DNA from: Caldithrix abyssi DSM 13497
Lineage (GTDB): Bacteria; Calditrichota; Calditrichia; Calditrichales; Calditrichaceae
Assembly: GCF_001886815.1 (NCBI RefSeq)
Contig: NZ_CP018099.1
Coordinates: forward strand, 620,001 to 684,000
Direction: 5' to 3'
DNA length: 64,000 nt
The notes beneath the pieces were generated by a model, which did not search any database, was not told the origin of the DNA, and saw only the letters and a program-made list of their open reading frames with translations. A program made the translations under genes and the position numbers. Below, piece by piece: positions 1 to 64,000 of this stretch (within the stretch, counting starts at the first letter, position 1; each line of letters starts with the position of its first letter).

Positions 1-606
1 GGCCGAACAGCTGCGCTCCAGCCAGCGCCACGGAAGACGCCGCGCCAGCAGTTGAAAGGGCCAGCTATTGGACGGGTAGCCTAAAGAACGCAACAAGTGC
101 TCGTAAAAGGCCTGTTCAAAGGTCTCGCTTTCCAGAAAGTGCTGAAAATAGCGGATTTTTAGATGTAAGCGTTCGAGGGCAAGGCTCTGCACAGCCTCTT
201 TGTTTAAAACGGCGGGCGGGCGGCACAAAACCCGCGCGCTTTGCAAAGCAGAAGGGAAGTCTTCCGGCGCCAGACGAATGGTGGGAATGGCCCGGCCGCT
301 TAAGGGAGCTGCCACCGTAGCCCGGCTGGATGGCGCGGGCTGTAAAACCACGTGCAGGCAGACGTTCTTAAAAAACGGATCCAGATGGTGGTGGTGAGCG
401 TACCAGTCCTGCAGCCGCAGGTGCATCTCCACATCGCCGCTGATGCGGACATCGTCCAGCTCAAACAAAGCGGAAACAAAATCAGGACCGCGCTGTAAAT
501 TAAGCCGGCCGGCATCCAGCACGCGTAACCGATGGGGCCCCGCCGTAACCGCCTGCCCCGTTCGCGCCAGATTTTGCCACAGAGCGTACAGTTGCGCTTC
601 TTGCAT
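1..606 (-). CDS. DUF2851 family protein (C-terminus outside window)
   Basis: The frame is open from an ATG at 606 to base 1, giving the first 202 residues. The protein starts MQEAQLYALWQNL and contains RGPDF (about residues 39-43), a GDVEMH motif and a DWYAHHHHLD stretch followed by NVCLHVV. This order (GPDF, GDVE-H, DW-H-H-D, NV-LHVV) is the N-terminal signature of DUF2851, a family of unknown function common in Bacteroidota and relatives. Function is not known and none is inferred. It is transcribed away from the XRE gene at 687 across an 80-bp gap that holds a small palindrome. Confidence 0.8.
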   Translation of the reverse strand, partial: MQEAQLYALWQNLARTGQAVTAGPHRLRVLDAGRLNLQRGPDFVSALFELDDVRISGDVEMHLRLQDWYAHHHHLDPFFKNVCLHVVLQPAPSSRATVAAPLSGRAIPTIRLAPEDFPSALQSARVLCRPPAVLNKEAVQSLALERLHLKIRYFQHFLESETFEQAFYEHLLRSLGYPSNSWPFQLLARRLPWRWLERSCSA

Positions 607-628
607 TTTTGAAATTTTCTTAATAACT

Positions 629-640
629 TTACGAACGTAA
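629..640. promoter_or_regulatory. Inverted repeat between divergent genes, possible operator
   Basis: TTACG-AA-CGTAA is a perfect 5-bp inverted repeat with a 2-bp spacer. It lies 22 bp upstream of the DUF2851 start and about 46 bp upstream of the XRE start. A short palindrome between a repressor-like gene and its divergent neighbour is a typical autoregulatory operator position. The assignment rests on position and symmetry only. Confidence 0.3.
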
Positions 641-686
641 TTTAATATGACAATCGTGGTATTGCAAATATAATCGGATATAACGA

Positions 687-1049
687 ATGGAAATGATTCG
701 TCAGGATGAAGTGGCGCGGCGCATTGAAATGATCCGTCGCCAGCAGGGTTTGACCCAGCTACAGCTGGCGCGCGCCTTGCATGTCAGTCAGGCGGCGATC
801 AGCAAGTATTTAAAAGAGCGCATTCCGCCGGCCGAGGTTCTGTACCGTCTGGCCCGCCTGGGGCAGACCACCGTGGAGTGGATTCTGACGGGGGAAAAGA
901 CTTACTGGTTTGGCCGACAGGAGGGGCAGGTGCAGGAAACGGGCGCAACGTACGATGCCGATCTGGCGCTGGCCAAAAAAATTTCGGCCCTGCCGGCAGA
1001 GGCGCGGCAGGCGGTTATTGTCTTGATTGATTTGCTGAAAAAGGATTAA
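687..1049 (+). CDS. XRE-family helix-turn-helix regulator
   Basis: A 120-residue protein with one Cro/CI-type HTH at about residues 10-65; the GLTQLQLARALHVSQAAISK stretch is the turn and recognition helix. A short C-terminal tail (about 85-120) ends in a helix rich in Leu/Ile/Val that may mediate dimerisation. The start could be ATG 687 or ATG 693; neither has a clear ribosome site. Its stop overlaps the stop of the convergent NlpC gene by a few bases. It probably represses itself and perhaps the divergent DUF2851 gene; the ligand is unknown. Confidence 0.85.
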   Translation: MEMIRQDEVARRIEMIRRQQGLTQLQLARALHVSQAAISKYLKERIPPAEVLYRLARLGQTTVEWILTGEKTYWFGRQEGQVQETGATYDADLALAKKISALPAEARQAVIVLIDLLKKD

Positions 1050-1522
1050 CGCAGTACGCGTTTGATGACCACCACGTGTCGCCGGTAATACGGATCATCC
1101 AGGCGGTCGATCACCACACCGCGGCGTGTGGAGGCGTGGATAAATTCCCCCGCGCCCAGGTAAACGCCCACGTGTTCGATGCGCTCGTCGCCGGCGAAAC
1201 GAAAAAAGATTAAATCGCCGGCTTTTAAATACGGAGCGTGAACGGAGTAGCCCAGGCGGCGCTGGTCATTGGCCGCGCGCGGAAGCCGGTAAGAAAAAAC
1301 CTCTTCGTACAGGCGGCAGGCCAGGCCCGAGCAGTCGATGCCGCGCGCATCATTGCCTCCGTATTGATAGGGCGTTCCCAGCCACTTTTCAGCGGCTTTG
1401 CGCAGGCCTGCATTGCTGGCCGATGGGGCGGCGGGTAAGGAAATGTCCGAACGGTATTGCACGGCGCAGGCCGTCAGTAGAAAAAGACTCAATAAGAATG
1501 GGGGGAAGAAGGAGCGAAACAT
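1046..1522 (-). CDS. NlpC/P60-family cell-wall hydrolase, lipoprotein
   Basis: A 158-residue exported protein. The hydrophobic N-terminus ends in the lipobox LTAC with Cys19 as the lipidation site. The NlpC/P60 domain spans about residues 38-158, with the catalytic Cys64 in GIDCSGLACR, His117 in EHVGVYLG and His129 in GEFIHAS. Length and layout match small Spr/NlpC-type peptidoglycan endopeptidases that cut the stem peptide. It is the last gene of a minus-strand run: only 3 bp separate its start from the stop of the prenyl synthase gene. Substrate specificity cannot be read from the sequence. Confidence 0.9.
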   Translation of the reverse strand: MFRSFFPPFLLSLFLLTACAVQYRSDISLPAAPSASNAGLRKAAEKWLGTPYQYGGNDARGIDCSGLACRLYEEVFSYRLPRAANDQRRLGYSVHAPYLKAGDLIFFRFAGDERIEHVGVYLGAGEFIHASTRRGVVIDRLDDPYYRRHVVVIKRVLR

Positions 1523-1525
1523 GGT

Positions 1526-2479
1526 TTACCAGCAGCGGTTTTGGATCAAATCCGTCAGTTCTTGCAGTTTTTGATTACTTTCGTTCTGCGGCAGTTCCTT
1601 TAAAGCCTGACGGGCTCTGTTGAAAAAATCACGATACATGTTTTGCACCTGGTTTAAAATTCCCGTTTCGTTCAGAGCGCGTTTAAATTCTTCGAAAGTC
1701 AGGTCGTCCACCTTTTGCCGCAGCTCGCGGCGCAGGCGGATGGATAAAACGGTTTGTTTGTGCATTTGCCAGTCGCTGCCCACCGTTTTGCCCAGCTTGG
1801 ACTCGTCGGCCATGATGTCCAGCACGTCGTCCTGGATTTGAAAAGCCATGCCCAGATTGTAGCCGAATTGTCGAAAGCGTTCAATGTTTTCCGCCGCGGC
1901 GCTGGCCGAAAGCGCGCCCAGCTCGCAGGAAAGTTCGATCAATACAGCGGTTTTTCTGCGGATCATTTCCAGATATTGCTCTTCGCTCACCTCGGATTGC
2001 GTTTCGAACATTTTGTCCAGCCCCTGGCCTTCGCAAATGATAAGCATCACGTCGGTAAAGCGACGCATCATGGTCAAAAGGTCTCCTTCCGGCGCTTCCA
2101 GCAGCTTTTTAAAGGCCAGGCCCATCAGCCCGTCACCGGCCAGAATGGCGGTGGCCACGTCCCACTTTTTATGGACGGTGGGCTGACCGCGCCGCAGAGC
2201 GTCGTTATCCATAATATCATCGTGCACCAGGGTAAAGTTGTGCAGCAATTCCACGGCCAGAGCGGGGTAAAGAGCGCTGTTTAAACGACCTCCGCAGGTC
2301 TGATTGGCCAGAATGGTTAGCAGCGGCCGAATTCGCTTGCCCGGCAGGGTCAGCACATATTGAATCGGCTCGTAAAATAAAGGCACCTGATGTTTTTGAC
2401 CGATGGCCACCAGGCGCTCCTGAAATTGATCGAGCAAAGGTTTTAAATCATTGAAAAAAATTTTTGCCTGTTGCGACAT
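1526..2479 (-). CDS. Polyprenyl diphosphate synthase (trans, all-E type)
   Basis: A 317-residue class I isoprenyl diphosphate synthase. Visible signatures are GKRIRP (about 47-52), the first aspartate-rich motif DDIMD (87-91) followed by RRGQPT, and the second motif DDVLD (217-221) preceded by FQIQ. These bind Mg2+ and the allylic diphosphate. It makes a C15 to C40 chain for quinone or lipid-carrier use; the residues before the first motif (NFTLVH) do not settle chain length here. The ATG at 2479 overlaps the upstream gene's stop as TGATG, so translation is probably coupled; a TTG one codon earlier is the other possible start. Confidence 0.88.
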   Translation of the reverse strand: MSQQAKIFFNDLKPLLDQFQERLVAIGQKHQVPLFYEPIQYVLTLPGKRIRPLLTILANQTCGGRLNSALYPALAVELLHNFTLVHDDIMDNDALRRGQPTVHKKWDVATAILAGDGLMGLAFKKLLEAPEGDLLTMMRRFTDVMLIICEGQGLDKMFETQSEVSEEQYLEMIRRKTAVLIELSCELGALSASAAAENIERFRQFGYNLGMAFQIQDDVLDIMADESKLGKTVGSDWQMHKQTVLSIRLRRELRQKVDDLTFEEFKRALNETGILNQVQNMYRDFFNRARQALKELPQNESNQKLQELTDLIQNRCW

Positions 2480-2937
2480 CAATACTCAAACCGGTTTTTG
2501 ATAATATCCATGATCTCTTCGCGTGTTTTGGCCTGCAAGAGCATTTCACGAATTTCTTTTTTCTTTAAATTGCGTGAAATAACGGCCAGGGTCTGGATGT
2601 GCGGGCCGGAGGTATCGCGCGGCGAAAGCACAAGAAAAATAAGGTGCGCGGGCTTGCCGTCCAGCGATTCAAAATCGACGCCATTTTTTTTGACGCCAAA
2701 GGCAATTTCCAGCCGGTTTACGCCGTCTGTTTTGGCGTGCGGAATGGCCAGCCCGTTCTCCAGGCCGGTGCTTAAATAGCCTTCGCGGGCCAATACGTCC
2801 TGTAAGGCCACTTCGCGGTCCACCAGACGTTTGTTCTTATCCAGCAGATCCAGTAATTCTTCGATGATTTGAAATTTTGTCTGCCCTTTCAAATCCGGTT
2901 CAATGTGCTCAATGGGTAAAAAATCATATAGTTTCAT
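2479..2937 (-). CDS. PTS EIIA domain protein (fructose/nitrogen-regulatory type)
   Basis: A 152-residue EIIA domain of the mannitol/fructose family. The phosphorylatable His67 lies in the motif GLAIPHAKTDGV. The start is set by a GGAGG ribosome site 7-8 bp upstream of the ATG at 2937; a longer upstream frame lacks one. Such stand-alone EIIA proteins either feed a sugar transporter or, like PtsN, act as regulators of potassium, nitrogen or stress functions. No EIIB, EIIC or HPr gene lies in the window, which favours a regulatory role. It begins the operon with the prenyl synthase and the NlpC lipoprotein. Confidence 0.85.
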   Translation of the reverse strand: MKLYDFLPIEHIEPDLKGQTKFQIIEELLDLLDKNKRLVDREVALQDVLAREGYLSTGLENGLAIPHAKTDGVNRLEIAFGVKKNGVDFESLDGKPAHLIFLVLSPRDTSGPHIQTLAVISRNLKKKEIREMLLQAKTREEIMDIIKNRFEY

Positions 2938-3048
2938 ATTTGCCTCCGTTTTCCTAAAATATAAAAATTTATTCAATAATAAAAATATTGTCAAAAAATT
3001 AGTGATTTTTTTTCTGCCCGCCTTTAGCGAATAAAAAGAGAGGGCAGA

Positions 3049-3138
3049 ATGGAACAGGAATTTTCATGGCGGGGATGGCGTCGATTATTCTGGTTTTTTT
3101 CATTTTTTTTTATATTGGCTCTACTGGGATTTTTGTGA
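3049..3138 (+). pseudogene. Possible tiny membrane-protein ORF cut by the ISL3 element
   Basis: A 29-codon ORF starts MEQEFSWRGWRRLFWFF and is preceded by AGAGAGGG at a usable distance. It runs into the left end of the insertion sequence at 3117 and stops inside it. If the element and one target duplication are removed in silico, the frame continues to TAG near 4505, about 54 codons. The downstream part overlaps sequence resembling a dispersed repeat, so the longer frame may be chance. Confidence 0.22.
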
Positions 3139-4404
3139 AAAACAAAAATAATCCTTAGATTGAGTTTATGAAAGATAAAGAATTATTTAAACAGATTTTG
3201 GGACTTTCGCATCCCTGGGAAGTGTCTAAAGTTGACTTAGATATTGCGAATGAGGAAGTAGAAATAGAGATTATCTATAAGTCAAAAAAAGGTTTTTGTC
3301 CCGAATGCGAAGTGGAATATGATATTTATGATCATCGCGAAAAACGTCGTTGGCGGCATTTGGATACATGCCAAATGAAGACCTATATTGTCTGCAAAGT
3401 ACCCCGCATTAAATGCAAGGAACATGGAGTAAAAACGATCAAAGTACCTTGGGCAGAAAAGTCGAGTCGAACGACTTTATTATTTGAACGTTTTGCTATT
3501 GAGTTATTACTGGCCTCCAAAAACCAGAGCAAAACGGCACAATTTTTACGGATCAGCTTTGATATGCTTCATCATATAATGAGCAAAGCAGTGGAACGCG
3601 GGCTATCACGCCGAACGGAAGAGGACATTAAATATATCGGGATAGATGAGAAGAGTATGAAAAGAGGTCATACTTATGTAAGCGTATTATCCGATAGTGA
3701 AAGAAGACGTGTAATAGATGTAAGTGAAGGTCGCACAACAAGCTCTGCCAGTTCGTTAATAAACAAGGGATTAACAGAGAAACAAAAGGAGGGCCTCAAA
3801 GCGGTCAGTATGGATATGTGGAAAGCTTTTATTAAAGCTGTTCAAAAGGAGCTTCCCAATGCTTCCATAGTGCATGACAAATTTCATATAATGAAGTATT
3901 TAAATGATGGAGTGGATAAAACCAGACGAGAGGAAGCCCGTAAATTACAAAAATCTAATGATAAAACCTTAGTGAAAAGTAAATATTTATTTTTAAAGAA
4001 TCCGGAAAATATGACGGACAAGCAATTATCGCGTTTCAGAAAAATTCAAGAACTTAACCTTATCACTTCCCAGGCTTGGGCGGCCAAAGAGAACTTCAAA
4101 GAATTCTTTAGGAGTGAAACAATAAATGATGCGAAATTCTTTTTTGCGGAATGGTATCAGGATATTAAGGGACGTTCTTTAAATAAAATGATTAAAGTAG
4201 CAAAAATGCTCATTGCTCATTCAGATGGCTTATTAAACTATATAAGATATCAGATAGATAATTCAGTAGCCAAATGGTTGAACGGCAAGATACAGGAGAT
4301 AAAAACAGTTGGTAGAGGCTTTAGAAAATTTGAAAATTTTAGGATAGCAATACTTTTCTTTCTTGGTAAATTAGACCTTTTTCCACAGGAATCCCAGTAG
4401 AGCC
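3117..4404 (+). mobile_element. ISL3-family insertion sequence, complete
   Basis: About 1288 bp bounded by terminal inverted repeats that start GGCTCTACTGGGATT; roughly 25 bp match with three mismatches. The 8 bp on each side (3109-3116 and 4405-4412) are identical, TTTATATT, a perfect target duplication of the length expected for ISL3 elements. One transposase gene fills the element, and its stop codon lies inside the right inverted repeat. The intact ends, open frame and perfect duplication suggest a recent insertion. Confidence 0.92.
3168..4400 (+). CDS. ISL3-family transposase
   Basis: A 410-residue transposase. The N-terminus holds a zinc-ribbon-like cluster (CPECEVEYD and, further on, KCKEHG), followed by a helical DNA-binding part and the DDE catalytic domain. 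The first Asp lies in YIGIDEKSMKRG and the second in VSMDMWKAF, with VHDKFHIMKYLN downstream, all standard ISL3 motifs. Length fits the family. The gene has no strong ribosome site, as is usual for IS transposases. Its last residues and TAG stop are encoded by the right terminal inverted repeat. It is more AT-rich than the flanking genes. Confidence 0.93.
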   Translation: MKDKELFKQILGLSHPWEVSKVDLDIANEEVEIEIIYKSKKGFCPECEVEYDIYDHREKRRWRHLDTCQMKTYIVCKVPRIKCKEHGVKTIKVPWAEKSSRTTLLFERFAIELLLASKNQSKTAQFLRISFDMLHHIMSKAVERGLSRRTEEDIKYIGIDEKSMKRGHTYVSVLSDSERRRVIDVSEGRTTSSASSLINKGLTEKQKEGLKAVSMDMWKAFIKAVQKELPNASIVHDKFHIMKYLNDGVDKTRREEARKLQKSNDKTLVKSKYLFLKNPENMTDKQLSRFRKIQELNLITSQAWAAKENFKEFFRSETINDAKFFFAEWYQDIKGRSLNKMIKVAKMLIAHSDGLLNYIRYQIDNSVAKWLNGKIQEIKTVGRGFRKFENFRIAILFFLGKLDLFPQESQ

Positions 4405-4553
4405 TTTATATTTTATCAGTGGTTCACTCTAAAAAAAGTGATTTGTCATTCGAACGAAGAGAGAGAGCTTTTAAAGGATTTTCTTACCGGAATCGTAGAA
4501 AAACCTTTTTAGAGCGAACGCATCATTGTTTTGATTTGTAAAGGAGTTTTGAC

Positions 4554-4856
4554 ATGAAGCAAGTTTGCCCGCAATGCGCCACGCCGATTTCCCGTCGCTG
4601 GTTATTATTGGGTTCTCCGGGCGAGACATATACCTGCCCGAATTGTAAGACGAATTTTCAATGGACGGGAAAACGCTACCTGGTAAGTTTTCTGGCCGGC
4701 TTACTGGGCGCTTTACCCATTCTTCTTTTCTTTTATTTTGATCTTAAGGGGCTTTCTCTTTTGACGGTTGGATTAATCTATCTGGGAATTTTAGCCTTTG
4801 ACATCTTCTTTGTCCTGGCCGTACCGGGTCAGTTCCGCGCCCGCGGCAGAGCGTAG
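4554..4856 (+). CDS. Small zinc-ribbon protein with two membrane helices
   Basis: A 100-residue protein with a good AAAGGAG ribosome site. CPQC (Cys5/Cys8) and CPNC (Cys28/Cys31) form a probable zinc ribbon facing the cytoplasm, followed by two hydrophobic helices at about 44-63 and 67-91 and a short basic tail. The layout resembles many unnamed small membrane proteins of Bacteroidota-like genomes. No function is recognised. It stands alone, downstream of the insertion sequence and upstream of a repeat-rich spacer. Confidence 0.7.
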   Translation: MKQVCPQCATPISRRWLLLGSPGETYTCPNCKTNFQWTGKRYLVSFLAGLLGALPILLFFYFDLKGLSLLTVGLIYLGILAFDIFFVLAVPGQFRARGRA

Positions 4857-5054
4857 ATTGGGGACAGAACGCTCCGCATGGTAATAACGCGAAACCTTTA
4901 AGAGAAATTGATAGCCGGCTGAAGCCATTCATTCCGGGTCGCGCCTGGTCGTTGTGCTACGTCAAATAGCTATTTGCGCAGCTTACGTCGTAAGACCGGA
5001 GGGCTTTCCCATAGGTTTCGACGTTTAATTTTAAACCGCTCAATTAAATTCAAA

Positions 5055-5215
5055 GGCAGCAAAGCCGCAACCTAAAACAACCGCAATGCGTGCAAAGTAA
5101 TTCTCTCGCAGATTACGCCAATAATCGCAGAAAAAGATTAAACAAATTATTTTAAGCAACCACAGAGCGCACAGAGAAGTCGCAAAGGCGCAAAGAATGT
5201 TAAAAATTAAATTGC
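5055..5215 (+). repeat. Partial copy of the composite interspersed repeat (left part only)
   Basis: Begins GGCAGCAAAGCCGCAACC and runs through the phrases CGCAGATTACGCCAATAATC and AAGCAACCACAGAGCGC to AAAATTAAATTGCC. The same succession recurs at 41904, 42095 and, reversed, at 58750-58910. The right half found in the other copies (MITE-1, 8-bp tandem block, GC palindrome) is missing here. It does not encode a protein. Confidence 0.75.
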
Positions 5216-5812
5216 CAGGGGAAGTTGAGCCTATAAGATTATTTCAGGGGTGATAGATATTTCCTGGCTGTCCATTAACTCATAAATTTGAGTTTGTTAG
5301 GGCAGACCCGAGCCTCTTACACTCTTATACTATTATACTCTGACACTTTTTCTGCCCAACGGTGGCAGGCATTTCCCGGAGTGGCCCTCACCCCATGGCC
5401 CCCTCACCCAGAATAAAAGTTTGGGAGAGCGAGACATTTGCCGGCGGGTAATTTTCCCGACAGTGTCTTCGATTTCTGGCACGAAGGTAGGCGTTGCGGA
5501 TTGGAGGAAAGAGTCTGTTTTTGAAGGATGTTATCCCGTTGTTCATTGGCGTAAACCGTTGAAACGGTTTCCCCTTCCTTTCTACAATCCTCTCATTAAT
5601 CATCCATCTTACTCTTTCCTCCTGTAAACGAAATACGATCTTTGATAATGTTGGATTTAATTGATTTATGTATTTTAAAATGATATATTGATTCAAAGAA
5701 AAGGATTAATCTGATGTATATTCAAAGTGTATTTTTTTTACAAAACGGATTTTAAAACTTCTTTTTTTTAAAATTTTTAGCAAATTGAGGAATTTCCTCG
5801 AAAGGAGGCGTA
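5216..5812. other. Intergenic region, no gene recognised
   Basis: No frame with credible coding features is visible. It holds a CCCTCACCC-type stretch near 5387-5410 and a near-perfect palindrome AAACCGTT-GA-AACGGTTT at 5553-5570, both of the kind found in dispersed bacterial repeats. The last 80 bp are AT-rich and end in the strong AAAGGAGG ribosome site of the next gene, so the promoter of that gene probably lies at about 5640-5780. Confidence 0.5.
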
Positions 5813-6244
5813 ATGCCTAAACGATTAACAACCATCCGCCTGGGCGAAATAACCGATAAGCAGATCAAAGATTTTACGGATCTGGGTTATACGGTAACGC
5901 AATTAATAGCCATGGCCATCGACCGGTTTCACCATAAAGAATTGCGCAATGAGCAGGACAGCAGTCTGTTCGCTCCCATTTACAGCCAGATTTTTCATCT
6001 CTGTGAGGCGCATGAAAACGACGCGATTGAGGTTATGCGGCAGAATAAAATTTTTCATTTAAACCCCATTACTTACGACGAATTAAAGCCTGATGAGGCG
6101 TTTTATGTGGAAATCGGTCACTTAATCCGCCCGCCGTTTACGCGCGTTGATTTTGAAACGTCAAAAACAGAAGATCAAAAGACAAGCCCGCGCAAATTTT
6201 GTCGGGGAATGCTGGTAGCCGCGCCAAGTTTTAGCCTTGCTTAA
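5813..6244 (+). CDS. Ribbon-helix-helix-like protein of unknown function
   Basis: A 143-residue protein with a very strong ribosome site (AAAGGAGG, 5-6 bp before ATG). The N-terminus, KRLTTIRLGEITDKQIKDF followed by a helix with TVTQLIAMAIDRF, has the strand-helix-helix look of a MetJ/Arc DNA-binding domain (about residues 4-43). The remaining 100 residues are soluble and match no family I recognise. It may be a small regulator, but the fold is judged from pattern only. The nearest genes are more than 350 bp away on both sides. Confidence 0.6.
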   Translation: MPKRLTTIRLGEITDKQIKDFTDLGYTVTQLIAMAIDRFHHKELRNEQDSSLFAPIYSQIFHLCEAHENDAIEVMRQNKIFHLNPITYDELKPDEAFYVEIGHLIRPPFTRVDFETSKTEDQKTSPRKFCRGMLVAAPSFSLA

Positions 6245-6604
6245 TTTGAAAGCGCGGCGCCCCGGCGTCAAGTATTCCATTTAAAGTAAAGCGATCTTTT
6301 ATATAAATGCATGATCTCTGAATAACCGGCTAAATTAAAGTTTTTGCAAAAAAGCATTTAAGGCCGCATCTATTCAGCTTTTTTACAGACCAGGCAAAAA
6401 AAATTGATTTTAACCAGGCCAGTGAAGGGATTAAGGGAACTTTGAAAAAAATGATGAATTGAAAAAGTCTAAATAAAAACGGCCGGTAATTAATGTTTGC
6501 AGGCTGCGTAAAGCATAAAAAATTTTTTAAAAAAAATATATTGAAATACGTTTTTTAGTTATTATTTTCGCAAAAGTGTCGATACTTGATGAAGGTTCAG
6601 GAAG
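6245..6604. other. Intergenic region upstream of the kaiB-like gene, possible promoter
   Basis: No protein or RNA gene is visible in these 360 bp. The last 80 bp are very AT-rich. TTGAAA at 6541-6546 and TATTTT at 6563-6568, 16 bp apart, would make a plausible sigma-70-type promoter about 35 bp before the kaiB-like start. This is a pattern match only. Confidence 0.35.
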
Positions 6605-6874
6605 ATGGAGAAGATAATTTTAAAAGTGTTCATTAACAGTTCCTCTGCGGAACAACGAGCCATGGTTCAAAATTTAGGCGAAATTTTAAAGCAAGAATAT
6701 GAGGATAATTTTCATTTAACGGTCTATGATATCCAGCAGGACAAAAAGGAAGCACGCCACTATGGTATCTTAGCGATTCCCACAATTGTCAGGATTAAGC
6801 CACAACCGGAACGTCGTTTTATCGGCAATATTAGCTCCAGGGAAGAAGTTATTTCTTTAATTCAATCGAACTAA
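6605..6874 (+). CDS. KaiB-like thioredoxin-fold protein
   Basis: An 89-residue protein with the KaiB domain over its whole length: KIILKVFINSSSA at the start, TVYDIQQDKKEARHYGI (37-54), LAIPTIVRIKPQPERRFIGN (56-75). The A-I-P-T segment, the P-P pair and the RR-IGN end are family hallmarks. KaiB binds KaiC in the cyanobacterial clock, but many non-cyanobacterial KaiB-like proteins act with histidine kinases or as stress proteins. Here no kaiC is present; the next genes downstream are sensor kinases on the same strand, 256 bp away, which suggests a role in that signalling island. Confidence 0.85.
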   Translation: MEKIILKVFINSSSAEQRAMVQNLGEILKQEYEDNFHLTVYDIQQDKKEARHYGILAIPTIVRIKPQPERRFIGNISSREEVISLIQSN

Positions 6875-7130
6875 GTTAACTGCGGTAATAGCGTACGGTT
6901 TAAATGCTTTAAGTGCCAGCAAACTCGATAAAGGGTAAAATGAGTATCCTTGTAAAAAACAGGAAAATCTGTATTGGTAGCTTTTTTAGGTTTATTTTTA
7001 AAATAAAGCTGCTAACCTGCCTGCGGATAGAAGCAGAGGTTGTTTTAAAAGAGATCGAGAATAAAGATTGGTGTTGCAGATACATTGTGTTAAAATATTT
7101 TCTGTTGTATGTTTTTTAGGGTGATTTAAT

Positions 7131-10100
7131 ATGGAAGAAATAAAAGAAATACAGATATTAATGATTGAAGACGACCCAGATGACGCCCTTATTATTAAAG
7201 ACCTTCTTTGTGAATCTAAAGACCCCGCTTTTGTGGTAGATCATGTGTACGATTTAAAAAACGGTCTGGAATTTTTACAAACCAATAATCCCGATATTAT
7301 TTTATTAGATTTAAACCTTCCTGACAGTAGCGGCCTGGATACCATAAGAGCATTAAGATCTTATACGCAGAACCTTCCTGTCATTGTAATTAGCGGTCAC
7401 AGCGACCAAATGCTGGCCATGGAAGCCGTAAAAATTGGTGCGCATGATTATCTGGTTAAAGGGATTATTTCGGCGCCGATTTTACGACGCGTTTTACTAT
7501 ATGGCTTAAATCGCCATAACCTGAGAAGAAGTCTTACCGAAAATATTGAGCAGTATGACATAATCATCGAAAACAATATTTTTGGGATTCTGATCATAGA
7601 CAATAGCGGTGTCATCCAGTTTAGCAATAAAAAGGCCGGAGAGTTGCTTGGAAAAGATCCCGAAGATTTAATTAAACAGGATTTCGGTATTCCGGTTGTT
7701 CAGAATAGAGCTTTTCATCTCCAGGCTGGCGATCGAATGATCGAACTACGTTCGCGGCCCATTGTCTGGCAAAAACAACAGGCTTACTTTGTTTCCATGT
7801 ATGATGTGACCGAACGCCTTAAAAGCGAACAAAGATATCAGGCCTTAAATCGCGTTTACCGCATGCTTTTAAAGGCCAATGAAGCTTTGTTTCAGATGCA
7901 TGATGAAAATTCCTTACTGAAAGAGATCTGTAAAATTGTGGTCGAAGAAGGGGGATATCATTTTGCCTGGGTGGGCTTTGCCGATAATGATCGTCATAAA
8001 ACGGTGCGTCCCGTGGCCTATTTTGGTCGTGAAGAACATTATATAAAAGGCATTAAAATATCCTGGGGCAAAAACAAATTTGGCCAGGGCCCAACCGGCC
8101 GCGCCATTCGCAGCGGCCAGGCGGTTACCGTGCAAAACTGGTCAAAGGACCCTATCGTAGCTCCCTGGCGAAAAAACGGTAAATGCTTCAACTTTAAGGC
8201 TTCCATTGCCCTGCCCTTAAAGAATGGCGACGAAACCTTTGGCGCGCTGAATATTTACAGCAAAGAACAAATCTCTTTTGAACCTCTGGAAACCGAGCTG
8301 TTATTAAAGCTGGCCGGAAATTTAAGCTATGGCATCCAGAATTTGCGTTTAAAAAAAGCAAAAGAGAAAAACGAACAAGCCCTGGCCGAAAGTTACACAC
8401 GATTCCGGAACCTGTTTAACAGCGTTCCGGTCGCGCTGTACATCTTTTCTATGGATGAAAAATTATTTGAAGCGAACTCTTTTTTTCTAAAAATGACTGG
8501 ATTTGAAAAGGTGGAAGATTTAAAGGCCTTTGCCTTTAAACACGGCGGCATGAGCGTCGAGGCCGATAAAGTTTTAAAAGTGTTAGAAACAGAAGATGCC
8601 ATCCATGAACTTGAGACCCAGTGGCGAACCAATAACGGTAATTTGATCTGGGTGAAAGAAAGTATTCGTGTGGTTCGGGATCATCAGGGCAAAATTTTAT
8701 ATTACGAAGGAATGGCCGAAGACATAACCGCCCGTAAAGCGGCAGAGCAGGCCCTGAAAGCCAGCGAACAAAAATATCGGCGGATTGTCGATCTGGCGCA
8801 GGAAGGAATATGGATGTTAGATGCGCGCGCCAGAACAACCTTTGTCAATCAAAAGATGGCCGACATGTTAGGCTATGAAGCGCAGGAGATGATAGGCAGA
8901 AATTATTTTGATTTTATAGTTAAAGACAATAAAAAAGAGGCCGTCGCTCAATGGCACAAACAACTGCAGGGCAAAAACATTCAACATGAATTGTGTTTTC
9001 TGAAAAAAGACGGAACGAAAATGTGGGGGCTGGTTTCTTCAAGGCCGATTCTGGAGGAGGATTTTCAGGGCGCGCTGAAAATGGTGGTGGATATCACCGA
9101 AAAAAAATTAATCAATCAACAATTAGAAGAAACCAATCGTCAGTTGATGAGCCTGTTAGAATCCAGCTCGGCGGTTATTTATTCGGCCAGGTGGCACAAT
9201 GGCATGGTGGCGCCGCTGCAGATTACGGCAAACCTTAAAAACATTTTTGGCTATGAACCGCAAGAGTTGATCAATAATCCGGATTTGTGGATTAACAACA
9301 TCCATCCCGAAGATAAAGAACAGGTGATCCAGGCCATTACTAGGATTAACCAGCCCGGAAAGTACAGCTTTGAATACCGTGTTAAAGACCGCGCCGGCAA
9401 TTATCTGTGGGTTTATGACGAAATGCGCATTCCGGCGGACTGGCGGGAAGGAACGTTCACCATCCATGGCTTATGGATCGACATCACAGAAAAGAAAAAA
9501 CTGGAAGGGCAGTTTTTACGAGCCCAGCGCATGGAAAGCCTGGGGGCGCTGGCCGGCGGTATTGCCCACGATTTAAACAATATTTTAACGCCCATTTTGC
9601 TGGCCACAGAAGTGCTGCGCATGCGCGACAAAAAACCGGCCAATGAAAAGGTAATGCACATGATTGAAAGCAGCGCGCAGCGCGGAAAAGAACTTATTCA
9701 ACAAATACTGTCGTTTGCCCGGGGCGTAGAAGGAGAGCACAAGCCGGTGCAGGTGCGGCATATTATTGCCGAAGTCGGGCGGATTATAAAAGAAACCTTT
9801 CCCAAATCGATTAATTTTAAAATGTCGGTTGCCAAAGATTTATGGCCGGTGCTGGCCGATGCCACCCAAATCAATCAGGTGCTCATGAACCTGTGCGTCA
9901 ATGCGCGCGACGCCATGCCCGAAGGCGGAAAACTGGAGATCAGGGCAGAAAACGTCGTTTTCGATGAACATTATTCTTTAATGCACCAAACCGCCCAGCC
10001 GGGAGATTATATTAAAATCAGCGTAATCGATAGCGGGCAGGGTATCCCGGAAAAGTTAATCAATAAAATATTTGATCCCTTTTTTAGCACCAAAGAGGTC

Positions 10101-10667
10101 GGCAAAGGCACGGGGCTCGGTCTTTCAACCGTGCACACCATTATCCAGCAGCACAACGGTTTTATCAACGTTTATTCGGAACCGGGAAACGGTACGACCT
10201 TTAATGTTTATTTGCCCGCCAATAAATCCGCCGAAGTGGAAGAATCCCGGGAAATTGCAGAAGATCTGAAGGGCGAAGGCCAGACCATCCTGGTTATTGA
10301 CGACGAGGCGGCCATACGCGAAATTATTTCGAATACGTTAAAAGATAACGGCTACCGGGTATTAACCGCCAGCGACGGCGCACAGGGCGTGGCCATTTTT
10401 GCCCAACAAAAAAATAAAACTGACCTGGTGCTGACCGATATTTCCATGCCTTATATGGACGGCCATTCGGCCATTCGTTCCATATTAAAAATTAATCCCG
10501 ATGTCGATATTATCGCCATGAGCGGACTGGAACACGATGTTAAGGTTGACATAAACAGGCCAATTAAAATGTTAAACAAACCGTTTACATCACAAAAATT
10601 GTTGAAAACCATGAAAGAGGTTCTTGCCGTTTCCACTAAAACAAAGGAAAAACAAACGGCAAATTGA
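7131..10667 (+). CDS. Hybrid sensor histidine kinase, REC-PAS-GAF-PAS3-HK-REC
   Basis: A 1178-residue soluble kinase with no membrane segment. Domains in order: receiver (about 7-115; phospho-Asp60 in LLDLNLPD, Lys110), PAS (about 140-215), GAF (about 250-395), three PAS domains (about 415-535, 545-660, 670-790; Y-EGMAEDIT and Y-WIDITEKKK ends), HisKA with His813 in GGIAHDLNN, HATPase (about 905-1035; NARDAMPEGG N-box, DSGQGIPE and GTGLGLST G-boxes), and a C-terminal receiver with Asp1103 in VLTDISMPYMDG. A receiver at both ends makes it a phosphorelay hub; signals are probably cytoplasmic. It shares its layout with the next gene. Confidence 0.93.
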   Translation: MEEIKEIQILMIEDDPDDALIIKDLLCESKDPAFVVDHVYDLKNGLEFLQTNNPDIILLDLNLPDSSGLDTIRALRSYTQNLPVIVISGHSDQMLAMEAVKIGAHDYLVKGIISAPILRRVLLYGLNRHNLRRSLTENIEQYDIIIENNIFGILIIDNSGVIQFSNKKAGELLGKDPEDLIKQDFGIPVVQNRAFHLQAGDRMIELRSRPIVWQKQQAYFVSMYDVTERLKSEQRYQALNRVYRMLLKANEALFQMHDENSLLKEICKIVVEEGGYHFAWVGFADNDRHKTVRPVAYFGREEHYIKGIKISWGKNKFGQGPTGRAIRSGQAVTVQNWSKDPIVAPWRKNGKCFNFKASIALPLKNGDETFGALNIYSKEQISFEPLETELLLKLAGNLSYGIQNLRLKKAKEKNEQALAESYTRFRNLFNSVPVALYIFSMDEKLFEANSFFLKMTGFEKVEDLKAFAFKHGGMSVEADKVLKVLETEDAIHELETQWRTNNGNLIWVKESIRVVRDHQGKILYYEGMAEDITARKAAEQALKASEQKYRRIVDLAQEGIWMLDARARTTFVNQKMADMLGYEAQEMIGRNYFDFIVKDNKKEAVAQWHKQLQGKNIQHELCFLKKDGTKMWGLVSSRPILEEDFQGALKMVVDITEKKLINQQLEETNRQLMSLLESSSAVIYSARWHNGMVAPLQITANLKNIFGYEPQELINNPDLWINNIHPEDKEQVIQAITRINQPGKYSFEYRVKDRAGNYLWVYDEMRIPADWREGTFTIHGLWIDITEKKKLEGQFLRAQRMESLGALAGGIAHDLNNILTPILLATEVLRMRDKKPANEKVMHMIESSAQRGKELIQQILSFARGVEGEHKPVQVRHIIAEVGRIIKETFPKSINFKMSVAKDLWPVLADATQINQVLMNLCVNARDAMPEGGKLEIRAENVVFDEHYSLMHQTAQPGDYIKISVIDSGQGIPEKLINKIFDPFFSTKEVGKGTGLGLSTVHTIIQQHNGFINVYSEPGNGTTFNVYLPANKSAEVEESREIAEDLKGEGQTILVIDDEAAIREIISNTLKDNGYRVLTASDGAQGVAIFAQQKNKTDLVLTDISMPYMDGHSAIRSILKINPDVDIIAMSGLEHDVKVDINRPIKMLNKPFTSQKLLKTMKEVLAVSTKTKEKQTAN

Positions 10668-10995
10668 ATTTGAAAAAAATTATCTGATGATCACACAGGA
10701 AAATCGGTTGAAGCGCCCGGCCTGCTTAATCGCTCTAAATTACGGTTTTTTCTTACTGCTTTTTCGACTTCCCTCTAATTTTAATTGACTTGACCGATGG
10801 GCGAAACCGTAAAACGTAAATGATCAATGCAAAAAACAAAGGGAAAAATATAAGGCTGCCGAAAATTATTTGACGCGGATAAATGCCAAAACATGATAAA
10901 AGGTTGCTTGTGCAAACGCCACATGTTAAAAATACTTTGTCGAAGGCGCCATGAAGCAGCTTTGCTCATCAAAATCATTAACTATGGGAGAAATT

Positions 10996-13900
10996 ATGGC
11001 CCCCAAAACAATAAGGGTATTAATGATCGAAGACGATCGGGAAGATATCCTGTTTATGAAGGATATTTTACAAAATACCCGCAAGAATTTTAAATTATCC
11101 ACCTGCACCAGTTTAAAAGACGCTAAAAAGGCGCTTTCGAAGCATAAGTTCGACGTTATTCTGGTGGATCTGAATTTGCCCGATAGTCAGGGCTTTGACA
11201 CGATCCAGGCCTTACAGGAAATCGCTTATGATATTCCCAAAATTGCCATCAGCGTTCTGGATGATCCGGAATTAACCGCAAAAATTTTAAAGGTTGGGGC
11301 GCAGGATTATTTGCCAAAGCAGTTGCTTCCCGCCAATTTTATTGAACGCATTATTGTTCACGCTCTTGAGCGTCACAATCTCTACAAAACAATTGAAATG
11401 AGCGAAAAGTTGACCAACAAAATTCTGGAGGAGATTTCCGACGGAGTTTTGCTGATCAACGAAAAAAACGAAATCCTCTTTCAGAATAAAGCCGCGGAAA
11501 ACCTCTTAAATAAAGGTTTGTTAATGTCGAATGGCTGGAGTTTCGAAATGGCCGGGGATAAAACGGAAATTAAAGAACTCGTTTTGAATGACCCTGCCGG
11601 CGCGCCTTTTTATGTGCAGGTTCGTAAAACTTCATTGCAATGGCGCGGCAGCCCCGCTTTCTTATATACCATTGCTGATTTGACCGACAGAAAATTATTC
11701 GAAGAGGAGTTAAAGCGCAAAGAATCGATTCTCAAGGTAATCAGCCAAAGCGCCAGGCAGTTGTTGCGCTCCAGAAGCTGGGACAAGTACATCGATTTAA
11801 TTTTACGACAACTGGGCAATGTGGCGCGTGTTGACCGGGTTTGCTTATTCCAGAATTATCGGGACGAAAAAGGGCGCTTATACGCCAGACAGAAAAACAA
11901 GTGGATTGCTCCGGAGAAAGAAGCTCAATTGCAGAATCAGAATTTACAGAATATTCCATTAAAAGAGGCGGGGCTGGAGCGATGGATTGAAGAGTTGAGC
12001 AAAGGCCGTCTTATTTACGGAGATATTGAAAATTTCCCTGTTTCTGAAAAAAAGATGCTGCAAGAGCTGGAGATTGAGTCCATGCTGGTTGCGCCCATTT
12101 TTGTGGCCGACCAGTGGTGGGGATTTTTATGTTTTGATTCCTGTCATGAAACGCGAAACTGGTCTTATAGCGAGCGGGAAGCGTTATTGTTGGCCGCCGA
12201 TATTCTGGGCGCCGCCGTTCAAAGGGAACGCAACGAAAAGAAGATGCTGGAAAATGCCAGTAAATTTCAGCGTTTTATCGATGTGGCAACTTTTGGCATT
12301 TTGCTCATCAAAAAGGAACGCATCATCTTTGCCAATTCTACCATGGTAAACATAATGAAGATGACTTCTGAAGCAGAAATGGTGGGCAAAACCATAAAAG
12401 AAGTTGTCCATCCGGACGACTTGCCCGAAGTAGAAAAAAATATTGAAAAATTGTATAAAACGGCCAACCAATCCCACGAATTCGAATTTAGAATGATTCG
12501 CCCGAATAATACAGTAGCCATCGTCGAAGGCCTGGCCTCTTTTATCGAAGAAGAGAAAGACACCTTCCTTATTTTTATCAAAGATATCAGCGACCGCAAA
12601 AAGACTGAACAGGAGTTAAAAAAGACCTATAAAATCTTAAATCGATTGTTAGAGGCCAATACAACGGTTCTTTTTAGCGGGCCATTAACCGAGCGTTTTT
12701 CTCCAAATCATATCAGTCAGAACATTAAGGGATTAATGGGATTTGAGGCGCAGGAGATCATCGAAAATCCGCAAATTTACTTTGACGGTTTGCATCCGGA
12801 AGACAGGGCCAAGGTTTTAAAGGCCATGGAACAATTTAAAAAGACAGGTCGCATTTCACTGGAATATCGCTTCAAACACAAAAACGGTCATTTTATCTGG
12901 ATTTATGATGAACGAGCGGTGGTAAAAGAAGAAAATACCGAACCAGAAATGAACGGTTTTTGGCTGGACATCAGTTTAAAGAAAAAATACGAACAACAAT
13001 ATACGCGCGCCCAGCGTCTGGAAAGCCTGGGAACGCTGGCCGGCGGCATCGCCCATGATTTAAACAATGTGTTGACGCCCATTTTGATGGGCACGGAGCT
13101 GCTCAAACACATGGTTAAAGATGAAAGAGCCATTAAATCGTTAGAGTTAATGGAAACCAGCGCGCAACGCGGCGCCTCTTTAATCAAACAGGTACTGGCC
13201 TTTGCCCGCGGCACCGAAGGAGAACGCACGGTTGTTCAGGTTCGTTACCTCATATCGGAAGCCGTGAAAATGGTGGAGCAAACCTTTCCCAAACACATCC
13301 AATTGAGCATCGACGTGGCCGACGATTTATGGCCAATTATGGCCGACGCTTCACAAATACACCAGGTGTTGATGAATATGCTGGTGAATGCCCGCGACGC
13401 CATGCCCAATGGAGGCTCTTTACAAATTACCGCCGAAAACTTAATGCTCGATGAACAATACGCCCTCTCTCTGGGAAATGCGCCCAAAGGGCCTTATGTG
13501 ATGATTACCATCAGCGATACAGGCACGGGCATTGCCGCGGATATGATTGATAAAATTTTTGATCCGTTTTTTACCACTAAAGAGATCGGCAAAGGTACGG
13601 GCATGGGGCTGGCCACGGCCCATCGCATTATTGATGAGCACGGCGGATTCATTAACGTTTACAGCGAAGCAAATAAAGGCACCTCCTTTAAAATCTATTT
13701 GCCCGCCCATAAAAGAGCCAGAGAAGAAACGCCCGTTAAAGAAGATGATGTTCCCATGGGCGAGGGACAGTGTATTTTGCTGATCGAAGACGAAGTTTCT
13801 GTGCGGGAGATTACGAAAAAAACGCTGGAAACCAACGGCTACGCCGTGTTTACCGCAGCGGACGGTCCGGAAGGCATCGCTGTTTTTGCCGATAATTTAG

Positions 13901-14124
13901 ATACCATCAATCTGATTATCACAGATATGTCCATGCCCTTAATGGATGGGCCGTCTGTTGTGCGCGCCTTAAAAAGAATCAGCGAAACCATTAAAATAAT
14001 TGCCATTAGCGGTCGCGACGATGAAGTTAGCAGCCTGAAACTGATCAACGTGCCTTTTATCCAGAAACCGTTCACAGCATCTACTTTATTAAAAGAGGTG
14101 CATCAGGCTTTAACAGAAAAATGA
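10996..14124 (+). CDS. Hybrid sensor histidine kinase, REC-PAS-GAF-PAS2-HK-REC
   Basis: A kinase of 1042 residues from ATG 10996, which has GGGAGAA just upstream; an ATG at 10951 would add 15 residues. Order: receiver (VDLNLPDSQG phospho-site), PAS, GAF (about 255-405), two PAS domains, HisKA with the phospho-His in GGIAHDLNNVLTPI (about residue 687), HATPase (NARDAMPNGG, DTGTGIA, GTGMGLAT), and a C-terminal receiver with LIITDMSMPLMDG. The H-box neighbourhood and both receivers are near copies of those in the preceding kinase, so the two genes look like a tandem duplication that lost or gained one PAS unit. No membrane segments. Confidence 0.92.
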   Translation: MAPKTIRVLMIEDDREDILFMKDILQNTRKNFKLSTCTSLKDAKKALSKHKFDVILVDLNLPDSQGFDTIQALQEIAYDIPKIAISVLDDPELTAKILKVGAQDYLPKQLLPANFIERIIVHALERHNLYKTIEMSEKLTNKILEEISDGVLLINEKNEILFQNKAAENLLNKGLLMSNGWSFEMAGDKTEIKELVLNDPAGAPFYVQVRKTSLQWRGSPAFLYTIADLTDRKLFEEELKRKESILKVISQSARQLLRSRSWDKYIDLILRQLGNVARVDRVCLFQNYRDEKGRLYARQKNKWIAPEKEAQLQNQNLQNIPLKEAGLERWIEELSKGRLIYGDIENFPVSEKKMLQELEIESMLVAPIFVADQWWGFLCFDSCHETRNWSYSEREALLLAADILGAAVQRERNEKKMLENASKFQRFIDVATFGILLIKKERIIFANSTMVNIMKMTSEAEMVGKTIKEVVHPDDLPEVEKNIEKLYKTANQSHEFEFRMIRPNNTVAIVEGLASFIEEEKDTFLIFIKDISDRKKTEQELKKTYKILNRLLEANTTVLFSGPLTERFSPNHISQNIKGLMGFEAQEIIENPQIYFDGLHPEDRAKVLKAMEQFKKTGRISLEYRFKHKNGHFIWIYDERAVVKEENTEPEMNGFWLDISLKKKYEQQYTRAQRLESLGTLAGGIAHDLNNVLTPILMGTELLKHMVKDERAIKSLELMETSAQRGASLIKQVLAFARGTEGERTVVQVRYLISEAVKMVEQTFPKHIQLSIDVADDLWPIMADASQIHQVLMNMLVNARDAMPNGGSLQITAENLMLDEQYALSLGNAPKGPYVMITISDTGTGIAADMIDKIFDPFFTTKEIGKGTGMGLATAHRIIDEHGGFINVYSEANKGTSFKIYLPAHKRAREETPVKEDDVPMGEGQCILLIEDEVSVREITKKTLETNGYAVFTAADGPEGIAVFADNLDTINLIITDMSMPLMDGPSVVRALKRISETIKIIAISGRDDEVSSLKLINVPFIQKPFTASTLLKEVHQALTEK

Positions 14125-14289
14125 TATGCAAACAGGGGCAAAATAATAATGAAAGGATTTATGGGCATCAGGCCAGAGCGGCCACGAAAGGAACAAACAA
14201 AAAATGCAACCGTTGGTTAAAAAAAGTTGAACTTTATGAAAGAAGTCTTTTAAATATAGCTAAAGATGCGTGTTTTAGCCGGAGTAGTT

Positions 14290-15855
14290 ATGATGATAAA
14301 CGAAAACACATCTTTATCGGAGATCGATGTGATTAAAAATGAAGAGCAATTATTAACGTTTATACCCAAAAGCGTGCTCGGCTCGTTGTTTAAGAATTTT
14401 TCCATAACCTTTTATATGCTTAAACCCGATAAGCAATATGGCTATCGCTTCCTCTATATGGGAAAGAGCGTCGAACGCCTGTTGGGTTTTAAACCCATGG
14501 ATTTTGTCTCCGACGCCGGTTTGTGGCTAAGGCTCATTCATGATCATGATCGCCCCTTTCTGTTAAAAAACGGCCGGCGCCATCTCGAACACAAATATCA
14601 AAAATTGACCTATCGAATGAAGAATTGCGAGAGTAAATACCGCTGGCTACGGGATGAATTGCATCCCGTTTTCAAAGACGGAAAACTGGATTATTTTGTG
14701 GGGTTATGGGTCGATGTTAGCGATGAAAAATCATTTGAAGAGCTCTCCAAAGAAAACATGACGCGCTTTCAAACGTTAATTGCCGCCAGCGGGCAGATCA
14801 TCTGGAGTACGGATGCCAGCGGGCGGGTTGTGGAAGATGTTCCCGGCTGGCGCGCCTTTACCGGGCAAAGCCTGGAGCAGGTAAAGGGCGAAGGATGGCT
14901 TTCGAGCATCCATCCAGAGGACCTTTCGAACGTACAGAAGGCATGGAACCATGCGCTGGCTACAAAAACAGATTTTAAAGGAGAGTTCAGAATTCGCCGT
15001 CACGACGGGGTTTACAGATGGTTCATCGTGCGTGCGGTGCCGGTACGCAATGAGGAAGTAGACGTACACGGCTGGATTGGCGCCTGCGCCGACATCACGG
15101 AACAGGTAGAACGCGAAGAACTGCTGGAAAACTATGCCGCGCGTCTGGAGCAAAGCAATCGCGATTTGCAGGAATTTGCCTACATCGCCTCGCACGATCT
15201 GCAGGAGCCGGCGCGTAAAATTCTGGCCTTTGGCGACCGGCTTTTTGCAAAATATAAAAACCGGCTCGATGAACAGGGCGTAGATTATCTGAAACGCATG
15301 ATGAACGCCAGCAAACGAATGCAAAACCTGATCAACAGTTTACTTACCCTTTCGCGCGTGGAAACCAGAGGTAAACCGTTTGAGCGGATTGATCTAAGCA
15401 GGGTTGTGGACGAGGTGATCTCAGATCTTGAATTAAACATAAAGCAGGTAGAAGGACAGATTAATACAGAAAAACTGCCGGCCATAGAAGCCGATGAAAC
15501 ACAAATTTACCAGCTCTTTGAAAATTTAATCAGAAATGCGTTAAAATTTCACCGGAAAGATGTTAACCCCCGGATCAAAGTGTATTGGTCTAAGAAAAGA
15601 TCCAATAACCATCGCGTGACGATCGTTGTGGAAGACAACGGAATCGGGATTGAAACTCAGTACGCCGACCGCATCTTCAAACCTTTTCAGAGGCTGCACG
15701 CCCGCGATGAATATGAAGGCTCGGGCATGGGCCTGGCCATTTGCCGACGAATCGTCGAACGTCACCACGGTAAAATCTATTTTGAAAGCGAATTAAATAA
15801 AGGAACAAAATTTTTTGTAGAATTGCCAGTAAAACAAAAAAAGGAGAAAATTTGA
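14290..15855 (+). CDS. PAS-PAS sensor histidine kinase, phytochrome-kinase type
   Basis: About 521 residues from ATG 14290, which has GGAG five bases upstream; an in-frame ATG at 14266 is less well placed. Two PAS domains (about 35-150 and 160-275, each closing with a W-D-(V/I) stretch) precede a HisKA with the phospho-His in IASHDLQEPARK (about residue 302) and an HATPase (N-box NALKFH, G-boxes DNGIGIE and GSGMGLAI). The ASHDLQEP H-box is that of kinases paired with Rcp1-type regulators. The next gene, one base away, encodes exactly such a regulator, so they form a two-gene module. Confidence 0.9.
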   Translation: MMINENTSLSEIDVIKNEEQLLTFIPKSVLGSLFKNFSITFYMLKPDKQYGYRFLYMGKSVERLLGFKPMDFVSDAGLWLRLIHDHDRPFLLKNGRRHLEHKYQKLTYRMKNCESKYRWLRDELHPVFKDGKLDYFVGLWVDVSDEKSFEELSKENMTRFQTLIAASGQIIWSTDASGRVVEDVPGWRAFTGQSLEQVKGEGWLSSIHPEDLSNVQKAWNHALATKTDFKGEFRIRRHDGVYRWFIVRAVPVRNEEVDVHGWIGACADITEQVEREELLENYAARLEQSNRDLQEFAYIASHDLQEPARKILAFGDRLFAKYKNRLDEQGVDYLKRMMNASKRMQNLINSLLTLSRVETRGKPFERIDLSRVVDEVISDLELNIKQVEGQINTEKLPAIEADETQIYQLFENLIRNALKFHRKDVNPRIKVYWSKKRSNNHRVTIVVEDNGIGIETQYADRIFKPFQRLHARDEYEGSGMGLAICRRIVERHHGKIYFESELNKGTKFFVELPVKQKKEKI

Positions 15856-15856
15856 A

Positions 15857-16312
15857 ATGAACAGATGGGGCAGGCCCATTACCATTCTCATGGCAGAAGA
15901 CGATAAAGACGACCAGCTGCTGGTGCGTGATTCTTTTGACGAATGCCACCTGGTAAATGAGCTCCTGTTTGTTGAAGATGGGCAACAACTGATTGACTAC
16001 TTAAAACGTCGCCCGCCGTATAACGACGAAGAAAAAGCGCCTTTTCCGGATATTATTTTGCTGGATTTAAACATGCCCCGCAAAGACGGGCGCGAAGCGC
16101 TGGAAGAGATTAAACGCGATCCAGAATTAAAACATATTCCAGTAATCGTTTTAACCACTTCAAAAGCCGAAGAAGATATTTTACGCAGCTATAAGTTGGG
16201 CGTGGCCGGCTTTATCAGCAAACCCGTTACTTTTAACGGTCTGGTGCAGGTGGTCCGAACGCTGACCGATTACTGGTTTCAAATTGTCAAATTGCCGCCC
16301 AAATTGGTTTAA
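15857..16312 (+). CDS. Rcp1-like single-domain response regulator
   Basis: A 151-residue receiver with no output domain. Acidic pocket AEDDKDD (13-19), phospho-Asp70 in ILLDLNMPRKDG, Thr100/Thr101 and Lys122 in FISKPV. The R-K-D-G loop and the insertion with PPYNDEEKAPFPD are typical of the Rcp1 family that partners phytochrome-type and PAS kinases. One base separates its ATG from the kinase stop, so the pair is co-translated. It is the only free receiver in the island and could also take phosphate from the two hybrid kinases. Confidence 0.92.
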   Translation: MNRWGRPITILMAEDDKDDQLLVRDSFDECHLVNELLFVEDGQQLIDYLKRRPPYNDEEKAPFPDIILLDLNMPRKDGREALEEIKRDPELKHIPVIVLTTSKAEEDILRSYKLGVAGFISKPVTFNGLVQVVRTLTDYWFQIVKLPPKLV

Positions 16313-16445
16313 TCATAAATAATGCAGAGAAGCGGGCGGGCATGGGTAGTCTCAGGCGCCCCGTCCTGATTTATCGATCGCTAAAAAATTGAATTGCATT
16401 TAATTGCATTCTAAATTGCGATTTTGCAGTTACAAAAGGATAACC

Positions 16446-18269
16446 ATGTACCGATCGCTTCTTGAATGTATTATCGACCTGGAAAAGCACGGCCACCTCA
16501 TTCGCATACAAGAAGAGGTTGATCCCCGCCTCGAGATGGCCGCCATCCACCGCCGCGTTTTTGCCGCGGGCGGGCCGGCTCTGCTCTTTGAACGCGTTAA
16601 AGGCAGTCCCTTTCCGGCGGTTTCTAATCTGTTTGGCACGCTGGAACGGGCGCGTTTTATCTTTCGCAAAACCCTGCCCAAAGTAGAAATGATGATGCGC
16701 ATGGCGGCGCATCCGGAGAGCGCTTTAAAAAATCCCCTGCAAACATTAAAGGTGTTGCCAGCCATTGTTGATCTGTTGCCGCGGAAAGTTCGCTCAGCGC
16801 CTGTTCTAAAAAGGCGAACCAGGGTCAGCCAATTGCCGCAGCTCCAGAGCTGGCCGGCAGACGGGGGCGCGTTTTTGACCCTGCCTCAGGTACTAACCCT
16901 GGATCCAGACAACCCTTCGTTATTAAAAAGCAATCTGGGCATGTACCGCGTGCAGATCTCCGGCAATCAATATCAGCCCGATGAACAAATAGGGCTTCAT
17001 TACCAGATTCATCGCGGTATCGGCGTGCACCACGCCCGGGCCCTGCAACGCGGCGAAAAGCTGAAAGTCAGCATCTTTTTAGGCGGCCCGCCGGCGCATA
17101 CCCTGGCGGCCGTGATGCCCCTGCCCGAAGGCATGAGCGAGCTGTCCTTTGCCGGACTACTGGCCGGTCGGCGCTTTCGCTATCTGAACTACCGGGGCTG
17201 GATTGTCTCGGCCGAGGCCGACTTTGTCATTCTGGGAACCATGGAAGAAGAGCTGCTGCCCGAAGGCCCCTTTGGCGATCATCTGGGATATTACAGCCTG
17301 GCGCATGATTTTCCGGTTCTGCGCGTGGAAACCGTGTTCCACCGTCCGAAAGCCATTTTCCCTTTTACGGTGGTTGGCCGGCCGCCGCAGGAAGACACCA
17401 TCTTTGGAAAATTGATTCACGAAATCACCGCGCCCATGATCCCTAAAAGTCTGCCCGGCGTTAAAGCGGTGCACGCGGTTGACGAAAGCGGGGTGCATCC
17501 CTTATTGCTGGCCATTGGCAGCGAACGCTACGTGCCTTACGAACAACGCCAGCCGATGGAGCTGCTAACCCAGGCCCAGGCCATTTTGGGCTTTGGCCAA
17601 CTTTCCCTTGCCAAGTATTTGCTCATTGTGGCCGAAGAAGACGACCCCCAGCTAAACATCAATGACATCCAGGCCTTTTTCAGACATTTGCTTTCCAGAA
17701 TAGATTTACAGCGCGATTTGCACTTTTTCACGGAAACCACCATCGATACCCTGGATTACAGCGGCGCTAAACTGAACCATGGCTCTAAAGTGGTAATGGC
17801 TGCCGCCGGAAAAATAAAAAAGGAATTGGGCTACCGGCTTCCGCAAAACCTGAAATTACCTCCCGACTTTAAGAATTTAAAACGCATTATGCCCGGGGTG
17901 CTGGCCCTGGAAGCAAAGGCGTTTACCACTTACGAGCAGGCGCAAAAAGAGATACGCGTGCTGGAAGAAGCCCTGCCCCTTTCACTGGCTGATTCCTTTC
18001 CCCTAATAGTTGTGGCGGATGATAGCGAGTTTGTCGGCGCCAGTCTGGCCAATTTTTTATGGGTTACGTTTACCCGCTCCAATCCCTCCCATGATATTTA
18101 CGGAATAGGTGAATTTGTTGAGCACAAACACTGGGGCTGTAAGGGCAGCTTGATCATCGACGCCCGAATCAAACCGCACCATGCGCCGCCGCTGCAAGAA
18201 GACCCGGCCGTGGAAAAACGAGTGGATGAACTGGCTGCCAGAGGTCACAGTTTGCACGGCGTTATTTGA
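16446..18269 (+). CDS. UbiD-family decarboxylase
   Basis: 607 residues from ATG 16446, chosen because AAAGGATAACC directly precedes it. The protein shows the UbiD pattern: N-terminal LVEx-like segment (IRIQEEVDPRLEMAAIHRR), GGPALLFERVKG, central IHRGIGVHHA and the strongly conserved EGPFGDHLGYYS with the catalytic acidic cluster, then FTVVGRPPQED. UbiD enzymes use prenylated FMN to decarboxylate aromatic or alpha,beta-unsaturated acids. The ~600-residue form is usual for quinone (ubiquinone/menaquinone) biosynthesis decarboxylases in Bacteroidota-like genomes. The cofactor-making UbiX is not in the window. Confidence 0.88.
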   Translation: MYRSLLECIIDLEKHGHLIRIQEEVDPRLEMAAIHRRVFAAGGPALLFERVKGSPFPAVSNLFGTLERARFIFRKTLPKVEMMMRMAAHPESALKNPLQTLKVLPAIVDLLPRKVRSAPVLKRRTRVSQLPQLQSWPADGGAFLTLPQVLTLDPDNPSLLKSNLGMYRVQISGNQYQPDEQIGLHYQIHRGIGVHHARALQRGEKLKVSIFLGGPPAHTLAAVMPLPEGMSELSFAGLLAGRRFRYLNYRGWIVSAEADFVILGTMEEELLPEGPFGDHLGYYSLAHDFPVLRVETVFHRPKAIFPFTVVGRPPQEDTIFGKLIHEITAPMIPKSLPGVKAVHAVDESGVHPLLLAIGSERYVPYEQRQPMELLTQAQAILGFGQLSLAKYLLIVAEEDDPQLNINDIQAFFRHLLSRIDLQRDLHFFTETTIDTLDYSGAKLNHGSKVVMAAAGKIKKELGYRLPQNLKLPPDFKNLKRIMPGVLALEAKAFTTYEQAQKEIRVLEEALPLSLADSFPLIVVADDSEFVGASLANFLWVTFTRSNPSHDIYGIGEFVEHKHWGCKGSLIIDARIKPHHAPPLQEDPAVEKRVDELAARGHSLHGVI

Positions 18270-18344
18270 GGAGCAAATTTTGTTGGAGATTAAATTGCGG
18301 ATTAATCATTACTCTTGCTTTAAGAGGTTTTGAAGCATTTGCCG

Positions 18345-18953
18345 ATGTTATTCAAAAAACAAAAATACGAAAATTTAAGCGATGAAGAACTGGTTCAGCT
18401 CTCTTTAAAGGATAAAGATTCATTTTATTATATTGTACAACGATATGGCCCCAAAATTCTTCGCTATATCAAACGGACCACCAACGTGAGCCAGGAAGAC
18501 GCCGAAGACATTTTGCAAGAAATCTTCATCAAGGTCTATCGAAATCTCAATAGTTATAAACCGTACCTGCCATTTTCCAGCTGGATTTATCGCATTGCGC
18601 ATAACGAAGTCATCAATCATTACCATAAAACAAAAACCTATAAAGAAATGAGCCGGCTAAACATCGAGAGCGAGGATGTTAAAAGTTTAGTAGAAGCCAT
18701 TCAGGAAGATGGCGATGTGCAGGACAAAGTTATTTTTCTGGAGAACGCAGAAAAAATTAAAGAAATGCTGGCCGAGCTTCCTGCAAAATATCGGGAGGTA
18801 CTCATCTTGCGTTATTTAGAAGAAAAAAGCTACAACGAAATAAGCGATATTTTGCGAAAACCGCCCGGCAGCGTGGCTACCTTAATCAATCGAGCGAAAT
18901 CAAGATTGAAAAAAATAGCAGAACAACATGGATTAAAGGAAAGCTATGAGTGA
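18345..18953 (+). CDS. ECF-type RNA polymerase sigma factor
   Basis: About 202 residues. Sigma region 2 spans about 20-90 (YGPKILRYIKR, EDAEDILQEIFIKVYRNL, FSSWIYRIAHNEVINHYHK) and region 4 about 135-195 (LPAKYREVLILRYLEEKSYNEISDIL, PPGSVATLINRAKSRLKK). An in-frame TTG at 18330 is an alternative start; the ribosome site is weak for both. The stop overlaps the next gene's ATG, a usual arrangement for a sigma factor and the membrane protein that restrains it. With the Spy-like gene downstream it probably handles an envelope or metal stress signal. Confidence 0.9.
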   Translation: MLFKKQKYENLSDEELVQLSLKDKDSFYYIVQRYGPKILRYIKRTTNVSQEDAEDILQEIFIKVYRNLNSYKPYLPFSSWIYRIAHNEVINHYHKTKTYKEMSRLNIESEDVKSLVEAIQEDGDVQDKVIFLENAEKIKEMLAELPAKYREVLILRYLEEKSYNEISDILRKPPGSVATLINRAKSRLKKIAEQHGLKESYE

Positions 18954-19695
18954 TTTCAATAAAAAAATTATTGAAAAGATCAAAGAAGAAAATATTGAGC
19001 CATATCCCAAATGGTATTTTTTGTTTAAGAATTTTTTAATATGGCTGGCCGTTGGGCTTTCTTTGTTGCTGGGCAGCGTGGCCAGCGGCGTTGCCATATT
19101 TCAAATACAACATACCGATTGGGATTTGTATCAATACCTTAACCGGGGACTGCTGGAATTTGTTATTTTGATGCTTCCTTATTTCTGGCTGGCGTTTTTA
19201 ATAGTGGTTACCGGCGCGGCCTACTATTATTTCAGACATACCGAACGAGGCTATCGTTTTAGCGCCTTGCTGGTCATTGTTGCGAGTATTCTTGTTTCTG
19301 TGGCCGGAGGCAGTGTTTTATACCACAGCGGTTTATCGGAGAGACTGGAAGCGCTATTTGAAGAAAAAATCCCTTTTTATCGCGGTGTAAATGATCATAA
19401 AAGAATGATCTGGATGTCGCCAGAAAAGGGGCTGTTGGCCGGTGAAATTACAAAAATCTTGCCAAACCACAGAATACGGCTTACAGACCTGGATGGCAAA
19501 ACCTGGGAAATCGACGTTGCCAATGCCAGATGGCGCGGACGATGGACGTATGCTGAAGGTCAAAAGATAAAAATCATAGGTAAAATGCAAGCAGAAGGAA
19601 AGTTTATCGCCGAGGAAATCCGTCCCTGGCAAAGGCGAGGAAAGCACGGCGGTATGAACCGTTTTCGCTCAAAAGGAAAAAACAGACGTTTTTAA
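18946..19695 (+). CDS. Membrane protein coupled to the ECF sigma gene, putative anti-sigma factor
   Basis: A 249-residue protein whose start overlaps the sigma stop by 8 bp, so the two are translationally coupled. A cytoplasmic N-terminus of about 25 residues (KKIIEKIKEENIEPYPKW) precedes three membrane helices at about 28-50, 65-90 and 105-125. The C-terminal soluble part (about 150-225) reads like a small beta-barrel (GEITKILPNHRIRLTDLDGK, KIKIIGKMQAEGKF) and ends in an Arg/Lys-rich tail. It lacks the zinc-binding HxxxCxxC motif of classical anti-sigma factors. The anti-sigma role is inferred from position. Confidence 0.65.
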   Translation: MSDFNKKIIEKIKEENIEPYPKWYFLFKNFLIWLAVGLSLLLGSVASGVAIFQIQHTDWDLYQYLNRGLLEFVILMLPYFWLAFLIVVTGAAYYYFRHTERGYRFSALLVIVASILVSVAGGSVLYHSGLSERLEALFEEKIPFYRGVNDHKRMIWMSPEKGLLAGEITKILPNHRIRLTDLDGKTWEIDVANARWRGRWTYAEGQKIKIIGKMQAEGKFIAEEIRPWQRRGKHGGMNRFRSKGKNRRF

Positions 19696-19823
19696 CCATA
19701 ACTCCTTCCATAATTTTTTTTAAAAAAGTGAAAGAAAAATTGCCCGCGTCCTGTATTACTTAGTAGAAAAAGGAACTAAACAATGGGCAAATTTAAGTAA
19801 AACCAAAATGGAAGGAGGTAACG

Positions 19824-20393
19824 ATGAGAAAAACAATCATTTCTCTCTTCGTCGTCTTGACGTTAATGGTCTCTTTTTCTACTGTTTTTTCGCAAGGAAT
19901 GGGCTGGCAACGGCCGGGAGCAGGCGTTTGGGCTACGGTTAACCTGAATTTAACCAGCGATCAAATGCAAAAGCTGCAAACCATGCAGCAGGATTATCTT
20001 AAGGAGATCACGCCGATTCAAAGCGAATTGACCTTAAAAACCCAGGAGCTTCGTACGCTGATGGTCAATCCTGCGGCCAATGCAGATCAGATAATGGCCA
20101 AGCAAAACGAGGTCTTTAGCTTAAGACAGAAGCTGCAGAAGGTCGCTTTAAAATATCGGCTCAATGCGCGGAAAATATTGACGCCTGAGCAAATTGCCTT
20201 GCTGCCAGCCGGTTGCGGACTGGGTTTTGTGTTCGGCGGCGGTTACGGACTGGGCGCGGGCATGGGCCGACGCGCCTTCTATCGCGGACAGGGAAGAGGC
20301 ATGGGCATGGGCGCCGGCATGGGATTTGGCGCCGGTCGCGGCCGGGGCATAGGCGCGGGTCGCGGAATTTATTGCCCATACCGCGTGTGGTAA
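19824..20393 (+). CDS. Spy/CpxP-like periplasmic stress protein with Gly/Met/Arg-rich tail
   Basis: A 189-residue protein behind a strong GGAAGGAGG ribosome site. A signal peptide ends near ...TVFSQ (about residue 24). The middle part is helical with the family phrases LNLTSDQMQKLQTMQQDYLKE and ARKILTPEQIALLP, as in Spy, CpxP and CnrX-like proteins that sense or buffer periplasmic stress and metals. The last 60 residues are a low-complexity tail of Gly, Arg, Met, Phe and Tyr. The cluster with a sigma factor and its membrane partner suggests it is the regulated effector. A terminator follows. Confidence 0.8.
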   Translation: MRKTIISLFVVLTLMVSFSTVFSQGMGWQRPGAGVWATVNLNLTSDQMQKLQTMQQDYLKEITPIQSELTLKTQELRTLMVNPAANADQIMAKQNEVFSLRQKLQKVALKYRLNARKILTPEQIALLPAGCGLGFVFGGGYGLGAGMGRRAFYRGQGRGMGMGAGMGFGAGRGRGIGAGRGIYCPYRVW

Positions 20394-20414
20394 ACATCGG
20401 ACGGCAACAACTTG

Positions 20415-20463
20415 AAAACGGCTTAGAAAGGTGCAGGGATGCCTTCCTGAGCCGTTTTTTTTG
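20415..20463 (+). terminator. Rho-independent terminator after the Spy-like gene
   Basis: AAAACGGCTTAG and CTGAGCCGTTTT form the outer stem with an inner AAGG/CCTT pairing, followed by a run of eight T. It closes the sigma-factor operon about 20 bp after the Spy-like stop. The mirrored sequence also ends in four T on the other strand, so it may stop the facing SQR transcript weakly. Confidence 0.75.
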
Positions 20464-20570
20464 TTTACATTGGAAATGGTATGGGCGAACGCCCGGTTAA
20501 TCTCGCGTTACAGATCGAATAAGAAACAGGAAGGCAACAGGACGTCGCCTTGTTTGCCAACATGAAGAGA

Positions 20571-20666
20571 TCATGAGCGCTTGCTGTGATCCACCGCTTT
20601 TAGAATTTTTAAGTTGAGCACAATAAAACGCCACAACTGGTAAAGTTTATTGGTTCTTTTAGACAT
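20571..20666 (-). CDS. 31-residue small protein downstream of the SQR gene
   Basis: A short ORF starting MSKRTNKLYQLWRFIVLNLK and ending in KAVDHSKRS. It is preceded by AAAAAAAGGAGG with an 8-base spacing to ATG, one of the best ribosome sites in the window, and begins only 18 bp after the SQR stop, so it should be co-translated with it. The composition is basic and amphipathic with an aromatic/leucine face, compatible with a membrane-surface helix. Function unknown; a partner or anchoring peptide for the oxidoreductase is a guess. Confidence 0.55.
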   Translation of the reverse strand: MSKRTNKLYQLWRFIVLNLKILKAVDHSKRS

Positions 20667-20684
20667 CTACCTCGCCTCCTTTTT

Positions 20685-22118
20685 TTATTCGGGGATAATA
20701 CTCCAGCCCGGTCGGGCCTGAAATTTCCACATAAAGGTGGTATGGATCATGCGTTTCATCCAGGCGCCGGCCAGGCCCAGCTCCATGTGCGTTACAAAAT
20801 TATCGCGCCCCATTTCATTGGGATATTTGCGCATATCGGGCACCACCGGATAAATAATCATGATGCCGGCCTCGCCATCCCACAGCGAATCGCCCATGGA
20901 GGCGATGCAGGCGGCAAACATTTCGGACATGCGCTCGGCGTGCGTCATCCGCCCGCGTTTGATCAAATCGATCACGTTTTTGGCCACGATGCGCCCGATG
21001 ATGCCGGAGACCATGCCGGTGCGCGGCGGCGCTGGCGTAATGCTTAAGCCGTTAGGATTAACAGAGGGGCGGGAAATGGGGCCCGGAGGAGCAAAAGCAA
21101 TGCCAGCCGCAAAAATATTTTTGTAGGTTGGATTCTGGTAAACCGCCGGCCAGGCATCCGGGTTTTGTTCAAGCTGTTCGTAATCAAGGCCGTAAATGGC
21201 GTCCACCAGAACCAGCCCGGCCTTGTTGACCACTTTAGACGAAATATCGTTGCCATCCCTGTCCAGATACTTCATGGGCGAGCCCAGAAACTGAGGAATG
21301 AGCATGGCAAAATCATAACTCGTTTCGCCTCTGTTGCCCTGCAAGTCTTCCCAGTAAATGGTTTTTTCGTCAACGGCATAAGCCCCCTTCTGAATCTCCC
21401 ATTTAATATCATATTGGCTAAAGATGTCGCGCAGCCAATCTTCGCTGGTCAGCAGGCGTCCGTTTTTCTTGATTTCGATGCCTTTAACGCCAAAGTCGCC
21501 TAATTTGGGTTCATTGGAAAACCAGACCAGCTCTGCTTTGTCGCGCAGCCCCTTTTTTACCAGGTCTTTATGGATATTAGAAAGGTACTCAAAGGCCGCT
21601 CCCTGACAGGTGGCCGCCGGATGTCCTGTGCCAATGACGATTTTGAACTTCTCGCCTTTTTTCATGCGCTCGAGCAGTTCAAGGTATTTGTCTCTGGTTT
21701 GAACGGCGTGATCGAGCGTACAAATGGAATGGGTAAAACCGTGATGCGGCCCAAGGTTTTTTGTGCCCTCAAAGTTTAATTTAGGGCCGGTGGCGATGAT
21801 CAAATAATCATAATCCAGTTTAACTTTTTCTCCATCCCCTGCTCGCTGAGCGACAACAAATTGTTCATCCGGATGCACTTCGGTTGCGCTGCCGTGTACA
21901 AAATTGACATGAACTTTACGATAAACCGGAGCCAGCTTAAAATAGGTTTTTTCCGGCTTCATGTGTCCCACGCCCACCCAGACCAGCGAAGGGATGAATA
22001 AAAAGTAATCGTACTTGTTAACCACAGTGATTTCATGGCGTTTGCCCAGAGCAGAGCCCAGGTAAAGGGCGGCGGTGTGGCCGGCAAAGCCAGCTCCGAT
22101 GATAACAACTTTTGACAT
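20685..22118 (-). CDS. sqr: Sulfide:quinone oxidoreductase-type flavoprotein
   Basis: A 477-residue FAD protein of the disulfide-reductase superfamily. The N-terminal GAGFAGHTAALYL (8-20) is the FAD Rossmann motif and LIIATGPKL (106-114) the second nucleotide motif. Cys133 (HSICTLDH) and Cys171 (PAATCQGAAFEY) match the conserved SQR cysteines that handle the sulfane sulfur; a further Cys lies in MFAACIASMGDS. The C-terminal amphipathic part (MKRMIHTTFMWKF) fits attachment to the membrane where quinone is reduced. Type III SQR seems closest, but the exact subtype is not settled. A strong AAAGGAGG site sets the start. Confidence 0.83.
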   Translation of the reverse strand: MSKVVIIGAGFAGHTAALYLGSALGKRHEITVVNKYDYFLFIPSLVWVGVGHMKPEKTYFKLAPVYRKVHVNFVHGSATEVHPDEQFVVAQRAGDGEKVKLDYDYLIIATGPKLNFEGTKNLGPHHGFTHSICTLDHAVQTRDKYLELLERMKKGEKFKIVIGTGHPAATCQGAAFEYLSNIHKDLVKKGLRDKAELVWFSNEPKLGDFGVKGIEIKKNGRLLTSEDWLRDIFSQYDIKWEIQKGAYAVDEKTIYWEDLQGNRGETSYDFAMLIPQFLGSPMKYLDRDGNDISSKVVNKAGLVLVDAIYGLDYEQLEQNPDAWPAVYQNPTYKNIFAAGIAFAPPGPISRPSVNPNGLSITPAPPRTGMVSGIIGRIVAKNVIDLIKRGRMTHAERMSEMFAACIASMGDSLWDGEAGIMIIYPVVPDMRKYPNEMGRDNFVTHMELGLAGAWMKRMIHTTFMWKFQARPGWSIIPE

Positions 22119-22341
22119 GGCGCCTCCTTTAATACATTACCAGCTAAGTAATATATGAATCAGAAAACGCGTTTTCAAGAAAAAAAGGAGAACTCGCCCC
22201 AAAGTAAGGGTAATCTGTCATTGCAAACGAAGAGAAAAATCTTTTAACTATAATAAAACAATCTATTTTCGAAAAGATTTTTTACGCTGTTCAAAGGGCT
22301 ATTGAAAGGAATGGTTTTACGCATTATCTTCTTTATGGATT
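22119..22341. other. Divergent intergenic region between sqr and the CoA-disulfide-reductase gene
   Basis: Carries the sqr ribosome site and presumably divergent promoters. Around 22217-22300 a phrase CTGTCATTGCAAACGAAGAG resembles the GTCATTTCGA-type interspersed repeats seen at 22371 and 4446. No gene is visible. Confidence 0.4.
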
Positions 22342-22485
22342 TAGAGTTCTGCAAAATGTAAATTTTAGTGTCATTTCGAGGAGCGGAGCGACGAGAAATC
22401 TTTTGTTTTTGTTGAAGTTAGAAGATTTCTCATCCCGATAAATCGGAATTCGAAATGACATGTATGTGCATTTTGCAGAACTCTA
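22342..22485. repeat. MITE-2: 144-bp inverted-repeat element with flanking direct repeats
   Basis: Perfect 17-bp ends TAGAGTTCTGCAAAATG and CATTTTGCAGAACTCTA enclose an inner pair GTCATTTCGA.../...TCGAAATGAC. The 12 bp TCTTTATGGATT occur directly on both sides (22330-22341 and 22486-22497), as expected for a target duplication. It encodes nothing and ends 27 bp before the ATG of the next gene, just ahead of its ribosome site. A degraded relative lies at 36395-36539. Confidence 0.8.
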
Positions 22486-22512
22486 TCTTTATGGATTGAT
22501 TAAGGAGATACA

Positions 22513-23880
22513 ATGGCAAAACCAGAAAAACACTTGCTTATCATTGGCGGAAACGCGGCCGGACTTTCGGCGGCGCGTCGCGCCCGTAGAAATGATCCCC
22601 GCCTTAAGATCACCGTTCTGGAAAAGAGCGGGATCGTCTCTTACGGCGCCTGCGGCCTGCCCTACTATATCTCCGACGTGATTAAAGATGAAAAAGCGTT
22701 GCTGGTTTTGCCCGTTGATGCCCTGGTAAAGGACGGCATCGACGTTCTGCTAAACCATGAAGTTGTTGAGATGAACGTGCGGGAGCGTAGCGTTTATGTG
22801 CGTACGGCGGAACAGTTCCAAAAAATACAATATGACTGGTTGATTATTGCCAGCGGGGCGCGCCCGATTGAACCGGACATTCCGGGAAGAGATTTAGACG
22901 GAGTTTACACCGTTCGTTCTCTGGAAAAGGCTGCGCAGTTAAAAAACGAATTGATCTCTGGCAAACATCGGTCGGCCGTGGTGATTGGCGGCGGTTACAT
23001 CGGTCTGGAAATGGCCGAAGCGCTGACCAGGCAGGGGCTTAAGGTTACGGTAATCGAGCAGAAATCACAGGTATTGCCTTACATCGACAGCGATATGGCC
23101 GCACTGGTAGAAAGCGAAATGACAGGCAGGGGCGTTGCGCTTAAGACTTCGACCGCCGCCGTCAGAATTATCGGCGAACAGGCGGTGCGCGGCGTGGAAA
23201 CCGACGGGGGAGAAATTTTGAGCTGCTCGCTGGTGATTCTGGCAGTGGGCGTGCGGCCCAATGCGGACTTTGCCGGCCTGGCCGGAATTGAACTGGGGCC
23301 CTCTGGCGCTATCCGCACGGACGATTACCTGCGAACCAATGTTTTGAATGTTTACGCCGCCGGCGATTGCGCGCAGGTTAAAAATACGGTGACTAATAAA
23401 TTTGAATACTTTCCTCTGGGCACCACGGCCAACAAGCAGGGTCGCGTGGCTGGCGATAACGCTACCGGTCGGCGACAAAAATTTTCTGGCGTGGTGGGCG
23501 CCGCGGTGGTTGAGGCGTTTGGGCTGGAGATCGCGCGCACCGGCATTACCGAAGCTCATGCTCTCAAGCTCAGAATGCCTGTCAAGTCGGTAACGATTAA
23601 AGGCACATCGCGCGCCGGCTATTTTCCGGGTAAGAAGGAAATTTATGTTAAATTGATCTTCGATTTTTTAAGCGGCCGTCTGCTGGGCGCGCAAATGATC
23701 GGTAAAGAGGGCGTGGCCAAACGACTGGATGTCCTTTCTACCGCTTTGCAGCAAAAACTTACCGTGCAGGAATTGAGCGAATTGGACTTAAGCTATGCGC
23801 CGCCCTTTGCGCCGGTCTGGGATCCGCTTTTAATCGCAGCCAACCAGGCCCAAAAGCTGGTGTGGGCCAGACGTTATTAA
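22513..23880 (+). CDS. CoA-disulfide reductase / NADH oxidase-type flavoprotein
   Basis: A 455-residue FAD and NAD(P)H enzyme. FAD motif GGNAAGLSAARRARR (12-26); redox Cys47 in SYGACGLPYYISD, the single active cysteine of CoA-disulfide reductases, NADH oxidases and polysulfide reductases; IIASGARP; NAD motif VVIGGGYIGLEMAEAL; C-terminal FAD motif YAAGDCA and dimerisation domain to the end. No rhodanese domain is fused. Facing an SQR gene, it may reduce CoA-persulfide or polysulfide, or keep CoA thiols reduced. The ribosome site AAGGAGATACA lies right behind an inserted MITE-2. Confidence 0.85.
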   Translation: MAKPEKHLLIIGGNAAGLSAARRARRNDPRLKITVLEKSGIVSYGACGLPYYISDVIKDEKALLVLPVDALVKDGIDVLLNHEVVEMNVRERSVYVRTAEQFQKIQYDWLIIASGARPIEPDIPGRDLDGVYTVRSLEKAAQLKNELISGKHRSAVVIGGGYIGLEMAEALTRQGLKVTVIEQKSQVLPYIDSDMAALVESEMTGRGVALKTSTAAVRIIGEQAVRGVETDGGEILSCSLVILAVGVRPNADFAGLAGIELGPSGAIRTDDYLRTNVLNVYAAGDCAQVKNTVTNKFEYFPLGTTANKQGRVAGDNATGRRQKFSGVVGAAVVEAFGLEIARTGITEAHALKLRMPVKSVTIKGTSRAGYFPGKKEIYVKLIFDFLSGRLLGAQMIGKEGVAKRLDVLSTALQQKLTVQELSELDLSYAPPFAPVWDPLLIAANQAQKLVWARRY

Positions 23881-24133
23881 TTTAAGGCTATGAAACCGCA
23901 AAAAGAATTTAAATCGTAATTCATTTTCACGCAGATCGCGCAGATGTTCGCAGGAAAAATGTTAAACCTAAATTTCCAAAGCAGCATAGCCGCAAACAAA
24001 ATATTTTTGCAGGGATTTATGCAACCACAGAGAGCGCAGAGAAGTCACAAAGGGCGCAATGAATATTTTAAATTAAATTACCATAGCTCGCTCGATCCTC
24101 ACTCCCAGACAAAAGATCAGGAATGAACGCACT

Positions 24134-24244
24134 TGTAAGGGCGAAGGATTTCCAACCCTACTTTATCCAGCGCGCTTTTTTGACATGACTAAAGATTAAT
24201 GCTTACCATAGCTGAATTGTTCTTGGAAATCCTTCGCCCCTACA
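24134..24244. repeat. MITE-1 copy inside the composite repeat
   Basis: 111 bp bounded by TGTAAGGGCGAAGGATTTCC and its near-mirror ending CGCCCCTACA (about 22 bp inverted repeat). The 65-bp core is non-coding. Further copies at 42320, 46751 and (split) 56694. Confidence 0.8.
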
Positions 24245-24298
24245 TAAATGGTGGCAGGAATTCTCCACATTGCAGAAACAGGTTTGAAATGACAGGCT

Positions 24299-24338
24299 AA
24301 CTATTCAACCATTCAACTAATCAACTATTCAACCAATC
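24299..24338 (+). repeat. 8-bp tandem repeat block (AACYAWTC x5)
   Basis: Five exact-length 8-bp units: AACTATTC, AACCATTC, AACTAATC, AACTATTC, AACCAATC. The pattern AAC-Y-A-W-TC keeps register without indels. Equivalent blocks occur at 42486, 46920 and reversed at 56599. Confidence 0.85.
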
Positions 24339-24435
24339 CATGGCCGGGGGATGAGTTTTTAAAACAGCAAAAAAATTTTCACACGCTAATGCATTACATT
24401 TTTTGAAGGAAGTACTCCAATCCATTAGGTGTCGT

Positions 24436-25515
24436 TTAAATGTTCTTCTGCCTGCGGGAGCTCCGGGCGCCAAACAGTTTGAATTGAGGGATGAAGCTTC
24501 CAAAGCCCTGATTGCAGTTGCGGCACATGTCAATACTCTGGCGGTTGGTGTTGAGGCGATGCCGAAAGGACTGGAATTTTTCGTTTAGCCAGAGCCGGTC
24601 AAAATCCTGCGCCTGGTGAATATTGCCCATTTCGAATTCCCCGTTCTTGTCAAAACAACAGGGCACCAGGCCGCCATCCCAGTTAATCAAAGTGGAAAGC
24701 CAGGGCCGTGGACAGGATTTTTTATTGGCATTTTTGACGCGCAGTTGCTTTCCATCGAAATTATAGCGCCTGAATTTATCCTCCTGCGGCAGCCATTGTC
24801 GGGCTTCCTCCACCGAGTGGACTTCAATATTTTTAATCAGCAGGCGATCAACGCCCAGTTCTTTAGCCAGTTTGCGCACGGCCGGCAGTTCATGTTCGTT
24901 GTGTTTCATAACCAGAAACTGCAGGGCAATTAATGGATGTCGGACACCACGCTGCTTTTTAATTTCCATGAAGCGTCGTACGCCTTGCACCACTTTTTGC
25001 AGTTTGCCGTTAACCCGGTATCGTTCGTAGGTTTGCTGAGTGACGCCGTCCAGCGAAACGATCATGCTGTCCAGCCCGGAATCGATGGTGGCGTGGATGG
25101 TGTCTTCATCAAAGTAATGGCCGTTTGTGCTTGTGGTGCAGTAGATGTTTTTAGTTTTGGCCAGCCGCACAAAATCTAAAAAATGGCGGTTTAAATAAGG
25201 TTCGCCCTGATGATAAAGAAGCAGAAAAAAAATATCGTCGCCGAACAGCTCGATGATGCGCTGAAAGGTTTCCAGACTCATACGTCCCTGAACGCGCTTC
25301 ATATCGCCGGAGCCGGTGGTGCACAGGGGACAGTGCAGATTGCATAAGTTGGTGGGTTCAATGGTCAAAATGGCCGGTCGCCCCCAGACGAAGGTTTTTC
25401 CGCTTAATGCAGAAAGAAAAAATGAACTTCCGGTTAACAGAAGATTTTTTGCTCTTCTGAAATTCAAACTACCGATTAAGCGACCGAGCGCCAGCTCATT
25501 GGGCATTAACTGCAT
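24436..25515 (-). CDS. Radical SAM / SPASM-domain protein
   Basis: 359 residues from the ATG at 25515, which has AGGA at proper distance. The radical SAM cluster is Cys58, Cys62, Cys65 in TNLCNLHCPLC; the TIM-barrel follows (LLYHQGEPYLN, TTSTNGHYF, MIVSLDGVTQQTYERYR). The C-terminal part carries a SPASM-like set: SCPRPWLSTLINWDGGLVPCCFD and MCRNCNQGFG, ligands for auxiliary FeS clusters. Such proteins modify peptides, sugars or nucleotides by radical chemistry. No peptide substrate gene is adjacent, and the substrate cannot be named. It stands alone on the minus strand, followed by a repeat-filled spacer. Confidence 0.88.
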   Translation of the reverse strand: MQLMPNELALGRLIGSLNFRRAKNLLLTGSSFFLSALSGKTFVWGRPAILTIEPTNLCNLHCPLCTTGSGDMKRVQGRMSLETFQRIIELFGDDIFFLLLYHQGEPYLNRHFLDFVRLAKTKNIYCTTSTNGHYFDEDTIHATIDSGLDSMIVSLDGVTQQTYERYRVNGKLQKVVQGVRRFMEIKKQRGVRHPLIALQFLVMKHNEHELPAVRKLAKELGVDRLLIKNIEVHSVEEARQWLPQEDKFRRYNFDGKQLRVKNANKKSCPRPWLSTLINWDGGLVPCCFDKNGEFEMGNIHQAQDFDRLWLNEKFQSFRHRLNTNRQSIDMCRNCNQGFGSFIPQFKLFGARSSRRQKNI

Positions 25516-25610
25516 GAACATTCCTGCTTTTTTCCATCAATTTGCAAAATTGTCGGGCAAAGTACAACCGTTTTTCGAGGAATGGTAAAAAAATGTACAA
25601 AGGCGCCCGA

Positions 25611-25651
25611 TAAAAAAAGAGATCACAAAGAAAGGTATCTTCATGATCTCT
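25611..25651 (-). terminator. Terminator after the epimerase gene (minus strand)
   Basis: Read on the minus strand, AGAGATCA and TGATCTCT form an 8-bp stem around an 18-base loop, followed by seven T. It lies about 55 bp past the epimerase stop and would end the endopeptidase-epimerase transcript. Confidence 0.7.
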
Positions 25652-25706
25652 GCAAAGTCAAACGTTTTTTATTCTACGAAAATTTCAGGAAATTTCCGCA
25701 AAAAAT

Positions 25707-26852
25707 TTAAAACTTACCTTCCACGCCCAGGCCGGGTTTGTCGTTAAAGACAAATTTCCCTTTTTCCACCTTCACTCCGCTGAACGGATCGTTGCTGATC
25801 AGCAGATTGCCGTCCAGGTCGGCGTAATCGACGAAGGGGGCAAGGTGGGCGGCGGCAGAAATGGCCACGGAGCTTTCGATCATACAGCCTAACATGATCT
25901 TCATGCCCAGCGATTTAGCCATGCCGATCATGCGCAGGGCTTCCTGCAACCCGCCTGATTTCATCAATTTAATATTAATGCCATCGTAAGCCTTTGCCAG
26001 TTTGGGAATATCAGCCGCCGTTTTAACCGCTTCGTCGGCAATGATGGGCATATCCGCCCGCTCGCGCAGCCAGGCGGTTTCATCCAGCATTTCGGCCGGC
26101 ATGGGTTGCTCAATAAATTCCACGCCCTGATCTTTAAGCCATTTGATCTTTTCCAGGGCTTCTTCTTTTGATTTCCAGCCTTCGTTAGCGTCCACACGGA
26201 TCGGTTTGTCGGTTACGCTGCGCACCGCTTTGATGATTTCGCGGTCGCGGTCGGTGCCCACTTTAATCTTTAAGATGGGGTAGGCTTCGGCCTCGCGTAC
26301 CTTTTGCTTGATCACTTCAACGGTATCGATGCCGATGGAAAAGGATGTAACCGGCGCTTTTTCGGGATTTAATCCCCACAGTTTGTACAACGGCAGATTA
26401 AATGCCTTACCGATCCAGTCCATCAAAGCAATATCCAGCGCTGCTTTGGCGCAGCTTTGATCCAGAATGGTTTTCTCCAGCGCGTCTTTGATTTCAGCAA
26501 AGTGAAACAGGTTGTTTTGTTCAAATATTTTTTTCGCTTCATTGATTCGTTGGGTGGTTTTGACGTGATCTTCGCCGTAGCGAACATTGGGCGCCGCTTC
26601 GCCGTAGCCCACAATGCCGTCGCGTTCGATCCGAACAAACACGTTGTTTTTAAAATTACTGGAATTGCGCGAAATGGTCCAGGTGTGGGCCAGATTCAGT
26701 CTCTTGGTTTTGACCTCAATCATTATCTCTCCTGTGCCTGTAATTTTACGCTGGCTCTGCCTGTTACCGCAACCGGTAACCGAATTAAAAAGGGAAAAGC
26801 CCAGAATGGAAGAGCCTGATAATTGCAAAAAACGTTTTCGGCTTAAATTCAT
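25707..26852 (-). CDS. Exported dipeptide epimerase (L-Ala-D/L-Glu epimerase type)
   Basis: A 381-residue enolase-superfamily enzyme. Catalytic KxK at Lys195/Lys197 (LKIKVG), metal ligands Asp221 (RVDANEG), Glu248 (FIEQP), Asp273 (IADEAV) and the opposite-face Lys295 (INIKLMKSGG) are all present, as in YcjG/YkfB. Unusually it has an N-terminal export signal: SRKRFLQLSG, a hydrophobic segment and the lipobox VTGC (Cys28), so it should be a surface or periplasmic lipoprotein; the SRKRFLQ start is Tat-like. It lies 12 bp behind the NlpC/P60 gene, so the pair resembles the Ykf route for murein peptides. Confidence 0.87.
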   Translation of the reverse strand: MNLSRKRFLQLSGSSILGFSLFNSVTGCGNRQSQRKITGTGEIMIEVKTKRLNLAHTWTISRNSSNFKNNVFVRIERDGIVGYGEAAPNVRYGEDHVKTTQRINEAKKIFEQNNLFHFAEIKDALEKTILDQSCAKAALDIALMDWIGKAFNLPLYKLWGLNPEKAPVTSFSIGIDTVEVIKQKVREAEAYPILKIKVGTDRDREIIKAVRSVTDKPIRVDANEGWKSKEEALEKIKWLKDQGVEFIEQPMPAEMLDETAWLRERADMPIIADEAVKTAADIPKLAKAYDGINIKLMKSGGLQEALRMIGMAKSLGMKIMLGCMIESSVAISAAAHLAPFVDYADLDGNLLISNDPFSGVKVEKGKFVFNDKPGLGVEGKF

Positions 26853-26864
26853 GACCTGACCTTT

Positions 26865-27986
26865 CTATTTTAAGATTCGTTTAATCAGTTTCAGCGTTTT
26901 TTTACGATAGGCATTAAAATCATCATCCTGAGGGTTAAAGCTATTGATGCGCACTTCGCGATCTTGATGAATAAATTTGTAACCGCCCAGGCTAATGCCC
27001 ACGTGGGTAATCCGCTCGCTTTGACCAAAAAACAGTAGATCTCCGGGCATTACATTGGAAAAGTCTTCTGCAGGAACCACCTCCTCGCCCAATAGCGCCT
27101 GCTGGCGGGCGTCCCGCGGAAGTTGAATGCCGTGGTGTTTAAAAGCGGTTTGCGTAAAACCAGAGCAATCGGAACCTTTAGCCGAATTGCCGCCCCACAG
27201 GTAGGGAATGCCCATCAACTGAAAGGCTGTGTTTAAGAGCGCACCGGAGCTGACCTGCGAAGGATCGCGCTTTTCCACCAGCGGCCCGACGTGTTTTTTT
27301 AAGATGTATCCGCGGCGTTGATCCGGCGTCTCCACTAAAATCCATTTTCCTCTGCGGTTCAGTTCCTTCAGGGTACAATTCATAACCACATCGACAACGG
27401 GAACCGACGCATCCGAAGGTTCGGAATAAATGCGGTCAACCGGCCAGTAAACCATGATGCGACGGGCTTTTTGCCAGTTTTCCACGCCTTCTTGATCGGT
27501 GCGAACAAAAGAATATTTGGTCATCCAGCCCAGATACCCATAATGAGTTTGCACCAGGTACCAGCTTTTGTAGCGTTTTAACAGGCGGAGGACGTTGCCC
27601 ATGATGCTCTGATCAACCAGTTCGGAGGTATGCGCAGGATCGCGACGCAAATTGGCAACGCTGACCCTCACAATGGCCCAGCTGCTGTCGCCCAGATCTG
27701 GATGGGGCAGAATCAAAGACTGATCATGAACGTTTTGTTGCAGCAAAGAGTCCAGCTTTTGCAAAAGAGCCGTACGCGCCTGCGGCACGGTGGTCTCGCC
27801 TGTCAGAACCCATTGGCCATTTTCTTTTTGCAGATGAAAATCAAAAACGGCCAGGCTTTTGTCCGGCGCAAATTGCTGCCGCACCTGTTGTTTGATTCTA
27901 TCAAAATCACGAAGCGCCTGGCGATCTGAATTGCAGGAAATGATCAGAGCAGTGAAAAGAATAAAAAAAAGGATGCGCCTGTTCAT
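26865..27986 (-). CDS. NlpC/P60 endopeptidase lipoprotein with SH3-like domains (YkfC type)
   Basis: 373 residues from ATG 27986 (GGAG upstream). Signal peptide with lipobox IISC (Cys18). SH3-like regions at about 105-165 and 175-235, then the NlpC/P60 domain (about 245-373) with Cys274 (GSDCSGFTQ), His328 (ITHVGISLG) and His340 (KFIHQD). This order is that of YkfC-like gamma-D-glutamyl-L-diamino acid endopeptidases, which release L-Ala-D-Glu from murein stem peptides. The product is the substrate of the epimerase encoded 12 bp downstream; both carry lipoprotein signals, so both probably act outside the cytoplasmic membrane. Confidence 0.88.
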   Translation of the reverse strand: MNRRILFFILFTALIISCNSDRQALRDFDRIKQQVRQQFAPDKSLAVFDFHLQKENGQWVLTGETTVPQARTALLQKLDSLLQQNVHDQSLILPHPDLGDSSWAIVRVSVANLRRDPAHTSELVDQSIMGNVLRLLKRYKSWYLVQTHYGYLGWMTKYSFVRTDQEGVENWQKARRIMVYWPVDRIYSEPSDASVPVVDVVMNCTLKELNRRGKWILVETPDQRRGYILKKHVGPLVEKRDPSQVSSGALLNTAFQLMGIPYLWGGNSAKGSDCSGFTQTAFKHHGIQLPRDARQQALLGEEVVPAEDFSNVMPGDLLFFGQSERITHVGISLGGYKFIHQDREVRINSFNPQDDDFNAYRKKTLKLIKRILK

Positions 27987-28090
27987 AAGCAATTCTCCGG
28001 TCTTGGTTAATTATTTGAGTTAATTTAATGTCCGAACAAACTATATGCAATTGAATCTTGTTGATGCTAAGGAAAGATGGAATAAAATCA

Positions 28091-30481
28091 TCAATTCAGC
28101 CCATTCCTCCAGTTTATCAACCGAATTTTCTGCCCGTCGCTTTCAAATACGATTGCGCCCAGGCGGTCGGTGCGCAAGGCCGGAATGTGTGTGGATTTTA
28201 GACGACTTAAAACAACCGGCGAAGGATGTTTGAATTTGTTTTTTTTCCCCACTGAAATTACAGAAAACTCCGGCAAAACCAGAGACAAAAAAGGTTCGGT
28301 GGTGGAAGTAACGCTGCCGTGGTGGCCGGCTTTTAAAACCGAACTTTTTAAAAAATCGTGGTAAGCGCCCAGCGTCTGCTCAACTTCCTTTTGCGCGTCC
28401 CCCGTAAACAGAAACGATGTTTCGCCGTAGCAGAGTTTGACCACCAGGCTGCTGTTGTTCACTTCGCTGCCGTTGCGCTTTTGGGCCAGGGTAAAATCTC
28501 CGTAAGGATGTAAAATGTAGCATCTTACGTTTTCAGCCGGGAACAGGCGATCGCCGCGCCGCACCTGCTTAACAGGAATGCCTTTTTGTTTGGCCAGCGC
28601 CAGAAACTGCAAATAGCTTTTAGTGCGATCGGCGTAAGGGCTGACGACCACCGTGTCAACCGTAAAGTTTTGTAAAACCGTCATCAGGCCGCCAAAATGA
28701 TCGGTGTGGGCATGCGTGGCGATGGCGTACTTTAAACGTCTGACGGCAAAATAGCGAAGGAGAGGAGCAACATAACGTTCGCCGGCATTCAGCCAGGGGC
28801 GTTTTTCTCCGCCGTCGATCAACATGGCCGCGCCGTGTGGTAGCTGAATTAAGCTGGCGTCTCCCTGTCCTACGTTGATAAAGGTAACGCGCAAATGTTT
28901 TTCGGTTTTAAATGCGGTAAAAAGAACCAGCAGGCTCACAAAAAGCAAAACTTTAAGGCGCGCCGACCTGCTGTGCGCCTGATAGAGGTAGAATACAATA
29001 AGCGCAGTTAGCAAAACAATGATCAGCGAAGGATGACCGGTGTGAATTTGCACAAAAGGCCATGCCGCCAGAAAAGCGATACTCTTTTTTACAAAACCAA
29101 AAATGAAATGAATGAGCAGGCCAAGTCCCTGCACAATAGGAACTCCAGTAAGGCCAAGCAAAACCAGCATTAGCGACAGGGTTACAATGGTTCCCATTGC
29201 CGGAATAATAAACAGGTTAATCAAAACGGCGCCGGTCTGAATGGTTCCGTAATACCACCAGGTTAAAGGCGTGGTGGCTAAAACCGCAGCTAACGATACC
29301 ATGGCCGGCTGAAGAATCCAGCGATTTAGCTTTTTGGCAACAGAACGTTCGGGATTAAATGGAACCATTCTTTTTAAATGGGGATAGCCAAACAAAATAC
29401 CGCCTACCGCGGCAAACGAAAATTGAAATCCCGGCTGGAAGAGTTGATCGGGGTCGAACAGTAAAATAATCAATGCGGCCAGGCCAAGAATATTTAAACT
29501 GGAAGGCCGGCGCTGCAATTCGTTTAAGGTAAAGTACAAAACGGCCATCAGCGAGGCGCGTACCACCGGCGCTTTAAAATTAACCAGCGCCACAAACAGC
29601 GCTAAAAAGAAAAAGGCCAGCGTGTATTTCTGCCGGTAACTAACAGGCAACATGCCAAAAAGCAAGATAAATAATAGCAACACAAAGCCCACATGCAGGC
29701 CGGAAATAGCCAGCACATGAACCACGCCTGTCTTCTGAAATTGCTGATAAAGCTCGCGGTCCAGGTTCTGGCGTTCGCCCAGAATCAGGGCCTGTGCCAG
29801 ATGCGAAGTCGGCTGCGGAATATTGGCTTGAATTACATGTCGGATACGATTTTGCAGAGGAATCAACACAAATCGTTGAAAAACACTGCCTTTGTGGCCG
29901 GGCAAAATTTGTATTTGTTCGGAAGTAATGTGACACTGAAAAAAAATGCCTTTAAAATTGAGATATCGGCGAAAATTAAATTCGCCCGGATTACCAGGCA
30001 GCGGGGGCAGGGAAAGCGAACTGTTGATGAAAATCCGTTGTCCGTACTTCAGGCGAAAATTTCCTTCTTTCTGCCACAATAAAATCTTGCCGGTAGCCGC
30101 TTTTTCCAGCGAGTCGATGCGGATGGTTTCGCACTGCAGCACATAGCGGTTTTGGCCGTTTTTCTTGTATTCGGCGGAAGAAATCCAGCCGCTAAAGCCT
30201 GAAGCTTTTGACCATGGTTGAAAGATCAGATGATCTCTGGCGAAACAAGAAAAATGATTGAAGCCCAGCACAAGGCCAGCCCAGAAGAAAACCAGCAGGG
30301 CAAGCCCGTAAAATATTTTGAGGCGAAAACGGTAGGCGGCAAAAAGAGCGGCCAGCAAAACAAAGAAGACGAAAAGGATCAAACGTTCGTTTAAGAATCG
30401 CAAAAAATGAAAGGCGGCGGCTAAGCCCGACGCAAAACAAACCGCGGTAATTAGCGCATGGTGGCGATTAATAAAAGCCAT
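28091..30481 (-). CDS. comEC: ComEC/Rec2-family DNA uptake channel protein
   Basis: A 796-residue polytopic protein. The N-terminus has two or three membrane helices and an OB-like DUF4131 region (about 60-190), the central competence domain (about 210-480; LAISGLHVGFVLLL, SLMAVLYFTLNELQRRPSSLN, DPDQLFQPGFQFSF), and the C-terminal metallo-beta-lactamase fold (about 525-780) with IATHAHTDHFGG and KAGHHGS. ComEC carries single-stranded DNA across the inner membrane during natural transformation. The start ATG lacks a clear ribosome site; 21 bp separate it from the upstream MBL gene. No other com gene is in the window. Confidence 0.92.
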   Translation of the reverse strand: MAFINRHHALITAVCFASGLAAAFHFLRFLNERLILFVFFVLLAALFAAYRFRLKIFYGLALLVFFWAGLVLGFNHFSCFARDHLIFQPWSKASGFSGWISSAEYKKNGQNRYVLQCETIRIDSLEKAATGKILLWQKEGNFRLKYGQRIFINSSLSLPPLPGNPGEFNFRRYLNFKGIFFQCHITSEQIQILPGHKGSVFQRFVLIPLQNRIRHVIQANIPQPTSHLAQALILGERQNLDRELYQQFQKTGVVHVLAISGLHVGFVLLLFILLFGMLPVSYRQKYTLAFFFLALFVALVNFKAPVVRASLMAVLYFTLNELQRRPSSLNILGLAALIILLFDPDQLFQPGFQFSFAAVGGILFGYPHLKRMVPFNPERSVAKKLNRWILQPAMVSLAAVLATTPLTWWYYGTIQTGAVLINLFIIPAMGTIVTLSLMLVLLGLTGVPIVQGLGLLIHFIFGFVKKSIAFLAAWPFVQIHTGHPSLIIVLLTALIVFYLYQAHSRSARLKVLLFVSLLVLFTAFKTEKHLRVTFINVGQGDASLIQLPHGAAMLIDGGEKRPWLNAGERYVAPLLRYFAVRRLKYAIATHAHTDHFGGLMTVLQNFTVDTVVVSPYADRTKSYLQFLALAKQKGIPVKQVRRGDRLFPAENVRCYILHPYGDFTLAQKRNGSEVNNSSLVVKLCYGETSFLFTGDAQKEVEQTLGAYHDFLKSSVLKAGHHGSVTSTTEPFLSLVLPEFSVISVGKKNKFKHPSPVVLSRLKSTHIPALRTDRLGAIVFESDGQKIRLINWRNGLN

Positions 30482-30502
30482 CTTGCTGAAATGTTTATCA
30501 TC

Positions 30503-31243
30503 CTACAAATAAAGAGTCAAAAAATCATTGGCAATAATGACCTCTCCGTCAAAATGCCGTTGAATCCGTTGTTTGAGATCCGGCGTATCGTTTTGGGGGT
30601 AGATGTGCGTCGCCAGAACGCGCTGTAACTTTGCCAGATTCGAAAAGCGCGCCACATCCGAAGGCGTTAAATGGCCGTCAATTTTCAGATGGTCAGGAAG
30701 CGAGCATTCGATGATCGCCAGATCAACATCGCGGGCCAGTGGGACCAGTTCTTCCTGAAAGCCGGTATCGCTACTATAAAAGAGGGTGGCGCCGTTGGCG
30801 ATTCGGAAAGACATGCTGTTATCCGTATGCCCGTTTAAGGCCGCAATGATCTGCCAGGAGCCCAGTTGAACCGGTTGATGATCAAAAGCGATCAAACGGG
30901 GCCTGGCATTGTGCAGCCAGGCGCCCTGCCACTGCGCCTGGGCCGAAAACCATGCTTCCAGGCCTGTGGGGCCAAAAATGGTCAAATCTTGATTGGCATT
31001 TTCCTGCAGCAGAAAACGGTTCATCAAAAAGGCCATTAAATCTGAACAATGATCCAGATGAAAATGACTGATGGCAATGTATTTGATGTGCAGAAGATCG
31101 ATTTCCATACATTTTAACTGGCGAATGATTCCGGGGCCCATATCAACCAGTAGATAATCATCGTTATGCTCCAGCAGATATCCCGCAGGCGTTCGTTTGG
31201 GAGGCGAAGTCATGGTGCCTGAACCTAAAACGGTTAATTTCAT
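30503..31243 (-). CDS. Metallo-beta-lactamase-fold hydrolase, RNase Z-like
   Basis: A 246-residue protein starting MKLTVLGSGTMTSPPKRTPAG, the usual beginning of RNase Z/AtsA-type hydrolases. Zinc ligands His60, His62, Asp64, His65 (SHFHLDH), with further ligands in LNGHTDNSMS, YSSDTGF and LATHIYP. It lacks the long exosite arm of true tRNase Z, so a phosphodiesterase or arylsulfatase-like role is equally possible. It is 21 bp upstream of comEC on the same strand and divergent from the TPR gene. Confidence 0.85.
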   Translation of the reverse strand: MKLTVLGSGTMTSPPKRTPAGYLLEHNDDYLLVDMGPGIIRQLKCMEIDLLHIKYIAISHFHLDHCSDLMAFLMNRFLLQENANQDLTIFGPTGLEAWFSAQAQWQGAWLHNARPRLIAFDHQPVQLGSWQIIAALNGHTDNSMSFRIANGATLFYSSDTGFQEELVPLARDVDLAIIECSLPDHLKIDGHLTPSDVARFSNLAKLQRVLATHIYPQNDTPDLKQRIQRHFDGEVIIANDFLTLYL

Positions 31244-31315
31244 ACATACCCTTTATATTTAGTTTATTTTTTATTATTTTAAAAACAGTGTGGGTAATTT
31301 TAATGGAAAGGGTCC

Positions 31316-32326
31316 ATGATGCGTTCCTTTAATCTTTTTATCGGTTTAATCATTGCGCTCAGTCTGATTGTTTCCCGCTGTGGTAAAAATCCGGAAGCCG
31401 AAGGCGATAATGCGTACGCTCAGGGAAAATACAATCAGGCTTTGACCTACTATTTGAAAGTTAAAAAAGAACAGCCGGATAATGCAAAAATTAATGAAAA
31501 ACTGGCGCTGACCTATATGCAGCGCGGGCTGACTCTGTACAAGTTAAGAAAGAATCTCGACGCCTTTCAGTTGAATTACGAAAAGAGTCAGGAGTTTTTG
31601 CCCTCGGATACGCTGAGCGAGCATTTTAAAAAGGAATATAGTAAGTTACTGTACGAACTGGCGCTTGCCTACCACAACGCGTCGCCCAAAAACGATATTC
31701 AAAAAGAAAAATATTTCACCTTAACGTTAGATTACCTCCAAAAGGCGCTGGAATATGATTCGACCAACACGCAGGCCGATGCTAAATTGTCCGAAATTCG
31801 CACCGTTAATTTCCAGAAGTATTTTGATAAAGGTAAAAATTTCTATTTACAGGCCAGAAAAGATCGTCGCAACGCCAACCTTTATCTGAACGCCGAAGTC
31901 TATTTGCTGCAGGCGGTTCGCCTGAATCCCAATAGCGAAGAAGCGAAAAATCTGTTGAAAAAGGTCAGGCAAAAAACCATTGCCATCCTCGACATTAGTA
32001 ACGACCTGCCCCTGGCTCTGGCCATTGGCGGTCAGAAATACATGGACGGCAATCTGGCTCTTTCCATCACGGTTTTCAATAATACGGTAGATCCTTATTC
32101 CATCTCACCGGAACGTTTCACCCTGTTCGATAAGCAGGGAAATGCGCACCAATTTGTGGCCGAAAAAACAGCCGAGTTTTCCAAAGGCCTAACCGGGCCA
32201 GCGACTATCGATCCCAAAAAGGAAATAGCTTTTGTGCTTGTTTTTCCGGTGAATAAAAAAACGGCTCTGGATCGCCTGATTTACGAAACCGAAGATGGGA
32301 GCGTTGTTTACAAATATTTTCCATGA
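31316..32326 (+). CDS. Exported TPR protein, lipoprotein-like
   Basis: A 336-residue protein. A signal peptide with SLIVSRCGKN resembles a lipobox, although the -1 Arg is atypical. Residues 30-220 form several TPR-like helical repeats (GDNAYAQGKYNQALTYYLKVKKEQPDN and later YLQKALEYDSTNTQAD, LLQAVRLNPNSEEA). The C-terminal 110 residues look like an immunoglobulin-type beta domain of DUF4352 style (LALSITVFNNT, ERFTLFDKQGN). It is likely a periplasmic or surface protein scaffold; partners are not evident. A GC hairpin (CCCCTG/CAGGGG) follows at about 32357-32375, between the convergent genes. Confidence 0.75.
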   Translation: MMRSFNLFIGLIIALSLIVSRCGKNPEAEGDNAYAQGKYNQALTYYLKVKKEQPDNAKINEKLALTYMQRGLTLYKLRKNLDAFQLNYEKSQEFLPSDTLSEHFKKEYSKLLYELALAYHNASPKNDIQKEKYFTLTLDYLQKALEYDSTNTQADAKLSEIRTVNFQKYFDKGKNFYLQARKDRRNANLYLNAEVYLLQAVRLNPNSEEAKNLLKKVRQKTIAILDISNDLPLALAIGGQKYMDGNLALSITVFNNTVDPYSISPERFTLFDKQGNAHQFVAEKTAEFSKGLTGPATIDPKKEIAFVLVFPVNKKTALDRLIYETEDGSVVYKYFP

Positions 32327-32456
32327 TTTAGATTGTCTGTACTTCCTTTAATCGAATCCCCTGTTTTAGCAGGGGGCATGGCTTTGGCGCGGTTTTTTTT
32401 AACGCCACAGACAGGGCTTTTGTTTTTTATTCTCTCAAAGTCAGAAGCAAAACGCG

Positions 32457-33731
32457 TTATAAGGTATGTAACCATTTTTCCATGCGCTTAAAAGCCGGGC
32501 GGTTTTCGTTAAAATCTTTCATGCTGTCATATCCGAAATCCTGCTTGCTGTAGCGCAAAATCTCCTGAAAGATCTCCTCACGTAAAAACGGATAGGGGCA
32601 CTCTTTAAGTAGTTTGATTAATCGTCTCAAACCCTGGCGGCGATCGATCTCGGTAATGCTTTTGGCGATTTCAAAACGATCGGCCAGATTGCGGGTCGCC
32701 GTAAAAACGCGCAGCAAACTGTCCAGCGATGCCTGAGCGGCGGAATGATCCGCCGGATCGGTGTGTGGAGAAGATAAGGTTGCGGCGCTTTGACGCTCTG
32801 CGTGGCCTTCGTGGTTGTGGAAAAATTGTCCCATGAAGCGAAACAGCAAAACGACCAGAATCGTCGCCACGATCCCCAGGCCAATTCTGGCCATGGCCTT
32901 TCCCCTGTCAGGTGTTTTAATAACGTACAAAATCAGAGCCACCAAAAATAACATGAGGCCGTAAAGAGTTACAATGGTGGGGCCGCTTGGCAGGTCTGCA
33001 ATGTACGAAAAGTAGAGTCCAAGCACGCTGACCAGCAACCCCATGCTCCAGCCGATGAGCAGTTGCTTCCAGAGCACGTCGGTAATCATGATGGAAGTAA
33101 TGGCCGGCACAACCAGAAAGACAAACACCAGCAGTACGCCGGCCGTTCCCACGGAATGCGTGATGACCACGCCAAACGAGACGTAAAAAAGAAAATCCCA
33201 CAACCGCACATTTAGCCCGCTTTCGTAAGCTTTTTCAGGATCGTTGGAGATGAGCAGGAACTTTTCGCGGAAAATAAAATGAAAGACGCCCACCGCCAGA
33301 TAGACCAGCGCGGCCTGGAAAATGGTTTTCCATTTGACCCACAAAATACTGCCGGTCAACAGCTCTTTGATGTGTTCGGCGCCATGGGGCGCTTTATCGA
33401 TTACCAGAATGGCAATGGCCGCGGCCAGGGCATAAACCAGGCCGATGATCGCTTCCTGCGGAATTTTTTCGTGCCGAAAGCGCGAAAGCGAAAAGATGGC
33501 CGCGCCAATAATGGCAAAGCCCAGCGAAAACCAGTAAGCGCCGCTGGTGCCGGGCATGATGCCGAACAAAAAGCCCACGGTGGTGCCCAGGGCTGCCACC
33601 TGGGCCAGCGCCAGATCGACAAAAATCACCTTGCGTTTGATAACATGAATCCCCAGATAGGAATGAATGCCGACCAGAATCAAACACTCAAAAAAGGCCG
33701 GCGCCATTATATCCCAGATGCTCAAATGCAT
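32457..33731 (-). CDS. Metal ABC transporter permease (ZnuB/MntB family) with long C-terminal extension
   Basis: 424 residues from ATG 33731, set by AAAGGAACGAAA just upstream. The ABC-3 permease domain (about 1-290) has eight or nine helices with FVDLALAQVAALGTTVGFL, SIMITDVLWKQLLIGW and related motifs for Zn/Mn importers. The last ~130 residues are extra: a His-rich linker (FHNHEGHAERQ, SSPHTDPADHS) and a soluble helical domain to the end. The tail may bind metal or regulate transport. It follows the binding-protein gene in the same direction, but no ATPase gene is present in the cluster. Confidence 0.87.
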   Translation of the reverse strand: MHLSIWDIMAPAFFECLILVGIHSYLGIHVIKRKVIFVDLALAQVAALGTTVGFLFGIMPGTSGAYWFSLGFAIIGAAIFSLSRFRHEKIPQEAIIGLVYALAAAIAILVIDKAPHGAEHIKELLTGSILWVKWKTIFQAALVYLAVGVFHFIFREKFLLISNDPEKAYESGLNVRLWDFLFYVSFGVVITHSVGTAGVLLVFVFLVVPAITSIMITDVLWKQLLIGWSMGLLVSVLGLYFSYIADLPSGPTIVTLYGLMLFLVALILYVIKTPDRGKAMARIGLGIVATILVVLLFRFMGQFFHNHEGHAERQSAATLSSPHTDPADHSAAQASLDSLLRVFTATRNLADRFEIAKSITEIDRRQGLRRLIKLLKECPYPFLREEIFQEILRYSKQDFGYDSMKDFNENRPAFKRMEKWLHTL

Positions 33732-33966
33732 TTTTCGTTCCTTTGTTTTTGGGCGAAAATTCTTTTTTATGTTTTGGCTGCCCCGCGTATGTAATGGACA
33801 GGGCAAATAGATAAAATCCTCGTACCTTTCCTTCGTGCAAAAGTACGAGGCGAGTTGTGTAAAAAACTTTTTAAAAACAGGCGGCTGGTAGAAAGCTTTC
33901 CATGGCGGGTTAATGACAGCACGCTTGAAGCTTGATTTTCAAGCAAGCGCCCCCGCCGCTGGCGTT

Positions 33967-35007
33967 CTATTGTTCAGCCTGTAAAAAAGCTTCCCTTAAA
34001 TGCGAAACCCAATAATCGACCAGCTTAAACACATCTTCCGTGCCGGGAGCGCCGTCCACGCCCATGGGAACGATCACCGGAATGGCGCCCACTTTTTCGC
34101 AAATTTCCCGAACTTTGTTTTCGCTAAAATAATTGGCCGACATCAGTACCTTTACCTGATTCCTGCGCATCTCTTGTAGCAGTTCTTCCACATGTTTTGG
34201 CGAGGGCGGTATGCCTGGTTTGGGTTCAACATAACCAATCACTTTAAGGCCAAAGGTCTGTTGAAAGTATGCCCAGTTCTTGTGATAGGCCACGATCTTT
34301 TTTCCTCTAAAAATCAAAGCCTCTTTCATCCAGCCGCCAAGGTAGTCGATGAGCTTGCGATCATTAAAAGACTTGCTCTGTAAAAAATCGATGAGCTTGC
34401 CGCTTTGCGTTAATTTTGTCAACAGGTCGCCGCCCATCAATTGCACGAGCTCTTTGCCGAACATGCGTTCATCAATTTGCTGTTTAAATTTTTGTAAATT
34501 TTGTCTGAAATAGTCGGCATGTGCCGGATCGTTTTTCTCCAGACCAATTTCAATATTCTCGGCGATTTTTTTGAAGTTCAGCGGGCCGGTGATGATGTGC
34601 GGATTGCCATAGATGTGAACCCCGCCCTCGCTTCGTGAAAACACAGCCGGTTTATCCAGAAGATCAATACCGTCGCTGGCCGAAACGTATCCAATCTCTC
34701 CGGAACGAATGCGCGGATTTTTAGACATATCGACCAGGGTAGGAACCCATAGTTCCAGGTCTAATCCGGTCGAGACAAAAACATCTGCCCGGTTCAATAA
34801 AACGGCAAAGCTCGGCTTGGGACGCACAAAGTGCGCATCCTGATTGCCGGGCACAATATATTGCACCGTAACGTATTGGCCGCCAATCTTTTGGGCGATA
34901 TCGGCATAGGTGCTTAACGTTGTTACCACGTTCAGTTTATTGTTGGCCGATAAAGAACCGATCGGCAAAAATATCAGCAGTAAAAACCACCACTTTATTG
35001 TTTTCAT
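33967..35007 (-). CDS. Metal ABC transporter substrate-binding protein (ZnuA/TroA-like)
   Basis: A 346-residue periplasmic protein: signal peptide to about ...GSLSA (21), then a cluster A-I binding fold. Probable ligands are His59 (GNQDAHFVRPKP), His137 (GNPHIITGP), His242 (VAYHKNWAYF) and an acidic residue near ANYFSE. The three histidines fit zinc or manganese. The start follows GGAGG. It lies 15 bp behind the outer-membrane barrel gene and ahead of the permease gene, forming an uptake operon across both membranes. Confidence 0.9.
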   Translation of the reverse strand: MKTIKWWFLLLIFLPIGSLSANNKLNVVTTLSTYADIAQKIGGQYVTVQYIVPGNQDAHFVRPKPSFAVLLNRADVFVSTGLDLELWVPTLVDMSKNPRIRSGEIGYVSASDGIDLLDKPAVFSRSEGGVHIYGNPHIITGPLNFKKIAENIEIGLEKNDPAHADYFRQNLQKFKQQIDERMFGKELVQLMGGDLLTKLTQSGKLIDFLQSKSFNDRKLIDYLGGWMKEALIFRGKKIVAYHKNWAYFQQTFGLKVIGYVEPKPGIPPSPKHVEELLQEMRRNQVKVLMSANYFSENKVREICEKVGAIPVIVPMGVDGAPGTEDVFKLVDYWVSHLREAFLQAEQ

Positions 35008-35022
35008 GTTGCCTCCATCTGT

Positions 35023-36345
35023 TTAGTAGCGTTCGTGTTTGTGCGGGCCGGCCGCCCAGGTTAATTGCAAACGAATGAGATGCCGCGTTTGCAGCGGAAC
35101 ATTGCCGTCCGAATAGTTGTATTGCAAACGCAAGCGTACCCAGTGGCTTTGCCACCAGGTAATGTAGGGCACCACCTGATAAATGTACTTGCCGTCGTTA
35201 TCGATCGTAAAGGGCTGGGTGTAATCCAGGCGCAGGCCGGCATGCAGCCATTCGTTAAAGCGGAATTCCGCATACGAATAGCCGCCCAGGGCCGAAATGT
35301 TCTGGTTTAACGGAAGTTGTTTGTCGGCATAGTACAATTCCGAACGCCACAAAAAAGAATGGTAGTGAGCTTTATTTAACGGTTCCCATAAAAGAGTCAC
35401 ATCCAGTCCGGCCAGGCGCGTTAAACGCTGTTTTTCGTCAATGCGCTGGCCATCCTGAAAACCGCGCAGATTGTTCTCTCCGACCATCCCGGTTATGCCG
35501 ATTTCCAGGTAGGTGGCGGGATTTACATCATAGTAGTTTTTTAGGTGGGCCAGAACAGCCGGAAAGGAGAACAGTGAACCGGCAAACAAATGGTCGTTTT
35601 GACCGTTGGTCACTTGCATGGTTAACGCGCTGGCGTGCGCCCACCAGGCCGGCATCAGCCATTCCGCCGAAAATCCGATCTGATTTAATCCCTCCTCGCC
35701 CAAAATGGTGGTCAGAGCCAGCGGAAATTCAAACTGATCCAGGCCGTGCGCATGCCAGCGATTAAGCACCCCAAATTGCTGTCTGAACTTGCCTGCAGTT
35801 AAAGAGATGTTTTTGAGTACATTGGGCCATGTTACATAGGCTTCGCCCAGTTCAATGCCCTCGGGCGTAACTTCCAGCGCAATTTTGGTCAGGCTGAAAG
35901 GGTCTAAATTGCTCTGAATGTGCAGGCCGATAACGCGAAAATACGCTCCGCTTCTATGCGCTTCGCTAAAACCGTCCTCATTTAAAACGCCCTGCAGGTA
36001 AGCGTCGCCGGTGACGCTTATTTCAGGGTTCAATGCCTGCAGCGATCTTTGGCCGCTTTTAAAACTTTTTGGTTCTGGCTTTTCGTCGGTGGATGATGCC
36101 TGCTGCCAGGCTTGCTGTTTTAATTGTTGCAATTCGGCCTGAGCCTGCTTTTGTTCCAGGCGTTTGATTTGCTCCCGCAATTGCAACAGTTGTTGTTTTA
36201 GTGAATCCGCAGTATTTTCTGAAATGTCCTGCGCAAAAAGCACGGAAGCCAACATGGAAAAAAATAGAAAGCTAATGGTAAAAATTTCAATTTGAAATGG
36301 AATTTTTTTACACACCGGTTTTGCTGATCTCTGATTAGAAACCAT
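35023..36345 (-). CDS. Outer-membrane beta-barrel protein of a metal-uptake operon
   Basis: 440 residues with a CAGGAGG ribosome site. A long basic n-region, signal peptide (ending near LFAQ), then a coiled coil rich in Gln/Leu (about 45-85; QLLQLREQIKRLEQKQAQAEL), followed by a porin-like barrel: alternating strands such as EISVTGDAYLQGVL, LTAGKFRQQFGVLNRWH, VRLRLQYNYSDG. Coiled coil plus barrel is typical of trimeric substrate-selective porins. Because it is encoded 15 bp ahead of a ZnuA-like protein it probably admits zinc or manganese to the periplasm. Not a TonB receptor: no plug domain is seen. Confidence 0.75.
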   Translation of the reverse strand: MVSNQRSAKPVCKKIPFQIEIFTISFLFFSMLASVLFAQDISENTADSLKQQLLQLREQIKRLEQKQAQAELQQLKQQAWQQASSTDEKPEPKSFKSGQRSLQALNPEISVTGDAYLQGVLNEDGFSEAHRSGAYFRVIGLHIQSNLDPFSLTKIALEVTPEGIELGEAYVTWPNVLKNISLTAGKFRQQFGVLNRWHAHGLDQFEFPLALTTILGEEGLNQIGFSAEWLMPAWWAHASALTMQVTNGQNDHLFAGSLFSFPAVLAHLKNYYDVNPATYLEIGITGMVGENNLRGFQDGQRIDEKQRLTRLAGLDVTLLWEPLNKAHYHSFLWRSELYYADKQLPLNQNISALGGYSYAEFRFNEWLHAGLRLDYTQPFTIDNDGKYIYQVVPYITWWQSHWVRLRLQYNYSDGNVPLQTRHLIRLQLTWAAGPHKHERY

Positions 36346-36394
36346 CTACACCTCCTGAATTGGTCTTAAAATTAAAGAGAATAAAAATCAGACA

Positions 36395-36539
36395 TAGTTT
36401 TGCAAAATTAAGCTATGAGTGTTGTCATCCTGATGAGCAAAGCGACGAAGAATCTCCATGTTATTATTTAACTTCTAAAAGATTCTTCCCCACCAGGGCG
36501 AGATCAGAATGACAAAAAGCGCAATTTTGCAGAATTCTA
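36395..36539. repeat. MITE-2-like element, degraded copy
   Basis: Ends TAGTTTTGCAAAATT and AATTTTGCAGAATTCTA are imperfect inverted repeats; the inside holds GTCATCCTGATGAGCAAAGC and its partial mirror GATCAGAATGAC. It is related to the 144-bp element at 22342 but without a clear flanking duplication. It lies between the small Cys/His gene and the barrel gene, within the presumed operon. Confidence 0.6.
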
Positions 36540-36544
36540 AAAAC

Positions 36545-36829
36545 CTATAAACTTAAGACCGAAGGAGGCGCGCGCCTGGAAAAGGAGTGGAAAAAAATCT
36601 CGGCAGGGAGGATTTGCGCTTTAAGGCTAAGCGTGCCTAAAGGCGCCGTGGCAAAAGCGGAAAAAACAGCACAAAAGACCGGCACAAAATGAATCGAATG
36701 GCTTAAAACGTATGCCGGGCAGGAATCGTTCCCTTTTTGCAGAGGGGAGTGGTTATGCGCTAAATCCCCTGCGGAAACGATGAATAAAAAGATCAGCCCC
36801 AGCGCTACGATTGATAATTTACGACTCAT
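36545..36829 (-). CDS. Small exported Cys/His protein at the head of the metal operon
   Basis: 94 residues. An N-terminal signal or membrane helix (LSIVALGLIFLFIVSAGDLA) is followed by AHNHSPLQKGNDSCPAYVLSH, a His-His-Cys cluster like the HxH...CPxC segments of small proteins next to zinc and copper transporters, then a second hydrophobic stretch (about 48-72). The last 20 residues are basic. No family is named with confidence. Position ahead of the barrel and binding-protein genes, and the metal-ligand cluster, suggest metal handling in the periplasm. Confidence 0.55.
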   Translation of the reverse strand: MSRKLSIVALGLIFLFIVSAGDLAHNHSPLQKGNDSCPAYVLSHSIHFVPVFCAVFSAFATAPLGTLSLKAQILPAEIFFHSFSRRAPPSVLSL

Positions 36830-37526
36830 TTTTTTGCCATTGCCTTTCGCCTGTCAGGTTTTGCGCCAGCCATTTAAAAGCTGCGGGCGCAGAGCACGCA
36901 AAAATCCATGATTAACAGAACAGAGAATTTTCAAATTTTCACAATGCTTTTTTAATGAGACCGATCTCTGTTCCTCAGGAATAAACTTAATATGAATATG
37001 ATATTATTCCAAAGCAAAAGAAAATTTGACAGGTATAAAAATTACCAAACTTGAAGGGGAATTTTTCTTTTTTTGATTGTTCTAAAAATATTTTAAGAGA
37101 AGGTTTCGTTCAAAGTAGCCGTTTTTTACTGTTTCGGTAGGAAGAGTCTTTAAAACCAGGTTGTTTTTTCAGAAGTTAATGGCATCTTTTCCACCGGGGC
37201 AGATTTGAAATGCCTGTTCACTCTTTTTAGAGCGTGCGCAAAAAAACTTCAAAAAAAAGTTGATATGTGAAAAATATATCATTATATTTGCTTGTGAAAT
37301 TTATATCGTGAAAAGAATCACAGAAAAGCGCGGTCATTTAAGCATCAGCGTAAGAAATAGGTTGCGCTTAATACGCAACAACAAGATGGAAGAAAATGAT
37401 GGCCAGGTATTGGAAAGACAATGAGGTTAATTTTTTTGACGGCGTTCAGGCGATTTACTTTAGAAATACCGCCTGACAGCGTCAGAGAAAATTAACGGTA
37501 CAAATTAATTTAAGGAGAAACGAAAA
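36830..37526. other. Divergent intergenic region with candidate operators
   Basis: About 700 bp without a credible gene, serving the metal operon leftward and the dehydrogenase gene rightward. It holds GAATA-TGATAT-TATTC (36994-37009), TGATAT-N9-ATATCA (37261-37281) and a hairpin CAGGCG.../...CGCCTG (37447-37475) about 50 bp ahead of the dehydrogenase start. Long AT-rich runs could contain promoters, but no single one stands out. Confidence 0.45.
36994..37009. promoter_or_regulatory. Candidate Fur/Zur-like operator upstream of the metal operon
   Basis: GAATATGATATTATTC is an inverted repeat (GAATA/TATTC around six bases), AT-rich like Fur-family boxes, about 165 bp upstream of the small Cys/His gene. 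Assignment is by position and symmetry only. Confidence 0.25.
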
Positions 37527-38624
37527 ATGAAAAGTACAACATTATTTCCCGGGCGATATGTGCAGGGGGCGGACGCTCTCAAACAATTAGGAAAAGAAGT
37601 GTCGAGATTGGGCGATCACGGCTTTGTGATTTGCGATCCTTTTGTTTATGAAAATTTGTTGCCTGATTTCAAGTCGGAAATGGAAGGGGCAATAAACATT
37701 TCTCTGGAAAAATTTAAAGGCGAATGTTCCGATGAAGAAATTGCCAGATTAGTATCCGCAGCAAAACAGTTAAAGGTCAATGTGGTCGTGGGCATTGGCG
37801 GAGGAAAAACATTAGATACCGCCAAAGCTGTTGCTCATGAACTGAAAGTACCGGTGGCCATTGTGCCCACCATTGCTTCGACCGATGCGCCCTGCAGCGC
37901 GCTCTCTGTTATTTATACGCCAGAAGGAGAGTTTAAGCGATATCTGATTCTGGATAAAAATCCGGACCTGGTTTTAGTAGATACGCGGGTGGTGGCCAAT
38001 GCGCCGGCCAGATTTTTGGTTGCCGGTATGGGCGATGCGTTGGCAACCTGGTTTGAAGCGGAGTCATGTAAGCAAAGCCATGCCGGCAATATGAGCGGAG
38101 ATGTGGGCTCGATGACGGCGTACGCCCTGGCTAGACTGTGCTTTGAAACCTTGCTGGAATACGGCTTTGAAGCAAAAATGGCATGCGAAGCGAAATCGGT
38201 TGTGCCGGCTCTTGAGCATGTGGTTGAGGCCAACACCTTGCTTAGCGGACTCGGTTTCGAAAGCGGAGGACTTGCTGCCGCGCACGCCATTCATAATGGA
38301 TTAACCGCTCTGCAGCCAACCCATGCCTATTTTCATGGCGAAAAAGTAGCGATAGGGACTTTGGCCTCTCTTATTTTAACGGACAAAGACAGAAAGGTCA
38401 TTGATCAGGTGTTCAGTTTCTGTGAATCTGTGGGGTTGCCAACCACCCTGGCGGATATTGGTCTTAAAGATGTTACGGACGAAGAATTAATGCGCGTGGC
38501 AACTTTAGCCTGCGCCGAAGGCGAAACGATTCATAACGAGCCGTTGCCTGTAACGCCTTCAAAAGTGTTTTATGCTTTAAAAACAATGGATGCCATCGGT
38601 AACAGCAGAAAAGCCAGCAAATAG
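37527..38624 (+). CDS. gldA: Glycerol dehydrogenase
   Basis: A 365-residue member of the iron-type alcohol dehydrogenase superfamily closest to GldA. NAD motif GGGKTLDTAKA (91-101), PTIASTDAPCSALSVIY (114-130), and zinc ligands Asp170 (GMGDALATWFEA), His253 (AAHAIHNG) and His270 (AYFHGEK) with the spacing of known GldA enzymes. It oxidises glycerol to dihydroxyacetone or the reverse. AAGGAG sets the start. The next gene, 227 bp on, is another dehydrogenase of the superfamily, suggesting alcohol or redox-balance metabolism. Confidence 0.9.
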   Translation: MKSTTLFPGRYVQGADALKQLGKEVSRLGDHGFVICDPFVYENLLPDFKSEMEGAINISLEKFKGECSDEEIARLVSAAKQLKVNVVVGIGGGKTLDTAKAVAHELKVPVAIVPTIASTDAPCSALSVIYTPEGEFKRYLILDKNPDLVLVDTRVVANAPARFLVAGMGDALATWFEAESCKQSHAGNMSGDVGSMTAYALARLCFETLLEYGFEAKMACEAKSVVPALEHVVEANTLLSGLGFESGGLAAAHAIHNGLTALQPTHAYFHGEKVAIGTLASLILTDKDRKVIDQVFSFCESVGLPTTLADIGLKDVTDEELMRVATLACAEGETIHNEPLPVTPSKVFYALKTMDAIGNSRKASK

Positions 38625-38851
38625 TTACGGCGCTGTTCGCAAGTTGACATAAATTCGCTTAAAAACTTTAGCTGAACATGGATTAGAATTACAAACGGCA
38701 CATGAAGCCAGGTCGGTTAAAAGACATTTTTTAGATCAGGAAAAGTAATTGAATCAATTAGAGTTCATTGAAAAAAAATCAAATGCGTTTGCCAACTGTA
38801 AAAAGTCAGGCAGGCGCCAATCATTTATCTTAAAAATTAGGAGGAATAGTC

Positions 38852-39997
38852 ATGTATAGTTATTTCATGCCAACCGTTAACTTAATGGGAGCAGGCGCGG
38901 TTGCCGAAGTCGGCAACCAGGTAAAAATTCTGGGCGGCTCAAAAGCTCTGGTTGTAACGGATAAACCATTGATTGGCGCCGGCATTGTGGAAAAGGTGAC
39001 AAAATATCTGGACGACAGCGGCGTTAAGTATGTTATTTTCGATGGCGTTCAACCCAATCCTACGGTGGGAAATGTTGATGAAGGCGTGGCGCTTTATAAA
39101 AAAGAAAATTGCGACATCATCATTGCCGTCGGCGGCGGCAGCCCGATTGACTGCGCCAAAGGTATTGGGCTTGTGCTTACTAACGGAGGTTCCATTAAAG
39201 ACTATGAAGGTCTGGATAAATCCAAAAACCCCATGCCGCCCTTTATCGCAGTAAACACTACCGCAGGAACAGCCAGTGAGATGACCCGTTTTACCATTAT
39301 TACAGACACGGATCGTCATGTAAAAATGGCCATTGTTGACTGGCACGTCACTCCTAATGTAGCCATCAATGATCCGGAGCTAATGGTAAGCATGCCCGTT
39401 TCTCTTACCGCAGCTACTGGTATGGATGCATTAACGCACGCTGTTGAGGCTTATGTTTCGACCATTGCAACGCCTGTAACCGATTCTGCGGCGCTGAAGG
39501 CGATTGAACTCATTGGTCAGTATTTGCGTCCCGCTGTTGCCAACGGCGACAACATGGAAGCAAGAGACAAAATGGCCTACGCCGAATTCCTGGCCGGAAT
39601 GGCTTTCAATAATGCCAGTCTGGGATATGTTCATGCCATGGCGCATCAGTTGGGTGGTTTTTACGATCTGCCTCATGGTGTTTGCAACGCGATCTTGTTG
39701 CCGCATGTTCAACGTTTTAACATGATTGCCTGCCCGGAACGATTTGTGGATATCGCCAAAGCGTTGGGCGAAAATGTTGAAGGGCTTTCGACCATTGAAG
39801 CTGCAGACGTCGCACTGGAAGCCATCCAGAGGCTGTCCAGTGATATTGGCATCCCCTCCGGTTTAAAGGAACTGGGCGTTAAGGAAGAAGACCTGCCAAC
39901 ATTGGCGGACAACGCCATGAAGGATGCCTGTGGTCTGACCAACCCACGCAGGGCAACCAAAGAAGAAATTATTCAAATCTTTAAGAATGCCATGTAA
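38852..39997 (+). CDS. Iron-containing alcohol dehydrogenase (type III)
   Basis: A 381-residue enzyme with GGGSPID (94-100) for NAD binding, TTAGTASEMTRF, and metal ligands Asp192, His196 (GMDALTHAVEAYVS), His261 (GYVHAMAHQLGG) and His275 (LPHGVCNA), the FucO/DhaT pattern. Substrate could be 1,3-propanediol, lactaldehyde, ethanol or a similar alcohol. A strong AGGAGG ribosome site precedes it and a clear terminator follows. With the upstream GldA it makes a small fermentation-type pair, though each has its own spacer. Confidence 0.9.
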   Translation: MYSYFMPTVNLMGAGAVAEVGNQVKILGGSKALVVTDKPLIGAGIVEKVTKYLDDSGVKYVIFDGVQPNPTVGNVDEGVALYKKENCDIIIAVGGGSPIDCAKGIGLVLTNGGSIKDYEGLDKSKNPMPPFIAVNTTAGTASEMTRFTIITDTDRHVKMAIVDWHVTPNVAINDPELMVSMPVSLTAATGMDALTHAVEAYVSTIATPVTDSAALKAIELIGQYLRPAVANGDNMEARDKMAYAEFLAGMAFNNASLGYVHAMAHQLGGFYDLPHGVCNAILLPHVQRFNMIACPERFVDIAKALGENVEGLSTIEAADVALEAIQRLSSDIGIPSGLKELGVKEEDLPTLADNAMKDACGLTNPRRATKEEIIQIFKNAM

Positions 39998-40011
39998 GGG
40001 TAAGCAAAATG

Positions 40012-40044
40012 AAGGGGGCAAGGCTCAATTGCCCCCTTTTATTT
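40012..40044 (+). terminator. Rho-independent terminator after the alcohol dehydrogenase
   Basis: AAGGGGGCA and TGCCCCCTT pair around a 9-base loop and are followed by TTTATTTT. It sits 15 bp after the stop codon. Confidence 0.85.
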
Positions 40045-40146
40045 TGATTTTATCTGCGCTGTCACTCAGTGCAGAAATTTATGAAAATCAAAAGATCCCC
40101 ACTCGAAAAACAACGCTTTAATGACAAATTTGCATTTTCCTGCCCT

Positions 40147-41855
40147 GGAGGCTGTTGCATGGGGGGGAGGAATTAATGCTTATATTCTCCGATATTGATA
40201 ATTTTTTCTCATTCTTAAGCGTTGGGCAAAATATAGAATTAAAAACGCCAAAATATTCTTTGAAAATAAAATTAATAGATCATCTTTTTCTTGTGATGCT
40301 GTTATAAACGCTGCTAAACGTTTCCCTAACATATTTTTAAATAGAACATTAATATTATGCCCAATACACATTAACGTAAATTCACTACGAACATTATTAA
40401 GACCAGATAAGGAAAATCCACGATAGCCTAAATTATGCTTCAAGTTACCAAAAACAGGTTCAACTGTCACCGAACGCTTCTTTAGTCGTTCCTGCGCCGC
40501 TGAAGTTTGTAACTTTTTCGCCATACGTTCGCAATAACTCTCATTAACTGAACGATGGATTTGCTTAACTTTCTTTTTACTGGAAATACATAAATTAATT
40601 AAGGGACAGTCCTGACAATCATTGGAACGATATACGATCCGTTCGCTATTCCTCTCAACTGGAAAAAGCTTCTTACCCGTCGGACATTCATAGTAATCTC
40701 CCTGTTCATGATACACAAAATCACTTCGTTTTAGTTTTCTTTCTTCTTTTTGCAATTCTTCCTTGGAGGTTGGTGTCTCCTTTATCGAACGATTGGATAA
40801 CTGGGGATCGGCTATTACGGCATCAATCTGCTTTTCTTCCAATTCTTTTAGGTCTGTGCTATTGTGATAACCGGAATCGGCCGTGTAAGATCGCTTATCA
40901 TCTGAACCAAGATTCTTCTCTACTTGTTCTTGAATCGGTATGAATTGACCCTGGTCGTTGGGCTGGCTTACGACTTCATGAGCTACTATTAAATGACTGG
41001 ACATATCTACGCCTAATTGTGCGTTATAGCCCGGTCCATCCACCGAAGGCATCATGCGGGCATCCGGCTCTTTTACATTTATTTGATGTCTTGAACGGTG
41101 TTCTGATTTGAGCTGTTTCTTACGCTCTTTCAATTGGGCTTTACGTTCTAATATCTCTTTCTCTAAGCGCTCAAGCCGTTCTTTCTCCGCTCGAAGAGTT
41201 TCTAAATCTAATTCATCCGTGGCCCCCTGTTCTACAAAATTACAGCGCTGCATGTATTGCTTGATCTCTGCTCTTAACTTCTCTATACGTTTGTCTAATT
41301 GATCCTCAGTGTAGCCATGACGCTTACTGCTGTGCGCTTTGATTTTCGTGCCATCTATGGCTATCTGGTTGAAACTACTTATGCCTTCGGCCTGGGCAAT
41401 TAAAAGTATCTCTACAAAATATTGGTCTAATAAATCCAAATGTGCCTTGCGAAAACGACTTAATGTACTATGATCCGGATGCTGATTCCCAGTGATATAA
41501 ATGTAGCGCGTATCATATTTACACAATTCCTCCAGCTTACGGGTGCTGGTAATGCCGTTACTATAAGCATAAAACCATAAGGCAAGCATCATGTCTGGGG
41601 CATAAGAATCACCGCCTTGTGAACTATAACGGGAATAAAGTGCACTTAAATCAAGGCGCGAAACCAACTCCACTACAAATCGACTCTTTGGATCGTCTCT
41701 GGCAAAATCTTCCACACTATAGCCAAAGAGATTCATTTGTGAGCGATTATAAGTAATAAAACTCATGGAATTCCTTTGTTATTACTTGTTTTATCTGTCG
41801 CCCAGAATTTACAAATTTTTTGAATTTTACTCAAACTGAATTTGCAACAGCCTCC
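40147..41855 (-). mobile_element. IS1182-family insertion sequence, copy A
   Basis: 1709 bp with 13-bp terminal inverted repeats GGAGGCTGTTGCA. Same length as copy B at 54859-56567, in opposite orientation, with an identical transposase protein. Outside, CCTGCCCT on the left and CTGGCGG on the right restore a GC-rich near-palindrome if a 2-bp duplication (CT) is assumed. The identity of the two copies implies recent transposition. Confidence 0.9.
40180..41766 (-). CDS. IS1182-family transposase (copy A)
   Basis: A 528-residue DDE transposase. N-terminal DUF772 region (SALYSRYSSQGGDSYAPDMMLALWFYAYSNG, then DHSTLSRFRKAHLD), first catalytic Asp in QIAIDGTKIKA, a coiled-coil insertion (LRAEKERLERLEKEILERK), second Asp in YTADSGYHN, and a Cys cluster (YECPTGKK, CQDCPLINLC) before the last acidic residue in VEPVFGNLKHNLGYRGF. 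The intact frame and AAAGGAATTCC upstream suggest an active copy. Protein identical to that at 54948. Confidence 0.93.
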   Translation of the reverse strand: MSFITYNRSQMNLFGYSVEDFARDDPKSRFVVELVSRLDLSALYSRYSSQGGDSYAPDMMLALWFYAYSNGITSTRKLEELCKYDTRYIYITGNQHPDHSTLSRFRKAHLDLLDQYFVEILLIAQAEGISSFNQIAIDGTKIKAHSSKRHGYTEDQLDKRIEKLRAEIKQYMQRCNFVEQGATDELDLETLRAEKERLERLEKEILERKAQLKERKKQLKSEHRSRHQINVKEPDARMMPSVDGPGYNAQLGVDMSSHLIVAHEVVSQPNDQGQFIPIQEQVEKNLGSDDKRSYTADSGYHNSTDLKELEEKQIDAVIADPQLSNRSIKETPTSKEELQKEERKLKRSDFVYHEQGDYYECPTGKKLFPVERNSERIVYRSNDCQDCPLINLCISSKKKVKQIHRSVNESYCERMAKKLQTSAAQERLKKRSVTVEPVFGNLKHNLGYRGFSLSGLNNVRSEFTLMCIGHNINVLFKNMLGKRLAAFITASQEKDDLLILFSKNILAFLILYFAQRLRMRKNYQYRRI

Positions 41856-42319
41856 CTGGCGGAATGAGGAATGACAGCCAGAATCATTTAACCATTCAAT
41901 TAAGGCAGCATAGCCGCAACCAAAATCAACCACAACGTGCGCAAAGTCATTTTCTCGTAGCTTAAACCAATAATCGCAGAAACGGATTAAATAAATTATT
42001 CTGAGACCAAAGCTAAGCAAACCGGCACTCTACTATTCGGGCACAGCCTCCCGCTCCGCGTGATAATTCGTAATTCGTAATTTTTAATTGTAGTACAGCA
42101 TAGCCGCAACCAAAATCAACCACAACGTGCGCAAAGTCATTTTCTCGCAGATTACGCCAATAATCGCAGAAACGGATTAAACAAATTATTTCAAGCGACC
42201 ACAGAGAGCTCAGAGGAGTCACAAAGAGCGCAAAGAGTGTTAAAAATTTAAAATAGTTTAAATTGCCCTCACCCTCTTGTACCATTACTCCCAGACAAAA
42301 GATTAGGAATGACCGTACT

Positions 42320-42430
42320 TGTAAGGGCGAAGGATTTCCATTCCCACTTTATCCAGAGCGCTTTTTTTATATGACTAAAGATTAATGCTTACCAGAGTTG
42401 AATTGTTCTTGGAAATCCTTCGCCCCTACG
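42320..42430. repeat. MITE-1 copy
   Basis: 111 bp from TGTAAGGGCGAAGG to CCTTCGCCCCTACG. The core contains AGAGCGCTTTTTTTATATGAC, the variant that matches the copy later split by the IS1634 element. Confidence 0.8.
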
Positions 42431-42485
42431 TAAACGGTGGTAGGAATTCACCACATTTGCAGAAACATTTTTGAAATGACAGACT

Positions 42486-42525
42486 AACTATTCAACCATT
42501 CAACTAATCAACCATTCAACCAATC
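42486..42525 (+). repeat. 8-bp tandem repeat block (AACYAWTC x5)
   Basis: AACTATTC, AACCATTC, AACTAATC, AACCATTC, AACCAATC in perfect 8-bp register. Confidence 0.85.
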
Positions 42526-42618
42526 CAGCCATGGCTGGACAGATGCTACGAAGGAAGTATTCTAATGGTTCGAGGCAGAATTAGATGAGAAAATGGCCTG
42601 AATAACCATAAAAAAAAG

Positions 42619-42691
42619 TGGAGCCGAGGAGATTCGAACTCCCGACCCCCAGAGTGCGATTCTGGTGCTCTCCCAGCTGAGCTACGGCCCC
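42619..42691 (-). tRNA. tRNA-Ala (anticodon CGC)
   Basis: The minus strand begins GGGGCCGTAGCTCAGCTGGG and folds as a cloverleaf: acceptor GGGGCCG/CGGCTCC with the G3-U70 pair that identifies alanine tRNAs, anticodon arm CCAGA-ATCGCAC-TCTGG with CGC at 34-36, and T arm with GTTCGAATC. The 3' CCA is not encoded; a T run follows. Confidence 0.95.
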
Positions 42692-42790
42692 AACTCAATA
42701 AAATTTAAGCGATAAAACCTTGAAAAGCAACTCATCTCCAGCATTAAGTACAAAAAGGAATTGGATTGGAGAAAAGAACGCCTTATCAAA

Positions 42791-42818
42791 TAAAAAAGCC
42801 CGGCTAATGCCGGGCTTT
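42791..42818 (-). terminator. Terminator downstream of tRNA-Leu
   Basis: On the minus strand AAAGCCCGGC and GCCGGGCTTT pair around four bases and run into TTTTTTA. It lies directly after the tRNA-Leu gene and before tRNA-Ala. Confidence 0.85.
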
Positions 42819-42821
42819 AAG

Positions 42822-42905
42822 TGCCGGAGGTCGGACTCGAACCGACACGCCCCGAAGGGCACTGGATTTTGAGTCCAGCGCGTCTGCCAATTCCACCACT
42901 CCGGC
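42822..42905 (-). tRNA. tRNA-Leu (anticodon CAA)
   Basis: The minus strand begins GCCGGAGTGGTGGAATTGGC. Acceptor GCCGGAG/CTCCGGC, anticodon arm CTGGA-CTCAAAA-TCCAG with CAA at 34-36, a long variable arm (TGCCCTTCGGGGCG) typical of class II tRNA-Leu, and T arm GGTTCGAGTCC. Reads the UUG codon. CCA not encoded. Confidence 0.95.
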
Positions 42906-43013
42906 TGTTGAGCAGTGCAAATTTAAATTTACTTATGTTAAAAATCAAATTTTTCGTTTGCCATATTACACTATTTTTCTTTAGATTGCAAAAAACAACA
43001 GGAGAACCTCCCC

Positions 43014-45068
43014 ATGAAACTCTTTTATTTTTGCATCATGTTCTGTTTGGTAATCTTGCAATTGCTTTCGGCGCAAACGCAACGCATTGTCCTTCTGGAA
43101 GAAGCCACCAACGCCAGTTGCGCTCCATGCGCCACTTATAATCCCATTCTACAAAAATTTTACGCATCGCATTTTGGCGGCGTTGTTTCGGTGCGCTATC
43201 ACGCCTGGTGGCCCGGGAGCAATGACCCCATGTACGTTTCCGCCGCAACAGATTGCAGAACGCGCATTAATTACTACGGCATTAACGCAGTTCCTACGTA
43301 TGTGCTGGATGGCACGCCACACGGCGTCCCATCCGATTATGAGGCCATGGTAGCTCGCATGGAAGAACGATTGAAAATTCCCGCGCCCTTAAAAATAAAC
43401 ATTCGCACCAATATTTCAGAAGATTCGCTCACAGCGAAAATCAAACTAATCATTTTAGAGGATGTTTCTGCAACCGATCTCTATTTACGTGTGGCGGTTA
43501 CACAGCGCATGGTCAGTTATCCGTCGCCTCCCGGTTCCAACGGTGAAAAAGATTTTCCGGAAGTGTTAAGAAAGATGCTGCCCAATGCCACCGGTATTTC
43601 GCTTGCCCCTTTGAGTATGGGCGACACGTTAAATTTTGAAGTAGCCACACCATTAAAAAGCGAGTGGGAAGTAGGCGATCTGGCGGTGGTAGCCTGGGTG
43701 CAGTCCGATGTTAGTAAAGAGGTTGTTCAGGCTAATATCGACTTTCCAACATTTATCGTGGAATCAAAAATCAAAGACATCCAATTTACATCCGCCAATT
43801 CGCTAAAAAAACTGCCTTACTTCATTTTTAACCGTAACGATACTACGATTCATGTACAGTTACAATTTAAAGAGGTTCGTATGTCGGCCGGCTGGGACAG
43901 CTGGTTCGAAACGGCCAGCGGCGACGACTGGCATAATCCCATTGCCATTGCCGCCGGTGACACGCTTTATTTCGACGCGGTGATTCAGAGCGCTGAATTT
44001 GGCTCTTTCAGCGCCAGCATTTTTGCGGAAAACATCGATGATCCGGGCTTTTATGGCGAAGGATATGGATATGGATTTAAAAGGGAGCTTTCGGTCGTCG
44101 TTCCGGAAAACTCTGATTTACTTTTTGTAGATGACGATGGCGGGGCAGGCTACGAGATCAATTTTCTAAATGTCTTTGATAAAATGAACATCAGGTACGT
44201 GGCACTGAGCGAGCAAAACACATTGAATTTAAGCCAACAATTTGATCTGAATAATTACCGGCTGATTATCTGGAATATTTCCTGGGGCTTTCCGGCGTTT
44301 TCAGAGGAGGATATTGCTCTTTTGAGCCAGTATCTTGATGGCGGCGGCGGCCTGGCTATTTTTGGTCAGGACATAGGCTGGGATATCTTCGATCCCCAGG
44401 GAAACAGTCATTTTCAAAATGCGATGGATTTTATTCACAACTACTTCGACGCAAAATACGTGAGCGATAATTCAAATGGCATTCGGTTCAGCGGCGTGGC
44501 CGGCGATCCGATCGGCGACGGGTTGTCTTTTGATCTGGCCCGGCCGTATGGCTTTTCAAACTTCTTTCCTGAAGAGTTAGAAAGCTATTCCGGAAAATCC
44601 ACGCCGGTTTTCAAATACGACAACGGCAAGATCGGCGCGCTGCGTTACGATGGCGGAATCTTTAAAACGGTTTATTTTGGGGTGGGCCTGGAACAAATTG
44701 CCGATGAAGCGGCCAGAGATTCGGTTCTGGCCAGGATTTTAAAATGGACGGCCGGAATTACGGATATTCCAGACGATAAAGCGCATCATGTAGAAACTTT
44801 TAGTTTGCTGAGCAATTTCCCCAATCCTTTTAACAGTTCAACCAGGATTATGGTGCAGCTCAAACAGGCTTCGCATGTGGAAATGTACCTTTACAACCTT
44901 CGCGGTCGGCAAATTCGCTCATGGAAAGGGGATTTACCTGCTGGAAAAAATTATTTTGTCTGGAACGGAAGAGACCTGCGTGGAAATCCCGTGGCCAGCG
45001 GCGTTTATTTTCTGTCGCTAAAAACAGAATCGCAGCGTTTGCTGCGCAAAATGATTTTAGTGCGGTAG
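43014..45068 (+). CDS. Secreted Omp28/thioredoxin-like protein with type IX sorting domain
   Basis: 684 residues. Signal peptide ends near LLSAQ. The first domain (about 22-130) is thioredoxin-like with Cys36/Cys39 in SCAPC and INAVPTYVLDG, as in Omp28-related proteins. A beta-rich middle (about 130-370) follows, then a glutamine-amidotransferase-like fold (about 375-570; DDDGGAGYEINFLNVFDKMNI cut by YRLIIWN and GGGGLAIFGQD), and finally a C-terminal sorting domain (LLSNFPNPFNSSTRI ... ASGVYFLSLKT, LRKMILVR). It should be exported by a type IX-like system to the cell surface. AGGAG lies upstream. Confidence 0.8.
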   Translation: MKLFYFCIMFCLVILQLLSAQTQRIVLLEEATNASCAPCATYNPILQKFYASHFGGVVSVRYHAWWPGSNDPMYVSAATDCRTRINYYGINAVPTYVLDGTPHGVPSDYEAMVARMEERLKIPAPLKINIRTNISEDSLTAKIKLIILEDVSATDLYLRVAVTQRMVSYPSPPGSNGEKDFPEVLRKMLPNATGISLAPLSMGDTLNFEVATPLKSEWEVGDLAVVAWVQSDVSKEVVQANIDFPTFIVESKIKDIQFTSANSLKKLPYFIFNRNDTTIHVQLQFKEVRMSAGWDSWFETASGDDWHNPIAIAAGDTLYFDAVIQSAEFGSFSASIFAENIDDPGFYGEGYGYGFKRELSVVVPENSDLLFVDDDGGAGYEINFLNVFDKMNIRYVALSEQNTLNLSQQFDLNNYRLIIWNISWGFPAFSEEDIALLSQYLDGGGGLAIFGQDIGWDIFDPQGNSHFQNAMDFIHNYFDAKYVSDNSNGIRFSGVAGDPIGDGLSFDLARPYGFSNFFPEELESYSGKSTPVFKYDNGKIGALRYDGGIFKTVYFGVGLEQIADEAARDSVLARILKWTAGITDIPDDKAHHVETFSLLSNFPNPFNSSTRIMVQLKQASHVEMYLYNLRGRQIRSWKGDLPAGKNYFVWNGRDLRGNPVASGVYFLSLKTESQRLLRKMILVR

Positions 45069-45446
45069 CCGGCGCTAAACAAAATTTAAGCAGCCTTCCT
45101 TTGCAAGCCTTTATTTTCGCCGTGCGGAATGAGGAGCAAAGGAGGGCAAAATTCTGATGCGAATGCTTAATGGGCTTTTTCAATCTTAACTTTTTAGGCA
45201 GGCAACCTTCTCTTTGTCAACGATGATTGAAAATCCTTATTTGTTTGGGCTCAGGCGATAAGCCTCATGGCATTTAGCCGGCATGCGTATTTCATCGGTG
45301 TAAAGAATTTTCTACCGATGGATGGGAGAGAGCTGCCGCGCCGGTGTGGGAAGGTAGCCTGCAAAAATGTTTTTCCGTTCAATCTTTGTGCTTAATTTTT
45401 TGTCCAATTCTCCGATAACCCTTCACAAACACATTCAGAGGAAACG
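45069..45446. other. Intergenic region with GC-rich hairpins, no gene recognised
   Basis: 378 bp without a convincing frame. It holds AGGC-GATAA-GCCT near 45250, a hairpin CATCGGT/ACCGATG with a 15-base loop at about 45292-45321 and a GC-rich patch (GCTGCCGCGCCGG) at about 45330-45345, then an AT-rich promoter-like stretch before the GNAT-like gene. A structured leader or a decayed gene are both possible; no known riboswitch consensus was matched. Confidence 0.4.
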
Positions 45447-46595
45447 ATGGCCAAATTCTCCGGAACGATTCAAGTCAATGTAATTACAACTATTGAAGAT
45501 TTTTACCGATTGGAAGGGGATTGGAATCATTTACTGCGTCATATTCCCGGATATTTACCCACCATGACATTTCAATGGCACCGGGCCTGGTTAGAGGTTA
45601 ATCAAGACCAGATTTTAAAATTGCACATCTTTGTTTTTAAAGACCACAACGAGCGGCTAATAGGTATTTTGCCCTTTGTCCGCACGCAGGCCAGAATACT
45701 TACGAAAAAGCTTAACGTTTACACCTTTTCCGGAGCGCGCGACCAGATTCAAACCCTGATTGTTTGCAAGCAAGAGCATCAGATACCGATTTTATTAAAG
45801 TTACTTGCTCATTTTTACGAAACACATCGGGATTGGGATTTATTAACCTTGCGCAGACTTTCAGCCAGCCGGGCGGACGACATTTACCTGGAACGCATTC
45901 TAAAAAAATATCGCTGGCCATTTTCAGTAGAATCCCATTTGTGCGTGCCGTATATCAGGTTGCAGGGGGACTTTTCTACTTATTTTAAAGAACGCAGCCG
46001 CCACTTCCGGCATGAAATTAAGCGCAAAACAAACAGGCTGCGTAAGATGGGCGAACTATTTTACCTGGCGATTGAAGCGCCGCTTAGCAATGAAGATTTT
46101 CAGCAATTTTTAGAGTTAGAGGACGCCGGCTGGAAGGGAAGGAATAAATCCTCATTGAAACACCGGGCGCATTTACACGGGTTGTTTAAAAAACTTTCGT
46201 TGATTAACACTCCGCAACTAAAAATGATTCAGTTCAAGCTTTTGCTTGATAGCCAGTTGATTTCTGCTTCGTTGTGTTTACAGACGATGGACGGTTTACA
46301 CGTTATGAAAATTGCGTACGACGAACGCTTTAAAAAGCAGTCCCCCGGGTTGCTGCTGCGGTTATATGAAATTGAATACGCCTTTAAGCAGGGCTTAAAG
46401 CTTTATGATTTTTCCGGAAAAGAGCAGCGCTGGATGCGCGCCTTTACCAGCCGTCGCCACCATGTAATGGATTACATCATTTACCGTAAAACGTTTATTT
46501 CGTTAATTCGCTATCTGGGGTTTACGCGTTTTCGTCCTTTTATCAGGCATTCTCCTTTCAGCGCACACCTTTTAAAACACTTGATAAAAGATTAA
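45447..46595 (+). CDS. GNAT-fold protein, CelD/BcsL type
   Basis: 382 residues. The layout is that of the Acetyltransf_6 (CelD/BcsL, FemAB-related) group: N-terminal half with LPTMTFQWHRAWLEV and LIGILPFVR, C-terminal GNAT-like half with RHFRHEIKRKTNRLRKMGEL, FLELEDAGWKGRNKSS, SASLCLQTMDGLHVMKIAYDERFKKQSPGLLLRLYEI, YDFSGKEQRW. Members are found in exopolysaccharide and cell-envelope loci and are thought to transfer acyl or aminoacyl groups. AGAGGAAACG precedes the ATG. No polysaccharide genes are adjacent. A repeat fills the space after its stop. Confidence 0.8.
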   Translation: MAKFSGTIQVNVITTIEDFYRLEGDWNHLLRHIPGYLPTMTFQWHRAWLEVNQDQILKLHIFVFKDHNERLIGILPFVRTQARILTKKLNVYTFSGARDQIQTLIVCKQEHQIPILLKLLAHFYETHRDWDLLTLRRLSASRADDIYLERILKKYRWPFSVESHLCVPYIRLQGDFSTYFKERSRHFRHEIKRKTNRLRKMGELFYLAIEAPLSNEDFQQFLELEDAGWKGRNKSSLKHRAHLHGLFKKLSLINTPQLKMIQFKLLLDSQLISASLCLQTMDGLHVMKIAYDERFKKQSPGLLLRLYEIEYAFKQGLKLYDFSGKEQRWMRAFTSRRHHVMDYIIYRKTFISLIRYLGFTRFRPFIRHSPFSAHLLKHLIKD

Positions 46596-46750
46596 GGCCG
46601 CAATGCCGCAACCGACAATATTTCCGCAGGGATTTAGGCAACCAGATAGCGCTCAGAGAAGTCACAATGGGGGCAAATAATGTTTTAAATTAAATTACCC
46701 TTGCTCGCTCGATCCTCACTCCCAGACAAAAGATCAGGAATGAACGTACT

Positions 46751-46860
46751 TGTAAGGGCGAAGGATTTCCAACCCTACTTTATCCAGTGCGCTTTTTTTC
46801 ATGACTAAAGATTAATACTTACCATCGCTGAATTGTTCTTGGAAATCCTTCGCCCCTATA
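46751..46860. repeat. MITE-1 copy
   Basis: 110 bp from TGTAAGGGCGAAGGATTTCC to GGAAATCCTTCGCCCCTATA. One base shorter in the central T run than the other copies. Confidence 0.8.
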
Positions 46861-46919
46861 ATAAACAGTGGCAGGAATTCACCACATTTGCAGAAACAGG
46901 TTTGAAATGACAGGCCGGC

Positions 46920-46967
46920 GACTATTCAACCAATCAGCTAATCAACTAATTAACCATTCAACCACTT
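46920..46967 (+). repeat. 8-bp tandem repeat block, six units
   Basis: GACTATTC, AACCAATC, AGCTAATC, AACTAATT, AACCATTC, AACCACTT: six units in 8-bp register, one more than in the other copies, with more base changes. Confidence 0.8.
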
Positions 46968-47011
46968 CCACCCCGGCGGAATAGATCTTACGAGGGAAGT
47001 ATGGAATGATT

Positions 47012-47797
47012 CTACAGCGTGCCGGGGTACAGTCCGCCGTCCACCTGAATGGTCGCTCCGGTAATGTATCCCGCCTGCTCCGAAGCCAGAAAGACAATCA
47101 ATCCCGCCAGATCGCCTGGCTGGCCGATACGCCGCATGGGAATTTTATTTTCCCAGGCGGCGAAAATATCTTCGCGCGTTTCTCCGGCTTCCATGCGTTT
47201 TTTGACAATCCGCTCCAATCCATCGGTCAGGTGGTAGCCGGGAGCTACGTTGTTAACGGTAATGTTAAAGGGCCCCAGTTCTATGGAAAGGGTTTTAGCC
47301 AGGCCAACGACTGCCAGGCGCAGCGCGTTGGAATAGATCAGCCGTTCCACCGGCGCCTTAACTGAGATGGAAGTAATGTTGATAATTCGTCCCCAATTTT
47401 GTTTTTTTAACAAGGGCAACACGCTTTTTATAGAACGAACGACGGTCATAAAGGTAACCTCGTACCAATAACGCCACTCTTCTTCGTTGGTTTCTTCAAA
47501 CGATTTGACCGGCGGGCCGCCGGCGTTGGTTACCAGAATGTCGACCCCGCCGAGCCGTTCAATGCTCTGTTCCATGAACTGTTTTAAGGCGCCGGGGTTA
47601 GCTACGTCAACTGCACTGGCAAAAACATCTACTCCGCTTGCTTTAAACTGATCGGCCGTTTTATTGAGTTGTTCTTCGTTTCTGGCGCAAATGGCTAAGT
47701 GACAGCCCTCGGCGGCCAGGCTCTGTGCCGCGGCCTTGCCCAATCCCTTGCTGGCCGCCAGCACAATCGCTTTTTTATCTTTTAAGCCTGTGTCCAT
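47012..47797 (-). CDS. SDR-family oxidoreductase with altered active site
   Basis: 261 residues from the ATG at 47797, which has AAGAGGAATGGT before it. NAD(P) motif AASKGLGKAAA (14-24) and TNAGGPP (90-96), typical of the FabG-like subgroup. The catalytic Ser is in ITSISVKAP, but the usual YxxxK is replaced: Tyr155 is followed by SNALR, so the Lys position holds Leu159/Arg160. This matches a divergent beta-ketoacyl-reductase-like subgroup whose substrate is unknown. Its start is 20 bp from the stop of the upstream endonuclease-fold gene on the same strand. Confidence 0.85.
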   Translation of the reverse strand: MDTGLKDKKAIVLAASKGLGKAAAQSLAAEGCHLAICARNEEQLNKTADQFKASGVDVFASAVDVANPGALKQFMEQSIERLGGVDILVTNAGGPPVKSFEETNEEEWRYWYEVTFMTVVRSIKSVLPLLKKQNWGRIINITSISVKAPVERLIYSNALRLAVVGLAKTLSIELGPFNITVNNVAPGYHLTDGLERIVKKRMEAGETREDIFAAWENKIPMRRIGQPGDLAGLIVFLASEQAGYITGATIQVDGGLYPGTL

Positions 47798-47816
47798 ACC
47801 ATTCCTCTTTGTCATG

Positions 47817-48764
47817 TTAATCGTTGTCAATATCCGCTTTAAAGGAAACAAAAACCGGACAGTGGTCCGAAATTTTTTCGTAGAACTCAGGCAAATGGGG
47901 ACCTTCGTAAGATTTACGTCCCTCGGCGCACACGCCGCCCACTTTTACGCTGTTGGGAATCATTTCGAATTTGGCGTCATCGGAGATGAAAATCTGGTCG
48001 ATCAATGAACCCTGAATGTATTGCTTGGTGTAATCGGGCTGCCAGTAGTTGGTGACCAGAGAATCTTCCAGCAATTCATGAGTGGCCCAGTAAAAATTCC
48101 ATTTATCGATGCGCGGAAGGAATTCCTTATAACCCAGTCGGGACACATTATTAAAATCGCCCATCAGGATAATGTCTTTATCGCCGGAATTTTCTTTCAG
48201 ATCGGTAATAATTTTTTCCAGGGCCTGCCATTGTTTTTTGCGAATTTTCCAGCCGCTGGGTGCAGCTTTTAAATGGACGATAATGGCGTGGAAATCGAAT
48301 CCCGCCGGTTTGTATTTAAAATAACCGCGCAGGGCGGGCCTTAACCAGGAATCCGGGTTGAGGGCCACGTCCATGTAAACTTGCGGCGCTTCTTTAAGCT
48401 CCAGTACGGAGGAGTCGTACAAAAACCCCACCTTTTGTGAGCTTTTAGAAGGCGCGTACACAAATTCATACTGCGGCCCCAAATACTCTTTGGCTTTGCG
48501 CGCAAAGAGATCGGTGTCCACAATTTCCACCACCCCCAGCAATTCAATATCCAGTTCTTTTAATAATTGAAAAAGTGCCGGAACATCGGTTGGATTTCCC
48601 CGCGGCGGATTGCGCAAGTTGATGCCGTATTTTTGCATCATTTGTCCGTCTTCTTTGCACGGAAACCATTCGATATTAAAACTGCCCACCTCAATGACGG
48701 GCTCATTTTGAGCAATAAGAAAAACAGGCAACAGGAGTAAGATCAGGAAACGAATTAAGCGCAT
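47817..48764 (-). CDS. Exported endonuclease/exonuclease/phosphatase-fold protein
   Basis: A 315-residue protein with a signal peptide (LLLLPVFLIAQ, cleavage near residue 19). The EEP fold is marked by VGSFNIEWF (metal Asn/Glu), LGVVEIVD, IIVHLKA, ILMGDFNN (catalytic Asp and Asn) and KISDHCPVFVSF (Asp-His end). Secreted members act as DNases or phosphodiesterases; substrate is not evident. The Cys in DHCP and in EWFPCKED are notable but not diagnostic. It lies 16 bp after the next upstream gene. Confidence 0.85.
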   Translation of the reverse strand: MRLIRFLILLLLPVFLIAQNEPVIEVGSFNIEWFPCKEDGQMMQKYGINLRNPPRGNPTDVPALFQLLKELDIELLGVVEIVDTDLFARKAKEYLGPQYEFVYAPSKSSQKVGFLYDSSVLELKEAPQVYMDVALNPDSWLRPALRGYFKYKPAGFDFHAIIVHLKAAPSGWKIRKKQWQALEKIITDLKENSGDKDIILMGDFNNVSRLGYKEFLPRIDKWNFYWATHELLEDSLVTNYWQPDYTKQYIQGSLIDQIFISDDAKFEMIPNSVKVGGVCAEGRKSYEGPHLPEFYEKISDHCPVFVSFKADIDND

Positions 48765-48780
48765 GGTAATTACCTCTTAG

Positions 48781-49305
48781 TTAATGAATATTAGATGCTT
48801 TTGTTAACTCTTTAAAATATTTTAAGGCGATTTCGATACGGCGTTCGGGCGATTCTGCCGATTTTGCCCGAATGCTTAAGTTGTAAATCCGGTCAAAGGG
48901 GCCTGATTCCAGGGAAATCTTTAAGGGCGCCTTTAGCATGGCGCACATGTAAGTGGAAAATTTGTCCTGCGGTTCGCTTAGATCAATGATCACATCCAAT
49001 TGTTCACTCTGGAAAAGTTCAAGGTACTGCTTTTTAGGCAGGCCAATCCAGGTGCTGTCTTCTTTGCGAAAATTCTTCTTTTCGAAGGTAGAAATTTTAA
49101 CGTCGCCGCCAAAAATTTCGTACAACGGTTTGATGAAAGAATCCTGGATGGCTTCCAGGTCCCAGTATTCCGGCAAGATAATCAGTAAATGTTTGAGGTT
49201 GGTAAAAGAGCGCTGAAAATCAATGGCATTGCCCGGTTCTTTCCACCGTTTTAACCGCCAATTGAGATACTTGTTAAACAGAATTTTCTTAAACCAGTTA
49301 ATCAA
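48781..49305 (-). CDS. Uncharacterised small cytoplasmic protein (DUF6913-like)
   Basis: About 174 residues when started at the TTG at 49305, which has AAAGGAAAAG upstream and overlaps the end of the mgsA gene; a TTG at 49341 is less likely. No signal peptide. Phrases such as LLIILPEYWDLEAI, WIGLPKKQYLELFQSEQLDVIIDLSEPQ and LKAPLKISLESGPFDRIYNLSI resemble the Bacteroidota DUF6913 family, with a Rossmann-like alternation. No catalytic residues are evident. The overlap suggests co-translation with MgsA. Confidence 0.65.
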   Translation of the reverse strand: MINWFKKILFNKYLNWRLKRWKEPGNAIDFQRSFTNLKHLLIILPEYWDLEAIQDSFIKPLYEIFGGDVKISTFEKKNFRKEDSTWIGLPKKQYLELFQSEQLDVIIDLSEPQDKFSTYMCAMLKAPLKISLESGPFDRIYNLSIRAKSAESPERRIEIALKYFKELTKASNIH

Positions 49306-50635
49306 TGTCTTTTCCTTTGCGTTTTTCCCAGAGCTGTTCAAGGTATTGTTTTAATCTGGCTTCGCGCCCGGTTGAAGCCGGTTCGTAAAAAAGTTCATCT
49401 TCCAGACCCTGAGGCAGGTAATTTTGCCGGACGAAATGTCCGGGGAAATCGTGCGGATATTTGTAACCCACACCGTACTTCAGATCTTTCATTAATCCTG
49501 TAGGGGCGTTGCGCAAATGCAGTGGAACGGATTTGGGGCCTTTTTTACGCACCACTTCCTGTGCGCGGTTGATGGCCAGGTAGGCGGCGTTACTTTTGGG
49601 CACCGAGGCCAGGTAGGTCGTAACCTGGGCCAGAATAATCCGCGCCTCGGGCATGCCAATCTTTTTGACCGCTTCAAAAGCCGTATTGGCCAGCATCAGT
49701 GCATATGGTTCTGCATTGCCAATATCTTCTGATGCCAGAACAATCAATCTGCGAGCAATAAAAACAGGGTCTTCGCCCGCTTCCAGCATGACGGCCAGGT
49801 AGTAAACAGCGGCGTCCGGATCGCTGCCGCGCACGCTTTTAATAAAGGCCGATATGGTGTCGTAGTGGTAGTCGCCGTGTTTGTCGTAGTACAGTGGACT
49901 CTGATCCACGGCCTGTTTTACCAGCTCTTCTGTAATGATCACCTTTTTACCGTCTTTTTCGGCCAGGTGAAAGGTCATCTCCAGTAAATTTAACGTTCGG
50001 CGAGCGTCTCCGGCGCCAAAAGCCAGCAAGGCGTCAAAACCTTGTAAGTCGATGTCGTACTGCTGCAACAACACATCTTTTTCCATGGCGCGTTGGACAA
50101 TGGTTTTTAAATCACTGGCCGATAGCTCGTTGAGTTGGATAACCTGGCAGCGAGAGAGCAGCGGGGCAATCACTTCAAAAGAGGGATTTTCGGTGGTGGC
50201 GCCCATTAAAATTAGCGTGCCGTCTTCCACCGCGTGCAGCAGAGCATCCTGCTGAGCTTTGTTAAAACGATGAATCTCGTCTATAAACAAAACGGTGGCC
50301 TGATTATAATATCGACGTTGAGAACGGGCCTCTTCGATGATTTGCTTGACCTCCTTAACGCCGGAGGTAACGGCAGAGATGGACACAAAACGGTATTTCA
50401 GCTCCCGGGCCAGCAGTCGAGCCAGGGTGGTTTTCCCAACGCCTGGCGGCCCCCAGAAGATCATCGAAGGCAAATAACCCGAAGCAATCTGTTTACGCAA
50501 GGTCGATTGCGGCCCGATTATTTTTTCGTGTCCCACCACCTCGTCCAGCGATTGCGGCCGAACGCGTTCGGCCAGGGGACGTTGCAACGGGTCATTTGTT
50601 TTGCTATCAAACAGATTGCCGGTTTGTTTTTTCAT
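49298..50635 (-). CDS. rarA: Replication-associated recombination protein (MgsA/RarA AAA ATPase)
   Basis: A 445-residue clamp-loader-like ATPase. [23 protein letters not shown] (19-41), Walker [10 protein letters not shown] (62-70), Walker [21 protein letters not shown], sensor 1 [11 protein letters not shown] and sensor 2 [11 protein letters not shown] are all present. The C-terminal MgsA tetramerisation domain contains [16 protein letters not shown] and [18 protein letters not shown]. It acts at stalled replication forks. No clear ribosome site is present; 7 bp separate it from the upstream DUF4139 gene, so it is probably translated by read-on ribosomes. Confidence 0.95.
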
Positions 50636-50642
50636 GTACTTT

Positions 50643-52004
50643 TTATTTCAGTAAATATTTAATTTCGAGTCGATTTTTACCGCCCGCTTTGACGGGAATC
50701 TTAAACTTTAAATAGTTTGCTTTTGTTTCGAGCGCTTCAAAGTTTGAGGACAGCAGTTCAACCTCGCGATAGGATGGCACATATTCGATGATTTCCACCA
50801 GCACATCCTGCTTTTTGTGATTGCGCAAAACGTACTCGATCGTTCTCTTTTCTTTTTCCTTTGAGGGACGTTCTGTCTTTAGCACGTTTCTTTTGCTGAC
50901 AAGGTCAAACGCCCGCCCCACCGTCAATAAAATTTCTTCATTGCGCGGCGTGTGTTCAATGGCGTCCTCTCCGATAAACTCCAGGTCCTGACCATCTTCT
51001 TTGTACAGGCGTACCTTTCCGGCGGGGAAGGGAATGCCCAGGTTGTTTTGCTTACTGTTTTTGAATTTAATTTTCACTTCCACCTTTTGCGGCGCGTAGG
51101 AGGTTACGACAAAACTTTTTTTGACCTTAACAGCGGTTTCTGGAAAAAGCTGAATTTGCTTGATCTGGTTGTTGAGCAGGGTGGTTCTGCCCTGCAGGGT
51201 GTAAAGGTGGTACTCAAAAAATTCTTTTTCTTCGAACTGCGATTCGCGCGTCACGGCAGTAGCCATTAACCGTTTTACCATGTTTTTCCGCTGGAACACA
51301 TCGCGTACAATGTTTAATTCTCCGGCCATCAATTTGAGTCGCGCATTTTTGTAAGTCCTGCCGCTGTGGTTTTCGATGGTTACCCAGCAGGCCAGCTGCA
51401 GCTGTTGATCGTCGTCCTCTAACCTGCCCACGTAATCGGCGCGCCATTTTAAACCGCGCGTTAAATAGGTTAAAACCAGCGGGTGTTTGCCGTCTTTTCT
51501 GACTTTTACCTTCCAGACCAGGGTGGGTTTGGTGATGAACTGATCTTTTTGCCGGGCATAGTCTTTGAGCAGCACTTTTTGTTTGTCGTTGCGCGGCAAA
51601 ATTTGTAATTGCCCCTGTTCGTCAAGCAGCATCAGGTATTCGGCGTTGTTAGCGAGAAGTTTGCCGGAAATTTGCCCTAACGCCGGGTCTTCCACCCAGA
51701 TCTGACGGTCGATGGATTTATCCAGCACCTTGCTGACGTTGATCAGATCGTATTCATAATTTTGTTCGAGCACCAGAAACGCGTTGCCAGGACTTTCGAC
51801 CAGCACCGAAGTGGCGTCAATTTGCTGCGGGATATCGGTTAACCAATATTCGCTTACGCCTTTTTTAAGATCGATTTCGCGTCGTTCGTGCACCAGCCCC
51901 AGATTTTGGCCGGTAACGGTAATGGACAGGTCGCTTTGCGCGGCCAGCCAGCCGAACAGCGCTAAGAGCGCCAGGCTAACTTTTAGAGCCAAATAGTTTT
52001 TCAT
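50643..52004 (-). CDS. Exported DUF4139-domain protein
   Basis: 453 residues with a signal peptide (LALKVSLALLALFGWLAAQ). The DUF4139 region (about 180-453) is marked by WKVKVRKDGKHPLVLTYLTRGLKWRADYVGRL and IENHSGRTYKNARLKLMAGELN. These proteins are beta-rich, often periplasmic, and of unknown role. The N-terminal part carries VHERREIDLKKGVSEYWLTDIPQQIDATSV, the usual start of the family. AGGAGA precedes the ATG. Its start lies inside the end of valS, a 29-bp overlap. Confidence 0.82.
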   Translation of the reverse strand: MKNYLALKVSLALLALFGWLAAQSDLSITVTGQNLGLVHERREIDLKKGVSEYWLTDIPQQIDATSVLVESPGNAFLVLEQNYEYDLINVSKVLDKSIDRQIWVEDPALGQISGKLLANNAEYLMLLDEQGQLQILPRNDKQKVLLKDYARQKDQFITKPTLVWKVKVRKDGKHPLVLTYLTRGLKWRADYVGRLEDDDQQLQLACWVTIENHSGRTYKNARLKLMAGELNIVRDVFQRKNMVKRLMATAVTRESQFEEKEFFEYHLYTLQGRTTLLNNQIKQIQLFPETAVKVKKSFVVTSYAPQKVEVKIKFKNSKQNNLGIPFPAGKVRLYKEDGQDLEFIGEDAIEHTPRNEEILLTVGRAFDLVSKRNVLKTERPSKEKEKRTIEYVLRNHKKQDVLVEIIEYVPSYREVELLSSNFEALETKANYLKFKIPVKAGGKNRLEIKYLLK

Positions 52005-54666
52005 AATTTCTCCTGACTTTATCCAGGTTTTCTTGAATATTGGCCAGTTTATTGCGCTCGGCTTGCACCACCTTTTCCGGCGCTTTTTGTAAAAAGTTTT
52101 CGTTGTTCAGCTTGGCCAGGCAAGATTTTTCCAGACCTTCCAGCCGTTTAATCTCTTTTTGCAGACGTTCTTTTTCTTTGTCCAGATCAAGCGCCTCGCG
52201 CAAAGGAATAAAGAACTCGGTGGATTGCACCACCACAACGCCGGCCTCCGCCCGGTCAAAATTTTCGGGCAGGGGGCTTAACGTTTCGACTTTGGCCAGG
52301 GCTGCAAAATGGGCGCGGTTGGTTTGGATTAACTGACTGCGCCCGGCGTTTGCTGAATAGTACACATTGATTTTTTGCGCCGGCTGCACATTCATCTCTG
52401 CCCGTAGATTGCGAATGGCGCTGATGGCCTCCTGCACAAAGCGCATCTGCTCTTCAATCTGTTCGTTAATCAACGATTTTTTGACCTCCGGCCATGGCGA
52501 AATAACGATGCTTTCTTCCTCTTCGCTGCGCAAATTCTGCCAGATCTCTTCCGTAATAAAAGGAATGAACGGGTGCAGTAGCTCCATGGAGCTTTTCATG
52601 ATGTAAGCGGCCACGCTCAGCGCCGTTTTTCGTTCTATTTCGTTGTTTGACTGATACAGGCGCCGTTTGATCATTTCCAGATACCAGTCGCAGTATTCAT
52701 CCCAGAAAAAATGGTAGATGGCGTTTAACGCATCATTTACGCGAAAGTTTTCTATGCCCTGCGAAACACCCTCGATCGCTTTCTGAAAGCGACTCACAAT
52801 CCAGCGGTCTTCAAAGGTAAAGTGCGCTTCATATTTCTGGAAATCGGTGTCCCAGCGCTGATCGGAGTTCATGGCTAAAAAGCGGAAGGCATTCCACACT
52901 TTGTTGGAAAAATTTCGTCCTATTTCGAAGCTGCGTTCGCCCAGATTGATATCCTGGCCTTCCGAACTGAGCATGATTAAGGTGAAGCGCACGGCGTCTG
53001 CGCTGTACTGTTCGATCATGTCCAGCGGATCGATGCCGTTGCCCAGCGACTTGCTCATTTTGCGTCCCTGCTCGTCGCGCACGATGCCGTTAAAGTACAC
53101 GTGTTTAAAAGGAATTTCGTGCATGAACTCCAGGCCGGCCATAATCATGCGCGCCACCCAAAAGAAGATGATGTCCGGGCCGGTGACCAGCACATCGGTT
53201 GGGTAAAAATATTTAAGCTCCGGCGTGTCGTCGGGCCAGCCCAGGGTAGAAAAAGGCCACAGCTGTGATGAAAACCAGGTGTCCAGCACATCGGGGTCGC
53301 GCGTCCACTTTTCGTCTGGTGTGGAAGGATCTTCTTTACAAACCTTTACCTCGCCTTTTTCGTTGTACCAGGCCGGAATGCGGTGGCCCCACCACAACTG
53401 GCGCGAGATGCACCAATCGCGAATATGAGTCATCCAGTGCTCGTACGTTTTTTCAAAGCGTCCTTCAGGGTGAAATTTGATCTTTCCCTCTTTGACGACT
53501 TTTAAGGCTTTTTCGGCCAGAGGCTTCATTTTAACGAACCACTGCACCGAAAGGTAAGGCTCGATAGGCACCTTGGATCGATAGCTGTGTCCCACGGAAT
53601 GCACATGGGGTTCCACCTTTTCCAGCTGCCCCATCTCTTTTAGTTTTTCCACGATGATTTCCCGCGCTTCAAAGCGATCCTTGCCGGCCAGATAGTCCGG
53701 AATGGGCAATTCTTCCACATACTCGCCGTCTTTGAACAGCAGACAGCGGTGGAGAACCTTCCCGTCTTTATCCAGCATGAGCACCATGGGCAGCTGGTGG
53801 CGCTGACCGATTTCGAAATCGTTGGGGTCGTGGGCCGGGGTAACTTTAACAAAGCCGGAACCAAATTCTTTATCCACGTGATCGTCCACTACCAATTCGA
53901 CTTCGCGATTCACAAAGGGGATGATGATCTTTTTGCCCAGCAAATGGTACTTTTCCATATCGTCAGGCGCAATGGCTACGGCCGTGTCTCCCAGCAGGGT
54001 TTCAGGGCGCGTGGTGGCCACCACGATGTACTCATCGGAGTCCTTAACTTTGTAGCGGATGTGGTAAAGCTTCCCCTGTACCTCTTTGTGTTCCACCTCG
54101 TCGTCGGCCAGAGCGGTAGCCGAGGCCGGGTCCCAGTTTACAATGCGCAGTCCTTTGTAAATCAGCCCCTTGTTGTACAGGCGGATGAACACCTCCTGAA
54201 CCGCATTGGAAAGACCTTCATCCAATGTGAATCGCTCGCGGTCCCAGTCGCAGGAAGCGCCCATCATCTTTAACTGGTGGATGATGGTCGAACCGTGTTT
54301 TTCTTTCCATTCCCAGACCTTTTCGACAAACTTTTCTCGCCCCAGGTCGTAACGCGATTTGCCTTCTTTGAGCAGTTCGCGCTCCACAACGCTTTGCGTG
54401 GCAATGCCAGCGTGATCGGTGCCTGGCAGCCACAGGGTTTCGTAGCCCAACTTGCGGTGGTAGCGAATCAGGATATCTTGAATGGTGTTATTAAAAGCAT
54501 GCCCCATGTGGAGGTTGGCCGTCACATTGGGCGGCGGAATTACAATCGTGAACGGTTTTTTGCGCGGATTGACCTCCGCGTGGAAATAACGTTTTTGCAG
54601 CCAGTGGTCGTACCATTTATTCTCAACCTTTTTCGGATCATATACCTTCGGTATTTCCTTACCCAT
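51976..54666 (-). CDS. valS: Valine--tRNA ligase
   Basis: An 896-residue class Ia synthetase of usual length. PPPNVTANLHMGHAFNN (44-60) holds the HIGH motif, and KMSKS is at 536-540. The editing (CP1) domain includes TTRPETLLGDTAVA and AHDPNDFEIG; VQWFVKMKPLAEKA and WISRQLWWGHRIPAWY-like (DWCISRQLWWGHRIPAW) follow. The C-terminal coiled coil (LREALDLDKEKERLQKEIKR) is the standard ValRS tRNA arm. CAGGAG sets the start. It heads the operon valS-DUF4139-rarA-small gene-EEP-SDR; an IS1182 copy lies about 190 bp upstream. Confidence 0.97.
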   Translation of the reverse strand: MGKEIPKVYDPKKVENKWYDHWLQKRYFHAEVNPRKKPFTIVIPPPNVTANLHMGHAFNNTIQDILIRYHRKLGYETLWLPGTDHAGIATQSVVERELLKEGKSRYDLGREKFVEKVWEWKEKHGSTIIHQLKMMGASCDWDRERFTLDEGLSNAVQEVFIRLYNKGLIYKGLRIVNWDPASATALADDEVEHKEVQGKLYHIRYKVKDSDEYIVVATTRPETLLGDTAVAIAPDDMEKYHLLGKKIIIPFVNREVELVVDDHVDKEFGSGFVKVTPAHDPNDFEIGQRHQLPMVLMLDKDGKVLHRCLLFKDGEYVEELPIPDYLAGKDRFEAREIIVEKLKEMGQLEKVEPHVHSVGHSYRSKVPIEPYLSVQWFVKMKPLAEKALKVVKEGKIKFHPEGRFEKTYEHWMTHIRDWCISRQLWWGHRIPAWYNEKGEVKVCKEDPSTPDEKWTRDPDVLDTWFSSQLWPFSTLGWPDDTPELKYFYPTDVLVTGPDIIFFWVARMIMAGLEFMHEIPFKHVYFNGIVRDEQGRKMSKSLGNGIDPLDMIEQYSADAVRFTLIMLSSEGQDINLGERSFEIGRNFSNKVWNAFRFLAMNSDQRWDTDFQKYEAHFTFEDRWIVSRFQKAIEGVSQGIENFRVNDALNAIYHFFWDEYCDWYLEMIKRRLYQSNNEIERKTALSVAAYIMKSSMELLHPFIPFITEEIWQNLRSEEEESIVISPWPEVKKSLINEQIEEQMRFVQEAISAIRNLRAEMNVQPAQKINVYYSANAGRSQLIQTNRAHFAALAKVETLSPLPENFDRAEAGVVVVQSTEFFIPLREALDLDKEKERLQKEIKRLEGLEKSCLAKLNNENFLQKAPEKVVQAERNKLANIQENLDKVRRNYEKLFGSKS

Positions 54667-54858
54667 GAATCGAACTCCTGCTTTTTAAAATTTATTTATT
54701 ACTTAAACGCAAAATATACAGAATTTTCTGCCCAAAATCACTAAAATTAATCCGCCACCTGTAACCATCCCTAAAATTTTATTCCTAAAAATAGATCAGG
54801 TAGGCGACACATTTACACCGTACTTAGGATACTTCCTCTGGAAGATCAATCCCGCCCG

Positions 54859-56567
54859 GGAGGCTGTTGCAAATTCAGTTTGAGTAAAATTCAAAAAATT
54901 TGTAAATTCTGGGCGACAGATAAAACAAGTAATAACAAAGGAATTCCATGAGTTTTATTACTTATAATCGCTCACAAATGAATCTCTTTGGCTATAGTGT
55001 GGAAGATTTTGCCAGAGACGATCCAAAGAGTCGATTTGTAGTGGAGTTGGTTTCGCGCCTTGATTTAAGTGCACTTTATTCCCGTTATAGTTCACAAGGC
55101 GGTGATTCTTATGCCCCAGACATGATGCTTGCCTTATGGTTTTATGCTTATAGTAACGGCATTACCAGCACCCGTAAGCTGGAGGAATTGTGTAAATATG
55201 ATACGCGCTACATTTATATCACTGGGAATCAGCATCCGGATCATAGTACATTAAGTCGTTTTCGCAAGGCACATTTGGATTTATTAGACCAATATTTTGT
55301 AGAGATACTTTTAATTGCCCAGGCCGAAGGCATAAGTAGTTTCAACCAGATAGCCATAGATGGCACGAAAATCAAAGCGCACAGCAGTAAGCGTCATGGC
55401 TACACTGAGGATCAATTAGACAAACGTATAGAGAAGTTAAGAGCAGAGATCAAGCAATACATGCAGCGCTGTAATTTTGTAGAACAGGGGGCCACGGATG
55501 AATTAGATTTAGAAACTCTTCGAGCGGAGAAAGAACGGCTTGAGCGCTTAGAGAAAGAGATATTAGAACGTAAAGCCCAATTGAAAGAGCGTAAGAAACA
55601 GCTCAAATCAGAACACCGTTCAAGACATCAAATAAATGTAAAAGAGCCGGATGCCCGCATGATGCCTTCGGTGGATGGACCGGGCTATAACGCACAATTA
55701 GGCGTAGATATGTCCAGTCATTTAATAGTAGCTCATGAAGTCGTAAGCCAGCCCAACGACCAGGGTCAATTCATACCGATTCAAGAACAAGTAGAGAAGA
55801 ATCTTGGTTCAGATGATAAGCGATCTTACACGGCCGATTCCGGTTATCACAATAGCACAGACCTAAAAGAATTGGAAGAAAAGCAGATTGATGCCGTAAT
55901 AGCCGATCCCCAGTTATCCAATCGTTCGATAAAGGAGACACCAACCTCCAAGGAAGAATTGCAAAAAGAAGAAAGAAAACTAAAACGAAGTGATTTTGTG
56001 TATCATGAACAGGGAGATTACTATGAATGTCCGACGGGTAAGAAGCTTTTTCCAGTTGAGAGAAATAGCGAACGGATCGTATATCGTTCCAATGATTGTC
56101 AGGACTGTCCCTTAATTAATTTATGTATTTCCAGTAAAAAGAAAGTTAAGCAAATCCATCGTTCAGTTAATGAGAGTTATTGCGAACGTATGGCGAAAAA
56201 GTTACAAACTTCAGCGGCGCAGGAACGACTAAAGAAGCGTTCGGTGACAGTTGAACCTGTTTTTGGTAACTTGAAGCATAATTTAGGCTATCGTGGATTT
56301 TCCTTATCTGGTCTTAATAATGTTCGTAGTGAATTTACGTTAATGTGTATTGGGCATAATATTAATGTTCTATTTAAAAATATGTTAGGGAAACGTTTAG
56401 CAGCGTTTATAACAGCATCACAAGAAAAAGATGATCTATTAATTTTATTTTCAAAGAATATTTTGGCGTTTTTAATTCTATATTTTGCCCAACGCTTAAG
56501 AATGAGAAAAAATTATCAATATCGGAGAATATAAGCATTAATTCCTCCCCCCCATGCAACAGCCTCC
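54859..56567 (+). mobile_element. IS1182-family insertion sequence, copy B
   Basis: 1709 bp with the same GGAGGCTGTTGCA ends as copy A. It interrupts ATCCCGCC-CG-GGCGGGAT: the flank left ends in CCCGCCCG and the flank right starts CGGGCGGG, so a 2-bp CG duplication restores an 18-bp perfect palindrome. Because the flanks mirror each other, the inverted repeat appears to extend to 24 bp here, but copy A shows that the element itself ends after GGAGG. Confidence 0.9.
54948..56534 (+). CDS. IS1182-family transposase (copy B)
   Basis: 528 residues, identical to the product of the copy at 40180-41766, so the two elements derive from a very recent event. Catalytic Asp in QIAIDGTKIKA and YTADSGYHN, and the VEPVFGNLKHNLGYRGF end, as in copy A. 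It is transcribed away from valS. Confidence 0.93.
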   Translation: MSFITYNRSQMNLFGYSVEDFARDDPKSRFVVELVSRLDLSALYSRYSSQGGDSYAPDMMLALWFYAYSNGITSTRKLEELCKYDTRYIYITGNQHPDHSTLSRFRKAHLDLLDQYFVEILLIAQAEGISSFNQIAIDGTKIKAHSSKRHGYTEDQLDKRIEKLRAEIKQYMQRCNFVEQGATDELDLETLRAEKERLERLEKEILERKAQLKERKKQLKSEHRSRHQINVKEPDARMMPSVDGPGYNAQLGVDMSSHLIVAHEVVSQPNDQGQFIPIQEQVEKNLGSDDKRSYTADSGYHNSTDLKELEEKQIDAVIADPQLSNRSIKETPTSKEELQKEERKLKRSDFVYHEQGDYYECPTGKKLFPVERNSERIVYRSNDCQDCPLINLCISSKKKVKQIHRSVNESYCERMAKKLQTSAAQERLKKRSVTVEPVFGNLKHNLGYRGFSLSGLNNVRSEFTLMCIGHNINVLFKNMLGKRLAAFITASQEKDDLLILFSKNILAFLILYFAQRLRMRKNYQYRRI

Positions 56568-56757
56568 CGGGCGGGATTTGAAAATTTTTGTGCTGCTGGA
56601 TTGGTTGAATAGTTAATTAGTTGAATGGTTGAATAGTTAGCCTGTCATTTCAAACCTGTTTCTGCAAATGTGGTGAATGCCTGCCACCGTTTATGTAGGG
56701 GCGAAGGATTTCTAAGAACAATTCAGCGATGGTAAGCATTAATCTTTAGTCATATAA
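56568..56757 (-). repeat. Composite interspersed repeat, reverse copy, middle fragment
   Basis: Continues the repeat interrupted by IS1182 copy B. In reverse orientation it holds the 8-bp block (56599-56638: GATTGGTT, GAATAGTT, AATTAGTT, GAATGGTT, GAATAGTT), GTCATTTCAAACCTGTTTCTG and the left part of MITE-1 from 56694. It is cut at 56757 by the IS1634-type element. The missing outer end is at 54790-54858 before IS1182. Confidence 0.8.
56599..56638 (-). repeat. 8-bp tandem repeat block (reverse orientation, x5)
   Basis: Five 8-bp units, reverse complement of AACYAWTC, in perfect register; one unit is AATTAGTT. Confidence 0.85.
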
Positions 56758-58643
56758 CTTGAGTTTGACAGTTGTATGGAACATAATTCCTTTATTATTA
56801 TTAAGTTAGTTTAATTTCATTTTCGTTAAGTTGTCACTACAAAGATAAAAGCGTTGGCTTGCTGCTGCCTATCTCCTGAAATATTTCCAATTGTTCGCCA
56901 TGCACTCTGGATAATCCTTTACGACGTCTCCCTTCATTTTCCCATTCTACAACCACGACTCGACGCAGGCTCTCCATAGCACGCTGCCAACTTAATTTTA
57001 TGCCACTCAAACGCTTCTCAAACAATACTGCCATCTGGAATGCAAGAAAACATACCATCACATGAGCCCTGATACGCTTCTCTGTCCAATGAAAATTGGG
57101 ACGTAAATTCAAACTATGCTTTAATTCGTAAAAACCATGCTCCACATATTTTAAATCTTTATAGCGCGCTATGAGTTCTGATTTACTCAGGTCATGAGCA
57201 TTGCTTATCACTATAAACCAACCGTCGCTCTTTTCTTCTTCTGATAATACCTCATCTTGCTTATGAATCTCTATCGTATCTTCTGTTAATTCAACATTAA
57301 AGAAACGACTTAAACGTTTTCTTGATAATACACTCTTTATTTGATGATATTTATCTTCTGTGTTTATTCCCTTTTTCTTAATCTCTTCTGACAGCTCTAA
57401 AAATTCATTAATACGATTGATGCGATTTTTATAGCGCTTTAATGCCGTAGCGGCATTGTAACTGGCCACATAACGAAGTTTTATCTTTTCCTTTTTACCA
57501 TCTTTTGACTTGATTTCACGCTCCGTTAGGCGCTCATAGATCGTCTCACCAGTCGCCTCTTTATGCGCATTGGCTTCTTTTATAACCGATTTGGCATCCT
57601 TGCTCTGACGAACACTCTCTCCAAGAATAAACTCATAACCTTGTTGGATTAAATGCCAGAGATTGTCATTGCTTAATAAACCTTTGTCTGCCACCAGCTG
57701 GATATCTTTTACCTTAAATCGCCTGCGAATATCATTGAGCATCTCTTGCAAGGTAGAGCGATCAGCCTTATTGCCAGGGAAGACGTAATGGGCTATAGGA
57801 ATACCATCTCCGGTCATCACTACGCCAATTACGATCTGTTCTCTATCCCCGCGGTGGTCACGACTATAACCAAACTGACGAATATCGCCTTCTACCAATG
57901 AGTTTTCGGCTTCAAAGTAGCTTGATGTTAAATCATAAAAACAAACCTTTAGATCCTGATTAAACAGATCTAGTAAACGATTAGCAAGTTGGGTTTCAAT
58001 CTTTTCTTTATGAGCTATTAGAAAATCCATCGCTCTTAAAAGATACTCATAACGAATGTCGTCTTTGTTGATACCCGGAATATAAACGGTTTCTAACCAG
58101 GTGAGTAGTTTTAGCTTGGAAGAAGGATCATCAAGGCGGTTAAATATCAGACTTTTTAAATGAGCTTCAAGATCAAACTTTATTCCGCTTTTTTCCTTTT
58201 GCCTGGCAATAATCTGGCTCATTTTAAGCTCTTTCCATAAATGGACAAGCGCCCAGATTTGACCGAAGGCCTTGACATTATCAATATTGCTGTCTAAGTC
58301 CTGTAAAGTTAACCCCTTAGCCCTTAAAAGTCCGTTGATAAGCGTGTCTACGTCTTTTTTGATGAATTTGTCGGTAGGGCCTAAATGCAGCAAGATTCGA
58401 TGGCGTACTTTTCCATTTGAGTCTCTGTAGGACTCAGCGATTTGTAAAGTCTCATGGACTTTGTTATTTCTTTTGGATCGACTCACCTTAACAAACATAG
58501 AATGAATATAATAATAAAACGATTTGATAGCAAATAAAAAAGCACTCCTGCATAGACTACAAAGAAATTGAAACAGAGAAACTTAATTATATGTTTTTTT
58601 TGATTTGGCTTTGAAAAATTTGGCGTTAACTGTCAAACTGGGG
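56758..58643 (-). mobile_element. IS1634-type (IS4 superfamily) insertion sequence
   Basis: 1886 bp. Ends CTTGAGTTTGACAGTT and CCCCAGTTTGACAGTT are a 16-bp inverted repeat with three mismatches. ATATAA is duplicated on both sides (56752-56757, 58644-58649). One transposase gene on the minus strand. The target is the AT-rich centre of a MITE-1, itself inside the composite repeat. Confidence 0.9.
56837..58498 (-). CDS. IS1634-type transposase
   Basis: A 553-residue DDE transposase of the IS4 superfamily. It begins MFVKVSRSKRNNKVHETLQI with HRILLHLGPTD nearby, characteristic of the IS1634 group. Catalytic region: CFYDLTSSYFE (first Asp), IQLVADKGLLSNDN (second Asp), and YELKHSLNLRPNFHWTEKRIRAHVMVCFLAFQM with the Glu of the YREK-like motif. 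Length is normal and the frame intact, so it may be active. It is AT-rich against its neighbours. Confidence 0.92.
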   Translation of the reverse strand: MFVKVSRSKRNNKVHETLQIAESYRDSNGKVRHRILLHLGPTDKFIKKDVDTLINGLLRAKGLTLQDLDSNIDNVKAFGQIWALVHLWKELKMSQIIARQKEKSGIKFDLEAHLKSLIFNRLDDPSSKLKLLTWLETVYIPGINKDDIRYEYLLRAMDFLIAHKEKIETQLANRLLDLFNQDLKVCFYDLTSSYFEAENSLVEGDIRQFGYSRDHRGDREQIVIGVVMTGDGIPIAHYVFPGNKADRSTLQEMLNDIRRRFKVKDIQLVADKGLLSNDNLWHLIQQGYEFILGESVRQSKDAKSVIKEANAHKEATGETIYERLTEREIKSKDGKKEKIKLRYVASYNAATALKRYKNRINRINEFLELSEEIKKKGINTEDKYHQIKSVLSRKRLSRFFNVELTEDTIEIHKQDEVLSEEEKSDGWFIVISNAHDLSKSELIARYKDLKYVEHGFYELKHSLNLRPNFHWTEKRIRAHVMVCFLAFQMAVLFEKRLSGIKLSWQRAMESLRRVVVVEWENEGRRRKGLSRVHGEQLEIFQEIGSSKPTLLSL

Positions 58644-58649
58644 ATATAA

Positions 58650-58910
58650 AAAAAGCGCTCTGGATAAAGTAGGGTTGGAAATCCTTCGCCCTTACAAGTA
58701 CGTTAATTCCTGATCTTTTGTCTGGGAGTGATGATCGAGCGAGCAAGGGTAATTTAATTTAAAATATTCACTGCGCCCTTTGTGACTTCTCTGGTTGCTT
58801 AAAATAAATTGTTTAATCATTTCCTGCGATTATTGGCGTAATCTGCGAGAAAATTACTTTGCGCGCGTTGCGGTTGTTTTTGGTTGCGGCTACGCCGCCT
58901 TAGTTAAATT
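58650..58910 (-). repeat. Composite interspersed repeat, reverse copy, inner fragment
   Basis: Reverse copy of the left part of the repeat: end of MITE-1 (to 58696), CTGATCTTTTGTCTGGGAGT, GTGACTTCTCTGGTTGC, GATTATTGGCGTAATCTGCG and GCGGCTACGCCGCC. The remaining 175 bp to the aconitase-like gene are AT-rich, with TATTCGTGTCTATTCGTG, and hold its AAAGGAG ribosome site; no gene is visible there. Confidence 0.75.
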
Positions 58911-59085
58911 ACATAAAATATATTCGTGTCTATTCGTGAAATTCGTGGTTTTTATAATGAACTGATGAATAAACTGTATTTTTTGATAAGAATTTTTAAT
59001 TGGCGCTAACCTATTCTTTTGTATTAAAACCTTTTCATTCTTAATTTTAACCAAACGATTACAAATGACAAAGGAGAGTAAAAGT

Positions 59086-61059
59086 ATGGCTCAAACCCTT
59101 ATTGAAAAAATCGCCCAAAAATTTGCCGTTGGGCTGGAAGAAGGACAAATCGTACATTCCGGCGACTACATTATGATTCAGCCGGCGCATGTGATGACTC
59201 ATGACAATACCGGCGCCGTTATTCCAAAATTTAAAAAGATCGGCGCCAAAAAGTTTTTTAATCCGCGCCAGGTGGTGCACACTCTGGATCACAACATTCA
59301 GGACACATCGGAAAAGAATCTGGAAAAATATCGTAAAATCGAAGCCTTTTCGCGCGAGATGGGGGCCGATTTTTATCCGGCTGGCCGGGGGATTGGCCAT
59401 CAGATCATGGTTGAAGAGGGGTATGCCTGGCCGGGCACTCTGGTAGTCGCCTCGGATAGTCACTCCAACATGTACGGCGGATTGGGCTGCCTGGGAACGC
59501 CCATTGTGCGCACCGACGCCGCGGCTCTGTGGGCTTCCGGAAAAACATGGTGGCAAATACCGCCGGTGGTTAAAGTCGTTTTAAAGGGCAGCCTGCGACC
59601 GGGCGTTACCGGTAAGGACGTTATTATTGCCCTGGCCGGCCATTTTAGCCACGACGAGGTTTTAAATCACGCCATTGAGTTTAGCGGCGACGGCGTGGGC
59701 AACCTGACCATTGACCAGCGATTGACCATCGCCAACATGACTACAGAGTGGGGAGCGCTGGCCGGTGTTTTTCCCATTGATATGCACACCATCAACTGGT
59801 TGCGGCAGCGGGCTGAATACGTCAAAAAACGCGGGCTGGCGGGCGTGCCTTCCGATGCCGACGGAAACGGCGAACATCCGCGTTTAAATGAAAAACGCAT
59901 CCAGGAGCTGGAGCAAAACATTCCCACGGCGGATGCCGACGCTTATTACGCCAGGGAAATCGTTCTGGATTTAAGCACAGTGGTGCCTTATGTGGCGGGC
60001 CCGGACACCGTTAAAACCATTGCGCCGGTGGACGAACTGGCTTCAAAAAATATCAAAATTCACAAGGCATATCTGGTTTCGTGCGTGAACAGCCGATTGG
60101 AGGATATCGCCCAGGCCGCCGCCGTGGTTAAGGGCAAAAAAGTAGCCGAACACGTTAAGTTTTACATTGCGGCCGCTTCTGACGAGGTGCAAAAAGAAGC
60201 CGAGAAATTGGGTTACTGGCAGGCGTTGTTAGAGGCCGGCGCCATTGCCCTGCCTCCCGGTTGCGGCCCGTGTATTGGGTTGGGAACTGGCTTGCTGGAA
60301 GACGGCGAGGTCGGCATTTCGGCAACCAACCGAAATTTTAAGGGAAGAATGGGCTCGCGTAATGCGCAGGCTTATCTGGCTTCGCCGGCAGTGGTTGCCG
60401 CTTCGGCCATTAGCGGTAAAATTGACACGCCCTTTCATATTCCCACGCAAAAGCCGGCAGCTCAAATTACGATAAACGACAGAGCGCAGCAAAAGCAGAC
60501 CGCGGTGAAAGTGCTCCCCGGGTTTCCGGAGGTTGTGGAGGGCGAATTGCTCTTCTGTCCGCAAGACAACCTGAATACCGACGGCATTTATCCGGGCAAA
60601 TACACCTATATTGACGATTTTACGCCCGAACAACAGGCTAAAGTAGTCATGGAAAATTACGACCCACAATTTGTAAAAATAATGAAAGAGGGCGATATTC
60701 TGGCCGGCGGTTTTAACTTTGGAACGGGCAGTTCGCGCGAACAGGCTGCAACGGCCTTTAAATACGCAGGCATTCAAATGGTGCTGGCCGGTTCTTTTAG
60801 CGAAACGTACAAACGCAACGCCATTAATAACGGTTTTATGGTGGTGGAAGCGCCGGAATTAATCGCCGATTTAAAAGAACGCTTTGGCACAGACCGCCTT
60901 ACCGTTAGAACCGGCTTAAAGGCCGCCATCAATTTCAAAGAAGGAAAAATAAACTTAGAAGATAAGACCTATTCGATTAAACCGTTCGGTGTGGCCGCTC
61001 AGGAAATTATCCTGGCCGGGGGGCTGGAAGAGTGGGTGAAAAAACAGCTGAACCTTTAA
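59086..61059 (+). CDS. Aconitase-family hydratase, homoaconitase (Lys4)-like
   Basis: 657 residues from ATG 59086 (AAGGAGAG upstream; an ATG at 59065 contains that site, so it is rejected). Large-domain motifs: IQPAHVMTHDNTGAV, VVASDSHSNMYGGLGCLGTPIVRTDAAALW, SCVNSRLED and PPGCGPCIG with the 4Fe-4S cysteines; swivel domain with GGFNFGTGSSREQAATAFKYAGI. The fused single-chain form and the phrase LNHAIEFSGDGVGNLTIDQRLTIANMTTEWGAL are like fungal-type homoaconitase, but bacterial members may act as aconitase. Reaction: hydratase/dehydratase on citrate- or homocitrate-type acids. No pathway neighbours are present. Confidence 0.82.
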   Translation: MAQTLIEKIAQKFAVGLEEGQIVHSGDYIMIQPAHVMTHDNTGAVIPKFKKIGAKKFFNPRQVVHTLDHNIQDTSEKNLEKYRKIEAFSREMGADFYPAGRGIGHQIMVEEGYAWPGTLVVASDSHSNMYGGLGCLGTPIVRTDAAALWASGKTWWQIPPVVKVVLKGSLRPGVTGKDVIIALAGHFSHDEVLNHAIEFSGDGVGNLTIDQRLTIANMTTEWGALAGVFPIDMHTINWLRQRAEYVKKRGLAGVPSDADGNGEHPRLNEKRIQELEQNIPTADADAYYAREIVLDLSTVVPYVAGPDTVKTIAPVDELASKNIKIHKAYLVSCVNSRLEDIAQAAAVVKGKKVAEHVKFYIAAASDEVQKEAEKLGYWQALLEAGAIALPPGCGPCIGLGTGLLEDGEVGISATNRNFKGRMGSRNAQAYLASPAVVAASAISGKIDTPFHIPTQKPAAQITINDRAQQKQTAVKVLPGFPEVVEGELLFCPQDNLNTDGIYPGKYTYIDDFTPEQQAKVVMENYDPQFVKIMKEGDILAGGFNFGTGSSREQAATAFKYAGIQMVLAGSFSETYKRNAINNGFMVVEAPELIADLKERFGTDRLTVRTGLKAAINFKEGKINLEDKTYSIKPFGVAAQEIILAGGLEEWVKKQLNL

Positions 61060-61183
61060 GAAGATAAATGGCAAAGGTTTGCGCCTGCCCCAAAATGCAA
61101 AGAAAAATTTTTGAGGGAATATTGGGCCGGATCATGTTTGTTTTAATGTAAACACGGTTTATGGCAGGCAGGAAAGCGATCGT

Positions 61184-62275
61184 ATGCTTAAACGAATTTT
61201 TTACTCTTTATCGCTCTTTGTTCTGAGCGTTGTCGGTTTGTCGGCTCAGGCGCAAATCGCCATTTACAACGATGGCGGTATTGGCGTGTGGCAGGATGGG
61301 CTGACGGCGCTCGAACAGTTTTTACAGTGGAAAGGTATCAGCTACCAGGAAGTGGACGCTCAGTTCATCAATGACAATCCTTTGAGCGATCAGTTCGATG
61401 CCATTTGCTTCCCCGGCGGGTACGCCTATTATTACAAGCTGGCCATTAATGACTCCGGCATTGCTCATATTCGCGAATTGGTGGCCAATGGAGGAGGCTA
61501 TCTGGGAATTTGCGCAGGCGCTTACTTTGCCAGTGATTCCATCATCTGGGAAGAAGACGGTTTGCTGGACTACCCGCTCGATTTGTTTGACGGCGTGGCC
61601 ATCGGCGCTATCGACACCATTGCCCCGTGGGATAATTACACCATGACGCGTCTGAACCTCAATCCGAACAATCCCATTAACCAGTATGAGCCCGATCATC
61701 AGGTTATGCTTTACTACGGCGGCCCTTATTTTGTCGGCCATGAAAATTTTTCGTTCGACACCATTGGCGCCTGGGATGCGTATTTCAATCTGCCGGGCGC
61801 CATCAATTTTACCTATGGTTCGGGTCGCGTTTTATTATTAGGCCCGCATCCTGAAATTGAGGAAGACGACGATCGCGACAGCACCGCTTTTGCCCAGGAA
61901 CTGGACGACGCCGGAAGCGACTGGCCCTTTCTCTGGTCGGCCATTGACTGGCTGCTGGGTCAGCCCATTACGCATCCTGCACCGTCCGCTATTTTTCAAG
62001 AAGGTAAAAAACGCCTGGCTGACGGAACCGCGCTGGTTTCGTGTTATCCCAATCCGTTTAACAGTCGGGTAACGTTTCGTGTGCCGCCTCTTGTAGCCCG
62101 TTCTCTCCTTAAAGTCGAAATTTTTTCCGTTTCCGGACAAAGAGTGCTTACGCGAAGCGTGGTCGCCAGTGGAACCTTTACTATTGATTTTAGGGAATTT
62201 CCTGCCGGCATTTACTTTGCTCAATTGAAAGGCGCAAGGTTTATCCAGCGCGTTAAGCTTTTGCATGTAAAATAG
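61184..62275 (+). CDS. Secreted glutamine-amidotransferase-like protein with type IX sorting domain
   Basis: 363 residues. Signal peptide ends near SAQAQ. Residues 25-260 form a class I amidotransferase-like (BPL_N type) fold: AIYNDGGIGVWQDGL, DAICFPGGYAYYYKL, and the nucleophile elbow GYLGICAGAYFAS with Cys110; GRVLLLGPHPE supplies a His. The last 85 residues are a sorting domain (VSCYPNPFNSRVTFRVP, FPAGIYFAQLKG, RVKLLHVK). The biotin-ligase N-terminal-like fold is found in secreted proteins of unknown substrate. No glutaminase evidence beyond the motif. Confidence 0.8.
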   Translation: MLKRIFYSLSLFVLSVVGLSAQAQIAIYNDGGIGVWQDGLTALEQFLQWKGISYQEVDAQFINDNPLSDQFDAICFPGGYAYYYKLAINDSGIAHIRELVANGGGYLGICAGAYFASDSIIWEEDGLLDYPLDLFDGVAIGAIDTIAPWDNYTMTRLNLNPNNPINQYEPDHQVMLYYGGPYFVGHENFSFDTIGAWDAYFNLPGAINFTYGSGRVLLLGPHPEIEEDDDRDSTAFAQELDDAGSDWPFLWSAIDWLLGQPITHPAPSAIFQEGKKRLADGTALVSCYPNPFNSRVTFRVPPLVARSLLKVEIFSVSGQRVLTRSVVASGTFTIDFREFPAGIYFAQLKGARFIQRVKLLHVK

Positions 62276-62365
62276 GCGAAAAAAAACGGCCGGGGAGCTT
62301 ACGAAGCGATCCTACCAGAACACAAGCTCGCGCTCCCGCCGCAGAAGCTGCCTGAAACACAACGA

Positions 62366-63289
62366 TTAATATCTTATTACCTTACCGGAGATATCGTGCG
62401 TTGAGAGTTTTCCGCCGCCATCGTTAACAATGATTAAATCGCCGTCAACCTGTTTGACGACAATGTCGCCGCTTCCGTCTTCAATTTCCACCGTGCCGAT
62501 GACATTGCTAATTTCCAGGCCTCCCGAGGAATCATCTATCTTGATGTAGCCTTCGGCATTTGTAATGGAAATATCTCCCGAGCTGTCTTCAAGATCGATG
62601 TCCGCAGTGATATGGGAAAGTTCGATGTTGCCCGAAGAATCGTCAACCTTCACTTTACCGTCCGCCAGGCGGATTTGCAGATCGCCAGAGCCATCGTCAA
62701 TCACAATTTTACCTTTAATTTTTTCCAGAATAATGTCTCCCGATCCATCGTCGATCTTTAAATTGCCGGCGATAGAGGTAGCCAAAATACTTCCGGACCC
62801 ATCATGAATTCGCACCGGCCCCTGAATGTCCGCCAAAAAGATATCGCCGGAGCCGTCTTTCAGGTCAATATCGCCCTGAATGTTTTTTAGATCAATGAAA
62901 CCGGAGCCATCTGAGATATCCAGGTTGATGGTTTGTGGTACGGTTACGGTTAAATTAATTCTTAAATTCGGCTGTTCAAACAACCAGCTAAAAAATCCGT
63001 CTTCGTAAATCTTGCTGGTTAATACCACCTTTTTGCCTTCGCGACGCAGTTGTAGTTTAACCACTTTTTGCACCTCTTTCCATGTGGTGTTTTGGGGCAA
63101 AAGTTCGGCGATCACCTGGATTTCTGAGGCGTCGGGCTGGCCCACGATTTTTAAAAAGCCCTCTTCGCATTGGATGCTCAGTTTTTCCACGCCCCGGGCA
63201 GACAGGGTTAGCGTTTTTTGCCTGTTGTCTTTAGCCGTTAATGGAAGGGTAAAAATTAAAATCAAAAAAAATCCGATAATGGTTCGCAT
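62366..63289 (-). CDS. Exported DUF4097-like beta-helix protein with ten 18-residue repeats
   Basis: 307 residues with a signal peptide (FFLILIFTLPLTAK) and a strong AGGAGG site. Residues 25-115 are a beta-rich lead (LSARGVEKLSIQCEEGFLKIVGQ). From about 118 to 302 the chain is built of ten near-exact 18-residue units of the form DGSGDI-x-L-x-x-I-x-G-x-I-x-I-x-D, most with DGSG or DSSG. This periodicity fits one turn of a right-handed beta-helix with stacked Asp/Gly/Ser turns, possibly Ca2+-binding. It belongs to the DUF4097 (adhesin-like) group; its role is unknown. Confidence 0.78.
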   Translation of the reverse strand: MRTIIGFFLILIFTLPLTAKDNRQKTLTLSARGVEKLSIQCEEGFLKIVGQPDASEIQVIAELLPQNTTWKEVQKVVKLQLRREGKKVVLTSKIYEDGFFSWLFEQPNLRINLTVTVPQTINLDISDGSGFIDLKNIQGDIDLKDGSGDIFLADIQGPVRIHDGSGSILATSIAGNLKIDDGSGDIILEKIKGKIVIDDGSGDLQIRLADGKVKVDDSSGNIELSHITADIDLEDSSGDISITNAEGYIKIDDSSGGLEISNVIGTVEIEDGSGDIVVKQVDGDLIIVNDGGGKLSTHDISGKVIRY

Positions 63290-63423
63290 GTCAAAATCCT
63301 CCTGCTAAATAATTTGTGACGTTATGATCTACGAAAAGATGGTAAGAAGGTTTAAATTTCTTTGCTTAAAATCCGTTTCTTTTTAAATTGTTATTGTCAA
63401 TATCAAATTTGGGAAATAAAGCA

Positions 63424-64000
63424 ATGGCAGAAAATAGTTTGACCATCCCGGCTATTTTAGAAAGCAATTTTTCCAGGAGTTCCACCAGAGTAATTTTTAA
63501 TTTTCCCGATGGAAGTTCGGCAACATTTGCGGTCTTTTACAATCGGGTGGAACTGTTAAGCGAGTTTCTATTAAGAAATGGCATCAAAAAAGGGGATTGT
63601 GTTGCCATTCTGGACAGCCGTTTTACCAATTTACCGATCATCTATTTTGCGCTTGCTCAGATTGGCGCCATTACCATACCCATTGTGCCGGCGCTCTCGG
63701 ATGAAGATTTGCATTTCTTTTTAAAGCAGAACCGGATTGTCGCTGTATTTGCCGCGCAAGAAATTAAGCCCCGAATAAAACAACATAGCTACCACCACTT
63801 GAAATTTTTTATTGATATTCATTCCTTTAAGTTTGAATCGTTGCAGGAAGATACAGTATCTGAAAAATTTGAAAAAGAAATCCATAAAATAAAAAAGGCG
63901 GCCCTGGAGCTGGTTAAAGCGGAAGAAGTTATTCCGCCCCCGCAGATTGAAGAGGACGATGAAATTCAACGTCTTATTTTGCCCGATTTACACGGAAAGT
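63424..64000 (+). CDS. AMP-binding synthetase/ligase family protein (N-terminal part)
   Basis: Open from ATG 63424 to the window end, 192 codons. MAENSLTIPAILESNF, VIFNFPDGSSATFAVFYNRVELLSEFLLRNGIKKGDCVAIL, NLPIIYFALAQIGAITIPIVP are the N-terminal signature of acyl-CoA/AMP-forming ligases (the A-L-Q-I-GA-x-x-x-P motif). The P-loop-like S-T-S-G-T-T-G-x-P-K region lies beyond the window. It may be a long-chain fatty acid-CoA ligase, but the substrate is not readable. Divergent from the repeat-protein gene. Confidence 0.78.
   Translation, partial: MAENSLTIPAILESNFSRSSTRVIFNFPDGSSATFAVFYNRVELLSEFLLRNGIKKGDCVAILDSRFTNLPIIYFALAQIGAITIPIVPALSDEDLHFFLKQNRIVAVFAAQEIKPRIKQHSYHHLKFFIDIHSFKFESLQEDTVSEKFEKEIHKIKKAALELVKAEEVIPPPQIEEDDEIQRLILPDLHGK

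Follow-up and report, generated by a model that had tools for sequence, protein, structure and literature searches.

A kaiB-family gene beside receiver-PAS hybrid kinases in Calditrichota, and a possible role of KaiB apart from KaiC

The window analysed here is a 64,000-nucleotide stretch (C1:620001-684000) of the Caldithrix abyssi DSM 13497 genome (G000), which is assembled as a single contig of 4.98 Mb. Five consecutive genes of the window form the island under study; their coordinates and their location on the + strand, as named in a sequence-only reading of this DNA, agree with the ORF list, and the domain composition described in that reading was likewise recovered by Pfam. The first gene encodes a KaiB-domain protein of 89 aa (6605..6874, + strand), matching PF07689. 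It is followed by two hybrid kinases of more than 1000 aa with a receiver at each end: HK1 (7131..10667, + strand, 1178 aa), with the architecture REC-PAS-GAF-PAS-PAS-PAS-HisKA-HATPase-REC, and its paralogue HK2 (10951..14124, + strand, 1057 aa), with the architecture REC-PAS-GAF-PAS-PAS-HisKA-HATPase-REC and a true start probably at 10999. The N-terminal receiver of HK1 (7155..7475, + strand) corresponds to a PF00072 match at residues 9-115, and alignment with CheY showed the acidic pocket, the acceptor Asp, the Ser and the Lys of canonical phosphorylation sites to be intact in the N-terminal receivers of both HK1 and HK2; their C-terminal receivers are PF00072 matches as well. The last two genes are HK3 (14266..15855, + strand), a PAS-PAS-HisKA-HATPase kinase with the motif ASHDLQEP in its HisKA domain, and, one base further on, RR (15857..16312, + strand), a 151-aa stand-alone Rcp1-like receiver containing only a REC domain (PF00072, E=2.8e-19).

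The intergenic gaps kaiB-HK1, HK1-HK2, HK2-HK3 and HK3-RR measure 256, 283, 141 and 1 bp, so that tight coupling is indicated only for HK3-RR. No terminator-like sites were found on the + strand in these four gaps. In the kaiB-HK1 gap, the best local matches between the window and the genome G002, of the same genus, were not above those of shuffled sequences and no conserved non-coding sequence was found, for which reason a conserved promoter or RNA in this gap was dropped. An ISL3-type transposase gene is located upstream of the island, at window positions 3168-4400.

Just upstream of kaiB and HK1 lies orf5813 (5813..6244, + strand, 143 aa; KRLTTIRLGEITDKQIKDFTDLGYTVTQLIAMAIDRF), whose N-terminus resembles a ribbon-helix-helix by eye only; searches of Pfam and PDB with this ORF gave no match. 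Homologues were found upstream of HK1 in G003 (44% identical) and, as a C-terminal tail, upstream of kaiB in G002; judging from these positions, orf5813 is part of the syntenic block. It could possibly be a DNA-binding output or a regulator of the island, and the presence of this conserved ribbon-helix-helix-like ORF at the head of the block leaves unproven the earlier claim that no DNA-binding output is encoded.

Among the ORFs listed for the island and the DNA around it, none is kaiC-like, and kaiC is not adjacent to kaiB. Elsewhere in the genome, a kaiC-kaiB-kaiB-hybrid-kinase operon was found at C1:1588655-1593532, 0.96 Mb from the island, in which kaiC1 (558 aa) and kaiB1 (104 aa) are joined by a divergent second kaiB (kaiB2) and a hybrid kinase gene. 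The phosphosite positions of KaiC1 are Ser-Ser (ISSIVDT, by eye). A second KaiC-like protein (499 aa) is encoded beside a hybrid kinase at C1:578049-581785, and the kaiC-like gene nearest to the window (C1:580348-581778) lies ~39 kb before it. Absence of KaiC from the whole genome was therefore rejected, and the description "kaiC-less" is true of the island only. The second KaiC-like gene is followed by an overlapping hybrid kinase gene (L016:4050-7785), with kaiB absent nearby; kaiB2 (L015:10605-11015) is highly divergent, overlaps the start of the hybrid kinase gene in the kaiC operon and is kept in G002 and G003.

Conservation of gene order in a relative, one of the checks set by the sequence-only reading, was borne out: kaiB-HK1-HK2-HK3-RR recurs in G002. 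One contig of this genome carries kaiB (90 aa), HK1 (59% identical) and the 5' part of HK2 (41%), and another carries the 3' part of HK2 (60%), HK3 (59%), RR (77%) and a UbiD-like gene (77%), which also lies after the island in the window's genome; because the contig break falls inside HK2, we infer the join of the two contigs. In G003, HK3 is followed by an RR 70% identical to that of the window, and a degenerate KaiB occupies the same slot. KaiB had seemed to be missing from G003 by tblastn, a result that was revised when our own profile detected this copy (23.4 bits, E=1.6e-5 among 8385 frames); a second profile gave only 20 bits, level with hits resembling ordinary thioredoxins, so that synteny bears much of the claim. 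KaiB was the fastest-changing member of the island, with 31% identity between the window and G002, compared with 59% for HK1 and 77% for RR. Together with the degenerate copy in G003, this suggests that KaiB may be loosely tied to the island in this genus, or in the course of losing that tie.

The window KaiB matched PF07689 with 58.9 bits (cut-off 27; E=4.2e-16) over profile positions 2-76 of 82, a domain match that extends over its length. Its score against the NCBIfam equivalog for circadian KaiB was 47.8 bits, far under the cut-off of 145.3, indicating a member of the KaiB family and not a standard clock KaiB. The protein is cysteine-free, which rules out a redox thioredoxin enzyme. It has diverged at A23, P50, L52 and D78, sites that are almost fixed in KaiC-linked KaiBs; the known KaiC-contact residues (K58 and its neighbours) did not serve to discriminate, K58 being missing from the KaiC-linked KaiB1 too.

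Structure prediction with AF2 from 15 sequences gave a thioredoxin-like, fold-switched topology (order E-H-E-H-E-E-H, pLDDT 92), and the same topology was obtained from two sequences (pLDDT 89.9, with the five models spanning 47 to 90). Since AF2 tends towards the fold-switched state when modelling KaiBs generally (PMC10808063), the predicted fold carries little weight. The predicted fold is shared with fold-switch-stabilised KaiBs (Legionella, 4kun; KaiB-TV4, 8ubh): the top PDB match was the Legionella KaiB, with a TM of 0.88, and fold-switched KaiBs came next. The window KaiB differs from them in that identity is ~30% and in that its proposed partners are REC-PAS kinases. The Legionella KaiB belongs to a kaiBC operon.

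In the KaiB tree, the KaiBs of the window and G002 paired with support of 97/96, the REC-PAS-linked KaiBs (window, G002, two copies of G027 and the sister family f2) were separated from the others with 83/77, and the island KaiB was placed apart from KaiB1 of the kaiC operon. An AU test did not reject the island KaiBs and KaiB1 as one clade (p=0.335), so the phylogeny is suggestive only. A kaiC-kaiB pair elsewhere in the genome, which the earlier reading had foreseen as an alternative account of the island KaiB, exists but does not obviously explain it. Among wider genome contigs, a scan with a single KaiB query returned no match, and another recovered nothing beyond the query locus.

KaiB was present in 11 of the 40 Calditrichota genomes. 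Five of them (G015-G019, family f2) are 94-98% complete, one being in 30 contigs, and gave no KaiC match at E<=1e-15 with the KaiC1 query or at E<=1e-20 with PF06745. All five carry kaiB directly before a gene of 603-615 aa, at a distance of 0 nt in G016, 2 nt in G015 and 32 nt in G019, and overlapping it by 4 nt in G017 and G018. The partner protein has the Pfam composition REC-PAS-PAS-HisKA-like (DHp)-REC, with no HATPase. KaiB in these genomes is under purifying selection, with dN/dS of 0.198/1.84 (0.11) for G016/G019 and 0.086/2.07 (0.04) for G017/G018, ratios that are rough because dS is close to saturation. The same PF06745 search gave no KaiC match in three KaiB-bearing genomes of other families (G124, G264 and G303). 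In G264, kaiB has as neighbours genes for a phosphonate-binding protein and for one with PAS-GGDEF-EAL domains; in G303 the order is receiver-kaiB-kinase. Most KaiB loci outside the REC-PAS-linked group carry kaiC. Judged by gene order, the island arrangement exceeds chance: G002 repeats the full order, and in the sister family kaiB again adjoins a REC-PAS gene.

The distribution of the REC-PAS module was examined in ten genomes using residues 1-245 of the G016 partner as query (E<=1e-10). Only HK1 and HK2 matched in the window's genome, among 102 candidates. The matches were the two island kinases in G002, three island-type kinases and one weak match in G003, a single protein beside kaiB-kaiC in G004, and the kaiB-linked protein plus one more in each f2 genome; seven were found in G027, five of them on the contig of a kaiBC cluster. 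The reverse search with the HK1 REC-PAS was less clean, because it met matching receivers in every genome. Two-domain matches (at least 200 residues, E<=2e-15) fell mostly in KaiB genomes (17 of 20, counted by hand), occurring in 10 of 11 KaiB genomes versus 3 of 29 others (hypergeometric P 3e-6; by genus, 0.001), a profile that is biased by the KaiB-linked query and by thresholds set after seeing the list.

Alignment with CheY showed that the kaiB-linked receiver has lost phosphorylation residues in three of the sister genomes. The acceptor Asp aligns with Ala in G018 and with Thr in G017, and in G015 the Asp is kept and the Thr/Ser and Lys are replaced by Met and Glu; Pfam no longer detected the N-terminal receiver of the G018 and G015 partners. 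Loss of phosphorylation in a receiver that stays beside KaiB fits a protein-binding role, by analogy with the pseudo-receiver of CikA.

A REC-PAS-DHp family could be recognised by the motif HEF[SA]QPLQ followed by a DYL...I.DL.AS-type tail, with no HATPase detected and an optional C-terminal receiver (L037:9756-11567, L040:6792-8606, L043:2564-4072, L134:1100-2584, L135:997-1983 and L139:9442-10479). These proteins look like phosphotransfer hubs without a kinase domain of their own. One of them is encoded in G027, a MAG of the same class (Calditrichia), within a dense cluster (L043, C36:15000-34000) of two kaiC and five kaiB-type genes, REC proteins and an HK3/RR-like pair whose RR is 45% identical to that of the window.

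The arrangement resembles several known systems in part. In cyanobacteria, fold-switched KaiB binds the pseudo-receiver of CikA by strand-strand pairing and raises CikA phosphatase activity (PMC6378743). As proposed here for the island, KaiB in that complex (PDB 5jyv) contacts a GAF-containing histidine kinase at a domain with the receiver fold, and the linked receiver lacks phosphorylation residues, as in the three sister genomes. The two cases differ in that the putative site here is an N-terminal receiver and in that the KaiC partner is absent from the KaiC-free relatives. Judged by their N-terminal receivers, which are canonical, HK1 and HK2 have the GAF and kinase domains of CikA but not its Asp-less pseudo-receiver; pseudo-receivers were seen only in the sister-family proteins.

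Non-cyanobacterial KaiC-KaiB-histidine kinase operons (PMC3164672) similarly cluster kaiB with hybrid kinases and receivers; unlike them, the island has no kaiC, and none was found in the sister-family genomes. SasA also has a KaiB-like thioredoxin-fold unit that regulates a histidine kinase, as proposed here, but its domain forms part of the kinase polypeptide and binds KaiC, whereas the KaiB of the island is a separate gene, its 89-aa ORF having its own stop 256 bp before HK1. HK3 and RR are arranged like Cph1-Rcp1, a kinase gene followed after 1 bp by a stand-alone receiver gene; HK3 differs from Cph1 in its two PAS domains, with GAF and PHY not detected (Pfam found only PAS, HisKA and HATPase).

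The preferred reading, to which we assign a probability of about one half, is that KaiB is a fold-switched, non-enzymatic subunit that binds the hybrid kinases at their receiver-PAS end and adjusts the phosphorelay. KaiB would take the thioredoxin-like state and dock on the N-terminal receiver-PAS end of HK1, perhaps also of HK2, much as fold-switched KaiB does on the CikA pseudo-receiver. The docked protein would shift the kinase/phosphatase balance of HK1 (perhaps HK2), the signal would then be relayed by the C-terminal receivers and by HK3-RR, and the module would work without KaiC. We infer the binding of KaiB to REC-PAS, its effect on the kinase, the direction of the signal and the co-transcription of the genes alike.

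That KaiB acts on a kinase instead of KaiC, as first proposed from the island alone, is favoured by the gene order, the KaiC-free sister genomes, the purifying selection and the loss of receiver residues; the GAF/PAS hub offered as an alternative docking site fared less well, and the site would be better narrowed to the N-terminal receiver-PAS end shared by the kaiB-linked proteins. The sister genomes that keep KaiB and a REC-PAS protein suggest that KaiB can regulate kinases without KaiC. Against the preferred reading count the low KaiB identity, the degenerate copy in G003, the kaiC-kaiB operon of the genome, the length of the kaiB-HK1 gap, the fully canonical N-terminal receivers of HK1 and HK2, the weak binding of KaiB by the CikA pseudo-receiver when KaiC is absent (PMC6378743), and the AF2 bias noted above. 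The wider proposal of a KaiC-independent KaiB system, in which KaiB is the partner of a receiver-PAS module on both hybrid kinases and ATPase-less DHp proteins, is held tentatively, on the doubtful side of even.

The island KaiB could instead work in trans on KaiC1, or on the second KaiC, competing with KaiB1, with the island kinases reading the KaiBC timer. The genome does hold the kaiC1 operon and the second kaiC-like gene, KaiC1 has the Ser-Ser phosphosite, kaiC accompanies most KaiBs outside the REC-PAS-linked group, a clade of the island KaiBs with KaiB1 was not rejected, and kinase genes beside kaiBC are usual and already known (PMC3164672). We consider this unlikely, given that the KaiB and REC-PAS pair is kept in five sister-family genomes where KaiC was undetected by the searches above, and that the island KaiB has diverged at four sites almost fixed in KaiC-linked KaiBs. 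It is less likely still that KaiB is a passenger or a decaying relic of a former kaiBC cluster, next to kinases of an ordinary two-component island: the fast divergence between the window and G002 and the degenerate G003 copy speak for decay, and the G027 cluster, with its kaiC, several kaiB, REC-PAS and HK3/RR-like genes, could resemble the ancestor, but kaiB is an intact full-length ORF in the same slot in the window and G002, and sister-family KaiB is under strong purifying selection.

The island might also comprise two separate neighbouring units, kaiB with HK1/HK2 and a general Cph1/Rcp1-like HK3-RR pair, which we regard as rather unlikely. The 1-bp HK3-RR gap fits such a division, as does the occurrence of an HK3-like kinase and this receiver (RR 59-60% identical) away from kaiB in G016 and G019, whereas HK1-HK2-HK3-RR are kept together in G002 and an HK3/RR-like pair lies inside the G027 kaiBC cluster. 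This division is compatible with the preferred reading of KaiB as a kinase subunit, and bears only on the extent of the island.

To our knowledge, work on KaiB has dealt almost solely with clocks and timers, where it partners KaiC. According to a survey, bacterial KaiB occurs only alongside full-length KaiC (PMC5520375); fold-switch-stable KaiB variants exist whose roles are not understood, and the roles of extra KaiB copies are open (PMC10808063). No prior report of a KaiC-independent KaiB or of KaiB in Calditrichota was found in the open-licence literature. What appears to be new is the retention of KaiB beside a receiver-PAS protein in genomes lacking KaiC, contrary to the survey. The KaiC-free genomes (five of one Calditrichota family, together with G124, G264 and G303) offer natural cases in which to ask what KaiB does by itself, and point to a receiver domain as its possible partner in them. 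If the KaiC-independent system proposed above exists, KaiB would be a general adaptor for receiver domains, the clock being one use, and the published claim that bacterial KaiB occurs only with full-length KaiC would be contradicted.

In two genomes of one genus, in which no KaiC match was found, kaiB is grouped with a phosphonate-type binding protein gene and a HAMP-PAS-GGDEF-EAL gene (L119:8164-13952 and L120:8026-12851).
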